NCBI RefSeq assembly: GCF_947500605.1
Contig: NZ_CANMSJ010000002.1
Span: 1-64,000 of the forward strand
Source: an uncultured Lacinutrix sp.
Lineage (GTDB): Bacteria > Bacteroidota > Bacteroidia > Flavobacteriales > Flavobacteriaceae
Length of the DNA stretch: 64,000 nucleotides
Direction: 5' to 3'
Shown here: positions 1 through 64,000 of the stretch, piece after piece
Layout of the letters: the number at the start of each line of letters is the position of its first letter
Position numbering within the stretch: position 1 is the stretch's first letter
Notes under the pieces: model-generated
Seen by the model: only the letters and a program-made list of their open reading frames with translations
The model's database searches: none
What the model was told of the DNA's origin: nothing
Made by a program: the position numbers and the translations under genes

Positions 1-3000
1 TCTGCATTGTCATCACAAACTTCTAGTGGTGTTAATACTGCCGCTGTTGTGATTTGTGGTGTTGGATTGACAATAAGCACTAAGTCTACAAATGTTGCAC
101 AGTCGGTTGCTATTGTAGAACTTTCTACACGGATGTAAATAGTTTGTGTGTTAACTACAATGTTGTTGTACGGACTTGTTAATGCATTGACATTGTTATC
201 GGCATCAGACATCGTTTCATGGTAAGTTACCGTAAGTCCTGGTGCACCTCCTGTGATTTCTGCTTCGGTATCCGATAACATAAACTCTCCAAAGCCATCA
301 CTGTCTGGATCGCAATATTCTAAATCGGCTGGTGTGAAAGCTACTGGTGCTTGCTCAACTACTAAATCTAGTGAAGTTGTATCGTAACAACCTGTATTTG
401 TGTCTTGCACGCCTACATAAATAGTTTGCATGTTTGGCACAACGTTAGTATACGGACTTACTAATGGGTTTGCTTGTGCATCTGCATCGGCTTGCGTAAA
501 GTAATACGTTACAGCGTATGCTGGATTACCGCCTGAAATTTCGTTGTTTTTTATGGTTAAATCTATTTCTGTTATTCCATCTGGTGTACCATCATCACAA
601 ACTTCTAGTGGTGTTGGTACGACTATGGTTGGTAGTGGGTCTGCCGTAACAGTTACAGTACTTGATGCTGGACAAATTCCATTTGTAAGGTAATCTACTA
701 TATAATCCGCTCCAGGTGTTCCTCCTGAAATAGTACCTGTTGCAGAATCTAAAGTAGCTGCATCTATTGGTGCTGTATTAAAACTATAAGTTCCACCTGG
801 TGTTTCAACTGTATTTATAATTGCACCATCACAAGTTGGCGTGTAAGTAAACAGAGGATTATCTGTTGTATTTACTGTTAAATCTACTGTTGTAGATGAA
901 GGACAGTCTCCTCCAAATGAATATTCTACAACGTATAATGCTGAAGAATTACCACCTGTTACTGTTCCCGTTACCGGATCTATACTCGCTCCATCTGTTG
1001 GTAATGGATTAAAAGCATAAGTTCCACCTGGAGTTGTTTCTGTTGCAACAGTTCCACCATCACAAGTTGCTGCCATAGTAAAAGTCGCATCAAGAGTTTC
1101 ATTAACAATTACTGTAAATGAGCTTGTTGATGGGCAAGTACCATTTGTTGTATAATCTACGGTATAACTTGCTAATGAAGTTCCTCCAGTAATTGTTCCT
1201 GTTGCAGCATCTATTGTTGCTCCATCTGTTGGAATTGGATTTAATACATAAGTTCCTCCTGGCAAAACTACTGTATCTATTATTGCTCCATCACAGGTTG
1301 GCTGCATCGTGAAAGTAGAGTTATCGAAAGCATTAACAGTGATAGTAAAACTAGTTTCTCCAAAACAAGTTGGGTTCAAATTATCGTCTACTCTAACAAA
1401 TATAGTTTGCGTAGGAGTATCTATATTAGAATAAGTTGCTGGATTAGTTATTGGATTTGTAGATGTAGCTACATCAGTTTGTAGTTCATAGAAACTAACT
1501 GTATAATTAGTTGGGTCTTGACCATCTAGAATCTCTGCTTCTAACGCTGCTAAATCGAAAACCTCAACACCATCATTTGTAGGGTCATCACAAAGTTCAA
1601 TATTCATAGGTTGAGTAGCAATTGCTAATGGGTTAACAACTAAGTTAAACACCGCTGTTGCTGAAGCAATATAACATGCTGGATCTTGTATACTTTCAAT
1701 TCTTACAAAAATAGGTTCTGGACTTCCAGTATTTAAATATGGACTTGTTAAAGCATTTGTTCCAGCATCTGCATTTGCAAAATCTGCATAATAACTTACA
1801 CTAAAATCTGCTGCTGCTTGAGTTCCAAGTATTGCTGCATCTTGACTTGTTAAGTCAAAAGATTCTGACCCATCGTTAGAAATATCATCACAAACTTCCA
1901 TATCTGGTGCTGTATTTAAAACTATATCTAAATACAACAATTGAAACTCATCAATTGCAAAACATGTTCCAGACTGTACATCGTCTATTCTTATATAAAC
2001 AGTTTCTCCATCTGTTCCCGTATAAGTAGATGGGTTTGTTATTGGGTTTATATCTGCATCTGCATCTGCCTGAGAATTATGAAAAGTAACAACAATAGTT
2101 GTAGGATCTTGTGCACCAATTGCAGTAGTTTCATTTTCGGTTAAATCGAAAATGACAGGCCCTCCACTATCACATTCGGTAATATCATTAACTGCTTCAA
2201 CAGTAGGACCAGGAATAAATTCTATAAAAATAGAATCTGAAGTTTGACAAGTTGCAGAAAAAACAATATCTACAGAATAAGTTCCTTCTACTACTGCATC
2301 TAAAGTAGAACCTGTTTCTCCAGGAATTACGGCACCATCTAAATACCAAGTATGAGTTGCTGTTGGTAATCCTGTATCTAATGTAACTGATGTTCCTTGA
2401 CACTCTGCAGTACCTGCAGTAATAGTTAAATCATCTCCTAAATCTCCACCTAAATTAAAAGAACCTGCTCCTAAAAATACAGCAGCATCATATGCTGTAT
2501 CTCCAGCATCTGCAACAACTAATTTTATAGTATAAGGATTGTTTGGTATTACTGAAGAAACCGCAGTCATTGGTACTGTATAACCAAGAAAATTTGTTGG
2601 ATTATTAGCTGGCGGTTCTCCTCCAGCTCCATAATAGGAATCAAAAAATTGAGGGTTTGCCGATGCACAACCAGTATTCCAAGTATTATCTCTAACTGTA
2701 AAAACTGTTACCACATCTGTTGTACCTGGTACTAAAGCTAAATTTGTAGTAATTCCTGTTGTTTGATCCGTTAATAAAAATGCAAAGGCATCTGTATAAC
2801 TACACTGAAAACCACCATACTCTTCAGAAGCAAAAATAAAATCAAAACTAATTTCATTTACTGTAGGCACAAAATCGAACTGAAGATAAGATGCATTATT
2901 AGTATTTACTCCACCAATTTGTGCTTCTAAATCTGCATCTCCAGGCCATCCTCCTCCTCCTTCACTTTGGGTACCGTCTTCTGGACCTTCAGCCTCTAAA

Positions 3001-3929
3001 GCATCACCTGAAGATAATATTATTCCACCCTCAAACCCAAAAGCACCCGGTATAGCAGTAAAAGCTCCAATACCATTTACACTACTAAAATTATTCCCAG
3101 AACTAGAGACTATATTTGATACTGCAGCACATGGACTATCTATTAAAACATCTTCAACTAATTGTTGAGAATTATAAGTTGTAATATCTACGTCTATATA
3201 AGGTGATAAAACTTCAATCGTAATTGTTACAGATTCTGAACATCCCGTAGGATTTGCATCAGTAACTGTAAATGTAGTTGTAAACGTACCTATATTATTA
3301 AATTGATGACTAACAGATTCTCCTGTTGCTGTAGCAGATCCATCTCCATAATTCCATGTATACACTGCACCTGTTCCATCGTCTGAGAATGTAGCACTAC
3401 CATTAAAATCTACAGAACCTCCAACTGGAATTTGCACAACGCCTGCTCCATTCGCAACTGGATTTGTAGTATCTATTGTAGGTGTAATAGTTTGACAGGA
3501 CTGTAAACAAGTTATATCTGCTGCCCATCCAATTGTATTACCACCAGCATCACTAACAAACTCTAACGTAATACAGCCTGTTGCACTTGTTGTTGAGGCT
3601 GCAATAGTACCTGGATTATTAGCTGCGCCTGCTCCAGAAAACACTCCTATTACTGCGCCTGTAGTATCATCACCATCGTAAATTGTAAGAAAATCGGCAC
3701 CAATTTGAGTTCCAAAAAAAGTAAATGCTAATTGTATAAACTGATCTGGTCCATCTGGACAAATTGTTAATACAAGATTCTCATTATCTCCATAATTAGA
3801 AGAACCGCCTCCTGAATCATATAATGTACCAGAACACTGGTTAATAGTTCCGTTTTGCATTAACACATCTTGTGCGAATAGTACAGAGGAAGAAAAGAGC
3901 AAAACTAAAATTAACGTAAAATACTTCAT
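1..3929 (-). CDS. Giant secreted cell-surface protein with CUB, PKD and choice-of-anchor-L domains (5' part, runs off the left edge)
   Basis: The frame is open from the ATG at 3929 to the window edge, about 1309 codons with no stop. The first 20 residues are a signal peptide ending FSSSVLFAQ. A CUB-like domain (about 25-140, with FLTIYDGDD) is followed by a PKD domain (about 141-239, with WNYGDGSA) and a choice-of-anchor-L domain (about 240-491, with FDFIFASEEYGG). Next come an Ig-like segment, three repeats of about 94 residues with a CDD...FDLT signature, three repeats of about 76 residues with a CDG...PGGTY signature, and at least three more of the first type. Such proteins in Flavobacteriia are normally exported by the type IX system and carry a C-terminal sorting domain, which would lie outside the window. 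A role in adhesion or gliding is inference. The domain types are confident; the specific function is unknown. Confidence 0.85.
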   Translation of the reverse strand, partial: MKYFTLILVLLFSSSVLFAQDVLMQNGTINQCSGTLYDSGGGSSNYGDNENLVLTICPDGPDQFIQLAFTFFGTQIGADFLTIYDGDDTTGAVIGVFSGAGAANNPGTIAASTTSATGCITLEFVSDAGGNTIGWAADITCLQSCQTITPTIDTTNPVANGAGVVQIPVGGSVDFNGSATFSDDGTGAVYTWNYGDGSATATGESVSHQFNNIGTFTTTFTVTDANPTGCSESVTITIEVLSPYIDVDITTYNSQQLVEDVLIDSPCAAVSNIVSSSGNNFSSVNGIGAFTAIPGAFGFEGGIILSSGDALEAEGPEDGTQSEGGGGWPGDADLEAQIGGVNTNNASYLQFDFVPTVNEISFDFIFASEEYGGFQCSYTDAFAFLLTDQTTGITTNLALVPGTTDVVTVFTVRDNTWNTGCASANPQFFDSYYGAGGEPPANNPTNFLGYTVPMTAVSSVIPNNPYTIKLVVADAGDTAYDAAVFLGAGSFNLGGDLGDDLTITAGTAECQGTSVTLDTGLPTATHTWYLDGAVIPGETGSTLDAVVEGTYSVDIVFSATCQTSDSIFIEFIPGPTVEAVNDITECDSGGPVIFDLTENETTAIGAQDPTTIVVTFHNSQADADADINPITNPSTYTGTDGETVYIRIDDVQSGTCFAIDEFQLLYLDIVLNTAPDMEVCDDISNDGSESFDLTSQDAAILGTQAAADFSVSYYADFANADAGTNALTSPYLNTGSPEPIFVRIESIQDPACYIASATAVFNLVVNPLAIATQPMNIELCDDPTNDGVEVFDLAALEAEILDGQDPTNYTVSFYELQTDVATSTNPITNPATYSNIDTPTQTIFVRVDDNLNPTCFGETSFTITVNAFDNSTFTMQPTCDGAIIDTVVLPGGTYVLNPIPTDGATIDAATGTITGGTSLASYTVDYTTNGTCPSTSSFTVIVNETLDATFTMAATCDGGTVATETTPGGTYAFNPLPTDGASIDPVTGTVTGGNSSALYVVEYSFGGDCPSSTTVDLTVNTTDNPLFTYTPTCDGAIINTVETPGGTYSFNTAPIDAATLDSATGTISGGTPGADYIVDYLTNGICPASSTVTVTADPLPTIVVPTPLEVCDDGTPDGITEIDLTIKNNEISGGNPAYAVTYYFTQADADAQANPLVSPYTNVVPNMQTIYVGVQDTNTGCYDTTSLDLVVEQAPVAFTPADLEYCDPDSDGFGEFMLSDTEAEITGGAPGLTVTYHETMSDADNNVNALTSPYNNIVVNTQTIYIRVESSTIATDCATFVDLVLIVNPTPQITTAAVLTPLEVCDDNA

Positions 3930-4060
3930 TATGGGTGGTTTTTATTTTATATTAAGGTTATCTACAATATTACTAATAAATACTGAATTTATATAGTATC
4001 TAAGTGGTCAAACAACCATGAAATTGTACTTTTATCTATTTGATGCATTAAATACAGTTT

Positions 4061-4084
4061 GATTGTTATATTCATATAACAATC
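4061..4084. promoter_or_regulatory. Perfect 10-bp inverted repeat in a divergent intergenic region
   Basis: The arms GATTGTTATA and TATAACAATC are exact reverse complements separated by TTCA. They sit in the 307-base gap (3930-4236) between the giant surface protein gene on the minus strand and the DUF1304 gene on the plus strand. No gene ends here and no T-run follows either arm, so it is not an ordinary terminator. It could be a regulator-binding operator or a leader hairpin of the surface-protein mRNA. I see no clear TAnnTTTG box for the minus gene and nothing else in the gap. Confidence 0.4.
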
Positions 4085-4236
4085 ATTATCATATTATTCC
4101 TACTCTTTTTAAAAACAAAATAATACTGCTAATAAAAAAGACTGTAATTTAGCATTATAGAAAACATATGTATTGTTTACCAAACAGTTATCAAATCATA
4201 TTTATTTAAAGCATTAAACTCACCAATAAAAAACTA

Positions 4237-4611
4237 ATGATTTCAACAATTATCACCACTTTTAGCATTATCGTTATAGTATTACATTTCTATTTTTTAA
4301 TACTCGAAATGTTTTTATGGACACTCCCAAGAACAAGAAAAACCTTTGGCATTAAAGATGAAGCTTTTGCTGAAGAGACTAAAGTATTAGCTGCCAACCA
4401 AGGATTATATAATGGATTCCTTGCAGCAGGATTACTATTTTTCTCGTTTATAGAAAAAAATATATTTGTTGTACAATTTTTCTTGATATGTGTAATAATT
4501 GCTGGTATTTATGGCGCTTATTCTACAAAAAAAATAAAACTATTTATAGTACAAGCTGGTCCTGCAATTGTATGTTTAATCTTTATTAGAATATTACTAA
4601 GCACTATATAA
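4237..4611 (+). CDS. DUF1304 family small integral membrane protein
   Basis: A 124-residue protein that is almost entirely hydrophobic, with about four predicted membrane helices. The family signature is visible near the N-terminus as FLILEMFLWTLPRTRKTFGI and then KVLAANQGLYNGFLAAGL, followed by GIYGAYSTKK. These match the DUF1304 family, a group of small inner-membrane proteins of unknown function. It begins at the ATG preceded by an AT-rich region. The next gene on the same strand, mscS, starts 121 bases downstream and has its own likely -10-type element, so co-transcription is not assured. The family call is firm; the role is unknown. Confidence 0.8.
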   Translation: MISTIITTFSIIVIVLHFYFLILEMFLWTLPRTRKTFGIKDEAFAEETKVLAANQGLYNGFLAAGLLFFSFIEKNIFVVQFFLICVIIAGIYGAYSTKKIKLFIVQAGPAIVCLIFIRILLSTI

Positions 4612-4732
4612 TTCGGTTTACCGATAAAATTAGACATTATATAGATTAAGCTAAAAATAACACAGGTTTAACGAGATCTCTTTAGAAAGTTTCTAATTTT
4701 GCATTAATAAACTTTAATAAATTAAATAGAGA

Positions 4733-5545
4733 ATGGAATTACAAAAGTGGATTGACAAAGGTTACGAACTTACACTAGAATACGCTCCTAAGATAGTATT
4801 AGCAATAGTAATATGGATAGTTGGTGCTTTTATTATTAAACATCTAAGAAAAGGGATTAGTAAAACTATGGACAAGGCTAATTATGATCTTAGTCTTAAA
4901 AAATTCTTACTTAATTTAATTGGTTGGGTTTTAAAAATTGTTTTAATAATTGTTATCTTAGGAACATTAGGTATCCAAACGGCATCGTTTGCAGCAATAA
5001 TTGCAGCCGCAGGTTTAGCTATTGGTTTAGCATTACAAGGTTCTTTAGGTAATTTTGCTGGAGGAGTTTTACTTATGATTTTTAAGCCTATTAAATTAGG
5101 TGATTTAATTGAAGCACAAGGAGAAGTAGGTGTGGTTAAAGAAATTGAGATTTTTACAACTAAACTTACTGGTTTATCTAACCGTGAGATTATTATACCA
5201 AATGGCTCTTTATCTAACGGAAATATTATTAATTATACTACTGAAGGTACACGAAGAGTAGACCTTGTTTTTGGTGTAGGTTACGATTCTGACATTAAGC
5301 AAGCAAAAGCGGTTTTACTTAACGTATTAACAAATCATCCAAAAGTATTAAAAGATCCAGCGCCTACAGTTAACGTTTTAGAATTAGCAGATAGTTCTAT
5401 AAACTTTGCCGTAAGACCTTGGTGTAAAGCTGAAGATTACTGGACAGTTTATTTTGAGGTAACAGAACAAACTAAAGAAGCTTTAGATACAGCAGGAATA
5501 GAAATACCTTATCCACATCAAGTAGAAATACAAAAGCAAGGATAA
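4733..5545 (+). CDS. mscS: Small-conductance mechanosensitive channel, MscS family
   Basis: At 270 residues this has the length of the compact MscS channel that opens in the inner membrane under turgor stress. Three membrane helices come first. The pore-lining TM3 is clear: AAAGLAIGLALQGSLGNFAG at about residues 91-110, with the Gly/Ala packing pattern, followed by GGVLLMIFKPIKLGD. The beta domain has the IIIPNGSLSNGNIINY segment and the C-terminal alpha/beta domain ends with AGIEIPYPHQVEIQ. A TAATTTTG box at 4694-4701 fits the -7 element of a Bacteroidota promoter, but a -33 element is not obvious. Its stop codon directly abuts the stop of the convergent tsaB gene with no intervening base. 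Confidence 0.93.
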   Translation: MELQKWIDKGYELTLEYAPKIVLAIVIWIVGAFIIKHLRKGISKTMDKANYDLSLKKFLLNLIGWVLKIVLIIVILGTLGIQTASFAAIIAAAGLAIGLALQGSLGNFAGGVLLMIFKPIKLGDLIEAQGEVGVVKEIEIFTTKLTGLSNREIIIPNGSLSNGNIINYTTEGTRRVDLVFGVGYDSDIKQAKAVLLNVLTNHPKVLKDPAPTVNVLELADSSINFAVRPWCKAEDYWTVYFEVTEQTKEALDTAGIEIPYPHQVEIQKQG

Positions 5546-6220
5546 TTATTTTTTAGGTTTAGGCTTTAAAGCCACAAAATCTTTAAGATAATAAGGCTCA
5601 AAATAAGCGACATCTTCGGTGTCGCTTTTTTTATGCTTTAAAAAAGCCAAAGTACTCATTTGATCTGCAGAAGGCAATTTATCTTCAATAAACACTGCGT
5701 TTTCATGATTTAATAGCGCTTTAGTTTTCTCTACTCCGTTTCCTACAAAATACACTTTACCTCTAGATAATTCTTTTGCAAAAGATGTTTCGTCTAAAAT
5801 TTGAGCTTCGATATCTCTAATTTGTTTTAATTCAGAAGAAAAAATAGCAGAGTACACTTCCATTCGTCTAGCATCTAACATTGGAATAACAACACCACTT
5901 TCTACTTTAACTTGGTGTGCTAAAGCTTCTAGAGTTGAGATAGAAATTAACGGGATATCTAAAGCATAGCACAAGCCTTTTGCTGCCGAAACACCAATAC
6001 GCAATCCTGTATAAGACCCAGGTCCTTTACTAACCGCTATGGCATCTAATTGCGAGCGGTCGATTTTTGCTTCGCGAAGCGTTTCATCTATAAAAACATG
6101 TAACCGCTCTGCGTGAGAATAGTTATTGCTATAATCTTCTTTTAAAAGCAAAGTCTCACCATTCTTAGATAGTGAGACTGAACAATTTGTTGTTGACGTT
6201 TCTATACTTAATATGTACAT
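5546..6220 (-). CDS. tsaB: tRNA threonylcarbamoyladenosine biosynthesis protein TsaB
   Basis: TsaB is the inactive-kinase-fold partner of TsaD in the complex that places threonylcarbamoyl on A37 of ANN-decoding tRNAs. The protein begins MYILSIETSTTNCSVSLSKN, the usual ASKHA phosphate-1 segment. It continues with AIAVSKGPGSYTGLRIGVSA at about residues 60-79, a hallmark of the family, and with PMLDARRMEVYSA. Length is 224 residues, normal for the family. I chose the ATG at 6220 because the slightly longer frame begins with TTG. The gene is convergent with mscS, stop to stop. A strong hairpin separates it from the upstream export operon, so it is probably transcribed on its own. Confidence 0.93.
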   Translation of the reverse strand: MYILSIETSTTNCSVSLSKNGETLLLKEDYSNNYSHAERLHVFIDETLREAKIDRSQLDAIAVSKGPGSYTGLRIGVSAAKGLCYALDIPLISISTLEALAHQVKVESGVVIPMLDARRMEVYSAIFSSELKQIRDIEAQILDETSFAKELSRGKVYFVGNGVEKTKALLNHENAVFIEDKLPSADQMSTLAFLKHKKSDTEDVAYFEPYYLKDFVALKPKPKK

Positions 6221-6243
6221 CAATTTATTTTTTTAGAATTTAT

Positions 6244-6281
6244 AAAACCTAAAGTAAAATTACCATTTTACTTTAGGTTTT
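6244..6281 (-). terminator. Hairpin terminator after the TolC-type export operon
   Basis: Two perfect 17-base arms (6244-6260 and 6265-6281, AAAACCTAAAGTAAAAT and its reverse complement) enclose the loop TACC. It lies 52 bases past the stop of the TolC-type gene at 6333 and before tsaB. The arms end in A/T runs, as in Bacteroidota intrinsic terminators, but no separate long T-run follows, so strength is uncertain. Confidence 0.65.
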
Positions 6282-6332
6282 AATTCACTCTTTATAATTT
6301 ATATAAAACAGTTTGCTAATATATCTTATATT

Positions 6333-7667
6333 TTACTGTGTAATTGGTTTTCCAAGGTAGAAATCTAAAACTTTTGTTTTGAAAACAAAATCGTATTTAG
6401 CATTAATTAATGACGCTTCAGCATTTACAAGTCTTAATCTAGATTGCTCTAAATCGAACGCATTCATTACACCAATATTATAACGTTCTTCAGAGTTACT
6501 AAAGGCTAACTCTTGAGATTCTAAAGAAACTTTTGCTGCCTCATAAGCTCTTAACGCAGACTTAGCATCTGTAAAAGCACGTTGTACATTTGCCTCTAAA
6601 GTTAACTTCGCTTGCTCTAAACCTAACAATGCATTCTGCTCTTGAATTTGCGATTTTGCAACTGCTGTTTTATTCTGGTACCCAGAAAATATTGGAATAT
6701 TAACACTCAACCTAAAACTATGCGCTTTTTGGTCGTTAAGTTGTTGAAAGAATCTATCTTCTGTATCTGTTAAATTAGTAAAGAAAACATTTGAACCAAA
6801 ACTATATCCGGCAGAAACAGTTGGGTAAAATCCGCTTTTAGATATCTCAGTACTTAATTTTGAACTTTCAATATTTTTTTCGGCTACTTTAATTTCACTT
6901 CTGTTTTCTATTGCATAGTTTAAAATAGGATTAACATTATCGTACATTAATTCTGCTGAAGGATCGACCACGTCAATAACTTCTACATCGAAACCAGCAA
7001 AATCTACTTGTAACAATTGAGATAAAGACAATAATGATAGTTCATAGTTGTTCTCTGCAACTGTAACACTTTGCACATCTCTACTTAATGTTGCTTGTGC
7101 ATCATAGATATTAGCTTTTGGCTGTACACCAGCGTCTACTAATTCTTGAACTTGATTAAGTTGTTTTTTTGAAAACTCGTATTGCGCTTTTGCAGACTCT
7201 AAATTCTCTTTATTAAATAAGATATTTAAATATGAATTTACCACATTAAGAGAAATATCATCTTTAATACGTTGCAACTCTAATTGATTAGTCTCTAGGT
7301 TTAATTGAGATTGCTTGTACACATTAGTTAACCTAAAACCATTAAAAATAGTTTGGTTTGCACCAACACTAAAACTAGTACTATTAGATGTTCTATCTGC
7401 AAATTGCCCAGGAAACAGTTCTGTATTACCTACAGAGAGGCTATGTCCAGCACTACCACTTACAGAAGGTAAAAAAGAACCTTTAGAAGCAATAATATCT
7501 TGTTCGTTTAATAATAGTGTATTTTGAGCCTGAACAATAGAAATATTATTTTCTAAAGCGTGTTTTACACTTTCTTCTAATGTCCAAACTTTATCTTGAG
7601 CATATGCCGAAAAGCCAACACATACAATACACGCACCTGTTAAAATACTTTTTATATTAATCTTCAT
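6333..7667 (-). CDS. TolC family outer membrane efflux protein
   Basis: This is the outer-membrane channel of a tripartite exporter. From the ATG at 7667 the product is 444 residues: a signal peptide (MKINIKSILTG...SAYAQ), then WTLEESVKHALENN, typical of the first TolC helix, and two halves of long coiled-coil helices rich in Gln, Ala and Leu. The ends of the repeats contain QLNLETNQLELQRIKDDISL and RLRLVNAEASLINAKYDFVF. The frame extends upstream to 7730, but that part lies inside the adaptor gene and would spoil the signal peptide. An alternative ATG at 7670 adds one Met. The start overlaps the end of the adaptor gene by 11 bases, indicating translational coupling. Substrate is unknown. Confidence 0.9.
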   Translation of the reverse strand: MKINIKSILTGACIVCVGFSAYAQDKVWTLEESVKHALENNISIVQAQNTLLLNEQDIIASKGSFLPSVSGSAGHSLSVGNTELFPGQFADRTSNSTSFSVGANQTIFNGFRLTNVYKQSQLNLETNQLELQRIKDDISLNVVNSYLNILFNKENLESAKAQYEFSKKQLNQVQELVDAGVQPKANIYDAQATLSRDVQSVTVAENNYELSLLSLSQLLQVDFAGFDVEVIDVVDPSAELMYDNVNPILNYAIENRSEIKVAEKNIESSKLSTEISKSGFYPTVSAGYSFGSNVFFTNLTDTEDRFFQQLNDQKAHSFRLSVNIPIFSGYQNKTAVAKSQIQEQNALLGLEQAKLTLEANVQRAFTDAKSALRAYEAAKVSLESQELAFSNSEERYNIGVMNAFDLEQSRLRLVNAEASLINAKYDFVFKTKVLDFYLGKPITQ

Positions 7668-8772
7668 CATCGTTATCTTCTTTAGAGGCTTTGTTCCACA
7701 CCTTGATTTTATCACCTTCTTTAACACCATCTGTAATTTCTACATTAATACCATCAGAAAGACCTAACTCAACATTTACTTTTTCAAATTCACCTTCACC
7801 TTTTTCAATTTCAACAAAAGGCTTTTCAGTAATTCTATTAAATTGAAGTAAAGACTCTTTAATAACCATAATGCTATCTCTCGATTCCATTTCAATCTCT
7901 GCATTAGCACTATAACCAGCTCTAATTTTTGTTGAAGACTCTACTTCTACATCTGCTTTAATTGTAAACTGTACTGCTCCGTTTTCTTCGTTACCTTTAG
8001 GCGCAACAAAAGTTAACTTTGCAGGAAATTCTTTTTCTCCAATAGCACCTAATACAACTTTAATATCTTTTCCTTCTTCAAGTTTACCAACTTCTGCTTC
8101 GTCTACTTTACCTTCAAAAATCATTTTGCTCATATCTGCAATTGTAGCAATTGTAGTACCTGCATTAAAGTTATTGCTTTCTATTACTTGATCGCCTTCA
8201 CGTACAGGGATTTCTAAAATAGTACCTGGAATTAATGCTACAATATTCGTGTTTGCAGAGCCTCCACCAGAAAGTGAACCTCTTTTAATAATTTGGTAAT
8301 TATTTTGAGCTTGACGCAACGTTTCGTTAGACTGGTTTAAGGCCAACTCACTGTTTTCGAAATCTTGTCTTGAAATTACTCCTTTATCGAATAACGATTT
8401 GTTTCTATCGTAAATAGTTTTAGAGTTATTGTAAGCTAATTTTGCCGACGATATTTGTCCATTTGCACCAACTAAGCTTTGCTCGTTTGGTACTACTCTA
8501 ATTTTAGCAATTACATCTCCTTTTTTAACAATATCACCCTCTTCAACAAGAATCTTATCTATAATTCCAGCAATTTGAGGTTTAAGTTCAATTTCTTCTT
8601 CAGGATTTAATTTACCAGTAGCTACAATTTTAGTGTTAATTGAATCGTAAAAAGGCTCTGCTGTTTTAAAATCTTCTACAGATTTAGAATTAGAGTCTTT
8701 AAAATACTTTAATACAAATACGAGTGCAATAAGCAATCCTAATCCTACTATAATTTTTAATACTTTTTTCAT
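7657..8772 (-). CDS. HlyD/MacA-type periplasmic adaptor subunit of efflux system
   Basis: The 371-residue protein has an N-terminal membrane anchor (about 5-23), then a lipoyl-like half motif (VATGKLNPEEEIELKPQIAG) and the partner half LVEEGDIVKKGDVIAKI. A coiled-coil hairpin (about 85-150) precedes the second lipoyl half (ALIPGTILEIPVREGDQVIE). A beta-barrel and membrane-proximal domain follow. This is the periplasmic linker between the ABC permeases and the TolC-type channel. The acidic tail ends NDDED. It is the fourth gene of the export operon, 69 bases after the second permease. A MacA-like role is inferred from the domain order and neighbours; substrate is unknown. Confidence 0.9.
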   Translation of the reverse strand: MKKVLKIIVGLGLLIALVFVLKYFKDSNSKSVEDFKTAEPFYDSINTKIVATGKLNPEEEIELKPQIAGIIDKILVEEGDIVKKGDVIAKIRVVPNEQSLVGANGQISSAKLAYNNSKTIYDRNKSLFDKGVISRQDFENSELALNQSNETLRQAQNNYQIIKRGSLSGGGSANTNIVALIPGTILEIPVREGDQVIESNNFNAGTTIATIADMSKMIFEGKVDEAEVGKLEEGKDIKVVLGAIGEKEFPAKLTFVAPKGNEENGAVQFTIKADVEVESSTKIRAGYSANAEIEMESRDSIMVIKESLLQFNRITEKPFVEIEKGEGEFEKVNVELGLSDGINVEITDGVKEGDKIKVWNKASKEDNDDED

Positions 8773-8841
8773 TATTTATTAATTTATTTTCTCGGTTGAT
8801 TTTAAAGCTATAAGCTCTATTTTATTATTTTGATTGGTTTA

Positions 8842-10083
8842 TTATTCTTCTCTTAAAGCATCAATTGGTTTTATACTTGTAGCTTTAAACGCAGGTATTA
8901 ATCCAATTAATGTTCCTAAAACTATTAAAATTACAAGTGCTATAAACACAATACTAATGGAAACAGATGCATTAACCAACATTGCCTCATCGCCTTGACC
9001 ATATAAAGCATCTAAAAGCATAAGCAAAGACCCTCCACTTATTATACCTAATAATCCTGCTATTAAAGTAATAAATACAGCTTCTAAAACCACTTGTCTT
9101 TTTATCTCGAATGGTGTTGCACCAAGTGCACGGCGCACTCCTATTTCTTTAGTTCTTTCTTTTACAGTAATAAGTAAAATATTACCAATAGCAAATACAC
9201 CTGCAATAAGTGTAGCAATACCAACAAACCAAGTTAGAAACTGCATACCTGTTAAAAAGCCTGTGATTTTAGCAAACTCTTTTCCTAAGTTAAAGCTACC
9301 AAAGGCACGATTATCTTCAGGATGTACTTTATTTAAGTTTCTTAAAATAAGTTTAGCATCGGTTTCTATTTGCGAAATATCGTATTCTGGTTTTCCGGTA
9401 ATCATCATCCAACCAATATTTTCACCCATATTATATATTTGCTGAAAGGTTGTAAATGGAATATGAATATCGCTTGACGGTCCCATGTTTGCATTTCCAG
9501 TTTCAAACATACCAACCACTTTAAAATTCATGCCGTTGAGCTGAATGTATTCACCTATCATTTCGGCATCTTTTTCGAAAAGTTGTTTATATATTTCTTC
9601 TGAAATAACAACTACTTTTCTATTCTCATCAATATCTGTCTGATTGATAAAACGTCCTTGAATCATTTTCTTTTTCTGAACCTGATCTAACAAAGGATAA
9701 TCTCCATTTACACCAAAATTTCCAGACAAGAAATTATGCACAACCAAAGCCTGACTCTGGTTTCTTGGCACAACAAACTCGATACCTTCTACGTTTTCCT
9801 CTATCTTTTTAGCATCACTTATTTTAAGTTGCACTTGTCTACCTTCCTGAAAGCCTTTAAATGGCTTACTAGTACTCTGCGCCCATACAAATACACTATT
9901 GGTAGCAAAACTTCCAAATAATCTATTAAATGAATTTTCGATACCACGTGCCGAACCTAATAGACCGATAAGTAATAAAATTCCCCACCAAACACCAACC
10001 ATAGTTAATGCAGTACGTAGTTTGTTTTTGGTTAAACTATCGTAGACTTCTTGCCACGTATCTCTTTCAAATAAAAATTTCAT
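8842..10083 (-). CDS. MacB/FtsX-type ABC transporter permease (second of pair)
   Basis: This 413-residue permease begins with an amphipathic segment and TM1 (about 18-42), followed by a large periplasmic MacB-type domain (about 45-275). Three C-terminal helices form the FtsX domain. The conserved coupling segment reads KERTKEIGVRRALGATPFEI at about 310, where the permease contacts the ATPase. It is a paralogue of the gene immediately upstream, sharing the same layout and the C-terminal pattern ATSIKPIDALREE versus ASRIKPIVALRDD. The two probably form a heterodimer driven by the ATPase at 11364-12065. The ATPase domain that is fused in Escherichia coli MacB is a separate protein here. Confidence 0.88.
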   Translation of the reverse strand: MKFLFERDTWQEVYDSLTKNKLRTALTMVGVWWGILLLIGLLGSARGIENSFNRLFGSFATNSVFVWAQSTSKPFKGFQEGRQVQLKISDAKKIEENVEGIEFVVPRNQSQALVVHNFLSGNFGVNGDYPLLDQVQKKKMIQGRFINQTDIDENRKVVVISEEIYKQLFEKDAEMIGEYIQLNGMNFKVVGMFETGNANMGPSSDIHIPFTTFQQIYNMGENIGWMMITGKPEYDISQIETDAKLILRNLNKVHPEDNRAFGSFNLGKEFAKITGFLTGMQFLTWFVGIATLIAGVFAIGNILLITVKERTKEIGVRRALGATPFEIKRQVVLEAVFITLIAGLLGIISGGSLLMLLDALYGQGDEAMLVNASVSISIVFIALVILIVLGTLIGLIPAFKATSIKPIDALREE

Positions 10084-10141
10084 TCGTTAATTTTTATTAA
10101 TTCAAATTGAAAACCTATTAATGTCGCTCTATTAATCATAA

Positions 10142-11371
10142 TTAATCGTCTCTAAGTGCTACAATAGGTTTAATTCTTGAAGCCTTTTTTGCTGGTAAAT
10201 ATCCTGCTATCGCACCTGCCAAAATAAGTGTAATGGCTGCACCAACTACAATACTTAAACTTACCGATGGATCTTTAATAAAATATTTCTCTAAAAACGG
10301 ACCTGCAAATTCTACAACGCCCATACCAATTACTAAACCTACAAAACCAGCAATAATAGTTACTAATATAGATTCTAATAAAATGATAGATACAATAGAT
10401 TTTGGGGAAGCGCCTAAGGCTTTACGAATACCAATTTCCTTTGTGCGTTCTTTAACAATAAAAATCATCATATTACTAATACCAACAATTCCAGCTATTA
10501 AAGTTCCAAAACCAATAACCAACACTAGAAAGCCTAAAACAAATGTAAACTGATTAATTGCTTTAGATTCGTTTGCTAGATTTCGAACGCGAATAGCACG
10601 TTGGTCGTTTTGCGATACCATAAACCTGTCTTTCATCTTTTTTGTTAGCAGGTTACTAAAACCAATAGCTGCATCAAAATTCATTTCAGGATTATAGGTT
10701 AAATTTATTTGATCGACATAATCGTTATTCCCATAAATTTGTTGTGCCGTACTTATTGGCATGTAGATTAAACGCTCTTCATTATCTCCACCATCGTCAC
10801 TAAACACACCTACTACCTTATATTGAATACCATTTAAGTTTATATACTTTCCAATAGCTGTTGTTTTTAAAAACAAATCTTCTTCTACCAAACGCCCAAT
10901 AACAACTACTTTGGTTTTGTTTTTAATGTCAGATTCGTTTACATAACGGCCGTAAGTTACTTTTGTATTCTCTAAATATTGGTGATCTGGATTAACTGCG
11001 CGAATGCTATAATTACTTTTTTCGTTTCTAAAAGTAGCTACAACATTTAAGTACACTCTTGAAGTAATGTATTGTACTTTGTCTCCAAATTCTTCTTTAA
11101 TCCAAGCTTGATCTTCATTTTTAAATTGAATACGTCGTCCTGCTTGCAAACCATTACTAGCTTTAGATGTCATACCTGATTGTACAAATATTGAATTTGA
11201 AGCATCGTCTGCAAATGCAGAATCAAATGTATTTACCAATCCATTTACAATACCAAATAATATTGCAAATAGCGAAATCGCAAATGCTACTGTAAAACCA
11301 GACAGTAAAGATCTGGTTCTATTCATATTTATACTTTGGAAAATTTCTCTCCAGAGATCTCTATCAAACAT
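10142..11371 (-). CDS. MacB/FtsX-type ABC transporter permease (first of pair)
   Basis: The 409-residue permease has TM1 at about 20-45, a periplasmic MacB-type domain and three C-terminal helices. The FtsX coupling motif KERTKEIGIRKALGASPKSI is clear at about 303-322. Its start codon overlaps the end of the ATPase gene by 8 bases (11364-11371), so the two are translationally coupled. The next gene, a paralogous permease, follows after 58 bases. In the family, such permeases do not move substrate through the membrane but use ATP-driven motion to push periplasmic substrates or lipoproteins through the partner channel. What this one exports is unknown. Confidence 0.88.
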   Translation of the reverse strand: MFDRDLWREIFQSINMNRTRSLLSGFTVAFAISLFAILFGIVNGLVNTFDSAFADDASNSIFVQSGMTSKASNGLQAGRRIQFKNEDQAWIKEEFGDKVQYITSRVYLNVVATFRNEKSNYSIRAVNPDHQYLENTKVTYGRYVNESDIKNKTKVVVIGRLVEEDLFLKTTAIGKYINLNGIQYKVVGVFSDDGGDNEERLIYMPISTAQQIYGNNDYVDQINLTYNPEMNFDAAIGFSNLLTKKMKDRFMVSQNDQRAIRVRNLANESKAINQFTFVLGFLVLVIGFGTLIAGIVGISNMMIFIVKERTKEIGIRKALGASPKSIVSIILLESILVTIIAGFVGLVIGMGVVEFAGPFLEKYFIKDPSVSLSIVVGAAITLILAGAIAGYLPAKKASRIKPIVALRDD

Positions 11372-12065
11372 ATTGCGATGCTCTTACTTGTTCTACAAAC
11401 GTATCTTCTATAATCACACCATCTTTAAGTCTTACTATTCGCTTACACATGCTTGCAATGTCCTCTTCGTGTGTTACCATTAAAATGGTTTTACCTTCAT
11501 CGTTAAGCGATTGGATAAAGTCCATAATTTCGTGAGAAGTCTTAGTATCTAATGCACCTGTTGGCTCATCGGCTAACAACAATTTTGGATCTGCTGCTAA
11601 TGCTCTTGCAATGGCAACACGTTGTTTTTGTCCACCAGATAACTCATTTGGTAAATGGTGAGCCCAATCTTTAAGTCCTACTTTTTCTAAGTGAAACAGC
11701 CCTTTTTCTATACGTTCTTTACGTTTTAGACCTTGATAATATAAAGGTAAAGCTACATTATCTAATGCGTTTTTGTAATTTATTAAGTTGAAAGACTGAA
11801 AAATAAATCCTAAAAATTTATTTCTATAAATAGCTGCCTTTTTTTCGGTAAGATTTTTAATAGGAACATTATCTAGAATGTATTCGCCTTCATCTGCTTC
11901 ATCAAGCATTCCTATTATATTAAGTAAAGTAGATTTTCCTGATCCCGAAGAACCCATAATGGCTACCATTTCTCCTGCTTCTACAGATAGGTCTATTCCT
12001 TTTAATACATGTAAACTAGAATCTCCAATTGGATAAGACTTGTGTAGCTTATTTATTTTGAGCAT
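11364..12065 (-). CDS. ABC transporter ATP-binding protein, MacB/LolD type
   Basis: A 233-residue cytoplasmic ATPase of the MacB/LolD class. The Walker A motif GSSGSGKSTL is at about residues 38-47, the signature LSGGQKQRVAIARAL at about 142-156, Walker B LLLADEPTGALD just after, and the H-loop in ILMVTHEEDI. It is the first gene of a five-gene minus-strand operon (ATPase, permease, permease, adaptor, TolC). I see no good TAnnTTTG box in the 145 bases upstream, where there is only a weak 8-bp inverted repeat (12175-12182 and 12191-12198) that may end the preceding transcript. Confidence 0.92.
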   Translation of the reverse strand: MLKINKLHKSYPIGDSSLHVLKGIDLSVEAGEMVAIMGSSGSGKSTLLNIIGMLDEADEGEYILDNVPIKNLTEKKAAIYRNKFLGFIFQSFNLINYKNALDNVALPLYYQGLKRKERIEKGLFHLEKVGLKDWAHHLPNELSGGQKQRVAIARALAADPKLLLADEPTGALDTKTSHEIMDFIQSLNDEGKTILMVTHEEDIASMCKRIVRLKDGVIIEDTFVEQVRASQYV

Positions 12066-12210
12066 AATGGTTGGTTTTTTGATTGATGTTAACTACATCA
12101 TATCCATTAGACTGCAAAGGACTTTATTTGTTACAGGAATTATCTAAAAAAAATGTTAAAACATGAAGATTTGTATTAAACAGACTAATATGTTTAATAA
12201 AAAGTAGATA

Positions 12211-12435
12211 TTACTCCTCTTTTTTAACTCTAAAATACTTCCAATAAATAGCAAAGCCAACACCAAAAACTAAAATATATGGTATTGCCATTAAATAGAT
12301 AATACCATCGTTAATACCTTTTGCTACACCTTGCCCTTCTTCGTTTTCTAAAACTGCTCGACACATAGCGCATTGTGCATTTGTTCTTATAAAAAAGAAT
12401 AAAGAGAAGAGAACAAGTAAAACTTTAGTTTTCAT
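12211..12435 (-). CDS. Small CAMCR-motif membrane protein of the oxidase cluster
   Basis: The 74-residue product has a signal-like N-terminus (KVLLVLFSLFFFIRTNA), then QCAMCRAVLENEEGQG, and one strong membrane helix (about 46-67) with a basic tail. The Cys-x-x-Cys pair at about 22-25 would face the periplasm and could bind a metal or be redox active, but this is inference. It is the last gene of the cytochrome oxidase assembly cluster, 54 bases after the DUF420 gene. I recognise it only as a small protein recurring in Bacteroidota genomes and know of no assigned function. Confidence 0.65.
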   Translation of the reverse strand: MKTKVLLVLFSLFFFIRTNAQCAMCRAVLENEEGQGVAKGINDGIIYLMAIPYILVFGVGFAIYWKYFRVKKEE

Positions 12436-12441
12436 AATTAT

Positions 12442-12467
12442 AAGATTCTTCGCTGCGCTCTGAATGA
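12442..12467 (+). repeat. Dispersed intergenic repeat, copy 1
   Basis: The 26-base core (AAGATTCTTCGCTGCGCTCT, then GAATGA) matches 23 of 26 bases of a second copy at 13101-13126. It lies just upstream of the small membrane protein gene, within what would be its leader. The GC-rich CGCTGCGC centre stands out from its AT-rich surroundings. Similar AGATTC...GAATGAC sequences are familiar to me from intergenic regions of flavobacterial genomes. Confidence 0.5.
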
Positions 12468-12489
12468 CAGCACATTTTTTAATAGTAAT

Positions 12490-13038
12490 TTATACGTAAT
12501 ACGGAGCAATCATTAAATACACAATAACACCTGTTACTGCAACATACAACCATAATGGAAATGTGATGCGTGCTATTTTTTTATGTCTTTCGAAGTTATT
12601 AGAAATTGCTCTTACATAAGTAATCAATACAAAAGGAATCACTACAACAGATAATAAGATATGTGTTATTAAAATGAAGTAATACACATATGCAATAACT
12701 CCTTCTCCACCAAATTTGGTAGAATCGCTAGTCATATGATATCCAATATATAGTAATAAAAATATTACTGATAATGTGATTGCAAATTTCATTAATCGTT
12801 CATGAAGCACTTGATTACCTTTCTTTATTGCAGACACAGCTACTAATAACACAATAGCAGTTATTCCGTTTATGGTAGCATAAATTGGAGGTAAAAATGT
12901 TAATGGCTCTACATTAAAACCAAAATCTTTAAGTTTAACACGAAATAAGATAGCTACAGCTATAGGGATAATAACAGAAAGTGCAACAATCCATTTATTA
13001 TATTTTTTTTCGTTATGTATGTTTTCTGGTGTATTCAT
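12490..13038 (-). CDS. DUF420 family membrane protein, probable cytochrome oxidase assembly factor (CtaM-like)
   Basis: A 182-residue integral membrane protein with about five helices. The DUF420 pattern is seen as LPPIYATINGITAIVLLVA, HERLMKFAITLSVIFLLLY with its conserved His, and a third His in YYFILITHILLSVVVIPFVL, followed by HKKIARITFPLWLYVAVTGV. In Bacillus and relatives a DUF420 protein (CtaM) is required for assembly of a heme-copper oxidase. Placement between sco and the small CAMCR gene in an oxidase cluster fits that role. The family is firm; the assembly role is inferred. Confidence 0.85.
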   Translation of the reverse strand: MNTPENIHNEKKYNKWIVALSVIIPIAVAILFRVKLKDFGFNVEPLTFLPPIYATINGITAIVLLVAVSAIKKGNQVLHERLMKFAITLSVIFLLLYIGYHMTSDSTKFGGEGVIAYVYYFILITHILLSVVVIPFVLITYVRAISNNFERHKKIARITFPLWLYVAVTGVIVYLMIAPYYV

Positions 13039-13100
13039 TTCTTATAGTGTTTATCATTTAGAAAAAGAAAATCACAGAAGAAGCTTTTTTTTTAAACTAA

Positions 13101-13126
13101 AAGATTCTACGCTTCGTTCTGAATGA
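13101..13126 (+). repeat. Dispersed intergenic repeat, copy 2
   Basis: Second copy of the element at 12442-12467, 23 of 26 bases identical (AAGATTCTACGCTTCGTTCT, then GAATGA). It lies between the sco and DUF420 genes, 63 bases upstream of the DUF420 start. The two copies have the same orientation and both lie in intergenic DNA of the oxidase cluster. Confidence 0.5.
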
Positions 13127-13139
13127 GAAATTGTGATTT

Positions 13140-13883
13140 TTACTCGTTTAGTAACTTCTTAATATCTTCTTTAAGCATTGTAATTTCCTGCTCATTACCA
13201 TCTTCGTCCATTTTCTCTTGCTCGCTAATAATACCTTTATAAAATATTTTAGGATTACCAAAACCATCTAATCTAGAACGAATAAATCCATTCTTATCTA
13301 TTAAAGCAAAATCACCAGAATGTTCGAAACCAACTTCATCGTCTTCTACTTTACCTACAAAAATATTAAAACCAACGTTCGCTAATTTATATATTTCGGT
13401 TTCATCTCCTGTCATTAAATTCCAATTAGGATTTGTAATACCATACTTAGCAGCATAAGCTTTCAAAATTTCTGGAGTATCTAATTCTGGAGTAATTGAA
13501 AAAGAAGCCACACCAAAATCCTTATCCATTTTATAAGTATCTTGAATCTCTACTAAGTTTCTATTCATTCTTGGACAAATAGTTGGGCATGTTGTAAAAA
13601 AGAACTCTACAACATATACTTTACCTTTATAATCCTCTTGTGTTATTGTTTTACCATCTTGATTTATAAAACTAAAAGCAGGTACTTTTTTAGGCTTCCC
13701 GTTTATTTCAATAAAAGCAAGTTCTCCTTTGTCTTCAAAGTTATTGTCTTGCCCAACACTTATTCTATCGTTTCTTGTGATGTCGTTATTTTTTATTCTA
13801 TCAACAATTTTTGGAACGAATAATATTCCAAATAATAAAATAATAAAAGCGATGCCTATGTATGAGTAATTGTTCTTTTTCAT
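13140..13883 (-). CDS. SCO1/SenC family copper chaperone for cytochrome oxidase
   Basis: The 247-residue protein has one N-terminal membrane anchor (about 8-24) and a periplasmic thioredoxin fold. The copper-binding pair is present in FFFTTCPTICPRMNRN as Cys99 and Cys103, and the distal ligand His lies in VGFEHSGDFALIDKNG near residue 192. These are the three Sco1 ligands that deliver copper to the CuA site of oxidase subunit II. The gene lies 41 bases after the Sco-like gene without cysteines and before DUF420, in an oxidase assembly cluster. The highly charged C-terminal tail (about 215-247) is longer than in most Sco proteins. Confidence 0.93.
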   Translation of the reverse strand: MKKNNYSYIGIAFIILLFGILFVPKIVDRIKNNDITRNDRISVGQDNNFEDKGELAFIEINGKPKKVPAFSFINQDGKTITQEDYKGKVYVVEFFFTTCPTICPRMNRNLVEIQDTYKMDKDFGVASFSITPELDTPEILKAYAAKYGITNPNWNLMTGDETEIYKLANVGFNIFVGKVEDDEVGFEHSGDFALIDKNGFIRSRLDGFGNPKIFYKGIISEQEKMDEDGNEQEITMLKEDIKKLLNE

Positions 13884-13924
13884 TTTAATTGAATTAAAAC
13901 TCTTCGACTAAACAAGAGTAACTA

Positions 13925-14641
13925 TTATTTATCTGGGTTTAAATCTTTAGCTCTTCGGTTTGAAGAATCTATTTTATTTCTTCCAGATTTTCTATATTCT
14001 TCTAATAGCACGCGCATATCTTCGGCTGCTAATTTGTTTTTTATTATTGCAACCTTAGAACAGTCATAAGCCGTTAGAGGATAGACTTGAGTTTCTTTCT
14101 CAATCTCTATTTTTGTTCTATTGTCCAATCTTCCGCGTTGATTTAACTCCTTATCTATAACAAACACACTAGTTGTTGCCAAGTTTTCATCTAATTGTAA
14201 ACTTGATCTTAAGCTATTAAACAACTTATTGATATCGCTATCACTTGCATAAACAAAGTGCCAATATTTATGTACACTATATTTCGTTAATTCTTGAGTT
14301 AGCCTAGCTGTTCTATCTTGAGAGTCTTTAGTTACAAGCATAACTATTTGAAAGTTCTTAAAGCCTTTAAACTTATTATAGACAAGTTCTTTAAGGTTTG
14401 AAGCTTCTACTATTCTCGATTCTGGATCGCTTCCTAAAAAGCCTAAAACTGTTATATGGTCTTTTAATAAAACATCTGAATTTGTGACTGAAGATAAATT
14501 CGAGATATCAAGCACATCTTCTTTTACAACATCTAGCACATTATAGTTGTTTGTAGCAGGATATAACATAAGTAAGAAAACAACTGGCAAGAAGAATAAT
14601 ATTACTAAAATCGAATATTTTTTAATAGCTTTTTTACTCAT
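13925..14641 (-). CDS. Membrane-anchored thioredoxin-fold protein, Sco-like but lacking the CxxxC copper motif
   Basis: The 238-residue product has an N-terminal anchor (about 8-28) followed by a soluble domain. The order HITVLGFLGSDPESRIVEAS, then FQIVMLVTKDS, then TSVFVIDKELNQRGRLD resembles the beta-alpha-beta layout of Sco and peroxiredoxin folds. At the place where Sco has CxxxC it reads GSDPES, and the only cysteine is in TAYDCSKVAI. It directly precedes the true sco gene. It is probably a redox-inactive helper of oxidase assembly; this is inference from fold pattern and neighbours. A TATTTTTG box at 14666-14673 may give it its own promoter after the oxidase terminator. Confidence 0.6.
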   Translation of the reverse strand: MSKKAIKKYSILVILFFLPVVFLLMLYPATNNYNVLDVVKEDVLDISNLSSVTNSDVLLKDHITVLGFLGSDPESRIVEASNLKELVYNKFKGFKNFQIVMLVTKDSQDRTARLTQELTKYSVHKYWHFVYASDSDINKLFNSLRSSLQLDENLATTSVFVIDKELNQRGRLDNRTKIEIEKETQVYPLTAYDCSKVAIIKNKLAAEDMRVLLEEYRKSGRNKIDSSNRRAKDLNPDK

Positions 14642-14674
14642 GATTGTTTTCTATATTTAGAATTACAAAAATAA

Positions 14675-14702
14675 AAAAGGTGGTTTAAAAAAACCACCTT
14701 TT
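14675..14702 (-). terminator. Intrinsic terminator after oxidase subunit IV
   Basis: Perfect 12-base arms (AAAAGGTGGTTT at 14675-14686 and its complement at 14691-14702) with a four-base loop. Read on the minus strand the stem is followed by a T-rich run (TTTATTTTTG), which fixes the direction. It sits 25 bases past the stop of the subunit IV gene and separates the oxidase structural genes from the assembly genes. Confidence 0.85.
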
Positions 14703-14727
14703 ACTATCTTTTAACTTATCAATTTTG

Positions 14728-15108
14728 TTAAAAATCTTTTTTAACAAATCCGTTTGAATAAACACCTTCAATATAGCCTCCTTCTTGTAAAAGTATGAAA
14801 ACTAAATAGCATATTAAAAATACGCCTGTCCATATTACCATACGTCTTAATGCTTTTACTTCATCTCTCATGTGCATAAAATCCCAAGTAATATAATATG
14901 CTTTTACTATTGTAAGAATAATAAAAATCCAGTTAAGTATTTTCATACCTAACACATTTCCCATTAATACTTCTGGTTTGTAGATACCTAAAATTACTTC
15001 GATTGCTGTTACAAACGTTAAGAATGCTAATACACCCCAAATTTTTTGAGTGTTAGACTTAAATTTCCATAACCCTCTAAATATTTCTAATTTATGCTCG
15101 TGTGCCAT
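14728..15108 (-). CDS. Cytochrome c oxidase subunit IV family protein
   Basis: The 126-residue protein has three membrane helices (about 22-40, 55-75 and 90-108), the layout of the small subunit IV of prokaryotic heme-copper oxidases. Recognisable stretches are KIWGVLAFLTFVTAIEVILG, IKAYYITWDFMHMRDE with its His and Met, and RRMVIWTGVFLICYLVFIL. It stabilises the oxidase in the inner membrane but carries no cofactor. It follows subunit III by 52 bases, a gap with only a weak hairpin at 15129-15143, and is closed by a strong terminator. Confidence 0.88.
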   Translation of the reverse strand: MAHEHKLEIFRGLWKFKSNTQKIWGVLAFLTFVTAIEVILGIYKPEVLMGNVLGMKILNWIFIILTIVKAYYITWDFMHMRDEVKALRRMVIWTGVFLICYLVFILLQEGGYIEGVYSNGFVKKDF

Positions 15109-15160
15109 TTTAATATGCTTTATATAAGTCCCTTTAGTAGGGAATGATACTATTTTTTAA

Positions 15161-16159
15161 TTATACTAAGTAGAAGAATGTGAATACAAATACCCAAACT
15201 AAATCTACAAAGTGCCAATACAATCCTACTTTCTCTACCATTTCGTAGCTCTTGCGTCTTTCGTAAGTACCAAGAATAACATTAAAGAATACAATAATAT
15301 TAAGTACAACTCCAGAGAATACGTGGAAACCGTGGAAACCTGTGATAAAGAAAAAGAAATCTGCAAATAATGGAGAACCATATTCGTTTACTTTTAAGTT
15401 AGCACCATGTACTACTGCTTTACCATCAGACTTTAATTGCTTTAAAGACTCTTCACGAGATAAAATTGTTTTATGACCGTGCTCGTTAATAATTTGATTT
15501 CTAATCAATATATTTTCGTTAGCAACTAAACCTTTATATACTTCGTCTATAGAATATTCTGGAAGAGAACCTTCACTAACAAACCATAGTCCTGACTTGC
15601 TTTCGTGTTGCGTTCTTTCACTATGTGACACTTTTGCAAAATCTGCAATAGCAACACGCTCAAATTTTTGTTCTCCATCTACAGTTTTATACTCACCAAA
15701 CTGAAGAATGTTTCCTCCATTAGTTTGTATAGCACCATATTCTCCTTTAATAAAAGTATTCCATTCCCAAGCTTGAGAACCAACAAATATAATACCACCA
15801 ATAACTGTTAAGAACATGTACCATGTTACTTTTTTCTTATTTAAGTGATGACCTGCATCTACGGCTAATACCATAGTTACAGAAGACATGATTAATACAA
15901 ACGTCATAAACGCTACATAAATCATTGGATAATTACCATGAAAGAAAGGTATGTGAGTAAAAACCTCGTCTGCTATTGGCCAAGAATCAATAAATTTAAA
16001 TCTTGAGAAACCGTAAGCAGCTAAAAATCCTGAAAATGTTAAAGCATCGGAAACGATAAAAAACCACATCATCATTTTACCATAACTGGCTTTTAGAGGA
16101 TCATTTCCGCCTCCCCAAGTTTTACCTTCTGTTCCAGTAGTTGCAACTGTAGTATTCAT
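15161..16159 (-). CDS. Cytochrome c oxidase subunit III with large loop insertion
   Basis: Heme-copper oxidase subunit III. Early helices carry MMMWFFIVSDALTFSGFLAA and YVAFMTFVLIMSSVTMVLAV; the family hallmark FFFFITGFHGFHVFSGVVLN lies at about 268-287 and the end reads YWHFVDLVWVFVFTFFYLV. Between QAWEW (about 129-133) and the FHGFH helix there is a hydrophilic insertion of about 115 residues (143-258) absent from ordinary subunit III, making the protein 332 residues. A TATTTTTG box at 16191-16198 could be a promoter element upstream. It is one of two subunit III paralogues here. Confidence 0.92.
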   Translation of the reverse strand: MNTTVATTGTEGKTWGGGNDPLKASYGKMMMWFFIVSDALTFSGFLAAYGFSRFKFIDSWPIADEVFTHIPFFHGNYPMIYVAFMTFVLIMSSVTMVLAVDAGHHLNKKKVTWYMFLTVIGGIIFVGSQAWEWNTFIKGEYGAIQTNGGNILQFGEYKTVDGEQKFERVAIADFAKVSHSERTQHESKSGLWFVSEGSLPEYSIDEVYKGLVANENILIRNQIINEHGHKTILSREESLKQLKSDGKAVVHGANLKVNEYGSPLFADFFFFITGFHGFHVFSGVVLNIIVFFNVILGTYERRKSYEMVEKVGLYWHFVDLVWVFVFTFFYLV

Positions 16160-16299
16160 ATAGTTGAGTTCGTTAATTTTAAATATGGCACAAAAATAAT
16201 CATTTTCTTCTACTAAAGAAATGTTAAACTATAATTTTTGAGCCTTGTTTTAATTGATTAGTAAATTCTGTTTGTTGTATACTCCTTTATTGTTTAATT

Positions 16300-16881
16300 C
16301 TAACCTACAAAATACATTAGTAAATACAAGAATACCCACAGTATATCAATAAAATGCCAGAATGTTCCTGCCAATTCCATACCTAACATATTATCTCCTG
16401 TATACTTTTGTTTAAAATGATTATAAATTACAACCAACAAGCAAATTAATCCAACTGCTACGTGTAGTAGGTGAAAAAACGCGATTAAAAAGATAAAAGA
16501 TGCTTTAGGATCACTAGTTTCTCCAGTGAAATAATAACCTGAGTCTACAAGGGCTTTAAAGCCTTGAAACTGAAGAAATATAAATACTGTACCTAATACA
16601 AAAGTGGTCAATAATAAAACTGAAGTTAATTGTCTGTTGTTATTTTTTAAAGCACGTTGCGCAAAAACGTAAGCAATACTACTTGCTATTATTACAAAAA
16701 CACTCACTAAAAATACTTGAGGTAAATCTAGCCCTTTAGACCAATCTGGACGTGTACGACTAATTATTACTGCACTTGTTAAACCTGCAAATGACATAAA
16801 CAATGCAATAAGGCCGAACCAAAGCATCATTTTTTTTGCGCGTTCGTTCTTTTCTTTTGATGTTCCTTGGGTTAAATCCAT
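16300..16881 (-). CDS. Cytochrome c oxidase subunit III paralogue (compact, five-helix)
   Basis: A 193-residue subunit III of the compact bacterial type with about five helices. Its first helix carries AKKMMLWFGLIALFMSFAGL, the middle SIAYVFAQRALKNNNRQ, and the C-terminal half the family pattern FLIAFFHLLHVAVGLICLLV and GTFWHFIDILWVFLYLLMYF. It starts 2 bases after the stop of cyoE, so the two are coupled, and precedes the longer subunit III gene by 140 bases. Two adjacent subunit III genes plus subunit IV and heme O synthase are a common arrangement in Bacteroidota oxidase clusters. Confidence 0.92.
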   Translation of the reverse strand: MDLTQGTSKEKNERAKKMMLWFGLIALFMSFAGLTSAVIISRTRPDWSKGLDLPQVFLVSVFVIIASSIAYVFAQRALKNNNRQLTSVLLLTTFVLGTVFIFLQFQGFKALVDSGYYFTGETSDPKASFIFLIAFFHLLHVAVGLICLLVVIYNHFKQKYTGDNMLGMELAGTFWHFIDILWVFLYLLMYFVG

Positions 16882-16883
16882 AA

Positions 16884-17774
16884 TTATCTAATAAATTTAT
16901 CTACTACGTAAATAATTTGTATTAATGTGATATATAAAACACTAGCTAACATAAGTTGTTTCGCTGCTTTTTCTGTCATTTTTTTAAATAGCTGAATTGC
17001 ATAATACAGCATAAACAATCCTAATGCGAAAACAATTGTTGCAGCAACATAGGATAATTGTAATTTTCCTGTTACTCCAAAAACCGGTACAATTGAAATT
17101 AGTATAGTCCAAATTGTATACATTATTGTTTGTACAGCTGTGCCTTTATCTTGTTTTCCAGTTGGCAACATAAAGAAGCCTCCTTTTTTATAATCATTAA
17201 ATAAAAACCAACCAATAGCCCAAAAATGTGGGAACTGCCAGAAAAATTGTAGTGCAAATAAAGTACCTGGCTCAATACCAAACTCATTTGTAGCAGCCAC
17301 CCAACCTAACATAAAAGGTATCGCTCCTGGAATAGCACCAACAAATACAGCTATAGGTGTTTTTGTTTTTAAAGGTGTGTAAGCACAGGTGTATAAAAAG
17401 ATAGAAATAGCACCAAACATTGCTGTTTGTGGATTAATATAATATAGAATACCAATACCCAAAACGGTAAAAACTGTTGCAATAATAAATGCAGTTCGCA
17501 CAGTCATACGGCCAGCAGGGATAGGACGATTTTTTGTTCTATCCATTAAAGCATCTAAATCTTTTTCTATAATTTGATTGTATGCGTTAGATGCACCAAC
17601 CATAAAATAACCTCCTAAAGCCAATAGGAAAACTGTTGTATAATTAACTTCGTCGACGCCAAGCAAATAACCCGCAACCGAAGAAAATACCACACTTAAT
17701 GCTAAACGCATTTTTGTGATTTCTTTAAAATCTGAAATTAAAGAATGTTTTACTGTTGTAGTTTTAGTACTCAA
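16884..17774 (-). CDS. cyoE: Protoheme IX farnesyltransferase (heme O synthase)
   Basis: CyoE/CtaB attaches a farnesyl group to heme B, giving heme O for the oxidase. It is a UbiA-type polytopic membrane enzyme with about nine helices. The first Asp-rich motif is NQIIEKDLDALMDRTKNRPI and the second lies around FNDYKKGGFFMLP; the N-terminal DFKEITKMRLALSVV is typical. The frame is open up to a TTG at 17825, but that codon lies inside a good promoter -7 box, so translation must start later. The only suitable codon before TM1 is TTG at 17774 (then STKTTTVKHSLISDF), giving 296 residues, normal for the family. The start choice is an inference. Confidence 0.85.
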   Translation of the reverse strand: MSTKTTTVKHSLISDFKEITKMRLALSVVFSSVAGYLLGVDEVNYTTVFLLALGGYFMVGASNAYNQIIEKDLDALMDRTKNRPIPAGRMTVRTAFIIATVFTVLGIGILYYINPQTAMFGAISIFLYTCAYTPLKTKTPIAVFVGAIPGAIPFMLGWVAATNEFGIEPGTLFALQFFWQFPHFWAIGWFLFNDYKKGGFFMLPTGKQDKGTAVQTIMYTIWTILISIVPVFGVTGKLQLSYVAATIVFALGLFMLYYAIQLFKKMTEKAAKQLMLASVLYITLIQIIYVVDKFIR

Positions 17775-17822
17775 TGTATTGCTTTGCTTATAAGGCTTTT
17801 GTTCGCCTCTAAAAATTTGATG

Positions 17823-17853
17823 CAAAGATACGTTGTAAAGTCTATTCTACAAA
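17823..17853 (-). promoter_or_regulatory. Bacteroidota-type promoter of the cyoE-subunit III-subunit IV operon
   Basis: On the minus strand TTTG (17850-17853) is followed after exactly 19 bases by TATCTTTG (17823-17830), matching the TTTG / 19 nt / TAnnTTTG consensus. Transcription would start near 17816, about 40 bases before the proposed TTG start at 17774. The upstream element overlaps the last codons of the preceding outer-membrane protein gene. Confidence 0.75.
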
Positions 17854-19961
17854 TCAAAATACCAATTAAATAAGTCCGTTCTAATTCCAAAATTAAACCA
17901 AACCGTACTATTGTTTAGCACCGACATAGTTTCTGCTTCAGGATTAAAATTACGATAACTAATATTTGCAAAGACTTTTAAGTTAGAAGCTGGATTTATT
18001 AAGTAACCACCTTGAACGCTAGCATTTATTGTATTTGTTTTTATTCCTTGTCCAATTTCTACACCAGAATCGAAAGGTCTATCTATTTCATCTCTAAAAA
18101 TATCGCCTCCATAATTAAAATCATCAACACCATTATTAAAATCGAATCCTCTAATACCAGCAATAAGTTTTGCTTCGCCAAACCAGCGCTTATATCTATA
18201 ACGACCAATTAAAACCAATTCTCTAAAGTTTGCTCCCCAAAGGTGGGCCATTGGCTGGTTGTTATGCGCATAATTTAATACAACTGTGTTATGAGAATAG
18301 GTATAAGGACGCACTGCATTGTATTCTGCTTGCAGCACTAAATCTTTTACCTTAAAAGCATTATAATACTTTGCTCCTAACTGTAAACCAAATTTATTTT
18401 TCCAGCTTCCTTCACCTCCCTTAGCATCGGTTAAAGAAAATTCATCTAAAACGAATTGAGAATAAACATTAAAATTATCATTAAACTTATATTTCCCTGA
18501 TGCTCCAACAATGGCATTTCCTGCATCTTGTCCGGTTTCAAATTCTATTGCACGATAAAAAATTATTGGATTTAAGTAATTTATATCAAAACCTCTATCA
18601 TTTGTATTAGCCCAAATTACAGATTCGAACAAACCTAAATTTAAACGCTTATTAACATTCCAACTTAAATAATGGTTGGCAATGTACTTTGTTAAGAAGG
18701 CTCCATCTTCGGTAACCTCTGCTCTAACATCCTTTAACCATGTATAGGTATTGGTGTATTTTATTTTCCAAAACTTAGTATTCAATTTTAAATACGGATA
18801 TGGACTAGCTGCATCACTTTGAAATAACGAACGGTAACCATCACCAATAAAGTTTTTACCATGTCCAAATTGTACATTAATAAATTTTGATGGCGTATAA
18901 GACAAATAAGCCTCGGCTACAGGATAATCGTAGGCATCGTCCTTAAACTGTTTTGCAATACCACGACCAGGAATAATTGCTGGATCACCACCTGAAGGTC
19001 TTATACTTTCTGCATACTGATTAAAATATTCAGCAAAACGTCCTTGATTTTCATATACCGACGCCGAAAAATTAAATTTCTTACCTAAACCGCCTTGTAC
19101 AAATACACCTCTTGTATTATTGAAAGTAGAACCAAAACTAGCATCTGTATCTTTTCCTGCTTGTAAATCGAAAATAGGATCAACAGTAAACCAATACTCT
19201 TTTCCTTGTAATTGCACCAAATGCTCATTCCAAACTTTTTTACCTAACCAAGTTTTTTTTTCCTTTTTTAATGCTTCGTTTTCGCTATTAAAATCGTGAT
19301 AAGCGGAAACATCTTCATATATAAATGGTTTAGATGCAGTATGGCTATTAGTCCCTATTAAATTAGTTGCTCGATCGAACTTAGAATAATTCTCATGTGA
19401 AAAAGGAATATTTAACTGACTAGCATATTCGCTATTATCGTATTTTTTGTAATCTGCTTTTACCTTATCCATTTCCTTTTTAGCGGCAATTTCTAAAGCA
19501 TTTAATTCTTGACTTTTATTTTCGCTATCAACGCTTAAGGCTAAGTCTTCGGTAACTACTGTTTGATTTTCTAAAGGAATTTTTAAACTAATTGAATATT
19601 GTTTATAGGTTGCATTACCGTTATAAGTTGCAGGAGTTACTTTAGGAAATTCTTTAAAAACTCTAGAAGCTTCCGTTTTAAGTTCAGGATATAAAGCATC
19701 TACATACATTACTCTAAAACTTCCCTCTTTATCTACTTCAAATAAAATAACAACCTCTCCTCTATAATCTGCCTTTGTTACTTTTTCTGGTACTTTATAA
19801 TTATTAAATAGTAAATTAAAAACTTTTGTATCAAAACATTTTTGCATGTTGTCAATCGATTCTTCATTACAAGAATCGAAAACAGGTGGTTTCTCATTAT
19901 CATCTTGAGCCATTGCTATAGTCTGAAAGCATAGCATCAAAATAAAAGTATAAAACTTCAT
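17847..19961 (-). CDS. Outer-membrane beta-barrel protein with N-terminal TonB-C-like domain; RemB-like candidate
   Basis: The 704-residue protein has a signal peptide (ending QTIAMAQ) and then a domain of about 110 residues (27-135) that resembles TonB C-termini: PPVFDSC, KCFDTKVF, GEVVILFEVDKEGSFRV, then PELKTEASRVFKEFPKVTPA. After a helical linker, residues from about 240 onward form alternating aromatic strands (FVQGGLGKKFNFSASVYENQ, YLSYTPSKFINVQFGHGKNF) and the chain ends in NWYFDL with a terminal hydrophobic residue, as in outer-membrane barrels. The layout reminds me of the gliding protein RemB, but I cannot verify that. Two TonB genes lie just upstream on the same strand, separated by a terminator. 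Confidence 0.7.
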   Translation of the reverse strand: MKFYTFILMLCFQTIAMAQDDNEKPPVFDSCNEESIDNMQKCFDTKVFNLLFNNYKVPEKVTKADYRGEVVILFEVDKEGSFRVMYVDALYPELKTEASRVFKEFPKVTPATYNGNATYKQYSISLKIPLENQTVVTEDLALSVDSENKSQELNALEIAAKKEMDKVKADYKKYDNSEYASQLNIPFSHENYSKFDRATNLIGTNSHTASKPFIYEDVSAYHDFNSENEALKKEKKTWLGKKVWNEHLVQLQGKEYWFTVDPIFDLQAGKDTDASFGSTFNNTRGVFVQGGLGKKFNFSASVYENQGRFAEYFNQYAESIRPSGGDPAIIPGRGIAKQFKDDAYDYPVAEAYLSYTPSKFINVQFGHGKNFIGDGYRSLFQSDAASPYPYLKLNTKFWKIKYTNTYTWLKDVRAEVTEDGAFLTKYIANHYLSWNVNKRLNLGLFESVIWANTNDRGFDINYLNPIIFYRAIEFETGQDAGNAIVGASGKYKFNDNFNVYSQFVLDEFSLTDAKGGEGSWKNKFGLQLGAKYYNAFKVKDLVLQAEYNAVRPYTYSHNTVVLNYAHNNQPMAHLWGANFRELVLIGRYRYKRWFGEAKLIAGIRGFDFNNGVDDFNYGGDIFRDEIDRPFDSGVEIGQGIKTNTINASVQGGYLINPASNLKVFANISYRNFNPEAETMSVLNNSTVWFNFGIRTDLFNWYFDL

Positions 19962-20087
19962 AGTCTATATCACATTTAATTTCGTCGAAAGATAATATTT
20001 TTTCAATTGAAGAGACACCATTTAGAATTTCGTTTTTATGAGAGTAATAATTTAAACCGAAGGCTTAACGCATTATTTTAAAACAAA

Positions 20088-20118
20088 AAACCGCTACTAC
20101 CATAGGTAATAACGGTTT
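20088..20118 (-). terminator. Intrinsic terminator after first TonB gene
   Basis: Fourteen-base arms at 20088-20101 and 20105-20118 around a three-base loop. On the minus strand the two non-Watson-Crick positions are G-U pairs and a T-run follows; on the plus strand they would be C-A mismatches. This fixes the direction as minus, ending the TonB gene at 20137. Confidence 0.8.
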
Positions 20119-20136
20119 AAAATAACTTGTTTTACT

Positions 20137-20934
20137 TTACTGAATATTAAATTGAATTGGAAGCATATAAGATACATTCACCGGTTTGTTATTATTCATC
20201 CCTGGTTTCATAGTAGGAATCTTACCAACAACTCTATTAGCCTCTTTTTCTAAAGCTAGGTGATTAGCCTTCGTTTTAATAATTTCTACTTCTCCAAGCT
20301 TATTTATTTTAAAAGACACATAAATTTTTTGTTTACCTGTTATCCCTAAATCTGAAGCAATATCAACATCAAATTTTCTTTGTACCAATTTTGATAATTT
20401 TTCAGACAAACATTTTCTTCTTCCATTATTTGAAGTTTCACTCTCACAGCCTGGAAAGACAGGAACCTTTTGCACGGTCATTATATTAATTTCCGGCTCT
20501 ATCTCATCAATGTTTAAACTAGGGTCATCTGTTGAAAGTACTGGTGTTTTACCTTCTGGAACAACAACCTTTATAATTTCTTTTAAAGTCTCTTTAAGCT
20601 TGGTCTCGTTGCTTACTATTTTAATCTCCGGATCTTTAGGCTTCACCTGTTCAATTTCTTGTTTCGGTTCAAGCTTAACTTCCTTCTCGATTTCGAAATT
20701 CTCGATATCAATTTCATAAATACTATAATCTTCTACGGGTGTAGAATACGCATATTGTTCTGTTTCTGCAAAAGACATCTCTAATGCTCCATAACTGGCT
20801 AATAAGCATAAAATTAATCCAACCTGAAAGTACAGCGTTGAGTTTTTTTGTAAATTTGCATCATGCTTTTGCGATTTTTGCACGTTTATTTCGTTTTGAC
20901 GAACGAAATCGTGACTTTTCTTTGAATTGTTCAT
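20137..20934 (-). CDS. Energy transducer TonB (first of tandem pair)
   Basis: A 265-residue TonB-family protein: a cytoplasmic tail rich in Lys, Asn and Gln, one membrane helix (about 34-52), a periplasmic linker rich in Glu, Lys and Pro (about 80-145), and a C-terminal TonB domain. The latter has KVPVFPGCES, RRKCLSEKLSKLVQRKFDVD, KIYVSFKINKLGEVEIIKT, ALEKEANRVVGKIPTMKPG and a closing VSYMLPIQFNI. The Cys pair in PGCE and RKC is common in Bacteroidota TonB domains. It would transmit proton-motive force, via ExbB/ExbD encoded elsewhere, to TonB-dependent receptors. It is a clear paralogue of the next gene upstream. Confidence 0.88.
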   Translation of the reverse strand: MNNSKKSHDFVRQNEINVQKSQKHDANLQKNSTLYFQVGLILCLLASYGALEMSFAETEQYAYSTPVEDYSIYEIDIENFEIEKEVKLEPKQEIEQVKPKDPEIKIVSNETKLKETLKEIIKVVVPEGKTPVLSTDDPSLNIDEIEPEINIMTVQKVPVFPGCESETSNNGRRKCLSEKLSKLVQRKFDVDIASDLGITGKQKIYVSFKINKLGEVEIIKTKANHLALEKEANRVVGKIPTMKPGMNNNKPVNVSYMLPIQFNIQ

Positions 20935-20993
20935 AATTATTAAAGTTTACATGTTAATATTATGAAGAAATAACAATAAGCATACCAAAACAA

Positions 20994-21025
20994 AAAAACC
21001 CGATACAAATTTGTATCGGGTTTTT
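20994..21025 (-). terminator. Intrinsic terminator after second TonB gene
   Basis: A perfect 32-base palindrome (20994-21025) with the stem core CCCGATACAAA and flanking A and T runs, 26 bases past the stop of the TonB gene at 21052. It separates the two tandem TonB transcripts and can act in either direction. Confidence 0.85.
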
Positions 21026-21051
21026 AATTTATAGTATTTAAAACTAACTAA

Positions 21052-21777
21052 TTAGTCTTGTACATTAAATGTAATAGGCAAATCGAAAGTTACTTTTACA
21101 GGCTTTCCTCTTTGCTTACCAGGTTTCATTTTTGGTATTAAACCAACAACTCTTCTAGCTTCTTTTTCTAATCCTGGATGAGGACCACGAGTTTTAACAT
21201 TTACAATGTTTCCTGCTTTATCTATAGTAAAACGAGCATAAATACGTTGTTTACCACTTAAACCCAATTCTTGACCTAAATCTAAATCGAATTTTTTACG
21301 TACAATTTTATTAATTGCATCGGACATACACTTTCTCTTCTGGTCGTTATTTCCTTTCTCGCAACCAGGATATACTGGTACACTTTCAATAACTGCAAAA
21401 GACACTTCTACATCTTCTTCTATTTCTTCTACTTCAATTTCTTCAACTTCAACAATTTCTTCTTCTTGAGTTGTCTCTGTAGATTCGATAACCGTTTCCT
21501 CTATTTCCGCTTCATCTTCAACAACATCAATAACTTCTGGTGCTGGTGGTGGCGGTGGTGGTGGCGGTGGTGGTGGTGGCGGTGCTTGATTTGTAATTGG
21601 AATTTCTTCGTCCATTTCGTCATCAACATCAATAGACCTATCTTCTACAACACGATCGTCGTATGTTTTGTAATTGATAGCTGTATATGTTAAACCTAAC
21701 ATTAACAACATACCAACCGCAAAATAGAGAGAGCTATTCCTGCCTACGTTTGCTTTAGGATTTTTCTTTGTTTCCAT
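21052..21777 (-). CDS. Energy transducer TonB with polyproline linker (second of tandem pair)
   Basis: The 241-residue protein has one N-terminal helix (about 17-34), an acidic stretch, a run of 13 prolines (about 66-78) and a long Glu/Val/Ile-rich linker. The C-terminal TonB domain reads SVPVYPGCEKG, KRKCMSDAINKIVRKKFDLD, RIYARFTIDKAGNIVNVKT, GLEKEARRVVGLIPKMKPGK and closes VTFDLPITFNV. The polyproline run would span the periplasm as a rigid rod. It lies 42 bases after the vanZ-like gene, so it may be read from the gcvH promoter; no separate promoter is obvious. Tandem with a paralogue downstream. Confidence 0.92.
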   Translation of the reverse strand: METKKNPKANVGRNSSLYFAVGMLLMLGLTYTAINYKTYDDRVVEDRSIDVDDEMDEEIPITNQAPPPPPPPPPPPPPAPEVIDVVEDEAEIEETVIESTETTQEEEIVEVEEIEVEEIEEDVEVSFAVIESVPVYPGCEKGNNDQKRKCMSDAINKIVRKKFDLDLGQELGLSGKQRIYARFTIDKAGNIVNVKTRGPHPGLEKEARRVVGLIPKMKPGKQRGKPVKVTFDLPITFNVQD

Positions 21778-21819
21778 TAATTTATTTATTTATGCTCTGC
21801 TAAAATAACTATTTATTTA

Positions 21820-22212
21820 TCAAAAAAGCAAGGTATTATTATTTTTTAACACGTGTTTTTTAATACTTACTAAAAGTATTGAAGCAAATACCATACCTAA
21901 TACATTTGCTAACACGTCTTTAAAGTCTGATTGGCGGCTTATTGTTAAACTACCTTGCAGTAACTCTATTGCGATTCCATATACCAAAGAAAACAATGCC
22001 GCAAGAACTATAGCTTTATAATATTTAAAGCTAAATCTATAATAGAACACTACAAACCATAATACAACTAGTATAAAATGAGTTAAAGCGTGCATTACTT
22101 TGTCATTTACTGATGGTAATTCCTCAACAACGTTATCCATCTTAAATAAACATAAAGCAGATAAAGTTATAGTATAGAGAATACTAACTAAAAGACTTAA
22201 TTTTTTAAGCAC
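21820..22212 (-). CDS. VanZ-like family membrane protein
   Basis: A 130-residue protein with four membrane helices. The VanZ-like pattern is present: [20 protein letters not shown] with conserved His residues in the second helix, [20 protein letters not shown] with its acidic Glu and Gln, and [17 protein letters not shown]. Members of this group are small membrane proteins with no agreed function; the founding VanZ affects teicoplanin resistance. The start is GTG at 22212 and overlaps the last 8 bases of gcvH, so the genes are translationally coupled. No functional link to glycine cleavage is apparent. Confidence 0.85.
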
Positions 22213-22585
22213 TAATTAGTTCCTTATAAGCTTCAGCTGAAAGTAAAGACTCTAATTGAGAAGCATCAGAAACTTTTACTTTAACCATCCAACCTTCTCC
22301 ATAAGGATCTGAGTTCACTTTTTCTGGCTCATCTTCAAGAGACTCATTAAATTCTATAATCTCTCCTGAAACTGGTAAAAATAAATCTGAAACCGTTTTT
22401 ACTGCCTCAACAGTACCAAATACTTCTTCAGCATCTAAAGTTTCATCAACTGTTTCTACTTCTACATAAACAATATCACCTAATTCGCTCTGTGCAAAAT
22501 CTGTAATACCTATAGTAATTACATCTCCTTCAACTTTAACCCACTCGTGGTCTTTTGTATACTTTAATTCTGATGGAATATTCAT
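22205..22585 (-). CDS. gcvH: Glycine cleavage system H protein
   Basis: GcvH carries the lipoyl arm that shuttles the aminomethyl group between the P, T and L proteins of the glycine cleavage system. The 126 residues cover the whole lipoyl-like domain: [20 protein letters not shown] at the start, [19 protein letters not shown], then [20 protein letters not shown] with the lipoylated Lys in EAVKTVSDL near residue 63, and [13 protein letters not shown] at the end. It lies downstream of sprA on the same strand but has its own promoter, and overlaps the vanZ-like gene. A ruvA-sprA-gcvH order is known in flavobacteria. Confidence 0.96.
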
Positions 22586-22608
22586 TATGTTATTTTTTAA
22601 AATTTTTA

Positions 22609-22638
22609 CAAATATATTTAATTCTTTGGCTTTTCAAA
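22609..22638 (-). promoter_or_regulatory. Bacteroidota-type promoter of gcvH
   Basis: TTTG (22635-22638) is followed after 18 bases by TATATTTG (22609-22616) on the minus strand. Predicted transcription start is near 22602, about 17 bases before the gcvH ATG at 22585. It lies in the short gap between the sprA stop and gcvH. Confidence 0.65.
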
Positions 22639-22658
22639 TAGAAAAACTTAACGATTAT

Positions 22659-25600
22659 TTAGTTTCCAAAATTATATCTTAAAGTAAATCCAGAGCGTAT
22701 TGTTGTTTGCGGAAATGCTGTAGATATTGCGTATTCTGAGAACGTATAATCGAAGTAGAAAATACCTGTTAGGTTTTGACTAAAGGCATAATTAGCATTG
22801 TACTTTAAACCATAAATAGTTTGCCCGTTGGTTATTTGATTGTTCTCCAAATCTAAGTACCTAATAATAGTTTTATTATCCCTAACCGAAAGATTAGCTT
22901 CCATTAACAAATCACTAACGATAGATTTTTTGGGTCCAGCTAATTTAGTTTTTATACGCACATCTTTAAATCTATAACCTAACTTAAGTGCATATTCTTT
23001 ACCTTGAATCTCGGTCATTAAATTATTATCGAAACTTAGAGATAGTAATCTATCTTTTCTAATTTCTGCTCCAACAATTATAGAATTTTTCATTTCCATA
23101 TCAACTTTTATTAAAGGACTAAATAATTCTGTTAAGTTGATATTACTGTAAAGTTCTGAGTTTTTATAGTTTCCTGCTTGATCCAAATCATCGGATGGTT
23201 GAAAATCGTAAGGCGCACTATAGTCGATACCATTAAAATCTAAATTTGTTCTAAATTGATTAATAGTATAACTAGATCGGTAACCATGAGAAAGTGATAA
23301 ACGTTTAAAACGTTGTTTAAACCATTTAAACTTCATTAAACCTGTGTATTTTAAATCCCAATTTGGAATTGGCACATTTCTAAAAGCTCCTAATTTAGTT
23401 TTCTCTGCATTTTGACCAGTATATGCACTTAAAAATGCTGGTAATAATACTGCCTGACTTGTTTTACCAAAACCTTTTGGATACCCATTAAGATCTGTTC
23501 CTTCAAAGTTATCTTGATTACTTAAATCAACTCCTTTTTCGGCCGCTAACCTTCTTGCGATTGTTAGTCTGTTTTCTCTAAAAGTATCAAAAGCCTCAGA
23601 ACTTATTTCGTCACTATTACCAAAGGCTGTTGGTAATGTAAATGTCGAAACATTAAAGTTTCCAAATACATTTGGTGTTAGAGAAATATACTCGTCATTT
23701 TCTATTCTATAATTTTCGGTATAGTTTTCAGCATATGTTCTTGTTGCTACTAAATCTATTTTCAAGTCGTTTAACGGTTCTAAGTTTGCTGAAAGATCTA
23801 ATTGTTTAGTATGATTTTTTGTGTATTGTTGATTAAAATCTGGGAACACCGTTAACCATCCGTTTCTAGCTGCAACATCTCTAATATCTTTTTGACTACC
23901 CAATGTGTAACCAAAGGTTGGCTTAGATGTACTAATAAAACCAGGTGTATCTGTAAAACCAGGAAGATATGTTCCGTTGTTTTCAGAATAGTTAGCTTGG
24001 ATACGCTTTACTGATGTTAAAATACCTATTCCAAAATTTGCTATTCCTGTTCCAACACCACTTTTCTTTTTAGCTTCAGCTTTCTTTTTTCCTTCTTCCT
24101 TATTAGGTATTCCAGGAGGTCCAGCTTTTGCATTTCTACTAACTTTACCATTACTTTTAGCAACACGTTTCTTCTTTAAACCTATATATTTATAGAATTT
24201 ACGCATATCTAACGTAGAGTTAATATTATGAGTATTACCATTAGATATAGAATTTCCTAAATCGTATGTTATACCATCGTCTGCAACAAGATCTCCAAAT
24301 AAATCTGATCCTTTTTGCCATTGGTATAAACCTTGGTAAGAATACGTTGCTTTTACAAAATCTAATGCTGGAAATTTACTAAAAGGTATCTCGTAGTTTA
24401 TCCCTAAAGTTTGTGAACGTCTATTAGCATCACCAACATCAAAATAACCATCCCAAACATCTAAACTTGGATCTTGTTCTCCATTAACAATATTATCTTT
24501 AAAGTAGTTTCTTACAATATTATTATTAGCTACTGCAAAATTAAAAGACAACGATTTTGTTAAATTCCAGTTTACTGTAGATTGGAAATCGAAATTATAG
24601 TTTCTTCTATATAATTCTTCAAGCCCAATATTATTACCACCTAACTCTACTTCTCTAAAACGCTGACTATTAAATTGTCTTTTAATATCTGAATTAATAG
24701 CAATACTAGAAGGCAATAAATTAAGATTGAAATCTTTTAATAGTTTCCAGTACTTACCTGTAAAAAGAGAATCTTTCTTTTTAAAAGGTTCAAATACTTT
24801 AGGCTGAAAATTAAATGCATAACTCGCTCCAGTTCTTACTTGCTTATCGATAGAACGTTCTATTTCGAAATCGCGATGTTCTACCTTGTTATAAGAATGG
24901 TTAAACGTTAAATTTTCTACATCATAAAAACTTGGCTTAGATTCGCCTGTTCTTATTTTTTTAACACCAATAAAGTTGATACTTCTTCTTTTTGTATATT
25001 CTTCGGATTGCTCTCTAATATTATCTTTTTCTTCAGCAGTTTCTGCGGCATCAATTCTATTTTGAAGTTTTAAATCTTTATACTGCTCATCATACTCTGG
25101 TGTAATTAATTCTACACCTTGCCCATAATTAAATGGTAATTGAACTCCCCACTTTTTAGGTAATAATTGCCCAATATTTACATTAGTTACAACATCATAC
25201 TGTTTTACATCTTCTCTACTACGTTCTTGTGGTCCTTGATCTACAGAACCAAAACCAGCAGTACTCATTCTACCCGTTGCACTTACATTTGCAAAATCTG
25301 CAAAATTAGTATCTATATTCATTATTGCTGCCCAACCACCTTGATTATCCATATCTGACAACCTAAGTTCGTTAAACCAAACCTCTCCACATTGCGTGTT
25401 GTTCGATCCGTTTTTTACACCAACCATTAAAGTTCTTACTGCTCCAAAGTTTGGATTACCTTTAATTGCTAGTCTTGTTTGTCCAAGCACATAATTTTCG
25501 TATTGAGATGTTGAAGCTATTTCAATTGGCTGTCCATTTACTACATCGTAAAAAGTTGCATCTGCATTTGCTAAAGTACCGTTAGAAATCCCTAAAGATT

Positions 25601-28600
25601 TTATTTGTTCTAAAAGCTCTAGAGGTAGATCTATTTCATTTACTGTAGGCCATAATGCAGCACTACTTGTTCCTGTAGAAACTTGTAATGGCACTTCAAT
25701 CTGGTAGTAGTTTTCGGTTAAATCGTTACCCATTCTAATAAAACCAACTAAATCTTTATCAGCTAAGCCTGGTAAATCTCCATCTTCGGCATGCATAAAC
25801 ATTCTAAGACGCTTATACTGTCTCATATCTACGCTAATATTTTTATAAACAGCTCTAGAATCTTTTGGTTCTAAATCGCAAACATTAACAACAAGAGATT
25901 GTTCGTTCTGATCTATTATAGAGTTATTATTATTTAATCGCTCTGGCTCAATACCTGGAGGAGACTCGTAACTACCATCATTTTCTTGAGAACTTATTAC
26001 TCCAACGGTAAATTCTGTATCATCAAAATTTGGTGATGTTGGACCTCCATTTAATGCTAATTGGTAACGTCTCCAATCGCTTCGTACTAAATCTAATGTT
26101 CCAAAACGGAACGTTGTTTGTTCTGTAAAACCACTTAAGTACATACGTGCAAAACGAATAGAACGTAAATCTGTAATTCCATTTTTAGCCACTACATGAT
26201 CCCCTTGAACGGGTACTCTAAATTGGTACCAACGTACTTGTTCTGTATCTCCATTTGGTAACTCTCTTGATCGTAATTTTACATCTTTTATAAACTCACC
26301 AATTGGATTTCCTGGAACAACTTCGTCTGGACTATTTAATGGTAAATTTTGACGTGTTAGCTCTAATTCATATTCAAAATAACTATCGATAGTATTCATC
26401 GTGTTATCTCTATTTATATCTTCAACATCTGGCTGTGTTGTAGAACCTCTATTTGTATCGCTAAAAGTATCTGGAGAATTTCCTTGTACATTATTATAAC
26501 GCTTATAACGCTCTAATACATCTCCTTCTGCACTTAAGTAATATTGATAATTATCTGCAGATGGATCTTCTAAACCACTAAACGTTGGGAAATTAACACC
26601 TTCTTCTGCATCGTTATAACCATCGAAACCAACATCTTGATTTGTACGCTCTTCTCCTGTAGAATCGAACGCATATATTAACGCTTGATTTAATGGCACT
26701 ACAGTATTGTATGTTGTTGTTGGTAATAAACTTATGTTTCCATCTGCCGGTAATCCGTTTTCGTATTGCTTTCTACCATCACGAAGAACATCTTCAGAAA
26801 TACTTCCTAAATTAAATACCAGTTTTCCACCTGGATTAGTTGCATTCTCTTGAAATGGATCTTGCATCCAAAACTCAATATACTCTACATTTGATTGTTC
26901 GAAGTCTGTAGATGTTAATTGTCTTGTAATTCCCGCCCAACCGTTACTTGGTGTTATTAATGTATTACCATCGGAAGATAAGTTAGTATCACTAAAATTA
27001 TACGGCCCTCTTTCTGTTGGATAATAGGTTAAATCTAGAGTATTTAAAACCGAAGTTTGTCCTTGCGCTATATCTTGTTCTGGAAATAATTCTTGTACAA
27101 ATACACGAGAGGTGTAAATATCTGAGACATCGTCATCGTCAATTCCTGTTGGTCTTTGACCTCCATAAAATATAGGATCGATAGTATACCAGTTTAACAA
27201 TGCTCTATCGTAACCATTTTCAAAACCATCTACATCGTTAGCAGTAGTTCCATTTAGTCCTAAAGGTCTACTTGATAGTCTCCATGATTGTGCAGATTTT
27301 AAATCTATACCATTCTGGCTACCTTCAAAATCATCAATATATGCAGTTGCTTCTCCATTTAAATCTGTTCCTTTTGGTGCTCCAGGCATTAAATAAGCAA
27401 ACTCACCACTAACAGATAAATTAGATGGTGCATCTGTATCTATATTTGGTAACTTGTTCGCTAACCTTGTAAAGAAAGGAACTTCTGTAGAGTAATTACC
27501 ATTAAAACCTAGTATTGTATTATTAATTGGCTCACTATTATAGTTAGCTTTTTGAGTAATTGGTCTTTCGTTTAAATTAACATAAGTAGCACCAATTAAA
27601 AATTTATCGTTAAACTGATGTTCTACATTTATACCCGTGTAACGTTTTGTTTGCTGACCAAATATTGAGTTATTTTCGGTTGTTACTTGTATTGGTGTAT
27701 TCGATGCTTTTAAAGCTTCGTCTAAAATCTGTACACGACCTAATTGGTAATTTACGGTATAATCGACACCTTCTACAAGCACACGTCCGCCTGCGGTTAC
27801 TTTTACAGAACCTCTAGGCACATTAAAACCTCCAATTGCAATACCGTCTCCACCTTGAGATTTATATCGTCCTTTTATTTGAAACTTGTTTTTTTCAACT
27901 TCGTCTAAAGCAGCAGTTTTTGTTGCTTTATAAAGTATATCGTAAACATATTTTTCTTGATTTGGGTTCGTTGTATAAACATCAGACTCATAATCAAAAG
28001 CATTGTTTCCTGGGTTACCATCATTATCTAAAACATCGAATAAATAACGACCAAAAGGTTCGACCTTTGTAAATACTATTTTTCCGTTTTCCGGAATTAC
28101 AGTAATACCACTAACAAAATCGAAAAAACCATCACCATTGGTTTGCGGATCGTTGTTATAATTTAACCTATCTAAATTGAATAAACGTAGTAATGTAGTC
28201 TTTTCAATATAATCGTCTAGAGGAGTATTACTTGTAATAGGATTACCATTAATATCTACACCAAAAGTTCCACCTTCTGGACTAATAAAGTTTAAAGGCG
28301 TCGATTCGTTATAAAAGATATTTAATTTAAAATCTTCTTGACTTAATTGATAAGCTCCCGTATCGTAAATATTCTTCATCATTAAATCCCAAATTGGTTG
28401 AGATACAGATGTAATACTACTTTTAAGTAATTTAAGAATTAAATTATTGTTTGTTACGTTTGTTACTTCATTATCACCATTTGTTTCTACGGTAGTTGCG
28501 CCAATACCATCGTTAGCAAATTCACCAACTTGAAACACCTGACCTCCCACTGTATATTGGAAAGCTACGGCTAAAACTTCATCATTGTTTAAACGTTGAT

Positions 28601-29957
28601 TTAACGAAATATAACCCAATTGGGTGTTAATAATATATTCTTGACCTTCTTGTAATTTTCTTGTATTCTCTAGTTTTGCATAATCGAAACCTTCGTTAAA
28701 ACCAGAAACTAATATCCCAGATTGCACTGTTGCAATATCTCTAATTGCATCTGTAATTTGCGAACCTGGTCCACCAATATTTGTAGGATCTAAACGGTTA
28801 TTAGCATTGTCTGGAAAAGCACCTGGACCAGCAGTAACTACTACACCAGAATTTCCAATAACTGCAGATTCTCCAAGATCTTGAAGTGCTACTATATTTC
28901 TTACATTCTCTGTTCTATTACTTCTATTTGTCACCCATACTTCTGCTCTTGTAATTTGAACATTTGTATTAATAAAAGGATAGTTTTCTAAAGACTTATC
29001 ATAATTCTCACGGAAATACTGTGCTAAGAAAAAGTGACGATTCTCATCGTAATCACGAATAAAGAAATCGAATTCGTCTAATGTTCCACCACCTTGTGCG
29101 ACTACAGAACGTGTATCAGATTTTTGTTCAGAAAACACAGCAGTAACTGTTGTTTTACCAAACTGTAATTTTGTTTTTACACCAAATAAACTTTGCGCTC
29201 CTGAAATAAGAGAACTGTTTAATGGCATACTTACATTACCTACTTCTAACTTTTGAAGTATAGAATCTTCACCTCCACCAAACGTAGGATCGTATTCTAA
29301 CTTTACTAATTGTTGAAAATCGAAACTTGCTTCAGTATCATAATTTGCAGTAACTTGAAGTCTTTCTCCAACTTTACCTAGTAAACTCAAACTAATTCTC
29401 TGGTCGAAATCGAAAGTAAAATTACTTCTATTTCTAGGTGAAAATGATGGATTATCCTGCTTTGTAAACAAAACTCCTAAATCCATTTCTAAAGATCCTT
29501 GAGGTACAACTTCTATGGTATTTCCGCCAAATATAGATTCGAAAAAACCAGAGTTTACATAAAACTCTGGCAATAAATTCTTTTTAGCTTCTTCAGAATT
29601 TTCTTTTTTTCCATCGAAAGCATCTATTTTATCTTGGTAGTAACCTTTTAAGTTCTCTTTAAACACCAGGTCTTGATACTCTTTTGGTGTTAATATAATT
29701 GGATAATTAATATTAAAATTACCAATAGATTCTGTGTAAACATAGCGATCTGTTTGGGGATCATAAGTATACTTAGAAGTAATACTATTAGGATTCGCCA
29801 TTTCAATATTTCCAAAACTAAACCCTGTTTTTGTAGAATCGCTTTCTACTGTTGGATCTGGATCTTGAGCGAAAGCACTAAGTGACAACAAGAACGTTAG
29901 AACTGTTAATACACTTTGTTTAATCGATTTATAAAAGTATAGGTTAGTTGTATTCAA
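22659..29957 (-). CDS. sprA: Type IX secretion system outer-membrane translocon SprA
   Basis: SprA forms the very large outer-membrane barrel through which type IX cargo leaves the cell and is needed for gliding in Flavobacterium johnsoniae. The product has 2432 residues, close to the known length of about 2400. It has a signal peptide ending SLSAFAQ, an N-terminal region with ITSKYTYDPQTDRYVYTESI, repeated strand segments (LFGVKTKLQFGKTTVTAVFS, YLMPGAPKGTDLNGEATAYI, FNELRLSDMDNQGGWAAIMN) and a C-terminal strand ending RSGFTLRYNFGN. No ATG is available: the frame begins at TTG (29957), between a TAG 6 bases upstream and the signal sequence. It starts 6 bases after the ruvA stop, so it is translationally linked to ruvA. 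Confidence 0.95.
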   Translation of the reverse strand: MNTTNLYFYKSIKQSVLTVLTFLLSLSAFAQDPDPTVESDSTKTGFSFGNIEMANPNSITSKYTYDPQTDRYVYTESIGNFNINYPIILTPKEYQDLVFKENLKGYYQDKIDAFDGKKENSEEAKKNLLPEFYVNSGFFESIFGGNTIEVVPQGSLEMDLGVLFTKQDNPSFSPRNRSNFTFDFDQRISLSLLGKVGERLQVTANYDTEASFDFQQLVKLEYDPTFGGGEDSILQKLEVGNVSMPLNSSLISGAQSLFGVKTKLQFGKTTVTAVFSEQKSDTRSVVAQGGGTLDEFDFFIRDYDENRHFFLAQYFRENYDKSLENYPFINTNVQITRAEVWVTNRSNRTENVRNIVALQDLGESAVIGNSGVVVTAGPGAFPDNANNRLDPTNIGGPGSQITDAIRDIATVQSGILVSGFNEGFDYAKLENTRKLQEGQEYIINTQLGYISLNQRLNNDEVLAVAFQYTVGGQVFQVGEFANDGIGATTVETNGDNEVTNVTNNNLILKLLKSSITSVSQPIWDLMMKNIYDTGAYQLSQEDFKLNIFYNESTPLNFISPEGGTFGVDINGNPITSNTPLDDYIEKTTLLRLFNLDRLNYNNDPQTNGDGFFDFVSGITVIPENGKIVFTKVEPFGRYLFDVLDNDGNPGNNAFDYESDVYTTNPNQEKYVYDILYKATKTAALDEVEKNKFQIKGRYKSQGGDGIAIGGFNVPRGSVKVTAGGRVLVEGVDYTVNYQLGRVQILDEALKASNTPIQVTTENNSIFGQQTKRYTGINVEHQFNDKFLIGATYVNLNERPITQKANYNSEPINNTILGFNGNYSTEVPFFTRLANKLPNIDTDAPSNLSVSGEFAYLMPGAPKGTDLNGEATAYIDDFEGSQNGIDLKSAQSWRLSSRPLGLNGTTANDVDGFENGYDRALLNWYTIDPIFYGGQRPTGIDDDDVSDIYTSRVFVQELFPEQDIAQGQTSVLNTLDLTYYPTERGPYNFSDTNLSSDGNTLITPSNGWAGITRQLTSTDFEQSNVEYIEFWMQDPFQENATNPGGKLVFNLGSISEDVLRDGRKQYENGLPADGNISLLPTTTYNTVVPLNQALIYAFDSTGEERTNQDVGFDGYNDAEEGVNFPTFSGLEDPSADNYQYYLSAEGDVLERYKRYNNVQGNSPDTFSDTNRGSTTQPDVEDINRDNTMNTIDSYFEYELELTRQNLPLNSPDEVVPGNPIGEFIKDVKLRSRELPNGDTEQVRWYQFRVPVQGDHVVAKNGITDLRSIRFARMYLSGFTEQTTFRFGTLDLVRSDWRRYQLALNGGPTSPNFDDTEFTVGVISSQENDGSYESPPGIEPERLNNNNSIIDQNEQSLVVNVCDLEPKDSRAVYKNISVDMRQYKRLRMFMHAEDGDLPGLADKDLVGFIRMGNDLTENYYQIEVPLQVSTGTSSAALWPTVNEIDLPLELLEQIKSLGISNGTLANADATFYDVVNGQPIEIASTSQYENYVLGQTRLAIKGNPNFGAVRTLMVGVKNGSNNTQCGEVWFNELRLSDMDNQGGWAAIMNIDTNFADFANVSATGRMSTAGFGSVDQGPQERSREDVKQYDVVTNVNIGQLLPKKWGVQLPFNYGQGVELITPEYDEQYKDLKLQNRIDAAETAEEKDNIREQSEEYTKRRSINFIGVKKIRTGESKPSFYDVENLTFNHSYNKVEHRDFEIERSIDKQVRTGASYAFNFQPKVFEPFKKKDSLFTGKYWKLLKDFNLNLLPSSIAINSDIKRQFNSQRFREVELGGNNIGLEELYRRNYNFDFQSTVNWNLTKSLSFNFAVANNNIVRNYFKDNIVNGEQDPSLDVWDGYFDVGDANRRSQTLGINYEIPFSKFPALDFVKATYSYQGLYQWQKGSDLFGDLVADDGITYDLGNSISNGNTHNINSTLDMRKFYKYIGLKKKRVAKSNGKVSRNAKAGPPGIPNKEEGKKKAEAKKKSGVGTGIANFGIGILTSVKRIQANYSENNGTYLPGFTDTPGFISTSKPTFGYTLGSQKDIRDVAARNGWLTVFPDFNQQYTKNHTKQLDLSANLEPLNDLKIDLVATRTYAENYTENYRIENDEYISLTPNVFGNFNVSTFTLPTAFGNSDEISSEAFDTFRENRLTIARRLAAEKGVDLSNQDNFEGTDLNGYPKGFGKTSQAVLLPAFLSAYTGQNAEKTKLGAFRNVPIPNWDLKYTGLMKFKWFKQRFKRLSLSHGYRSSYTINQFRTNLDFNGIDYSAPYDFQPSDDLDQAGNYKNSELYSNINLTELFSPLIKVDMEMKNSIIVGAEIRKDRLLSLSFDNNLMTEIQGKEYALKLGYRFKDVRIKTKLAGPKKSIVSDLLMEANLSVRDNKTIIRYLDLENNQITNGQTIYGLKYNANYAFSQNLTGIFYFDYTFSEYAISTAFPQTTIRSGFTLRYNFGN

Positions 29958-29963
29958 AATCTA

Positions 29964-30545
29964 CTATAATTTTTTTAAAGCTTGTTTAATTATGGCTTCT
30001 ACGCTAGCCTCTGGTTCGGATACAACAATTTTATCCACCACACGCTCTGCTTGTTTTTTGGCAAAACCAAGCACTTCTAATGCAGATAACGCTTCATCTT
30101 TGTTGGTATTGCTTCTATTAACAGAAACTTCGTCAATATCGTAAATTTTAATGATTTTATCTTTTAAATCAATAATTACACGTTGCGCTGTTTTTACACC
30201 AATTCCTTTTATAGATTGAATAAGCGCAACATCCTCTGTAGCAATTCCTTCACGAATTTGCTTTGGAGTTAGAGACGAGAGCATAGTTCGTGCTGTATTA
30301 GTGCCAATTCCGCTAACAGAAATAAGTAGCCTAAACACTTCTCGCTCTCCTTTAGTTACAAAACCGTAAAGACTGTGAGAATCTTCTTTTACTTGAAGAT
30401 GCGTATACAATTGTATGCTTTCTCCCTCAGGAATTTGAGAAAATGTGTTCAAAGAAATATTTAACAAATAACCAACACCGTTACAATCTATAACAACATC
30501 AGTTGGATTTTTCTCCACCAATTTTCCCTTAATATGTGTAATCAT
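29964..30545 (-). CDS. ruvA: Holliday junction branch migration protein RuvA
   Basis: RuvA binds four-way junctions and positions RuvB motors. The 193-residue sequence starts MITHIKGKLVEKNPTDVVID, the OB-fold domain I, contains the paired helix-hairpin-helix motifs of domain II (LLISVSGIGTNTARTMLSS and LIQSIKGIGVKTAQRVIIDL, about 73-127) and a C-terminal domain III (ALSALEVLGFAKKQAERVVD) that contacts RuvB. A TACATTTG box at 30568-30575 is the likely -7 element. It is followed immediately by sprA, an order known in other flavobacteria. Confidence 0.96.
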   Translation of the reverse strand: MITHIKGKLVEKNPTDVVIDCNGVGYLLNISLNTFSQIPEGESIQLYTHLQVKEDSHSLYGFVTKGEREVFRLLISVSGIGTNTARTMLSSLTPKQIREGIATEDVALIQSIKGIGVKTAQRVIIDLKDKIIKIYDIDEVSVNRSNTNKDEALSALEVLGFAKKQAERVVDKIVVSEPEASVEAIIKQALKKL

Positions 30546-30596
30546 CTACGGTTTCTTCTTAAGATTTCAAATGTAATAAAATTCTCGGACTAAAAA

Positions 30597-32894
30597 TTAT
30601 TCGCTTTTTTGGCGTGTTAATGCCTCTTTATCTTTCTGTTGTGCATCTATTACTGCTATTGCAGTCATATTTACAATTTCGTCCACACTTGCATCTAATT
30701 GAAGAATATGAACAGGTTTACGTAATCCCATCATAATTGGACCAATAGACTCTGCTTTATTCAACTCTTTTAACAATTTATATGTAATGTTTGCAGACTC
30801 TAAATTTGGAAAAATAAGTGTATTTACTTTATGTCCGCATAATTTTGAAAATGGAAAAATAGACTGAAGCATTTTACTGTTTAAAGCAAAGTCTGTTTGT
30901 AACTCTCCATCTACTAATAAATCTGGATGTCTATTATGTAAATAAGAAACTGCTTCGCGAACTTTAGTAGCTGTTTGGTCTTTTGATGATCCAAAGTTTG
31001 AATAACTAGTCATTGCCATTACTGGTTTTAGACCGAACATTTTCACTACTCCAGATGTCATTTGAGCAATTTTTATTAAATCTTTAGCTGAAGGATTAAT
31101 GTTTATAGAAGTATCACTTAAAAACATTGGTCCACGCTCCGTCATCATTACATTGGTAGTCGCAATTCTAGTAGAACCAGGTGCTAAACCAATTAGCTCT
31201 AACATTGGTTTTACAACTTGTGGGTAACTACGAGAATACCCTGAAATTAAAGCATCGGCATCACCTTCGTTCACCATCATGGCTGCAAAATAGTTACGCT
31301 CTCTCATTAATTTTTGAGCTTCTAATAAAGTTACTCCTCTACGCTTACGTTGCTTCCAGTATACTGTTGCATATTTGTTTTTTTGCTCTACTTGCTCATC
31401 AGACTTTGGATCTATAATTTGAACATCGGCATCAAACTCTAATTCTTCTTTTAATCTTTCAATTTCATCTTTTCTTCCTAATAAAATAGGAATTGCGATA
31501 CCTTCGTCATGCACTATTTGTGCTGCTTTAAGTACATCTATGTGGTCTGCTTCTGCATAAACAACACGTCTTGGGCTTATTTTAGCTCTATTTAATAAAA
31601 GTCTAACAATTTTATTATCATTCCCTAAACGCTCAAGCAAGCTATCTCTATACTTTTCCCAATCTTCAATGGGCTCTAAAGCAACGCCACTTTCCATAGC
31701 TGCTTTTGCAACTGCAGGAGGTACTTCGGCAATTAGCCTTGGATCGAAAGGTTTTGGTATAATATATTCTTTACCAAAAGTTAACCTTGTTTCGTCGTAT
31801 GCAATATTTACCTGTTCTGGCACTGGTTCTTTTGCTAATTTAGCTAAAGCCATAACTGCTGCCATTTTCATAGCTTCGTTAATTTTAGTTGCGCGAACAT
31901 CTAATGCACCACGGAAAATAAAAGGAAAACCAAGTACGTTATTTACTTGATTAGGATGATCGCTACGACCTGTAGCCATAATAATATCATCTCTAGTATC
32001 TACTGCTAATTGGTATTGAATTTCTGGGTCTGGATTCGCCATTGCAAAAACAATAGGGTTCTTAGCCATTACCAATAACATAGCTGGAGTTACAATATCT
32101 GAAGTCGATAAACCTACAAAAACGTCGGCATCTTTCATGGCTTCATCTAATGTGTCTATTTTTCTATGTGTTGCAAATTCTGCTTTTTGAGATGTAAGAT
32201 TATCTCTGTCGTCTCTAATAACACCTTTACTATCTAGCATAACAACGTTTTCACGTTTTGCGCCAAATGCCAAATATAATCGTGTACAAGAAATAGCAGC
32301 TGCTCCTGCTCCACTTACTACTATTTTTGCATCTTCAATCTTTTTTTCTGAAAGCTCTAATGCATTTAATAAAGCAGCGGCCGAAATAATTGCAGTACCA
32401 TGTTGGTCGTCATGCATTACAGGAATATCTAATTCCTCTTTTAAACGTCTTTCGATTTCAAAAGCTTCAGGTGCTTTTATATCTTCAAGGTTAATACCAC
32501 CAAAAGTTGGTGCTATCATCTTTACTGTTTGTATAAATTCTTCAATATCTTCTGTACCGACTTCAATATCGAAAACATCGATGTCTGCAAATATTTTAAA
32601 AAGTAAACCTTTACCTTCCATTACTGGCTTTGAGGCTTCAGGTCCTATATTACCTAAACCTAAAACAGCAGTTCCGTTAGAAATAACAGCAACTAAGTTT
32701 CCTTTTGCTGTGTATTTATAAACATTATTAACATCTTTTGCTATCTCTAAACATGGCTCTGCTACACCTGGAGAATAGGCTAATGCCAGATCTCTTTGAC
32801 TTGCGTATTTTTTTGTTGGTACAACTTTTATCTTTCCTGGAGTAGGCTTAGCGTGATATACTAAGGCTTCTCTTCTTTTGCTTTGTTTGCTCAT
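30597..32894 (-). CDS. maeB: NADP-dependent malic enzyme with C-terminal phosphotransacetylase-like domain
   Basis: This 765-residue protein is the large MaeB-type malic enzyme, converting malate to pyruvate and CO2 with NADP. The malic domain shows SQRDLALAYSPGVAEPCLEI and MHDDQHGTAIISAAALLNAL; the Rossmann motif VVSGAGAAAISCTRLYLAFG is near residue 193. From about residue 430 the chain becomes a phosphate acetyltransferase-like domain (MERGPMFLSDTSININPSAK, HKVNTLIFPNLESANITYKL), which in the family is regulatory, sensing acetyl-CoA, and not catalytic. A TACATTTG box at 32918-32925 is the likely -7 element. It appears to be a single-gene transcript. Confidence 0.95.
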   Translation of the reverse strand: MSKQSKRREALVYHAKPTPGKIKVVPTKKYASQRDLALAYSPGVAEPCLEIAKDVNNVYKYTAKGNLVAVISNGTAVLGLGNIGPEASKPVMEGKGLLFKIFADIDVFDIEVGTEDIEEFIQTVKMIAPTFGGINLEDIKAPEAFEIERRLKEELDIPVMHDDQHGTAIISAAALLNALELSEKKIEDAKIVVSGAGAAAISCTRLYLAFGAKRENVVMLDSKGVIRDDRDNLTSQKAEFATHRKIDTLDEAMKDADVFVGLSTSDIVTPAMLLVMAKNPIVFAMANPDPEIQYQLAVDTRDDIIMATGRSDHPNQVNNVLGFPFIFRGALDVRATKINEAMKMAAVMALAKLAKEPVPEQVNIAYDETRLTFGKEYIIPKPFDPRLIAEVPPAVAKAAMESGVALEPIEDWEKYRDSLLERLGNDNKIVRLLLNRAKISPRRVVYAEADHIDVLKAAQIVHDEGIAIPILLGRKDEIERLKEELEFDADVQIIDPKSDEQVEQKNKYATVYWKQRKRRGVTLLEAQKLMRERNYFAAMMVNEGDADALISGYSRSYPQVVKPMLELIGLAPGSTRIATTNVMMTERGPMFLSDTSININPSAKDLIKIAQMTSGVVKMFGLKPVMAMTSYSNFGSSKDQTATKVREAVSYLHNRHPDLLVDGELQTDFALNSKMLQSIFPFSKLCGHKVNTLIFPNLESANITYKLLKELNKAESIGPIMMGLRKPVHILQLDASVDEIVNMTAIAVIDAQQKDKEALTRQKSE

Positions 32895-33081
32895 ATTTTA
32901 GCTTTTACTCTGACATACAAATGTAATCTTTTTGAAAGAAACGTAATGATGAAAAAATAATATCTTCATGGTGTAAATATTAAATTATTTTCTAACGTTT
33001 TTCTTCTTCATTTAGACATAACTAAGTTATTAAAAAGAAGTCACTAGACATATTACACTTTTTTTGATTCTTAAAAAACCT

Positions 33082-33117
33082 AAAAGGGCTTAACAATAAT
33101 TATTGTTAAGCCCTTTT
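33082..33117 (-). terminator. Intrinsic terminator after the lipoprotein gene
   Basis: A perfect 36-base palindrome with core GGGCTTAACAATAA and flanking A and T runs, 26 bases past the stop of the gene at 33144. It can act in both directions, but only the minus strand has a gene ending here. Confidence 0.88.
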
Positions 33118-33143
33118 TATATTTAAATACTTCTGTTTAAATA

Positions 33144-34046
33144 TTATTCTAATATTATAGCTCCTTCTGGTTTTGAAAAGAATCCTTCTTCTACTGTTGG
33201 TGAAAAACTAATATCACTCACGTCTATTTTGGTGATATATTCACCTAAACCATCCTTATCATTAGTAGACCAATAAGTTTTAAAACCTGTTGCAAAAACA
33301 ATACCGTTTACTGTTGTAGTTCCTTGAGTAACCGTTATTTTTTCTGGAGCATGACCACCATTTGGAAAATACTTTGGGTAAGAAACAATATACTTAAAAG
33401 CCGTTACTAAATTAGTTTTTGCGTTTACATATAAAATATAATAATCGTCTGGAGCAGAACCAACACCAGCACTATATGTTGCTTTAATTACTTTTTGATT
33501 TCCTCCTTGAAATTCAGTCTCTGGTAATAACTCTAAATTTACACCTTCTCCATCTAAAACAAAAGGATGACCAGAAAAGTATAATGGTGTTAAAGCCCAA
33601 AATTTAGTATCGTATTCAAAAGAAGTACTATCCTTAGCTTTTACCCAAGCCTCTTCTCCATCCCATCCAAAAATAGAGCTTGGATCTGTAATACTATTAT
33701 GTCTTGCTTTATTACTCCAAGTATCTATAGTTTGGTAAGAGTTTCTAATACCTTTACCATTTACAGGTTGGTAATTAAACTGTAAAGAGAAATATCCATT
33801 TCCATACCATTTATCTAAACCTCCATGAGCTTCCATTGCACTCCATAAAACTTTACCAGCATCTGTTGCATTAAGCTTTTTATTAGCAGCCTCTACTCTT
33901 TCTTGAATCCAAGAATCTGGAATATTATATTGATTTTCTGCTATTTCTATATCCTCTATAATATTTGTTTCTTCTTTAGTTGATTGCTTACATGCAACAA
34001 TACTTAAAACTAAAAATAGACTTAGAAATTTAATTGATGTTTTCAT
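33144..34046 (-). CDS. Lipoprotein of unknown function
   Basis: The 300-residue product begins with a lipoprotein signal (MKTSIKFLSLFLVLSIVAC, lipobox IVAC, Cys19). Residues 60-300 contain many short aromatic strands, for example WYGNGYFSLQFNYQPVNGKG, FGWDGEEAWVKAKD and DDYYILYVNAKTNLVTAFKY. The spacing of strands ending in T-G-x-x-x-Y-W is reminiscent of LolA-like half-barrel proteins that bind lipids, but no motif proves it. It is flanked by maeB and queG and closed by a strong terminator; its own promoter was not found in the 70-base gap upstream. I do not recognise a specific family. Confidence 0.75.
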   Translation of the reverse strand: MKTSIKFLSLFLVLSIVACKQSTKEETNIIEDIEIAENQYNIPDSWIQERVEAANKKLNATDAGKVLWSAMEAHGGLDKWYGNGYFSLQFNYQPVNGKGIRNSYQTIDTWSNKARHNSITDPSSIFGWDGEEAWVKAKDSTSFEYDTKFWALTPLYFSGHPFVLDGEGVNLELLPETEFQGGNQKVIKATYSAGVGSAPDDYYILYVNAKTNLVTAFKYIVSYPKYFPNGGHAPEKITVTQGTTTVNGIVFATGFKTYWSTNDKDGLGEYITKIDVSDISFSPTVEEGFFSKPEGAIILE

Positions 34047-34116
34047 TTTATTATTATCTTTTTAATTAATATTTAAAGGTCGAGATAAATTACCTTTCCT
34101 TTCAATATGGAAAGAA

Positions 34117-35043
34117 TTATTTCAAGAAATTTATATTTCGTTGCAATCCTGAATATTTGGTTCGTTTTACAGCTGATTTTTGAAACACTTTTTTAAAGAC
34201 ATCCTCTGTAATTTCTTCCCAATCCTTCTTTGTCATATCTAATAACTCAGGATGTGGATTAAAAAGTGGTTCGTTGTGTGGTTTTGAGAATTTATTCCAT
34301 GGGCAAATATCTTGGCACACGTCGCAACCAAACATCCAGTCATCAAACTTACCCTTCATTGTGTTAGGTAATTGATCTTTTAGTTCTATTGTAAAGTAAC
34401 TAATACATTTACTACCGTCTACTACATAAGGCTCTGTAATCGCTTGTGTTGGGCAAGCATCTATACAAGCGGTGCATGTTCCACAATGATCTGTTGTTAC
34501 ATGATCGTACTCTAAATCTAAATCTATTATTAGTTCTGCTATAAAATAAAAAGAACCTACGCGTTGCGTTAATAAATTACTGTGTTTGCCTATCCAACCT
34601 AATCCAGATTTTGCTGCCCATGCTTTATCTAAAACTGGTGCAGAATCTACAAATGCTCTTCCACTTACTTCTCCTATTTCATCTTGAATGAAATGTGTCA
34701 GTTCTTTTAATTTAGACTTAATAATATGGTGGTAGTCGTGACCATAAGCATATTTAGACAACTTTGGTGCTTCGGTATCTTTTTGTGTTTCTGAAGGATA
34801 ATAATTAAGCAATAGAGAGATAACACTTTTAGAGTCCTCAACTAGTTTTGTTGGGTCTAAGCGTTTATCGAAATGGTTTGCCATGTAACTCATTTCGCCA
34901 TTCATGTTCTTATTAAGCCAATTTTCTAAACGTGGTGCTTCGACTTCTAAAAATTCAGCTTTACTAATACCACAAGACAAAAAACCGAGGCGTTTAGCTT
35001 CGGTTTTAATAAGACTTGTGTATTTAGCTTTATTATTTATCAT
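34117..35043 (-). CDS. queG: Epoxyqueuosine reductase QueG
   Basis: QueG performs the last step of queuosine synthesis in tRNA, reducing epoxyqueuosine with cobalamin and two 4Fe-4S clusters. The N-terminal cobalamin domain has [10 protein letters not shown] and [14 protein letters not shown]. Residues of the pocket are in [18 protein letters not shown] and in [20 protein letters not shown]. The cluster domain has [16 protein letters not shown] (about 181-196) and a second set in [13 protein letters not shown], with one more Cys in SKCISYF. Length (308 residues) is that of the shorter family members without HEAT repeats. It lies 39 bases downstream of ruvB and may share its transcript. Confidence 0.95.
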
Positions 35044-35082
35044 TTATTATGGATTCCTACCTTCTCGAGAATTACAATAATA

Positions 35083-36105
35083 TTAAAATAATCCTCCTTG
35101 CGTTGGACCTTTTACTCTTCCTAGATGCTTATAGGCTAATTCTGTGACTTCTCTACCTCTTGGAGTACGCATAATAAAACCTTGTTGAATTAAAAAAGGT
35201 TCGTAAACTTCTTCAATAGTTTCTGGACTTTCGCTTACTGCTGTAGCAATAGTCGATACACCTACTGGCCCTCCTTTAAACTTATCGATTATAGTCGACA
35301 ATATTTTATTATCCATCTCATCTAACCCGTAAGCATCAACATTTAGTGCCTCTAGAGAAAACTTTGCGATTTTAATATCTATACTTCCGTTACCCTTTAT
35401 TTGTGCAAAATCACGAACGCGACGTAACAAAGCATTTGCTATTCTAGGTGTTCCTCTACTTCTACCTGCAATTTCTATTGCCGCTTCCATAGCTATTGGA
35501 ACATTTAGTATTTGTGCACTACGTTGTATAATTGTACTCAATAATTCAGTATCGTAATATTGTAATCTACTCTGAATTCCAAAACGGGCACGCATAGGTG
35601 CTGTTAGCAAACCAGATCTCGTAGTTGCACCAACCAAAGTAAACGGATTTAAATTCAATTGAACCGTTCTTGCATTAGGTCCAGACTCAATCATGATGTC
35701 GATTTTAAAGTCTTCCATTGCAGAATAAAGATATTCCTCTACAATTGGACTTAATCGATGTATTTCATCAATAAAAAGCACATCTCTATCATCTAGGTTC
35801 GTTAATAAACCTGCTAAGTCACCCGGCTTATCTAATACAGGTCCAGAAGTTACTTTAATACCAACATCTAACTCGTTAGCTAGTATGTTTGCCAAAGTAG
35901 TTTTACCTAAACCTGGAGGTCCATGAAACAAAGTATGGTCTAAAGCCTCATTTCTTTGGTTAGCAGCTTCAACGAATATTTTTAAATTCTCCAACACTTG
36001 GTCTTGACCCGAAAAATCTTCAAAAGATAATGGTCTTAATGTTTTTTCGATGTCGAATTCTTCAGAAGAAAAATTATCGCTGGAAGGATCTAGGTTTTCG
36101 TTCAT
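35083..36105 (-). CDS. ruvB: Holliday junction ATP-dependent DNA helicase RuvB
   Basis: RuvB is the hexameric motor driving branch migration with RuvA. From the ATG at 36105 the protein has 340 residues: [20 protein letters not shown], Walker [13 protein letters not shown] (about 65-76), Walker [11 protein letters not shown], sensor 1 in [20 protein letters not shown] with the arginine finger, sensor 2 [18 protein letters not shown], and a C-terminal winged helix with the family-typical ending. A longer frame to 36150 adds an unlikely N-terminus and I reject it. A TATATTTG box at 36200-36207 may be its promoter element. ruvA lies about 4.5 kb away, so the ruv genes are split. Confidence 0.96.
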
Positions 36106-36210
36106 GTGGTACTTTCCGCGAAAGCGGTATTCTTGTTTAATTATATACAAAACCCATTATTATATGAGTTCAATGCAAACCGAATAACTTCAGCTTAAAC
36201 AAATATAAAG

Positions 36211-36249
36211 AAAAAGCCTTTCAGTTTTTATTAGACTGAAAGGCTTTTT
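36211..36249 (-). terminator. Intrinsic terminator at the end of the act-cox respiratory operon
   Basis: Perfect 15-base arms (AAAAAGCCTTTCAGT at 36211-36225 and its complement at 36235-36249) with a 9-base loop, 51 bases past the coxA stop. A/T runs flank the stem. It closes the roughly 11.5-kb actABCDEF-coxBA unit. Confidence 0.88.
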
Positions 36250-36300
36250 AATATGTTTTGATTTCTCGTTATTGAGAGATCTTATTTACAAAGTCATTTA

Positions 36301-38088
36301 TTAATGTTGTAATTCTTCTTCTCCTTCTTTTAAAGGAACGTTCTGCATTACGAAATCAACGTCATGTCCTGGTTTACTATAATCGTAAGACCATCTGTAT
36401 ACATGAGGTATTTCTCCTGGCCAGTTACCGTGAATATGCTTCACTGGTGTTGTCCACTCAAGAGTCGTAGCTCTCCATGGGTTTTGAACTGCTTTCTTAC
36501 CGTAGAATATGCTACTAAAGAAATTCCATAAGTATATTAACTGTGCTACACCACCTACTAATGCAAATATTGTAATGATTTGGTTTGTATCTGCTAAATC
36601 ATCGAATAATGGAAAATTAGAGTTTGTGTAATAACGTCTTGGTAATCCAGCCATACCTATAAAGTGCATTGGGAAGAATACTCCATAAGCACAAATAGCT
36701 GTAATCCAGAAGTGGATATAACCTAATTTCTTATTTAACATTCTACCAAACATTTTAGGATACCAGTGATAAATACCAGCAAACATACCGTAAAGTGCAG
36801 ATATACCCATTACTAAGTGGAAATGCGCGATTACGAAATACGTATCATGAACGTTAATATCTAAAGCAGAATCTCCAAGAATAATTCCTGTTAAACCACC
36901 TGTTATAAATGTAGATACGAAACCTATTGAGAATAACATGGCAGGATTCATTTGAATGTTACCTTTCCATATTGTCGTTATCCAGTTAAATGCTTTTACT
37001 GCTGATGGTATTGCAATTAATAACGTTGTGAATGTGAACACTGAACCTAAGAATGGATTCATTCCTGAAATAAACATATGGTGTCCCCAAACTATTGTTG
37101 ATAAAAATGCAATAGCTAAAATTGAAGTAATCATCGCACGGTAACCAAAAATTGGTTTACGTGAATTAGTAGCCATAATTTCTGACACTAATCCCATTGC
37201 TGGTAAGATTACAATATATACTTCTGGATGTCCTAAGAACCAGAATAAGTGTTCAAATAATACAGGCGAACCTCCTTGATAGTGTAAAACTTCTCCTTGA
37301 ATAAAAATATCTGACAAGAAGAACGATGTACCGAAACTTCTATCCATTATTAATAATAATGCTGCAGATAGTAATACTGGGAAAGAAACTATACCAATTA
37401 TTGCTGTTACAAAGAAAGCCCAAATTGTTAATGGAAGTCTAGTCATAGACATTCCTTTTGTACGTAAGTTTATAACTGTAACTACATAATTTAAAGATCC
37501 TAATAATGAAGATGCAATAAATATAGCCATAGCTACTAACCATAAAGTCATTCCCATTCCAGAACCACCTTGTGCCATAGGTAAAGCACTTAATGGAGGA
37601 TAAATAGTCCATCCTGCTGCAGCTGGTCCAGCTTCAACAAAGAAAGAAGATACCATGATAACACTAGAGATAAAAAATAACCAGTAAGAAACCATGTTTA
37701 AGAATCCAGAGGCCATATCTCGTGCTCCAATTTGCAACGGAATAAGTAAGTTACTAAAAGTACCACTTAAACCTGCAGTAAGTACAAAGAATACCATTAT
37801 GGTACCATGTATTGTTACTAATGCTAAATATATATCAGCATCCATAACACCATCTGGTGCCCATTTACCTAATAATGCTTCAAAAATTACATTTGGCTCT
37901 TCTGGCCATGCAATTTGCATACGCATCATTAAAGACATTATTACACCTATAACACCCATTATAGTACCAGTAATAAGGTACTGCTTGGCTATCATTTTGT
38001 GATCAATACTAAATATGTATTTAGTTATGAAAGTTTCTTTATGGTGGTGATCGTCGTGAGCGTCGTGAGTATCTGCGTGTGCTGACAT
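36301..38088 (-). CDS. coxA: Cytochrome c oxidase subunit I
   Basis: Subunit I holds the low-spin heme and the heme-CuB site that reduces oxygen, in the inner membrane. The 595-residue protein has about 12 helices plus a His-rich N-terminus (HADTHDAHDDHHHKE). Visible landmarks are VTIHGTIMVFFVLTAGLSG with the heme a His, FLGHPEVYIVILPAMGLVSE with the CuB His and cross-linked Tyr, WGHHMFISGMNP with the two CuB histidines, and VHDTYFVIAHFHLVMGISAL with the heme a3 and heme a ligands. The HPEVY segment marks a type A1 oxidase. It follows coxB by 26 bases and is the last gene of the act-cox operon. Confidence 0.97.
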   Translation of the reverse strand: MSAHADTHDAHDDHHHKETFITKYIFSIDHKMIAKQYLITGTIMGVIGVIMSLMMRMQIAWPEEPNVIFEALLGKWAPDGVMDADIYLALVTIHGTIMVFFVLTAGLSGTFSNLLIPLQIGARDMASGFLNMVSYWLFFISSVIMVSSFFVEAGPAAAGWTIYPPLSALPMAQGGSGMGMTLWLVAMAIFIASSLLGSLNYVVTVINLRTKGMSMTRLPLTIWAFFVTAIIGIVSFPVLLSAALLLIMDRSFGTSFFLSDIFIQGEVLHYQGGSPVLFEHLFWFLGHPEVYIVILPAMGLVSEIMATNSRKPIFGYRAMITSILAIAFLSTIVWGHHMFISGMNPFLGSVFTFTTLLIAIPSAVKAFNWITTIWKGNIQMNPAMLFSIGFVSTFITGGLTGIILGDSALDINVHDTYFVIAHFHLVMGISALYGMFAGIYHWYPKMFGRMLNKKLGYIHFWITAICAYGVFFPMHFIGMAGLPRRYYTNSNFPLFDDLADTNQIITIFALVGGVAQLIYLWNFFSSIFYGKKAVQNPWRATTLEWTTPVKHIHGNWPGEIPHVYRWSYDYSKPGHDVDFVMQNVPLKEGEEELQH

Positions 38089-38114
38089 AATCTATATATC
38101 TTTATAATCTTTTA

Positions 38115-39191
38115 TTAATTATTTACTAGAGAATTTTTGAATACTTTTTGGGTTTTAATCCAAGCATCATATTCTTCTTGAGTTTCAACTATTATTTTCA
38201 TTTGCATGTTGTAGTGAGATTTACCACAAATTTTATTACATAATAATAAATAGTCAAATGTGTAAGGCTCTAAACCTTCCTCTCCTTTAGCGACTAACTC
38301 TTTAGATTTTTGTACTCTAATATCATTAATATTAGAAACTTTATCCTTCATCTCTGGAGTATCACGCATATCAGCTGTAGTAACTGTAGGAGTAAAACCA
38401 AATTGAGTTATCATACCAGGAACACAGTTCATTTGAGCTCTAAAGTGAGGCATATAAGCTGAGTGTAAAACATCTTGAGAACGCATTTTGAATAATACTG
38501 GACGTCCAACTGGTAAGTGTAACTCTGCAGTAATAATGTCATCTTGAGCGTTAGGATCCGCTTCATCAACACCTAATGTATTTGCACGATCAATATCGAT
38601 TAATCTAACATTAGCTTTTCCTAAAGTATTATCTTCTCCTCCGTAACGTGCTTTCCAGCTAAACTGTTGAGCGTATAATTCTATTATTAAAGGATCGTTA
38701 TCTTCATTAACATTCATTATTGTAGTCCAAGTAAATAAACCTTGAATAATCAATACTGCTAATACAATTACTGGGATAATAGTCCAAATAGCTTCTAACT
38801 TGTTATTATCTGCATAAAACAATGCTTTTTTACCTTTCTCACCTCTATATTTAAAAGCAAAATAATGTAATAAAAACTGAGTTATTGTTTGCACGATGAA
38901 AATAACTATCATTGAGATAATCATTAAACTATCTACACCAGGTCCATGTTCGGAAGCTGAGTTAGACATTAATGGTAAGTCACCAAGTTCAACAAAACTC
39001 CAAATGGTAATGATGTAAATGAAGGCTAAAAAACCTATCATTAAATAACCATTTAATTTATTGTCTTTGTCATTTGCTACTTGATTGTTTCCATCCACTG
39101 AATCGCTTTGGGTTAAATCGAATATCTTGACCATCTGCCAGATGGCAACTAAAATAAATACTAAAACTAAAATTGATAATAAAGCCGTCAT
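38115..39191 (-). CDS. coxB: Cytochrome c oxidase subunit II with extra N-terminal helices
   Basis: Subunit II receives electrons at its CuA centre and passes them to subunit I. The 358-residue protein ends in a periplasmic cupredoxin domain with HSAYMPHFRAQMNCVPGM and CNKICGKSHYNMQMKI, giving the CuA ligands Cys, Cys, His and Met near residues 310-330. There are four hydrophobic segments before it (about 4-22, 48-67, 89-113 and 137-158), twice the usual two. No C-terminal cytochrome c domain is present, so this is not a caa3-type fusion; electrons may come directly from the ActA or ActE hemes. It lies 31 bases after actF. Confidence 0.95.
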   Translation of the reverse strand: MTALLSILVLVFILVAIWQMVKIFDLTQSDSVDGNNQVANDKDNKLNGYLMIGFLAFIYIITIWSFVELGDLPLMSNSASEHGPGVDSLMIISMIVIFIVQTITQFLLHYFAFKYRGEKGKKALFYADNNKLEAIWTIIPVIVLAVLIIQGLFTWTTIMNVNEDNDPLIIELYAQQFSWKARYGGEDNTLGKANVRLIDIDRANTLGVDEADPNAQDDIITAELHLPVGRPVLFKMRSQDVLHSAYMPHFRAQMNCVPGMITQFGFTPTVTTADMRDTPEMKDKVSNINDIRVQKSKELVAKGEEGLEPYTFDYLLLCNKICGKSHYNMQMKIIVETQEEYDAWIKTQKVFKNSLVNN

Positions 39192-39222
39192 TGTTGTCGT
39201 TCTTCTTTATTTAATTGTGTTA

Positions 39223-40614
39223 TTAATAATGAAAATGCTCACTTTCTTTAATAAATGGATTTCTTGTTTGTACTAATGGTGCTTTTGTAAGCGCAGTAAA
39301 TACAATAAAGATAAATAATCCAGCAAAGAATAGTAAAGATGCAATTTCTGGAATTCCAATGTACCATTGATCACCTACTGTTGCAGGCATAATCATATTG
39401 AAAATATCAATATAATGACCTCCTAATATTACAACACCAGCCATTACAACAAACCAAGGAACTCGCTTGTAATCGCTGTTCATTAGTAATAATAATGGGA
39501 AGATAAAGTTCATAGCTAACATACCAAAGAATGGTAATTTATAATCTTCTATTCTAGTTACAAAGTATGTTACTTCTTCTGGAATGTTTGAATACCAAAT
39601 TAACATGAATTGAGAGAACCATAAATATGTCCAGAAAATACTGAAAGCAAACATAAATTTTGCTAAATCATGAATATGACTATCGTTTACGTTTGGTAAT
39701 AAACCTTTACTCTTTAAATATAAAGTTATAAAAGCAATTACAGTAATACCACAAACCATCATTCCTGCTAATACATACCAACCAAATAATGTTGAGAACC
39801 AGTGAGGATCTACACTCATTATCCAATCCCAAGACATCATAGATTCAGTGTATAAAAAGAATACTAAGAATCCTGCTGATATACGGAAAATCTTTTTGAA
39901 ATTTTTATTGTCGTTTGCTTTGTCTTGAGCAATAGAGAATTTTCTTGAAAAGTGTCTATATAAAGACCATCCAGCAATAAAGATTAGACCTCTAATTGCA
40001 AATCCCCAAGTATTTAGCCAACCTTTTTTTCCAGCAACTAATTTATCGAAATCTGCACTAGCAGGATCAACCATATCAGGATTCATCCAAACAAATATAT
40101 TATAGTGCCCAATTGTACCAGAAGCAACAGCAATAGCTAAAACTATTAGAGCACCTGGTAATAGATAAGCAGTTATACCTTCCATTACTCTTAATACTAA
40201 TGGAGACCAACCAGATTGAGACACATATTGAAGTGCATAAAAAGCTAATGCTCCTAATGCTATCATCATAAAAAAGAATGCTGCAACATAGAATGCAGAC
40301 CACGGTCTGTTATGCATTGCGTGCATTACATGATTGACATGCTTTGTATGCTCATCCACTACTTCATGGCCTTCACCATGAGCAGACTCTGATGCATGTG
40401 CATCATGACTTACAGCTTCTACTTGATGTGTTTCTTCTCCATGAGCTGCAGCTTCACCATGTCCACTTCCATGATGTGATTCATTTGCCAACATAGTCTC
40501 TACTTCAGCAAATGATTTATTTGAAGTTATAAAGCCATAGCCAACACCTAATAGTCCTACGACCATTAAAATGATTGCAGTTAATCTTAGTCTATTTGAA
40601 ATTTTGTATTCCAT
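39223..40614 (-). CDS. actF: Alternative complex III subunit ActF, NrfD-like membrane protein with His-rich segment
   Basis: ActF is one of the two large membrane subunits of the quinol:cytochrome c oxidoreductase called alternative complex III. The 463-residue protein has one N-terminal helix (about 11-29), then a loop with 14 histidines between residues 47 and 101, then about nine helices. Conserved stretches are WSAFYVAAFFFMMIALGALA, SVDPHWFSTLFGWYVLAGMM and YLWFSQFMLIWYSNIPEEVT. It lies 21 bases after actE and 31 before coxB, within the act-cox operon. The His-rich loop could bind copper or another metal, which is speculation. Confidence 0.93.
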   Translation of the reverse strand: MEYKISNRLRLTAIILMVVGLLGVGYGFITSNKSFAEVETMLANESHHGSGHGEAAAHGEETHQVEAVSHDAHASESAHGEGHEVVDEHTKHVNHVMHAMHNRPWSAFYVAAFFFMMIALGALAFYALQYVSQSGWSPLVLRVMEGITAYLLPGALIVLAIAVASGTIGHYNIFVWMNPDMVDPASADFDKLVAGKKGWLNTWGFAIRGLIFIAGWSLYRHFSRKFSIAQDKANDNKNFKKIFRISAGFLVFFLYTESMMSWDWIMSVDPHWFSTLFGWYVLAGMMVCGITVIAFITLYLKSKGLLPNVNDSHIHDLAKFMFAFSIFWTYLWFSQFMLIWYSNIPEEVTYFVTRIEDYKLPFFGMLAMNFIFPLLLLMNSDYKRVPWFVVMAGVVILGGHYIDIFNMIMPATVGDQWYIGIPEIASLLFFAGLFIFIVFTALTKAPLVQTRNPFIKESEHFHY

Positions 40615-40635
40615 TATATAATCTTTAACTAAATC

Positions 40636-41193
40636 TTATTTTTCTAAATCTGCCTTCAATTTCATAACATATGAAACTACTTGCCAGCGCTCTTCGTAAT
40701 TTAATTGATTTGCGTAAGAACCCATAGTATTTTTACCATAGTAAATAGTATGATAAATACTACCTTCTGTAATAGCTCGTCCAGCATCATCGTATCTTGG
40801 TATACCAAGAATTTTTTCTCTTTGTACTAATTTACCTTTACCGTCACCTTTGGTTCCGTGGCAAATTCCACAATAAATATCAAATAATTCTTTACCTCTT
40901 ACGTAATCTACTTGAGTAGAATCTAAAACGTTTTTTAAATTTGCTTTAGCTTCATTGTAACCTTCAGTAGTATTATCAATATCAAAAGGCGTATAACCTC
41001 TAGCTATTGTTCCTTCTGCAGGTAACTGAGCTTCTACTCCATTTGCGAAAGCATCAGACTCTTGATATGTTTCGTATGCAACTGATTCGTACATATTAGG
41101 CATGTATTCATAATTCGGTCTCGAATCTTTCTTACAAGCTACTATCGACACTAGAACCAGCGCTAATATTGTTATGTTAAATATGCTCTTCAT
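40636..41193 (-). CDS. actE: Alternative complex III subunit ActE, mono-heme cytochrome c lipoprotein
   Basis: The 185-residue protein has a lipoprotein signal (MKSIFNITILALVLVSIVAC, Cys20) and a cytochrome c domain with the heme site CGICH at 108-112. The axial Met is probably in GKNTMGSYANQLNYEERWQV. In alternative complex III the ActE heme is the likely exit point handing electrons to the oxidase. It lies between actD (9 bases) and actF (21 bases). The sequence MPNMYESVAYETYQ before the heme domain is typical of Bacteroidota ActE. Confidence 0.93.
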   Translation of the reverse strand: MKSIFNITILALVLVSIVACKKDSRPNYEYMPNMYESVAYETYQESDAFANGVEAQLPAEGTIARGYTPFDIDNTTEGYNEAKANLKNVLDSTQVDYVRGKELFDIYCGICHGTKGDGKGKLVQREKILGIPRYDDAGRAITEGSIYHTIYYGKNTMGSYANQLNYEERWQVVSYVMKLKADLEK

Positions 41194-41202
41194 TGTCTAT
41201 AA

Positions 41203-41733
41203 TTAATGCGTATTATCTACTACGTTTATTTCAACTGCACCAGTTTCTGAAAGTAAATCGTGCAATTCTTTTTCGTTACCATGAACAGCTATTTCCATTA
41301 AAAAGTGGTCATCTGTTGTTCTTGGATCTGGATTTTCTGCTTTTTTAAATGGCCACATTCTACTACGTAAGTAAAACGTTATTACCATTAAGTGAGCCGC
41401 AAAGAAAACCGTTAATTCGAACATAATAGGTACGAATGCAGGCATATTTTCTAAGTAGCTAAAACTTGGTTTACCACCAATGTTTTGAGGCCAATCTTCA
41501 ATCATAATGAAATTCATCATTAAAGTGGCTACTGCTAGACCTACACAACCGTACATAAAAGCTGCGATTGCTATTCTTGTTGGCGCTAATCCCATTGCCT
41601 TGTCTAGTCCATGGACAGGAAATGGAGTATATATTTCTTCAATGTGATGTCTTTTAGCTTTAACTGATTTAACAGCTGCCATTAAAACATCATCATCGTT
41701 ATAAATAGCGTGAATTACTTTTGAAGTTTCCAT
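41203..41733 (-). CDS. actD: Alternative complex III subunit ActD (DUF3341)
   Basis: A 176-residue membrane protein with two helices (about 53-75 and 98-120). DUF3341 features include HAIYNDDDVLMAAVKSVKAK, a ferredoxin-like cytoplasmic start, IYTPFPVHGLDKAMGLAPTR, and FELTVFFAAHLMVITFYL with a conserved His. The tail has DPRTTDDHFLMEIAV. ActD carries no cofactor and packs against ActC and ActF in known structures. It starts 3 bases after actC and precedes actE by 9 bases, so tight co-translation is likely. Confidence 0.93.
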   Translation of the reverse strand: METSKVIHAIYNDDDVLMAAVKSVKAKRHHIEEIYTPFPVHGLDKAMGLAPTRIAIAAFMYGCVGLAVATLMMNFIMIEDWPQNIGGKPSFSYLENMPAFVPIMFELTVFFAAHLMVITFYLRSRMWPFKKAENPDPRTTDDHFLMEIAVHGNEKELHDLLSETGAVEINVVDNTH

Positions 41734-41736
41734 ATG

Positions 41737-43206
41737 CTACTCGTTATTGTTTTTTTGTTCTTTATTATCGAAGTTTGTCACTATTGATGTTCTAGCATCA
41801 GCACCAGTTCCCATTAAAGTTTTTCCAGATTCTCTTAAGTTCTTGTACTTATCTCCTGAAGACTTTAAAATAGTTTTAACTTCTGCTTGCGCTATTACTG
41901 GGAATGTTCTTGAATATAATAAGAATAATACAAAGAAGAATCCTATAGTTCCAATAAATATTCCAATATCTACAAACGTTGGTGAGAACATTGTCCATGA
42001 AGATGGTAAGTAATCCCTGTGTAATGAAGTTACAATAATTACAAAACGCTCAAACCACATTCCTATGTTTACAACAATTGATATTCCAAACGAGAACATA
42101 ATACTTGTTCTAAGTTTCTTGAACCACATAAACTGTGGAGAAAATACATTACAAGTCATCATCGACCAATAAGCCCATGCATATGGTCCAGTTGCTCTGT
42201 TTAAGAAAGCATACTGCTCATACTCAACACCAGAATACCATGCTACAAATAACTCAGTTATATATGCAACACCTACAATAGAACCCGTAATCATAATTAC
42301 AATGTTCATTAATTCGATATGTTGTACTGTAATATAGTCTTCTAAACTACACACTTTTCTCATGATAATAAGTAAAGTGTTTACCATTGCGAAACCTGAA
42401 AATACTGCTCCTGCAACAAAATAAGGAGGGAATATAGTTGTATGCCAACCTGGAATAACAGATGTTGCGAAATCAAAAGATACAATCGTGTGTACAGAAA
42501 GTACTAATGGTGTTGCTAAACCAGCAAGCACTAATGATACTTCTTCAAAACGTTGCCAATCTTTAGCTCTACCCGTCCAGCCAAAACTTAATAAACTATA
42601 TATTTTCTTTTGAAAAGGCTTAATAGCTCTATCACGTAACATTGCGAAATCTGGTAATAAACCTGTCCACCAGAATACTAATGATACAGATAAATACGTT
42701 GATATTGCAAATACATCCCAAAGTAGTGGTGAGTTAAAGTTTACCCATAGCGAACCAAATTGGTTTGGTATTGGTAATACCCAATACGCTAACCATGGTC
42801 GACCCATGTGAATTACTGGAAACAATCCAGCCTGTACTACAGAGAAAATTGTCATTGCTTCTGCAGAACGGTTAATTGCCATTCTCCATTTTTGACGGAA
42901 TAATAATAGTACTGCAGAAATTAATGTTCCTGCGTGACCAATACCAACCCACCAAACGAAGTTAGTAATATCCCAAGCCCATCCTACGGTCTTGTTTAAT
43001 CCCCAAGTTCCAATTCCGGTAGATATTGTGTAAACCATACATCCAACTCCCCATAGGAAAGCTACTAATGCGATAGAGAATACAATCCACCATTGTTTGT
43101 TGGCTTTACCTTCTACAGGAGCTGCGATATCTACGGTTACATCGTGATACGACTTATTGCCTGTAACTAAAGGTCTTCTAATAGGTGCTTCGTAATGAGA
43201 CGCCAT
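41737..43206 (-). CDS. actC: Alternative complex III subunit ActC, NrfD/PsrC-type quinol-binding membrane protein
   Basis: ActC is the NrfD-type integral membrane subunit believed to hold the quinol oxidation site next to the iron-sulfur subunit ActB. The 489 residues include about ten helices. Conserved segments are WDITNFVWWVGIGHAGTLIS near 100, FPVIHMGRPWLAYWVLPIPN, SVHTIVSFDFATSVIPGWHT and MNTLLIIMRKVCSLEDYITV-like helices around residue 260-290. The His residues in IGHAG, VIHMG and LSVHT are family conserved. It lies 34 bases after actB and 3 before actD. Confidence 0.95.
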   Translation of the reverse strand: MASHYEAPIRRPLVTGNKSYHDVTVDIAAPVEGKANKQWWIVFSIALVAFLWGVGCMVYTISTGIGTWGLNKTVGWAWDITNFVWWVGIGHAGTLISAVLLLFRQKWRMAINRSAEAMTIFSVVQAGLFPVIHMGRPWLAYWVLPIPNQFGSLWVNFNSPLLWDVFAISTYLSVSLVFWWTGLLPDFAMLRDRAIKPFQKKIYSLLSFGWTGRAKDWQRFEEVSLVLAGLATPLVLSVHTIVSFDFATSVIPGWHTTIFPPYFVAGAVFSGFAMVNTLLIIMRKVCSLEDYITVQHIELMNIVIMITGSIVGVAYITELFVAWYSGVEYEQYAFLNRATGPYAWAYWSMMTCNVFSPQFMWFKKLRTSIMFSFGISIVVNIGMWFERFVIIVTSLHRDYLPSSWTMFSPTFVDIGIFIGTIGFFFVLFLLYSRTFPVIAQAEVKTILKSSGDKYKNLRESGKTLMGTGADARTSIVTNFDNKEQKNNNE

Positions 43207-43240
43207 AATCCTTTTATAATTGTTCGTTAATTAATCCTTT

Positions 43241-46200
43241 CTATGCTTTCGTGTTTCTCACTTTAGTATGATACTGAACATTAGGTTTAGTACCAACACT
43301 TTCTAATAAGTGATACATACGATCGTCTTCTAAAAGTTTTGCAACTTTACTATCTTTATCGTTAATATCTCCAAATACCATCGCTCCACTGCTACAAGCA
43401 GATGAACAAGCTGTTTGGAATTCACCATCCCTAATAACACGACCATCGCGTTTAGCATCAAGAATTGTTTTCTGTGTTTTTTGAATACACATAGAACATT
43501 TTTCCATGACACCACGAGAACGTACTGTTACGTCTGGGTTAATAACCATTCTTCCTAAATCGTCATTCATAAAGTAATCGAACTCATCGTTTCCATTATA
43601 AAGGAACCAGTTAAAACGACGTACTTTATATGGACAGTTGTTAGCACAGTATCTCGTACCTACACAACGGTTATAAGCCATATGGTTTTGACCTTGACGA
43701 CCATGTGATGTTGCAGCTACTGGACAAACAGTCTCACAAGGAGCATGATTACAGTGTTGACACATTACAGGTTGGAAAGCTACTTGTGGATTATCTGCAG
43801 GATGTTCTAATTCTCCAAATCCTCCTAAAGATCCATTATCTCCAAATAAGCCATCGAAGCCTTCTTTTTTAGCATCATCAGCTTCAAAAGAATCTTCAGA
43901 TGAATAGTATCTATCAATACGTAACCAGTGCATATCGCGACTTCTACGTATTTCCTCTTTTCCTACAACCGGCACATTATTTTCTGCGTGACAAGCTATT
44001 ACACAAGCACCACAACCTGTACAGGCATTAAGGTCTATAGATAAGTTGAAATGATGTCCAATTGAACGATCAAATTCATCCCATAAATCAACATCTGGAG
44101 AAGTTACTTCAACTTCTTCATGATTTAAAGACACCACAGGAACTGCATTCCAATGCTTTTTATCTTTAGTATTAAAAATCTCTAAAGTAGTTTCTTTAAT
44201 AATGTCACCACGACCCATTAAAGTATTTTGTAATTGAACACAAGCAAACTCGTGCATACCAGCTGCCTTTGTTACAGTTACATTTTGTATTGTATTAAAA
44301 CCTTGGTATAATGCATAAGCATTAACTCCAGTTTGCATTTCTTCTTTTAAACCTGCTACTTTACCATAACCAAATGCTAAACCAACAGAACCTTTAGCTT
44401 GACCTGGCTGAATAATTACTGGAACAGTTAATTTATTACCATTAACTGTAACATCTGCATAACTACCATTTAATGCACCTGTTGCTTCGTGTTCGTTAAC
44501 TAATTCTAAAGCTTTTGCATCTGCTGCAGAAACTGTTAAATAGTTATCCCAAGTTGTTCTTGTAATTGGATCTGGAAATTCTTGCAACCAAGGATTGTTT
44601 GCTTGCTGTCCGTCTCCCATTCCTACTTTAGTATATAAAGTAAGTTCCATTCCATTTGAAGTTACACTAGAAGCTAAAGCTCTTGCTGCATTTCCAGATG
44701 GAGTTTCTACATTTTCTTCTGAAGTTTCAGTTGTATCTTCAACTAAATCTCCTGAAAATTTAGAGATATAAGACCCATCATGTAACGCTTGGTTGAATGA
44801 TGCACCACCTAAAATTTCAGAATTCCAAAGTGACTTAATGTAATCGCTATACTTCTCATCGCTACCATTCCAAAGTAATAATGTGTCTTGAAATTGTTTT
44901 GTATCGAATAAAGGGCGAATAGTTGGTTGAATTAATCCAAAATGACCTTTCTTCAACTCTACATCTCCCCAACTTTCTAAGTAGTGAGGTGCAGCAGCTA
45001 TATATTGCGATGCAGAAGCTGTCTCATCTGCTTTCATTGAGAAAGCAACAGATAATTCAGTGTTTTTTAATCCTTCAGCAAAATCTGAAGCATTTGGTAA
45101 TGTATATAGTGGATTTACACCACTCATAATAACAGCTCCAACTTTACCTGCTTTCATATCAGCAACTAAAGACATAACTGCCTTATCATTTCCTTGTCTA
45201 GTTTTAATAGGCTTTTTAGGATTGAAAGCTTTACTGTTAAGCTTTTCATTAATCTCTAAAACTACCGTTTGTGCATTAACATCTTGAAGACCTGTTACAA
45301 CGACACCTGTACTTCCAGCTTTTCTAAGCTCTGAAGCAGCATCTTGTACAGCTTTCTCAATGTTTGCAGGTAAGCTTCCTGAAAAAGCACCACCTACTAA
45401 TAAGCTATGTAATTTTGCTAAAGCTAATTTTTGCTGACTTGGTGTTAAAGGCACACGCTTATCGGCATTTGCTCCAGCTAAAGACATATTAGATTCAAAC
45501 TGAATATGACGAGACATTTTTCCTTTTGTTGGAACACGTCCTTGAGAATATCCAGTATCAAACCCTCCTCCTTGCCAATCTCCTAAGAAATCAGCACCAA
45601 ATGCAACTATTGTTGCAGCTAGTGAAAAATTATAATCGGCTAAGCCTCTTTCGTTATATTTTGCTTGAAATGCATCTAATGCAGTAGACTCCGAAACAGC
45701 GTCATATACTACATGATTTACATTCCCATATTTTTCTTTAAACTCCGCAATTAATTTAGACGTCGTTGGACTAGCATATGTTTGTGTTAATAACACAATT
45801 TGCTTCCCACTGTCTTTTAATGCGTTTAATTTTTGAGTAGTTTCTGAAGTAAAAGTAGACCATGAAATTGCAGATTCGCCTTTCATTGGACTTTGTACTC
45901 TTAAACTATCATATAATCCTAAAACTGATGCATTAACTCTTGCATTTGCTCCAGCATCTGTAGCACCAAGGTTATTATTCTCAATTTTTATTGGACGACC
46001 TTCGCGAGTTTTTACTAAAATACTTGCAAAATCAAAACCATCAGCAATAGTTGTAGCATAATAGTTTGCAACACCAGGAATAATAGAATCTGGTTGTACT
46101 ACGTAAGGTATTGATTTAATTACTGGTCCTTCACAAGCAGCTAAAGATGCAGCAGCTGTACTAAAACCTACGTACTTTAAGAAATCGCGACGTGTTGTAG

Positions 46201-46342
46201 AAGAAGACTCTAATGTTTCCTTGTCTCCAAGAAACTCATCAGTAGGGATTTCGTTTACAAACTCGTTTTGTTTTAGCGTCTCAACAATAGAGCTATCTTT
46301 TAGCTCCTCAACACTTTTCCAGTATTTCTTGTTTGATGACAT
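43241..46342 (-). CDS. actB: Alternative complex III subunit ActB, iron-sulfur protein with extended Tat signal
   Basis: ActB is the periplasmic electron-wire subunit. Its 1033 residues start with the KKYWKSVEELKDSS extension seen in this group, followed by a twin-arginine motif at 51-52 (TTRRDFLKYVGF) and a possible lipid-attachment Cys70 (SLAACEG). Residues about 75-740 are a molybdopterin oxidoreductase-like fold that in this complex carries no molybdenum. From about 775 the ferredoxin part has CTGCGACVIACHAENN, CQHCNHAPCETVCPVAA, CVGTRYCANNCPYKVR and CSMCIQKTQ with a final ACSSACSSGAM, fitting three 4Fe-4S and one 3Fe-4S clusters. It follows actA after 88 bases containing two hairpins. 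Confidence 0.95.
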   Translation of the reverse strand: MSSNKKYWKSVEELKDSSIVETLKQNEFVNEIPTDEFLGDKETLESSSTTRRDFLKYVGFSTAAASLAACEGPVIKSIPYVVQPDSIIPGVANYYATTIADGFDFASILVKTREGRPIKIENNNLGATDAGANARVNASVLGLYDSLRVQSPMKGESAISWSTFTSETTQKLNALKDSGKQIVLLTQTYASPTTSKLIAEFKEKYGNVNHVVYDAVSESTALDAFQAKYNERGLADYNFSLAATIVAFGADFLGDWQGGGFDTGYSQGRVPTKGKMSRHIQFESNMSLAGANADKRVPLTPSQQKLALAKLHSLLVGGAFSGSLPANIEKAVQDAASELRKAGSTGVVVTGLQDVNAQTVVLEINEKLNSKAFNPKKPIKTRQGNDKAVMSLVADMKAGKVGAVIMSGVNPLYTLPNASDFAEGLKNTELSVAFSMKADETASASQYIAAAPHYLESWGDVELKKGHFGLIQPTIRPLFDTKQFQDTLLLWNGSDEKYSDYIKSLWNSEILGGASFNQALHDGSYISKFSGDLVEDTTETSEENVETPSGNAARALASSVTSNGMELTLYTKVGMGDGQQANNPWLQEFPDPITRTTWDNYLTVSAADAKALELVNEHEATGALNGSYADVTVNGNKLTVPVIIQPGQAKGSVGLAFGYGKVAGLKEEMQTGVNAYALYQGFNTIQNVTVTKAAGMHEFACVQLQNTLMGRGDIIKETTLEIFNTKDKKHWNAVPVVSLNHEEVEVTSPDVDLWDEFDRSIGHHFNLSIDLNACTGCGACVIACHAENNVPVVGKEEIRRSRDMHWLRIDRYYSSEDSFEADDAKKEGFDGLFGDNGSLGGFGELEHPADNPQVAFQPVMCQHCNHAPCETVCPVAATSHGRQGQNHMAYNRCVGTRYCANNCPYKVRRFNWFLYNGNDEFDYFMNDDLGRMVINPDVTVRSRGVMEKCSMCIQKTQKTILDAKRDGRVIRDGEFQTACSSACSSGAMVFGDINDKDSKVAKLLEDDRMYHLLESVGTKPNVQYHTKVRNTKA

Positions 46343-46396
46343 ATTATATAATTGAATTACTTCTTAATTTATTATTTAAAATTTCTCTTAAAGAGA

Positions 46397-46412
46397 TTCC
46401 ATTTTAATGGAA
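46397..46412 (-). other. Intercistronic hairpin between actA and actB
   Basis: TTCCATT (46397-46403) and AATGGAA (46406-46412) form a stem with a two-base loop, and immediately beyond it (46384-46396) a second small palindrome, TCTCTT and AAGAGA, is found on the minus strand. No strong T-run follows. They may stabilise or process the mRNA between actA and actB, or give partial termination. Confidence 0.35.
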
Positions 46413-46430
46413 GTTACTAAAAATTTATTT

Positions 46431-47771
46431 TTAGTAATGACACTTACCACATTCTAATCCACCCATTTGTGCAGCTGTTAACTCTTCTACACCATATTTT
46501 TTAGATAGTTGTTCGTGAATTTTAGTATAGTACTCGTTATCTTTTACATTAACATTTGTCTCTCTGTGACAATTAATACACCAACCCATTGTTAATGGAG
46601 CGTATTGATACATAACTTCCATTTCTTCTACAGGACCATGACATGTTTGACATTCTACTCCTGCTACAGATACGTGTTGCGAGTGATTAAAGTATGCAAA
46701 ATCTGGTAGGTTATGAATTCTTGTCCATTTCACTGGGCTAGTTTCACCTGTGTAATTTTGCTCTGCATCATCCCAACCAACAGCTTTGTATAGTTTTTTG
46801 ATTTCAGAATTATAATCAACACCATATTCTGCCATACCTTCTGACTGAGTTTCTGGAGCAACTTCTGCTATTGTTTTATGACAATTCATACAAACATTTA
46901 AAGAAGGGATACCGGATGTTTTACTAACTCTAGCTGAAGAGTGACAGTATTTACAATCTATCTCATTATCTCCTGCGTGAATTCTATGTGAATAATGAAT
47001 TTCTTGAACTGGTTCGTAACCTTGATTAACACCAACTTGCATAAAGAAACCATACACAAAATATCCTGAGGCTAATAAAAACAATATTGCAGTAACTAAA
47101 ACCAAGAATTGATTTTCAACAAACGCTTTCCAGATAGGAGTGTTTTTCTGTTTATCAGCTAAAACAACACCTTTCTCATCTGCAAAACGACGCAATGTCT
47201 TATTTACTAAAAATAATGCCCCCGCTAATAAAGCAAACAATAATGCTAAGGCTCCAAGAATTAATCCATTTGAAGAAGTATCTCCAGAAGGATTAGCCGC
47301 TACAGCTTGACCAGGAGTTACGACCGGTGCCGGAGCTTCAGCTGCAGTATAAGCTAATATATTATCTATATCAGCATCTGCTAATTGAGGAAAAGCAGTC
47401 ATGGCAGTGCCATTATACTCCTTATAAATCTTGTTTGCATACGCATCACCAGATTTAACCATTCCTGCACTATTTTTAATCCATGCGTATATCCATGCTT
47501 TATCAAGACCTTCGTCATCTGCTAAACGACTCTCAACATTACGTAATGCTGGGCCTGTCATTTTTTTGTCTAATTTGTGACATGATGCACAGTTTGCATT
47601 AAATAATGCTTTACCTGCTGCAACGTCTCCTTCTTGAGCAGAAAGAGTAGTAGAGAACGCTATTAAAAAAATTAAGCAAAAATGAAAAACATTAAGACCT
47701 AATCTGCGGTGAATCACCTGTTTCATATTGTTGATTGAATTTACTTCTAAACTTTGGTACGATTTTTTCAT
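46431..47771 (-). CDS. actA: Alternative complex III subunit ActA with six CxxCH heme sites
   Basis: ActA is the multiheme c-type cytochrome of alternative complex III. The 446-residue frame contains a signal-like segment (VFHFCLIFLIAFSTTLSAQ), a mono-heme cytochrome c domain with CASCH at 61-65, a membrane helix near 167-187, another near 217-240, and then CKYCH, CMNCH, CQTCH, CINCH and CGKCH. That is one heme site more than the five of the basic ActA. The ATG at 47771 leaves about 30 residues before the signal helix; an internal ATG at 47726 (MKQVIHRRLGLN) is an alternative start. First gene of the act-cox operon. Confidence 0.93.
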   Translation of the reverse strand: MKKSYQSLEVNSINNMKQVIHRRLGLNVFHFCLIFLIAFSTTLSAQEGDVAAGKALFNANCASCHKLDKKMTGPALRNVESRLADDEGLDKAWIYAWIKNSAGMVKSGDAYANKIYKEYNGTAMTAFPQLADADIDNILAYTAAEAPAPVVTPGQAVAANPSGDTSSNGLILGALALLFALLAGALFLVNKTLRRFADEKGVVLADKQKNTPIWKAFVENQFLVLVTAILFLLASGYFVYGFFMQVGVNQGYEPVQEIHYSHRIHAGDNEIDCKYCHSSARVSKTSGIPSLNVCMNCHKTIAEVAPETQSEGMAEYGVDYNSEIKKLYKAVGWDDAEQNYTGETSPVKWTRIHNLPDFAYFNHSQHVSVAGVECQTCHGPVEEMEVMYQYAPLTMGWCINCHRETNVNVKDNEYYTKIHEQLSKKYGVEELTAAQMGGLECGKCHY

Positions 47772-47805
47772 CTATGTATAAAAATACAGTTATAAAAAAC
47801 TTAGG

Positions 47806-47813
47806 CAAAAGTA
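47806..47813 (-). promoter_or_regulatory. Likely -7 element of the act-cox operon promoter
   Basis: TACTTTTG on the minus strand matches TAnnTTTG and would start transcription near 47800, about 29 bases before the actA ATG. A TTTA sequence 19 bases upstream matches the -33 TTTG at three of four bases. A divergent box TACATTTG at 47912-47919 on the plus strand serves the SPOR gene. Confidence 0.5.
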
Positions 47814-47938
47814 ATACTTAAAGTCCATTTTTTAAATCTTAAGGAAGTCTTAATTTATAATTTAGAAAAATTCTAAATAAGAAAAAGACATTTTCTTTCG
47901 TTTATTACTTTTACATTTGCATTAAATATATATTGATT

Positions 47939-48331
47939 ATGAACATTAAACCTCTAAAAATCCTTTGTTTATCCATAGGCTTAACACTTACTAGTAGTTA
48001 CGTTATTGCTCAAGAAGGTACTGTTACAGTAAATCAAGACCCAGAGATTTCGGCTATATTAAAGTTAAAAAAACAGATAAATAATGAAGATGAAGATAGC
48101 GATCGCTATAAAATACAGATCTATTCTGGCTCAAGACAACGTGCTGAAAGTATAGAAAATAGTTTTGACAGCTCTTTCAATTCTTGGTCTTCTAAATTGG
48201 TATACGAAACACCAAATTATAAGGTATGGGTTGGTAATTTTAGAACACGATTAGAAGCAGATAAAGCTTTATTAAAAGTAAAGAAAAACTTCCCTAGTGC
48301 TTTTATCTTTAAACCAAAAAAGAAAAGTTAA
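47939..48331 (+). CDS. Small exported SPOR-domain protein
   Basis: The 130-residue product starts with a signal peptide (ILCLSIGLTLTSSYVIAQ) and ends with a SPOR-type domain of about 75 residues: RYKIQIYSGSRQRAESIENS, VYETPNYKVWVGNFRTRLEA and DKALLKVKKNFPSAFIFKPK. SPOR domains bind denuded peptidoglycan at division septa. The frame could begin at TTG 47933, but a TACATTTG box at 47912-47919 would place the transcript start near 47926, and the ATG at 47939 is preferred. It is divergent from the act-cox operon and is followed by its own strong terminator. The domain is firm; the biological role is not known. Confidence 0.85.
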   Translation: MNIKPLKILCLSIGLTLTSSYVIAQEGTVTVNQDPEISAILKLKKQINNEDEDSDRYKIQIYSGSRQRAESIENSFDSSFNSWSSKLVYETPNYKVWVGNFRTRLEADKALLKVKKNFPSAFIFKPKKKS

Positions 48332-48390
48332 AACAGCAAGAACTACAATAAATTAAACAAGCTGTCCATCAAGAAGAACTTGTTTAAAAT

Positions 48391-48428
48391 AAAAAAAGCG
48401 TTATCAAATATTTGATAACGCTTTTTTT
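48391..48428 (+). terminator. Intrinsic terminator after the SPOR gene
   Basis: A perfect 38-base palindrome (core GCGTTATCAAA with seven A before and seven T after), 60 bases past the SPOR stop. The intergenic stretch 48332-48645 contains this element, the infB terminator at 48555-48586 and nothing else I can identify. Confidence 0.88.
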
Positions 48429-48554
48429 ATTTCCTCACTTAAAGTTAGAAACCGTTTGCATTAAGTAATGCTATTTAACAACAAATAGTAAACATTAAAA
48501 AGCCTAACGTAATACATGAATCGTTTGAATAATTGTTAAGTGAAGAGCATAAAA

Positions 48555-48586
48555 AAAACCGCTTTCAAATAATTGAAAGCGGTTTT
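48555..48586 (-). terminator. Intrinsic terminator of the rimP-nusA-infB operon
   Basis: Fourteen-base arms (AAAACCGCTTTCAA and complement) with loop ATAA, 59 bases past the infB stop. On the minus strand the stem runs into eight T, fixing its direction. Confidence 0.88.
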
Positions 48587-48645
48587 AGTTTTATTCATTA
48601 TAGAGAGTAATGATTAAACTCCATAGATACTGTTTAAGCATCTAT

Positions 48646-51471
48646 TTACTTAAGTTTTTTCTTAACCTCTACTTCATGGAAAGCTTCAATTACATCGCCT
48701 TCTTTAATATCGTTGTAATTTTTAATCTGCATACCACAATCGTATCCTTTACCAACTTCTTTAACATCATCTTTAAATCGCTTTAAAGAGGCTAATTCAC
48801 CCGTGTAAACTACAACTCCATCACGTACTAAACGTATTTGAGAGTTTCTATATATTTTACCATTCATTACCATACAACCAGCAATACTTCCAATTTTAGT
48901 AACCTTAAAGATTTCTCTAATTTCTGCTGTACCAGTAATCTCTTCTTTAAGCTCTGGAGATAACATACCTTCCATTGCGTCTTTAAGATCATTAATTGCA
49001 TCGTAGATAATTGAGTATGTTCTAATATCAACTTCTTCTCTATCTGCTATAACTCTTGCATTTCCTACAGGACGTACATTAAATCCGATAATAATAGCAT
49101 CAGATGCTGTTGCTAATAATACATCACTTTCTGTAATGGCTCCAACTCCTTTATGTAAGATATTTACTTGAATTTCTTCAGTAGATAATTTCTGGAAAGA
49201 ATCTGTTAACGCTTCAACCGAACCATCAACATCACCTTTAAGAATAATATTTAATTCCTTAAATGTACCTAATGCAATACGACGACCAATTTCTGCTAAT
49301 GTTAATGTTTTAGTAGTACGAACATCCTGCTCACGTTGTAACTGCATACGTTTTGTTGCAATTTGTTTCGCTTCACGCTCATCTGCAAATACATTAAACT
49401 TATCACCTGCTTGAGGCGCTCCATCTAATCCTAATATTGATACTGGTGTAGAAGGTCCTGCAGATTGAACATCATGTCCACGTTCGTCTTGCATTGCTTT
49501 TATCTTACCACTATTTTTACCGGCCAATACATAATCACCTACTTTAAGTGTTCCTGCTTGTACTAATATTGTTGATACATAACCACGACCTTTGTCTAAG
49601 AATGCTTCTACAACTGTACCAACTGCTGCTTTATTTGGGTTTGCTTTAAGCTCTAATAATTCTGCTTCAAGTAATACTTTTTCTAATAGTTCTTTAACAC
49701 CAGTTCCAACTTTTGCTGAAATATCATGAGATTGAATTTTCCCACCCCAATCTTCAACTAAAAGATTCATTTGTGCTAAACCTTCTTTAATCTTTTCAGG
49801 ATTAGCGTCTGGCTTATCTATTTTGTTTATTGCAAATACTATTGGTACTCCTGCTGCTTGAGCGTGAGAAATAGCTTCTTTTGTTTGCGGCATGATATCA
49901 TCATCTGCTGCTGCAACAATAATTGCAATATCTGTTACTTGAGCACCACGTGCACGCATGGCAGTAAAGGCCTCGTGACCTGGTGTATCTAAGAAAGCAA
50001 TCTTTTGACCATTTTCTAATTCTACTCCGTAAGCTCCAATGTGCTGTGTTATTCCACCAGACTCTCCTGCAATTACATTCTCTTGACGAATGTAATCTAG
50101 AAGTGATGTTTTACCGTGATCTACGTGTCCCATTACTGTAACAATAGGTGCACGTTCTATTAAATCTTCTGGTTTATCTTCTACTTCAACAATTGATTCC
50201 TCAATGTCTGTAGTTACAAATTCTACTTTATATCCAAATTCTTCGGCTACAATAGTTAATGTTTCAGCATCTAAACGCTGGTTCATTGTTACCATCATAC
50301 CTAGAGACATACATGCTGAAATAATTTGAGTGACTTGTACATCCATCATAGTAGCAACTTCACTTGAAGTAACAAACTCTGTTACTTTAAGGATTTTACT
50401 TTCAGCTGCTTCGATTTGCTCATCGATTTCAGTCTGCTCTCTATGCTTATCTCTTTTATCTCTTCTGTTTTTGGCTCCTCTACCTTTGTTAGATTTTCCT
50501 TGTAATTTCTCAAGTGTTTCTCTTACTTGTTTCTTTACATCTTCCTCACTAGGTTCTGCTTTTACTATAGGAGCACGACGTCCTTGTCCAGGTTTCCCTT
50601 TAAATCTATCGTTACCACCACGAGTATTACCACCTCTGTTGTTTCCTCCAGTACTTGGTCTATTATCTCCTGGCTTAGAAATACGACGACGCTTTTTCTT
50701 GTTAGCATCATCACCTTTTTTAGCAACTTCTTTCTTTTTCTTAGGCTTATTAAATTGAGATAAATCAATTTTTTCACCTGCGATTTTAGGACCAGTAAGT
50801 TTTTGATATTTTGTTTCTACTGTTTCTGGAGCGTTACTTTCTTCAGCAGGAGCAACCTCTTCTTTAGAAGGAACTTCCTTAACAGGAGTTTCTTTCTTAA
50901 CAGCAGTTTCTTTCTCTACTTTTTCAGCGTCCGCTTTAGGAGTTTCAACTTTTGGAGTTTCAACTTTTTTAGGTGTAGATTCTTTTTTTACTTCAGTTTT
51001 AACTGGAGCTATAATCTCTACCTTCTCCTCCTTTTTAGGAGTTTCAGCTTTAACTTCTTTAATTTCTTTTTCTGCTGCTTTTGGCGCTTTCTTTTTTGGA
51101 TCTAAGTCTATTTTACCAACTTTTTTAGGTCCAGCAAGAGTTTTAGCTGCTTTAACAACTTCTTCTGCTTTGGCTTTGGCTATAGCTGCTTTTGCATCCT
51201 CCTCTTTTCGCTTTGCTTCTAATTCTTGCTCACGTTTAATACGTAAATCTTCCTTTTCTTTAAGCTTAGCTTCACTAACAGCTTGAGACTTCATCTTCTT
51301 ACCTGCATCTGTTTCGAATTCATCTGAAAGAATCTTATAAGTTGTTTCAGAAATTTTCGTAGTCGGACGCTTCTCTACCTCGACACCTTTGGAATCTAAA
51401 AATTCCACAGCACGATCCAGAGAGATGTTAAGCTCACGTAGTACTTTGTTTAATCTAATCGTTTCAGCCAT
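48646..51471 (-). CDS. infB: Translation initiation factor IF-2
   Basis: IF-2 brings initiator fMet-tRNA to the small ribosomal subunit. The 941-residue protein has an N-terminal IF2-N motif ([20 protein letters not shown]), a long Lys/Glu/Pro/Thr-rich linker (about 60-330) with low complexity, a second IF2-N copy, and the GTPase core with [20 protein letters not shown] near 445, [17 protein letters not shown], and FAINKIDKP. The C-terminal domains follow, ending [15 protein letters not shown]. It is the last gene of the operon, 35 bases after nusA. Frames on the opposite strand across the charged linker are shadows of its biased codons. Confidence 0.97.
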
Positions 51472-51506
51472 AAATTGCCTTTACCTTAATTTTACTCAAA
51501 TATATG

Positions 51507-52739
51507 TTAATCTTCGAATTCTTCCTTAAGAATTCTAATAACATCTAATATTGTTTCTTCTTCTAAGTCTGTTCTCTTTACCAAATCTGCAACATCTTGT
51601 TCTAGAATACTTTTTGCTGTATCTAAACCTGCTTTGCTAAATTCTTTAATTACCCAGCCTTCTATTTCATCAGAGAATTCTCTCAATTCAACATCTTCTT
51701 CTGCGCCTTCTCTAAACACATCGATCTCGTAACCAGTAAGTTGTCCAGCTAAACGAATATTGTGACCTCCACGCCCAATAGCTTTACTTACTTCTTCTGG
51801 CTTTAAGATAGCCTCTGCTCGTTTGTTTTCTTCATCAATTTTAATTGATGTAACACGTGCTGGACTTAATGCTCTTGTTATATATAATTGTAGGTTGGTA
51901 GTGTAATTAATTACATCAATGTTCTCGTTTCCTAGCTCTCTTACGATACCATGGATTCTAGAACCTTTCATACCAACACAAGCTCCAACAGGATCAATTC
52001 TATCATCATAAGAATCTACTGCTACTTTTGCCTTTTCACCAGGAATTCTTACTACATTTTTAATAGTAATTAAACCATCAAACACTTCAGGGATTTCAGA
52101 TTCAAATAATTTCTCTAAAAACTTAGGTGATGTACGCGACATAATAATCGCTGGTTTATTACCCTTAAGCTCAACACTATCAATAATACCTCTTACATTA
52201 TCTCCTTTACGGAAAAAATCTGAAGGTATTTGTTTGTCTTTAGGTAATATAATTTCATTTCCTTCATCGTCAAGCAAAATAACAGCTCTATGACGGATAT
52301 GGTGTACTTCAGCAGTATACAATGTACCTTCAAGCTCTTTAAACTGCTTGAATATATTAGTATTATCGTGTTCGTGTATTTTAGAAATTAAATTTTGGCG
52401 TAATGCTAAAATAGCACGACGACCAAGGTCTATTAATTTTACTTCTTGAGATACATCTTCACCAACTTCAAAATCTGGTTCAATTTTTCTAGCTGCAGAT
52501 AAAGAAATTTCTTGGTTTGGTTCTTCTACTTCTCCATCAGCAACAACGATTCTATTTCTCCAAATCTCTAAATCTCCTTTATCTGGATTTATAATAATAT
52601 CGAAGTTATCATCATCTCCAAACTTCTTCTTTAATGCATTTCTAAATACATCTTCTAATATCGCCATTAGCGTAACACGATCGATAAACTTATCGTCTTT
52701 AAACTCTGAAAATGACTCAATTAACGCTATATTCTCCAT
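51507..52739 (-). CDS. nusA: Transcription termination/antitermination factor NusA
   Basis: NusA binds RNA polymerase and modulates pausing, intrinsic termination and antitermination. The 410-residue protein has the N-terminal polymerase-binding domain (about 1-125), an S1 domain (about 130-200), and two KH domains with RIPGEKAKVAVDSYDDRIDP, VGACVGMKGSRIHGIVRELG and KAIGRGGHNIRLAGQLTGYE. The short acidic C-terminus lacks the long AR repeats of Escherichia coli NusA, as usual outside Gammaproteobacteria. It starts 12 bases after rimP. Because NusA itself can act on terminators, the hairpin in the operon leader suggests self-regulation. Confidence 0.97.
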   Translation of the reverse strand: MENIALIESFSEFKDDKFIDRVTLMAILEDVFRNALKKKFGDDDNFDIIINPDKGDLEIWRNRIVVADGEVEEPNQEISLSAARKIEPDFEVGEDVSQEVKLIDLGRRAILALRQNLISKIHEHDNTNIFKQFKELEGTLYTAEVHHIRHRAVILLDDEGNEIILPKDKQIPSDFFRKGDNVRGIIDSVELKGNKPAIIMSRTSPKFLEKLFESEIPEVFDGLITIKNVVRIPGEKAKVAVDSYDDRIDPVGACVGMKGSRIHGIVRELGNENIDVINYTTNLQLYITRALSPARVTSIKIDEENKRAEAILKPEEVSKAIGRGGHNIRLAGQLTGYEIDVFREGAEEDVELREFSDEIEGWVIKEFSKAGLDTAKSILEQDVADLVKRTDLEEETILDVIRILKEEFED

Positions 52740-52751
52740 TATTCTACTGAA

Positions 52752-53213
52752 TTAAAATTTTATCACAACTTTTGCTTCTACAATATTGTTGAAAGCTATT
52801 TTTGCATTCTTCACAACCGTAACCTTACCTTTTCCAACAGGTTTTGGCTCTCTAGCTTTCCATGTCAACTCTATACCTTCATCTGAAACATCTATTAACT
52901 CTGCCTCAATATTTTCGGTTTGTGTTCTAACTTCTAATGTTCTACCAATGTTTCTTTTAAATTGCCTTGGTAGTGTTAAAGGTGCAGCTGCTCCCGCCGA
53001 AGCTACTTCTAAAGAAAAATCATGCTCTTCTCTATCAATATTGTGCTCAATTGCTCTACTAATAAAGATACAATCGTCAACTTTTACACCATTATCGCCA
53101 TCGATAATTATGTTTACTGCTTGTTCACTAGAAATAGTGAAATCGATTAAAAATAAATCGGTTCTCTCTTCTAGAGCTTCGTTCAATAAATCTTTTACTG
53201 TGGTGTTAAACAT
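52752..53213 (-). CDS. rimP: Ribosome maturation factor RimP
   Basis: RimP assists late assembly of the 30S subunit. From the ATG at 53213 the product has 153 residues, normal for the family: NTTVKDLLNEALEERTDLFL, the first domain with NIIIDGDNGVKVDDCIFISR, YSLEVASAGAAAPLTLPRQF-like DFSLEVASAG near 85-94, and an SH3-type second domain ending in VEAKVVIKF. A longer frame to 53285 would include a transcribed hairpin and the promoter box, so I reject it. It is the first gene of rimP-nusA-infB. Confidence 0.94.
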   Translation of the reverse strand: MFNTTVKDLLNEALEERTDLFLIDFTISSEQAVNIIIDGDNGVKVDDCIFISRAIEHNIDREEHDFSLEVASAGAAAPLTLPRQFKRNIGRTLEVRTQTENIEAELIDVSDEGIELTWKAREPKPVGKGKVTVVKNAKIAFNNIVEAKVVIKF

Positions 53214-53223
53214 TTTTAAGTAT

Positions 53224-53249
53224 AAAAAGAGCGGACTTTTCGTCCGCTC
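53224..53249 (-). promoter_or_regulatory. Terminator-like hairpin in the rimP leader (candidate attenuator)
   Basis: On the minus strand GAGCGGAC and GTCCGCTC form a GC-rich 8-base-pair stem (53229-53249) around a GAAAA loop, followed directly by TTTTT (53224-53228). The hairpin lies between the likely transcript start (about 53269) and the rimP ATG at 53213. No minus-strand gene lies upstream for it to terminate, because the next gene at 53516 is on the plus strand. Its direction is fixed because the plus strand has no T-run. It is most simply a leader attenuator. Confidence 0.65.
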
Positions 53250-53274
53250 ACATTCATTATTTCTTACAACGCTG

Positions 53275-53282
53275 CAAATATA
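53275..53282 (-). promoter_or_regulatory. -7 element of the rimP-nusA-infB promoter
   Basis: TATATTTG on the minus strand fits TAnnTTTG. It predicts a transcript start near 53269 and a leader of about 56 bases. I find no convincing TTTG at the -33 distance. Confidence 0.5.
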
Positions 53283-53515
53283 CATAGTTTTTATTAATTT
53301 TCATAGAAAACTAAAGCAGACTTTTGTTTTTACTAAAAAAAAGAGCTTTTTAATGACAAATTTATTAGCATAATATTATTCTGCTTCATTTAATGAAAAC
53401 ACCACGCACAGCTCTATAAACAGTCTTTTTTGAATGTAACGAAAAAGTAAAGCATCCTTGATTTTTAGAAGTCCATTTTTTTTCCTAACTTTAAGTACCT
53501 CTAAACATAGTTATT

Positions 53516-54337
53516 ATGAAAAAAATTCTTGTTCCAACCGATTTTTCCAACGAAGCAGAGCATGCGATAAAAGTAGCCGCACAACTCTCTAAAAAACACA
53601 ATTGCGAGCTTATCTTGCTACACATGCTTGATTTACCACTGTCTCACATTTCAGAAGGTGTTCCATCAGACTTACCAGAAGCCGTTTATTTTATAAAACT
53701 TGCCCATAAACAATTTGCTGAAGTTATGAGTAAGGATTACTTAAACGACATTACAGTTACAGAAATGGTAGATTTTCATGATATTTCTACAGGAATTTTA
53801 GAAACGTGCAAGTCGCATGATATCGATTTAATTGTAATGGGATCTCATGGTTCTACCGGACTCAAGGAGATGTTTATTGGCTCTAATGCCGAAAAAATTG
53901 TTCGTACATCTGAAAAACCTGTTTTAGTTATAAAAAACGAACATCAAGATTTTAATATTGAAGAATTTGTTTTTGCTTCAGACTTTGAGAATGACAATAA
54001 AGAAACCTACAAACAAGCAGTAAAATTAGCTGAAGCTTTTAATGCAAAAATCCACTTGTTAATGGTAAATACTGTTGCAAATTTTAAAACAACTGCTCGT
54101 GCAAAAGTAAAAATTAGCGATTTTATCGAAGGTACAAATTTTACAAACTACACTACCAACATATATAACGATGAAACTGTAGAAAAAGGTATTTTAAATT
54201 TTTCTCACATCATTAATGCAGATCTTATTGGCATTAGCACACATGGAAGACAAGGTATTGCCCATTTTTTAAATGGAAGCTTAAGTGAAGACTTAGTGAA
54301 TCATGCCAAAAGACCAGTAATTACCTTTAAAATTTAA
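53516..54337 (+). CDS. Universal stress protein with two UspA domains
   Basis: The 273-residue cytoplasmic protein contains two UspA domains. The first (about 1-145) has MKKILVPTDFSNEAEHAIKV and the nucleotide-binding segment MGSHGSTGLKEMFIGSNAEK followed by VRTSEKPVLVI. The second (about 150-273) has FVFASDFENDNKETYKQAVK and GISTHGRQGIAHFLNGSLSE followed by HAKRPVITFKI. Both keep the G-x2-G-x9-G-[ST] type ATP-binding pattern. Such tandem proteins are frequent in Bacteroidota; the specific stress role is unknown. It is convergent with the tRNA-Gln gene. Confidence 0.92.
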   Translation: MKKILVPTDFSNEAEHAIKVAAQLSKKHNCELILLHMLDLPLSHISEGVPSDLPEAVYFIKLAHKQFAEVMSKDYLNDITVTEMVDFHDISTGILETCKSHDIDLIVMGSHGSTGLKEMFIGSNAEKIVRTSEKPVLVIKNEHQDFNIEEFVFASDFENDNKETYKQAVKLAEAFNAKIHLLMVNTVANFKTTARAKVKISDFIEGTNFTNYTTNIYNDETVEKGILNFSHIINADLIGISTHGRQGIAHFLNGSLSEDLVNHAKRPVITFKI

Positions 54338-54395
54338 CGCCGATACTACTACAAATAATATAAAAATTCTAATAGAAAAACGTATAAAACCAAAA

Positions 54396-54423
54396 AATCC
54401 TAACACATAAATGTGTTAGGATT
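54396..54423 (-). terminator. Intrinsic terminator after tRNA-Gln
   Basis: Thirteen-base arms (AATCCTAACACAT at 54396-54408 and its complement at 54411-54423) with a two-base loop, directly 3' of the tRNA. On the minus strand T-rich sequence follows (TTTTTTGGTTTT). It may also end the convergent stress protein transcript. Confidence 0.85.
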
Positions 54424-54429
54424 ACTTTG

Positions 54430-54502
54430 TTGGCCCACTAGGTCTCGAACCTAGACTCTTCAGTACCAAAAACTGACGTGTTACCAGTTACACCATAGGC
54501 CA
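54430..54502 (-). tRNA. tRNA-Gln, anticodon TTG
   Basis: The minus strand folds into a complete cloverleaf: acceptor stem TGGCCTA with TGGGCCA, D arm, anticodon stem TCAGT with ACTGA around loop TTTTGGT (anticodon TTG), variable loop AGAGT, and T arm CTAGG TTCGAGA CCTAG. The U1-A72 first pair is typical of bacterial tRNA-Gln. The discriminator base is A at 54430; the CCA end is not encoded. A near-perfect promoter lies upstream and a terminator directly downstream, so it is a stand-alone gene. Confidence 0.97.
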
Positions 54503-54520
54503 TTGTTTTGTAACAGGCTG

Positions 54521-54551
54521 CAAATTTAAAACAAATTTGTAGTTGCGCAAA
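54521..54551 (-). promoter_or_regulatory. Bacteroidota-type promoter of tRNA-Gln
   Basis: TTTG (54548-54551) is followed after exactly 19 bases by TAAATTTG (54521-54528) on the minus strand, full agreement with the consensus. Predicted transcript start is near 54515, about 12 bases before the mature tRNA end. Confidence 0.8.
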
Positions 54552-54712
54552 CATTTTTCAATAAAAAAATAAAAAAAATTCATCTTTTTTTTCTAAAAGC
54601 TCGTAATGTGTGTGAAAATGAGCTCTTTTCAATTTTATCTGTTATGAAAATTTTATCATTCTCGTTTGATAATAATTAGTAAATTCGCCATAAAATTAAA
54701 CAAACCACGTGT

Positions 54713-57700
54713 ATGACGTCTTCAATCTTTAAAAAATGGAACAATATCTTAGGATGGTTCGCTTTTTTAATTGCTTTAATAACCTACAGCTTAACAGTAG
54801 AACCAACCGTTAGTTATTGGGATGCTGGTGAATATATTCTAACCTCTGCAAAACTGCAAGTTGGTCACCCACCAGGAGCTCCTTTATTTCAAATGCTAGG
54901 TGCTTTTTTCTCTACTTTTGCTATGTCGCCAGAAAATATTGGACTTATGCTTAATATGTTAAGTGCAGTTTCTAGTGCGTTCACTATTTTGTTTATGTTT
55001 TGGAGTATTTCATTATTACTTCAAAAAATGATTAAAACTGAAGAGTTTACAACCTCTAAAGCCTACGCTATTTTAGGAAGTGCTTTAGTTGGAAGTTTAT
55101 CGTTTGCATTCACAGATTCGTTTTGGTTTAATGCTGTGGAGACAGAAGTTTATGCCATGGCCACACTATTAATGGCTATTTTATTTTATTGTGCTTTACG
55201 TTGGGATTTCGATATGCACAATCCTAGAGGTAACCGTTGGTTAATACTTATTGCTTTTATTATTGGTTTATCGTTTGGTGTACACTTTATGGGATTATTA
55301 ACTATTCCAGCCATAGGATTAATCTATTACTTTAAAAACTACAAAACAGTAACAGTTAAAAATTTTATAATAGCCAACATTGCTTCAGTAGCTGTTCTAT
55401 TATTTGTATTCAAATTGTTGGCTCCAAACATTCTAAGATTCTTTAGTGTATTAGAGATTTTCTTTGTCAACACTATTGGCCTGCCTTTTAATTCTGGATC
55501 TATAATCGCTGGTATTTTATTGATAGCTGCAATCTATTTTAGTTTAAAATACACAAGAGAGAAAGGACACAGACACATAAATACCGGAATTCTATGTGTA
55601 ACTTTTGTAATTATTGGTTTTTCTTCTTGGCTAATGCTACCTATTCGTGCTAATGCCGATGTAGTAATTAATGAAAACAATCCATCGAGTGCGAGAGAAC
55701 TTTTAGCGTATTACAACTTAGAGCAATATCCAAAAACACATTTGTTTTATGGTCCATTGTTTACAGACCAATATGCTACATTAAATGACAATAAAGAAGA
55801 CGCTTACACAGATGATAAACCTAAATATGAAAAGGATTTAGAACAAGGTAAATATGTTATTGTTAACGATTATAAAGACGCAGCACAAAACTATAACTAT
55901 GATCATGCTGCAATTTTACCAAGAATGTGGAGTGGTGAAAATGCTGAAAATTATATGCTATTTTCTGGCTTTTTAGATTTTACTATTAAAGAAAAATTTA
56001 ATGTTGATGTTTTTACACAGAAAAAAATTGAAGCTTTTGTAGAAAAATATCAAAAAAACGAACTAACAGAACGCGAATACGACGAGTTCATGTCTATTTA
56101 TGGCGAAAAACTAAATATTGCTTTAAGTCCAAGAATACAAAAAGATGTTGCCTTTATCAATCAGTTTAGAGCTGAAGTTGATAAAAACAATGTTGACTAC
56201 GAAGGTTACCACAGGTTTTTAAAACAATATGGCCAAGAGTATTTAAACATTGAAAAACCTTCTTTTATAGACAATACAATTTACCTGTTTCAATACCAAT
56301 TAGGTTATATGTACTGGCGTTATTTTATGTGGAATTTCACAGGAAGACAAGACGATATTCAAGGAGAATACAATAATCATGGAAATTGGATAAGTGGTAT
56401 CGACGCATTCGATGCTTGGCACTTAGGACAGTCTCAGGATAATTTACCAAGCGATGTAAAAAACAACAAAGCAAGAAACACCTATTTTTTCCTCCCTTTA
56501 ATATTAGGGATTATTGGTCTGTTTTTCTTATTTAATAAAGACAAAAAAACCTTTTGGGTACTCTTAGTATTCTTCTTATTTACCGGAATTGCAATTCAAG
56601 TATATACCAACGTAAGGCCTTTTGAGCCACGTGAACGTGACTACTCTGTAGTTGGTTCCTTTTACGTATTTGCTATTTGGATAGGCTTTAGTGTGTATGG
56701 TATTTTTGAATTCTTTAAAAACAAAGTAAAAAGCTCCGCATTACCTCTAGCTATTACTGGAATTTGCTTATTAATTGCACCTTTAATTTTAGCTGTAAAC
56801 AATTGGGACGACCATGATAGGTCTGGAAAATACACCGCTTTATCTATGGCTAAAAAATACTTAGATTCTTGTGGTGAAAACGCCATACTATTCTCTATTG
56901 GAGATAATGATACATTCGCTCTTTGGTATGCTCAAGAAATCGAAAACTATAGAACTGATGTTCGTGTAGTTAACACCAGCTTATTCCAAACCGATTGGTA
57001 TATAGACCAAATGAAGCGTAAAGCTTACGAAAGTGACCCGATTCCTTCTCAGTTAACTCATGATCAATACAAATATGGCACACGGGATTATATAATGAAA
57101 CGCACCTATTATGTAGACCCTAAAACGGAAGAAGTAAAGCCAACATTTAGTCGTGATACGCTTTCTATTAAGGAGTTTTTAGATTTTGTATCAAGTGACA
57201 ACCCTAAAACAAAGTTTAAGCGAATAATCCAACTACAAGGAGAGGATACAGAACAATATCCTTCACAATTATTAAATACTAACTATTTTCCAGTTGAAAA
57301 TATTCGTATTCCAGTTAATAAAGAGAATGCAATTAAATACGGTATTGTAAAAGAAAAAGACGCCGCTTCTATTGTTGACCATATTGACATTAAAATTGAA
57401 GAAAATGCGATTTACAAACAACGTTTACTAATGCTAGACATTGTTGGTAATAACGACTGGAAACGCCCTATATACTTTACAGGTGGTGCTTTTGGTGAAG
57501 ACGATTACATCTGGATGAAAGACTACTTACAACTTGATGGAATGGTTTACAAGCTAGTACCAATAAAAACACCTACAGACCGTGCTAATCCTTTTGATAT
57601 GGGACGAGTGGACAGTGAGTTTATGTACAACAAAGTAAAAGCTTGGGATTGGGGAAACAGTGGTAGTGACGACATTTACCATGATCCAGAAACACGTAAA

Positions 57701-58204
57701 AACTCTATTACTTATAGAGGTAATCTTGCGCGTTTAATGGAAAAACTTATTCAAGAAGAGAAACTAGACAAAGCTGAAAACATAGCAGATATCGCTATGA
57801 AAAACATGCCTGTAGACAAGTTTGGTTATTACACATTACTAGAACCATACATTAGTGGTTACTACGAAGTGGGCTCTAAAGAAAAAGCAAGACAACTGTA
57901 TCAAGATGTTGCAGTTAAATACCAAGAAACCTTAACATATTATAGTGAGTTAACTCTTGATAACCAAATTAAAAATGGACAAGAAATTATTACAGATTTA
58001 GAACGCTACAGAGCTTTAATTATCGTATTAGTAAAGTATGATGAGGATTTTGCTGAAAAAGAATTTTTAAATTTTAATAACTACGAAAAACTCTTTAGCA
58101 GGTTATTTCCAAACGATGCACCTCAACTTAGAGAAGAACGCGATATAAATAGAGATAGTAGCATTCCTATTGCAGAACCTATTGATCCGGAAATTGAAGA
58201 ATAA
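54713..58204 (+). CDS. GT117 (DUF2723, TMEM260-like) membrane glycosyltransferase
   Basis: The 1163-residue protein has an N-terminal polytopic region (about 12 helices, residues 12-340 and 610-700). Its luminal signature is SYWDAGEYILTSAKLQVGHP with Asp37 and Glu40, then PPGAPLFQML, and later FWFNAVETEVYAMATLLMAI. This is DUF2723, now grouped as glycosyltransferase family 117 and related to the eukaryotic O-mannosyltransferase TMEM260. The C-terminal half (about 720-1163) is soluble and periplasmic, with SIGDNDTFALWYAQEIENYR, and a helical-repeat end. Bacteroidota homologues probably glycosylate envelope proteins; donor and target are unknown. A polysaccharide deacetylase gene starts 2 bases after its stop. 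Confidence 0.85.
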   Translation: MTSSIFKKWNNILGWFAFLIALITYSLTVEPTVSYWDAGEYILTSAKLQVGHPPGAPLFQMLGAFFSTFAMSPENIGLMLNMLSAVSSAFTILFMFWSISLLLQKMIKTEEFTTSKAYAILGSALVGSLSFAFTDSFWFNAVETEVYAMATLLMAILFYCALRWDFDMHNPRGNRWLILIAFIIGLSFGVHFMGLLTIPAIGLIYYFKNYKTVTVKNFIIANIASVAVLLFVFKLLAPNILRFFSVLEIFFVNTIGLPFNSGSIIAGILLIAAIYFSLKYTREKGHRHINTGILCVTFVIIGFSSWLMLPIRANADVVINENNPSSARELLAYYNLEQYPKTHLFYGPLFTDQYATLNDNKEDAYTDDKPKYEKDLEQGKYVIVNDYKDAAQNYNYDHAAILPRMWSGENAENYMLFSGFLDFTIKEKFNVDVFTQKKIEAFVEKYQKNELTEREYDEFMSIYGEKLNIALSPRIQKDVAFINQFRAEVDKNNVDYEGYHRFLKQYGQEYLNIEKPSFIDNTIYLFQYQLGYMYWRYFMWNFTGRQDDIQGEYNNHGNWISGIDAFDAWHLGQSQDNLPSDVKNNKARNTYFFLPLILGIIGLFFLFNKDKKTFWVLLVFFLFTGIAIQVYTNVRPFEPRERDYSVVGSFYVFAIWIGFSVYGIFEFFKNKVKSSALPLAITGICLLIAPLILAVNNWDDHDRSGKYTALSMAKKYLDSCGENAILFSIGDNDTFALWYAQEIENYRTDVRVVNTSLFQTDWYIDQMKRKAYESDPIPSQLTHDQYKYGTRDYIMKRTYYVDPKTEEVKPTFSRDTLSIKEFLDFVSSDNPKTKFKRIIQLQGEDTEQYPSQLLNTNYFPVENIRIPVNKENAIKYGIVKEKDAASIVDHIDIKIEENAIYKQRLLMLDIVGNNDWKRPIYFTGGAFGEDDYIWMKDYLQLDGMVYKLVPIKTPTDRANPFDMGRVDSEFMYNKVKAWDWGNSGSDDIYHDPETRKNSITYRGNLARLMEKLIQEEKLDKAENIADIAMKNMPVDKFGYYTLLEPYISGYYEVGSKEKARQLYQDVAVKYQETLTYYSELTLDNQIKNGQEIITDLERYRALIIVLVKYDEDFAEKEFLNFNNYEKLFSRLFPNDAPQLREERDINRDSSIPIAEPIDPEIEE

Positions 58205-58206
58205 AC

Positions 58207-58860
58207 ATGAGATTTGCTCCTGCTAAAATACCGCAATTTATTAAACGAATATTCCCAAACTATGTTTGGGATTTTTCGTCTAAAGACAAGGTTTTATATC
58301 TTACTTTCGATGATGGTCCTACTCCTGAAATAACACAATGGACACTAAACACGCTTGAGCAATACAATGCTAAAGCGACTTTTTTTTGTATTGGTAATAA
58401 TGTTAATAAGCATCCAGAACTGTTTCATGCTATTTTAAAAGATGGGCATAGCATAGGAAACCACACGCAAGAACATGTAAAAGGCTGGGAAACCTCAACA
58501 AAAACATATATAGAAGATGTTATTAAAGCTGAAACTATAATTAATAAAGAATTAGCTACCACTAAAATTAAGCTTAGCCTATTTAGACCTCCTTATGGGC
58601 AATTAAAGAAAAGCCAAGGTAAAGCCGTTATAAAATTAGGCTATAAAATAATTATGTGGAGTGTTGTTGCTTTCGATTGGGAACAAAAAATCTCTAAAGA
58701 GCAATGCTTAAAAAATGTAATTAACAAAGCATCTGTAAAAAACAACATAATAGTGTTTCATGATAGTATAAAAGCATCAAGAAACATGATGTATGCGCTA
58801 CCAAAGGTATTGGAGCATTTTAGCAAAAAAGGCTATATTTTTAAAGCTATTAGCGCTTAA
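58207..58860 (+). CDS. Polysaccharide deacetylase family protein
   Basis: The 217-residue protein is a NodB-fold carbohydrate esterase. The catalytic-metal motifs are visible: motif 1 LTFDDGPTPE with Asp35 and Asp36, motif 2 HSIGNHTQEH with His86 and His90, motif 3 FRPPYGQLKKSQGKAVIKLG, motif 4 SVVAFDWEQK and motif 5 NNIIVFHDSIKASRNMMYAL. It would remove acetyl groups from an N-acetylated glycan, such as peptidoglycan. No signal peptide is obvious, so its compartment is uncertain. It starts 2 bases after the GT117 stop and is surely co-transcribed with it. Its stop overlaps the stop of the convergent thioredoxin-like gene. Confidence 0.93.
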   Translation: MRFAPAKIPQFIKRIFPNYVWDFSSKDKVLYLTFDDGPTPEITQWTLNTLEQYNAKATFFCIGNNVNKHPELFHAILKDGHSIGNHTQEHVKGWETSTKTYIEDVIKAETIINKELATTKIKLSLFRPPYGQLKKSQGKAVIKLGYKIIMWSVVAFDWEQKISKEQCLKNVINKASVKNNIIVFHDSIKASRNMMYALPKVLEHFSKKGYIFKAISA

Positions 58861-59153
58861 ACAAAGTCTTTAATTAAAGCTATAAGCGTGTTTACATCCT
58901 GCTCACCACTTTGCCTCCATTTCATCTCGCCATCTTTATAAATAATTAAAGTTGGTAAGTTTTTTACGCGTAAAGCATCAGACAGTTCTTTATTTTTATC
59001 TACATCAATCTTAATTACTCTAGCTTTATCACCAAGTGCAGCTGCAACATCGCGAAGTACCGGATGCATAGCTGTTGATTGCTCATTCCACTCTGTAAAG
59101 AAATCTAGTAAAACTGGAATTTTTACATCGATTAATTCTCCAAATTTTGACAT
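58857..59153 (-). CDS. Thioredoxin-fold protein lacking the active-site cysteines
   Basis: The 98-residue protein is a single thioredoxin fold: VLLDFFTEWNEQSTAMHPVL aligns with the usual FWAxWCGPC segment, VIKIDVDKNKELSDALRVKN with the central strand, and LPTLIIYKDGEMKWRQSGEQ with the cis-Pro loop (Pro67). Where thioredoxin has CxxC it has Asn-Glu-Gln-Ser (23-26), and there is no cysteine anywhere. It therefore cannot exchange disulfides. Relatives of this kind may bind partners as scaffolds; the role here is unknown. Its stop codon overlaps that of the convergent deacetylase gene (58857-58860). Confidence 0.85.
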   Translation of the reverse strand: MSKFGELIDVKIPVLLDFFTEWNEQSTAMHPVLRDVAAALGDKARVIKIDVDKNKELSDALRVKNLPTLIIYKDGEMKWRQSGEQDVNTLIALIKDFV

Positions 59154-59397
59154 TATTTAAAGTATTAGTTTTTAATATCAAATAAACTTTATAATAATCG
59201 ATTAAATTCGTTTCTTTTTTTCTAATATTTCAAAATAAAATAGAGCCGTAGCTATTGCTATGCTTATATTTCTATCTTAACAAAAAAATAATTCAAATTT
59301 ATTATCAATCATTTTAAATTTCGTTTGATATGTGGTTAATGTAAATCTACAATATTTTAACAACTTATAGATTTATCTCTTTTAATATAACTAGAAT

Positions 59398-60699
59398 CTA
59401 AGCAACTTTAGTGCCTTTTTTAAGTGTAATTACAGTAATTTCAGGCCAAATACCTATACGTCCTGGAAACGCTAAATACCCAAAACCTCTATTTACATGT
59501 AAAAACTTTCCTGCCACTTCGTACATTCCTGCCCATTTAGGATAGCGATACTTAACAGGACTCCATTTAATACCTAAAGACGGCACTTCGATACCAAACT
59601 GCATTCCATGCGTATGTCCTGCTAAGGTTAAATGAATATGCTTTTCGAAATTAACAATATTAGTTTCGTCTGTTATAATATCATGTTTATTTAGATCGGT
59701 TTTATTAAGCTCCATTTCGGTATAATCAAAATGAGAAGGATCATGAGACATTAAAACATTAAAATCATTTTCTCCAATCGTTTTGGTTGCTTCTTTTAAA
59801 CTTCCGCGTTTTGGAAAATGACGAGATGCTCCCCAGTTTTCAACACCAAGAATATTAATAGCCTGTCCATTTCGTTCTATTCTTCGGTTATCGTTCATTA
59901 TTAAATCGAAACCTAATTTACGATGCACCTCTTCTAATTGACGTTGATTTTCTTTATTTGAATCCTCATCACTTCCATAAGCATAGTAACCATAATCATG
60001 ATTTCCCATCACAGCGAACTTTCCATCTTTAGCCTTTAATTGTTTAAATGTATCAATCCAAATATTCATTTCTTCAGCTTTAGTATTTACTAAATCTCCA
60101 GTAAATAGAATAGTATCACTCTCTTGCTCGTTAATTAAATCTATACCATAAGCAATCTTCTCTTTACTCTCTAAGCTCCCTGAATGTATATCACTAATTT
60201 GAGTAATAGTGTAACCATCGAAAGCGGCAGGTAAATCCTCAAAATAAAGCGCATGTTTAATTACTTTGTAATTATACTTCCCTTTAAAAACACCGTAAAT
60301 AATTGAGGTAAATGGAATTGCGGCTAAGCCTAAAGCTATTTTAGAAACAAAACCACGTCTACTAGTAGAATAAACAATGTCTTCTGGACTAGATTTAGAG
60401 ACTTTATTAATTAAACTTAAAGCTCCTCTAACAATATCCTCACCAAACATAAAGAGTATTAAAATAAGTTTTGGAATAAAAAGCATAAACAAAAAAGCTA
60501 CAGCATAACCATGCTCATGCGTAAAGCTCTCACCACGTACAAAATTAGAATAACGATAAACAAAATTACCTATAACACAAGCACTCGCAAACCAATAAAC
60601 GACATAAAAGATATAATTTTTGGTAAGTGTTCTAACAGCCTGAAAAGCATAAAAATCTAGTACCAGAATAATTAAAACAAGAATAATCCAACGCAACAT
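59398..60699 (-). CDS. Membrane-anchored metallophosphoesterase
   Basis: The 433-residue protein has three N-terminal helices (about 3-20, 30-48 and 66-90), a Tat-like SRRGFVSKIALGLAAIPF with Arg114-Arg115, and a calcineurin-type phosphoesterase domain. The metal motifs are TQISDIHSG (Asp170, His172), LFTGDLVNT, VMGNHDYGYY, LMSHDPSHF and LTLAGHTHGMQFG. Such proteins are predicted to face the periplasm; substrates are not known, although some relatives act on UDP-diacylglucosamine or phospholipid headgroups. It is transcribed alone; the 244-base gap downstream and the 205-base gap upstream show no clear promoter or terminator. Confidence 0.9.
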   Translation of the reverse strand: MLRWIILVLIILVLDFYAFQAVRTLTKNYIFYVVYWFASACVIGNFVYRYSNFVRGESFTHEHGYAVAFLFMLFIPKLILILFMFGEDIVRGALSLINKVSKSSPEDIVYSTSRRGFVSKIALGLAAIPFTSIIYGVFKGKYNYKVIKHALYFEDLPAAFDGYTITQISDIHSGSLESKEKIAYGIDLINEQESDTILFTGDLVNTKAEEMNIWIDTFKQLKAKDGKFAVMGNHDYGYYAYGSDEDSNKENQRQLEEVHRKLGFDLIMNDNRRIERNGQAINILGVENWGASRHFPKRGSLKEATKTIGENDFNVLMSHDPSHFDYTEMELNKTDLNKHDIITDETNIVNFEKHIHLTLAGHTHGMQFGIEVPSLGIKWSPVKYRYPKWAGMYEVAGKFLHVNRGFGYLAFPGRIGIWPEITVITLKKGTKVA

Positions 60700-60904
60700 A
60701 AAGTCAATTTTTGGTGTAAATATATTAATTGTAAAACCGAGTTATCTTACTAATTTGTTAAACGTTATAATTTTTGTCCCACTCACCACCTACTCTTCTA
60801 TCGTTTTATCTCCTAATGCTGTTTAACAAAAATAAAAATGCTCAACAATTTTTCGGTTTTCATTTTAGTATCTTAGGTTTTTAAATTTAGTAACCTATTT
60901 TTTA

Positions 60905-63841
60905 ATGAGAGATACAACCATTTTTGTTTTTTGCATATTCCTATTGTTAACCAACTGTAAAAAAAAAGACGATACAACTTCAGCAACAAAAGATAAATCT
61001 TTAATATCGTACGTAAACCCTTTTATTGGCACTAGTGGTCATGGTCATACGTATCCTGGAGCAACTATGCCTTTCGGGATGATGCAATTAAGCCCAGATA
61101 CTCGGTTAGACGGTTGGGATGGTTGTTCAGGCTATCATTATAGCGACAATGAAATCTACGGATTCTCACATACACATCTCAGCGGAACTGGTGTTAGCGA
61201 TTATGGAGACATTTTAATAATGCCTACAAATGCACAAATTTTTAACAATGGAGCTAATGGCGAAAAAGGATACAAATCTAAATTCTCGCACGATAATGAA
61301 GTTGCTGAACCTGGTTTTTACAAAGTACATTTAGACGATACGAATATTGATGTAGAATTGACGGTTTCTAAACGTAGTGGAATTCATAAATATAAGTTCC
61401 CATCTAACGAAAATCAATTTGCTATTGTAGATTTAATACATAGAGATAAGGTTTTAGATGCTAAAATTGAAACAATCTCTAAAACAGAAATTGTTGGTTA
61501 TCGCTTTTCTAATGCTTGGGCAAAAGACCAACGCTTATATTTTGTAATAAAAACATCGCATCCTTTTAATGATGTATTGCAATCTCCTCCTGAAACAGGA
61601 ATGCAAGAAGCACAAAAAATAGCATTAAATTTTAGAAACCCAAACAATGATCCTGTTTATATTAAAGTAGGAATTAGTGCAGTTGATGTAGAAGGCGCAA
61701 GAAAAAATCTAAAAGGAGAAATTGGAAAACAAACCTTTGAACAAGTAAAAAAAACTGCTCAAGATTTCTGGGAAAAACAATTACAAAAAATAGTTATTGA
61801 AAGTGACAACACAAACAATAAAACCAATTTTTACTCATCGATGTATCACGTTGCTTTAGCTCCAAACTTGTATCAAGATGTAGATGGAAGGTATCGTGGT
61901 ATGGATTTGGAAATTCATAAATCTGAGAATTTCGACTATTATACAGTCTTCTCACTTTGGGACACCTATCGTGCTGTTCACCCACTTTACACAATTATTG
62001 AACAAGACAAAACTAACGATTTTATAAACACCTTTTTAGCAAAGCACGATGAAGGTGGCATTATGCCTATTTGGGATTTAAGTGCTAATTACACTGGTTG
62101 TATGATTGGATATCATGCTGTGCCTGTTATTGCAGATGCTTATTTAAAAGGTATTCGTGGTTACGATAAAGACAAAGCTTTAGAAGCAATGATGCATAGT
62201 GCAACGCGTGATAAATTAGGATTAAAAAGTTATAAAGAATTTTGATTTATTCCTGTAGAAGAAGAAAGTGAATCGGTTTCTAAAACTTTAGAATACGCAT
62301 ACGATGATTGGACGATTGCCGAAATGGCAAAGGCAATGAATAAAAAGGAAGTTTATAAAGAGTATACAGAAAGAGCACAAAACTACAAGAACGTTTTCGA
62401 TCCAGAAACACAATTTATGCGAGGACGTTTTCGTAATACTTGGTTTACTCCTTTCGATCCTTACGAAGTCAATTTTAATTATACCGAAGCTAATGCATGG
62501 CAATACAGTTTTTACGTGCCTCAAGACATTTCTGGATTTACCAATTTACTTGGCGGAAAAGATAAATTAGAAGCCAATCTAGATAAGTTATTTGTTGCCG
62601 AATACAAAACTTCTGGTCGACATCAAGTAGACATTACAGGTTTAATTGGGCAATATGCGCATGGAAACGAACCGAGTCATCACATGGCTTATTTGTACAA
62701 TTTCGTTAATAAACCATATAAAACACAAGAGAAAGTACATCAAATTTTAACCCAGTTATATACTAATACACCAAATGGCATCTCAGGAAATGAAGATTGC
62801 GGACAAATGAGCGCATGGTATATTTTTAGCTCAATCGGTTTTTATCCTGTTACACCTGGAAGCAATCAATATATTATTGGAACACCTTTATTTAACAAAG
62901 CAACTTTTAACTTAGAAAGTGGAAAAACATTTACTGTTTCTGCTGAAAATTTAAGTGACACAAACATCTATATCGCGTCAGCAACTTTAAATGAAAAACC
63001 ATACAATCAATCTTATATTTCTCATGAAAACTTAATGAATGGTGGAACACTTCATTTTAAAATGAAAGACTCTCCAACAGATTGGGCAACCAAAGACAAC
63101 GAAATACCAGAAACTAGAATTGAAGATCACATTATTATTACACCTCCATTTATTTCGAAAGGAAAGACTGCTTTTAAAGGCGAAACTAGAGTTGAATTAC
63201 AAAGCAACACAAAAGACGCTTCAATTTATTACTCTGAAAACAATTCTGATTTCAAAATATACAAAAAGCCTTTTACCATTTCTGAAGCTGAAACATTAAA
63301 AGTCTATTCACAATTAAACGGAATAAAAAGCAAGACGTTAACCACAAATTTCTTTAAAATAGATCCTGATTTATCTATTAAATTAGACTCAGAATATGCT
63401 AACCAATATAATGCAGGTGGAAATAATGCTTTAATAGATGGTATTTTAGGCACTCAAGATTTTAGAACTGGTACTTGGCAAGGTTATTTTGATACAGACT
63501 TAATTGCAACAGTAGATTTAGGAAGCAGCAAATCTATAAACATGGTAAAAGTAAATTTTCTGCAAGACCAGCGTTCTTGGATTTTTCCTCCATCAGAGGT
63601 TTCATGCTTAGGATCTAACGATGGTATTAACTTTTCTATAATTGATAGCTTAATAAAAATAGACAACAGCACTCCTTCCGAAACCGTTAAAATTAACACT
63701 ACCTATTTTAAACAAGTTTCAAAAAAGTATCGTTTTATTAAAGTGATCGCAAAAAAACTAGGTCAGCTCCCAAAATGGCACTTAGGACATAAAGACAATG
63801 GAAGAAGTTGGTTGTTTGTAGACGAAATCATCATTAAATAA
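60905..63841 (+). pseudogene. GH92 family alpha-mannosidase gene interrupted by one in-frame TGA
   Basis: One reading frame of 979 codons is broken only at codon 447 by TGA (62243-62245). Upstream, the product has a lipoprotein-like start (FCIFLLLTNC, Cys18), the GH92 beta-domain with YVNPFIGTSGHGHTYPGATM and SGYHYSDNEIYGFSHTHLSG, and the start of the (alpha/alpha)6 barrel. Downstream in the same frame are ESESVSKTLEYAYDDWTIAE, NEDCGQMSAWYIFSSIGFYP, a chitobiase C-like segment and a discoidin-type (F5/8 C) domain ending FVDEIIIK. The local sequence KSYKEF-stop-FIPVEEE suggests a Gly codon GGA changed to TGA. GH92 enzymes cut alpha-mannosides. An MFS sugar transporter follows. Confidence 0.88.
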
Positions 63842-63922
63842 CTATACAAAAACCATACAAAGAGCCTAAAACACAAAACTGAAAACTTATTTTATCTACA
63901 TTTAGGCAAACTAAAAACTAAC

Positions 63923-64000
63923 ATGAACCAACAAAAATCTTACCGCTCATCATTTATTTTACTAACTGCCTTATTCTTTCTTTGGGGATTTATTACCGTT
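63923..64000 (+). CDS. Sugar MFS transporter, FucP/GluP type (5' end only)
   Basis: An ATG at 63923 opens a frame that runs off the right edge after 26 codons. The translation MNQQKSYRSSFILLTALFFL continues WGFITV, the first helix pattern (FFLWGFITV) of the FucP/glucose-galactose permease group of the major facilitator superfamily. It follows the GH92 gene by 81 bases on the same strand, which fits a glycan-use locus. Only the first helix is visible, so the family call is tentative. Confidence 0.6.
   Translation, partial: MNQQKSYRSSFILLTALFFLWGFITV

Follow-up and report, generated by a model that had tools for sequence, protein, structure and literature searches.

A single in-frame TGA interrupts the only GH92 alpha-mannosidase gene of a bacterial genome, probably as a very recent nonsense mutation

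Does one stop codon in the middle of an otherwise open gene record the loss of an enzyme, a fault of the assembly, or a codon that the ribosome passes? The question is raised by a GH92 alpha-mannosidase gene on the forward strand at positions 60905-63841 of the window, by which we mean the whole stretch of DNA that was analysed, namely the first 64 kb of contig C2 in a 3.50 Mb genome (G000) of 40 contigs that is 99.98% complete and that its homologues place in the Flavobacteriales. Counted with its internal TGA the gene has 978 codons, and the frame runs for 446 codons to the TGA at 62243-62245 (codon 447) and then for a further 531 codons to a TAA. Both domains of the family are present: Glyco_hydro_92N is matched at residues 36-258 (9e-79) and Glyco_hydro_92, in one frame, over profile positions 1-185 before the stop (1.1e-61) and 189-463 after it (4.3e-114), while the NCBIfam model TIGR01180 is matched over profile positions 11-444 upstream and 464-747 downstream of the TGA. 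The original prediction that a GH92 gene is broken here by one in-frame TGA, with no frameshift, was thus borne out, the Pfam matches abutting across the stop in the same frame. A profile search of the whole genome returned a single Glyco_hydro_92 place, with '1 TGA' inside. The features of the locus are as follows.

60905..62242, + strand: GH92 front piece of 446 codons, with a lipoprotein-like N-terminus, the N-terminal domain and the first 185 of 464 catalytic-domain profile positions
62243..62245, + strand: in-frame TGA, codon 447, where all 57 aligned homologues have a sense codon
62246..63841, + strand: GH92 back piece, with the remainder of the catalytic domain, chitobiase-C-like and F5/8-type-C domains and its own TAA
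62324..62326, + strand: first ATG past the stop, 27 codons after the TGA, opening a 505-codon frame
62486..62488, + strand: codon of Glu528, which aligns with the catalytic acid Glu535 of BT3130
62795..62797, + strand: codon of Asp631, which aligns with the general base Asp637 of BT3130
C2:63923-65239 (window part 63923..64000), + strand: MFS sugar-transporter gene directly downstream of GH92
C2:65236-66237: Asparaginase_2-family gene behind the MFS gene

A lipobox-like motif, LLLTNC, was read by eye near the N-terminus of the front piece, and the product of the MFS gene is gluP/fucP-like, with a match to TIGR01272 above the cut-off. The Asparaginase_2 family includes glycosylasparaginases. 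To judge from sequence, the mannosidase, the gluP/fucP-like transporter and the Asparaginase_2-family protein together would fit a cluster for the use of mannose-rich N-glycans. No publication title on the GH92 locus appeared among the literature matches listed.

For the enzyme itself, the position of the stop is likely to be decisive. The parts of PMC5930347 that deal with the active site give Glu535 as the general acid and Asp637 as the general base of BT3130, and describe the GH92 active-site cavity as built from both domains. The 102-residue spacing in chain 6f8z matches 535/637, which identified the catalytic pair in that chain and then, by alignment, Glu528 and Asp631 in the window gene, both of them beyond the stop. 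Since the 446-residue product would end before either catalytic residue it should be inactive, and since the cavity draws on both domains, we infer that neither piece should work alone. This mapping, with acid and base after the stop, supports the earlier claim that the stop falls in the catalytic barrel and that a truncated product would be inactive.

The homologues indicate what codon 447 encoded. A search with the back piece covered 99 genomes including G000 and found a match in 52. Among the 26 loci L003-L028, 25 (all but L022 of G009) are open in a single frame of 922-986 codons; of 80 loci in named genomes 34 were examined, and 32, all of them with a single frame of at least about 950 codons, entered the alignment, which comprises the window gene and 57 homologues (25 and 32 from the two sets). 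L022 was dropped for length, as was L050, in which the contig starts inside the gene and the frame is open across the codon-447 site, and L062 was left out because the contig of its matched GH92 gene starts after the site (a second GH92-like gene is also present there). In the column of codon 447, one identical sense residue stands in all 57 homologues, which include at least three pairs of rows probably of the same genome (L017/L045, L018/L049 and L020/L061). A conserved stop, which the original prediction had named as the finding that would speak against it, was looked for and found in 0/57, and the ancestral residue that it had proposed agrees with the one in the column and fits a change of a single codon. 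The stop is thus absent from the orthologues and lies ahead of essential residues, as in a nonsense pseudogene.

Elsewhere in the gene no decay is apparent. The alignment has 226 columns that are invariant across the 57 homologues, and the window gene departs from them at one only, the stop. Against the genome G002, dN/dS is 0.105 over 977 codons, with 0.067 before the stop and 0.163 after it, the latter being the highest among 37 stretches compared with G002 (the median of the other 35 is 0.058). This high value for the back half could hint at an older relaxation, but the hint is weakened by the low dS of the back half to G002 (0.268, the second-lowest of the 37 stretches) and by polarised counts that put no excess on the window branch; measured against G006, the back halves of the window gene and of G002 have nearly equal values (0.097 and 0.101). 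When changes were polarised by eight other genus members, the whole gene had 42 amino-acid and 83 synonymous changes on the window branch and 31 and 60, respectively, on that of G002 (Fisher p = 1.0), the back half had 20 and 35 on the window branch and 20 and 18 on the G002 branch (p = 0.14), and the accessory C-terminal part had a relatively larger amino-acid share in G002 (p = 0.034, one of five tests). With the 225 other invariant columns intact and no branch-specific excess, relaxed selection after the stop was not seen, and either the loss is too recent to show or it is not real.

The age of the stop can be bounded from the same columns. Zero hits in 539.7 nonsynonymous sites of 225 codons and in 118.0 further nonsense sites of the remaining codons limit the time since loss of constraint to at most 0.0046 substitutions per site (95%), a bound that would hold equally for a base-call error. 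Set against the pooled dS of 0.288 between G000 and its closest relative, G005 (13 genes, including PolA from an exchanged stretch), this limit indicates that the stop is probably younger than the split of the two. If half of that dS belongs to the G000 branch, and assuming a clock and a neutral rate near dS, the stop would have arisen within about the last 3% of that branch. The adjective 'recent', which had been applied to the stop from the start, thereby acquires an upper limit.

The genus comparison, which took in 13 genomes (G000 and 12 others), bears on whether the gene can be dispensed with. GH92 is open in nine of the 12 (G001, G002, G003, G004, G006, G007, G010, G011 and G012), and in G006, G010 and G012 the gene order is metallophosphoesterase, GH92, a divergent MFS gene, an asparaginase-family gene and PolA, an order that G000 shares with an MFS type of its own. 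G005 and G008 gave no match to the GH92 back piece nor to the DNA around the stop. By its flanks G005 is the closest relative, its DNA being about 95% identical along C2:43.5-59.2 kb and 76-91 kb; its metallophosphoesterase and PolA genes lie 335 bases apart, nothing of C2:60767-67488 was recognised between them, the whole genome gave no asparaginase match, and neither GH92 nor MFS was matched in the stretches searched. In G008 an asparaginase match lies 172 bases from the metallophosphoesterase gene, with no GH92 or MFS match in the locus stretch searched. Since a PolA tree groups G008 with G010 and G012, both of which bear GH92, the absences in G005 and G008 look like separate losses.

The remaining genome, G009, calls for a different reading. 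Four of its genes, those for TMEM260, metallophosphoesterase, GH92 and asparaginase, change frame along their length, the deacetylase match contains a stop, and PolA is whole, so that 5 of 6 neighbouring genes in region L158 (C1:1860000-1874000) of this one-contig, 84% complete genome are split or stop-bearing. Frame breaks in so many genes suggest indels of the assembly, and the breaks, which are probably uncorrected errors of this kind, were not counted as biological loss. If its base is right, the stop in the window would add a third loss to those of G005 and G008; that the locus is repeatedly absent within the genus is a finding of the present analysis.

The neighbourhood also bears marks of exchange. 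G002 has the MFS gene that follows GH92 at 97% identity, but G001, G003, G006, G009, G010 and G012 carry in its position a gene that is only about 30-41% alike where the two could be matched; on this comparison the MFS gene appears to be one swapped within the GH92 operon. Beyond the window, C2:67001-77000 (L032) is of mosaic ancestry, while on both sides of it G000 is closest to G005: at 67-71, 74-75 and 76-77 kb, the kilobases in which G000, G002 and G005 can all be aligned, G000 is 94.6-97.6% like G002 and 80.9-89.6% like G005, G005 is 94.5-96.1% like G006 over 67-70 kb, and the PolA tree places G000 with G002 and G005 with G006, both with support 1.000. This pattern suggests homologous exchange next to the GH92 cluster. 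Within the mosaic stretch, at C2:70886-72825, a gene for an EcoO109I-type restriction endonuclease converges on a C5 cytosine methylase gene. Inside GH92, the front half has a dS to G002 of 0.58 and the back half one of 0.27; another short tract of exchange may lie behind this drop. We also weighed whether G000 had acquired the GH92 segment recently from a genome like G002, but did not adopt this reading, because each kilobase of C2:61-66 kb is 89.5-93.1% identical between G000 and G002, values that fall inside the spread of the vertical flanks.

The main rival reading is that the organism carries an intact gene and that the stop is a base-calling error of the draft assembly. In its favour, the gene is without other damage, as it would be after such an error, and in a draft of 40 contigs one stop comes down to one base. 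The assembly around the stop argues the other way. Matches in the window were found for 48 G002 ORFs of at least 100 aa, and the GH92 ORF is the single one of these to run into a stop there. Three others are partial, two at the window ends and one a short ORF matching part of a repetitive gene near window position 600. A generally poor assembly of the window is not supported by this comparison, nor is an error load of the G009 type seen in it. In a hexamer coding-potential scan of C2:1-293000, that is, the window and 229 kb beyond it, the GH92 stop had the top score (0.93) of 52 flagged stops, the second-ranked scoring 0.75 and having an ATG three codons on. Finally, the absence of the locus from G005 and G008 makes a real loss in G000 more plausible by raising its prior. 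On balance we consider a base-call error unlikely, though by no means negligible.

Several other candidate breaks were set aside in the course of this survey. Beside the GH92 stop, individual inspection covered the third- and sixth-ranked of the 51 other flagged stops, of which the third (C2:149406) is the junction between two adjacent genes and the sixth lies antisense within a long gene. The G002 counterpart of window 30597-32894 has a stop as well, but this falls three residues short of where the window's protein ends and is no break. On the minus strand at window 3-3929, a 1309-codon frame that contains repeated units extends past the start of contig C2, where the assembly may have broken in the repeats; the suspicion that window 1-3929 is a decayed region was rejected, as it is this single long open frame leaving the contig start.

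Could the stop be real and the enzyme still be made? The intact sequence of GH92 beyond the stop would be compatible with readthrough of the TGA at some level, to give a little full-length enzyme with the stop as an expression brake, and a tolerated readthrough of this kind, with trace amounts of full-length mannosidase, would be a recent, reversible down-tuning of the glycan-use operon rather than its loss. Signs of recoding were looked for and not found. SelA has 0 matches, and the six weak tRNA-Sec matches, none at the gathering score, were identified by ARAGORN as Ser, Tyr, Leu, Leu, Tyr and Phe tRNAs, on which grounds selenocysteine recoding was rejected; the UGA column in relatives is neither conserved nor Cys/UGA-aligned, 57 of 57 carrying one other residue. 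A UCA anticodon was found at 0 of the 35 tRNA places listed, each read with ARAGORN, in a list that may be incomplete (150 of 361 candidates scored at first look; Ala and Ile tRNA absent from it). A tRNA-Trp with a 4-bp anticodon stem was considered as a suppressor and rejected, the stem being an ordinary 5 bp, and the 78 bases tested after the stop have no unusually stable fold that could serve as a recoding hairpin (z -0.48). Of 144 ORFs of at least 250 aa in C2:1-293000, 7 end in TGA (the GH92 front piece is presumably among them), and each of two further genes has its terminal TGA at the identical codon in G002; by these signs TGA is a stop in this genome. The base following TGA 62243-62245 is T, and a T after the stop codon makes a strong termination context. 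Readthrough by a near-cognate tRNA would usually insert another residue and so change an invariant position.

The argument of Belinky et al. (2021; PMC7918605), in the parts that concern us here, lends readthrough some plausibility, many in-frame stops in bacterial genes being held there not to mark pseudogenes and possibly to lower expression. Those parts focus on stops common to orthologues, in order to limit artefacts, whereas the present stop is common to 0/57 homologues. We rate readthrough as very improbable. Still less credible is a gene in two pieces, with translation of the back piece starting anew at ATG 62324 and the halves either assembling into an enzyme or having separate roles. 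That ATG does open a frame of 505 codons with both catalytic residues, but the resulting 505-residue fragment would be without the N-terminal export signal, the N-domain and the front of the catalytic domain, GH92 active sites are made up of both domains according to the active-site sections of PMC5930347, and a split at the codon-447 point occurs in 0 of the 57 aligned homologues. Little or nothing supports either readthrough or a split enzyme.

We propose, with a probability of roughly 0.72, that a very recent one-codon nonsense mutation has inactivated the sole GH92 alpha-mannosidase gene of this genome, a dispensable glycan-use gene. If the base is real, ribosomes would stop after residue 446, releasing a fragment without either catalytic residue and making no full-length protein, and about 1.6 kb of mRNA past the stop would go untranslated, which may by a polar effect lower expression of the MFS and asparaginase-family genes. 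The gene would then be a dispensable part of a small glycan-use cluster, lost repeatedly by related species if the absences are losses, and G000 would have been caught at the first step of loss, before decay. Such an event is ordinary gene loss and involves no new mechanism. Its value lies in being a clean example of an apparent first step, with one stop in an undecayed gene that is gone from a very close relative, and in serving as a teaching case with a caution attached, namely that a single base, itself unverified, is all that would lead a draft annotation to call the gene a pseudogene. The locus would gain in importance only if the full-length protein turned up.

In terms of known systems, the window gene resembles the GH92 exo-alpha-mannosidases of Bacteroides thetaiotaomicron, BT3130 (6f8z), BT3965 (6f91) and BT3990 (2wvx), in both Pfam domains and in the catalytic Glu and Asp, here located in the back piece, and the three chains are matched on both sides of the stop; it differs from them in its interrupted frame and in its extra C-terminal chitobiase-C-like and F5/8-type-C domains. 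With recoded UGA, whether as selenocysteine or in the UGA-Gly and UGA-Trp codes, it shares a UGA in an open frame, but unlike those systems the genome has no selenocysteine machinery and no suppressor tRNA that we found, and uses TGA as a stop. Unlike the cases in the portions of Belinky et al. (2021; PMC7918605) considered here, the stop is known from one genome and has no orthologous stop. It is nevertheless the recent bacterial nonsense pseudogenes of that work that the locus resembles, in having a single in-frame stop within a gene otherwise under purifying selection.
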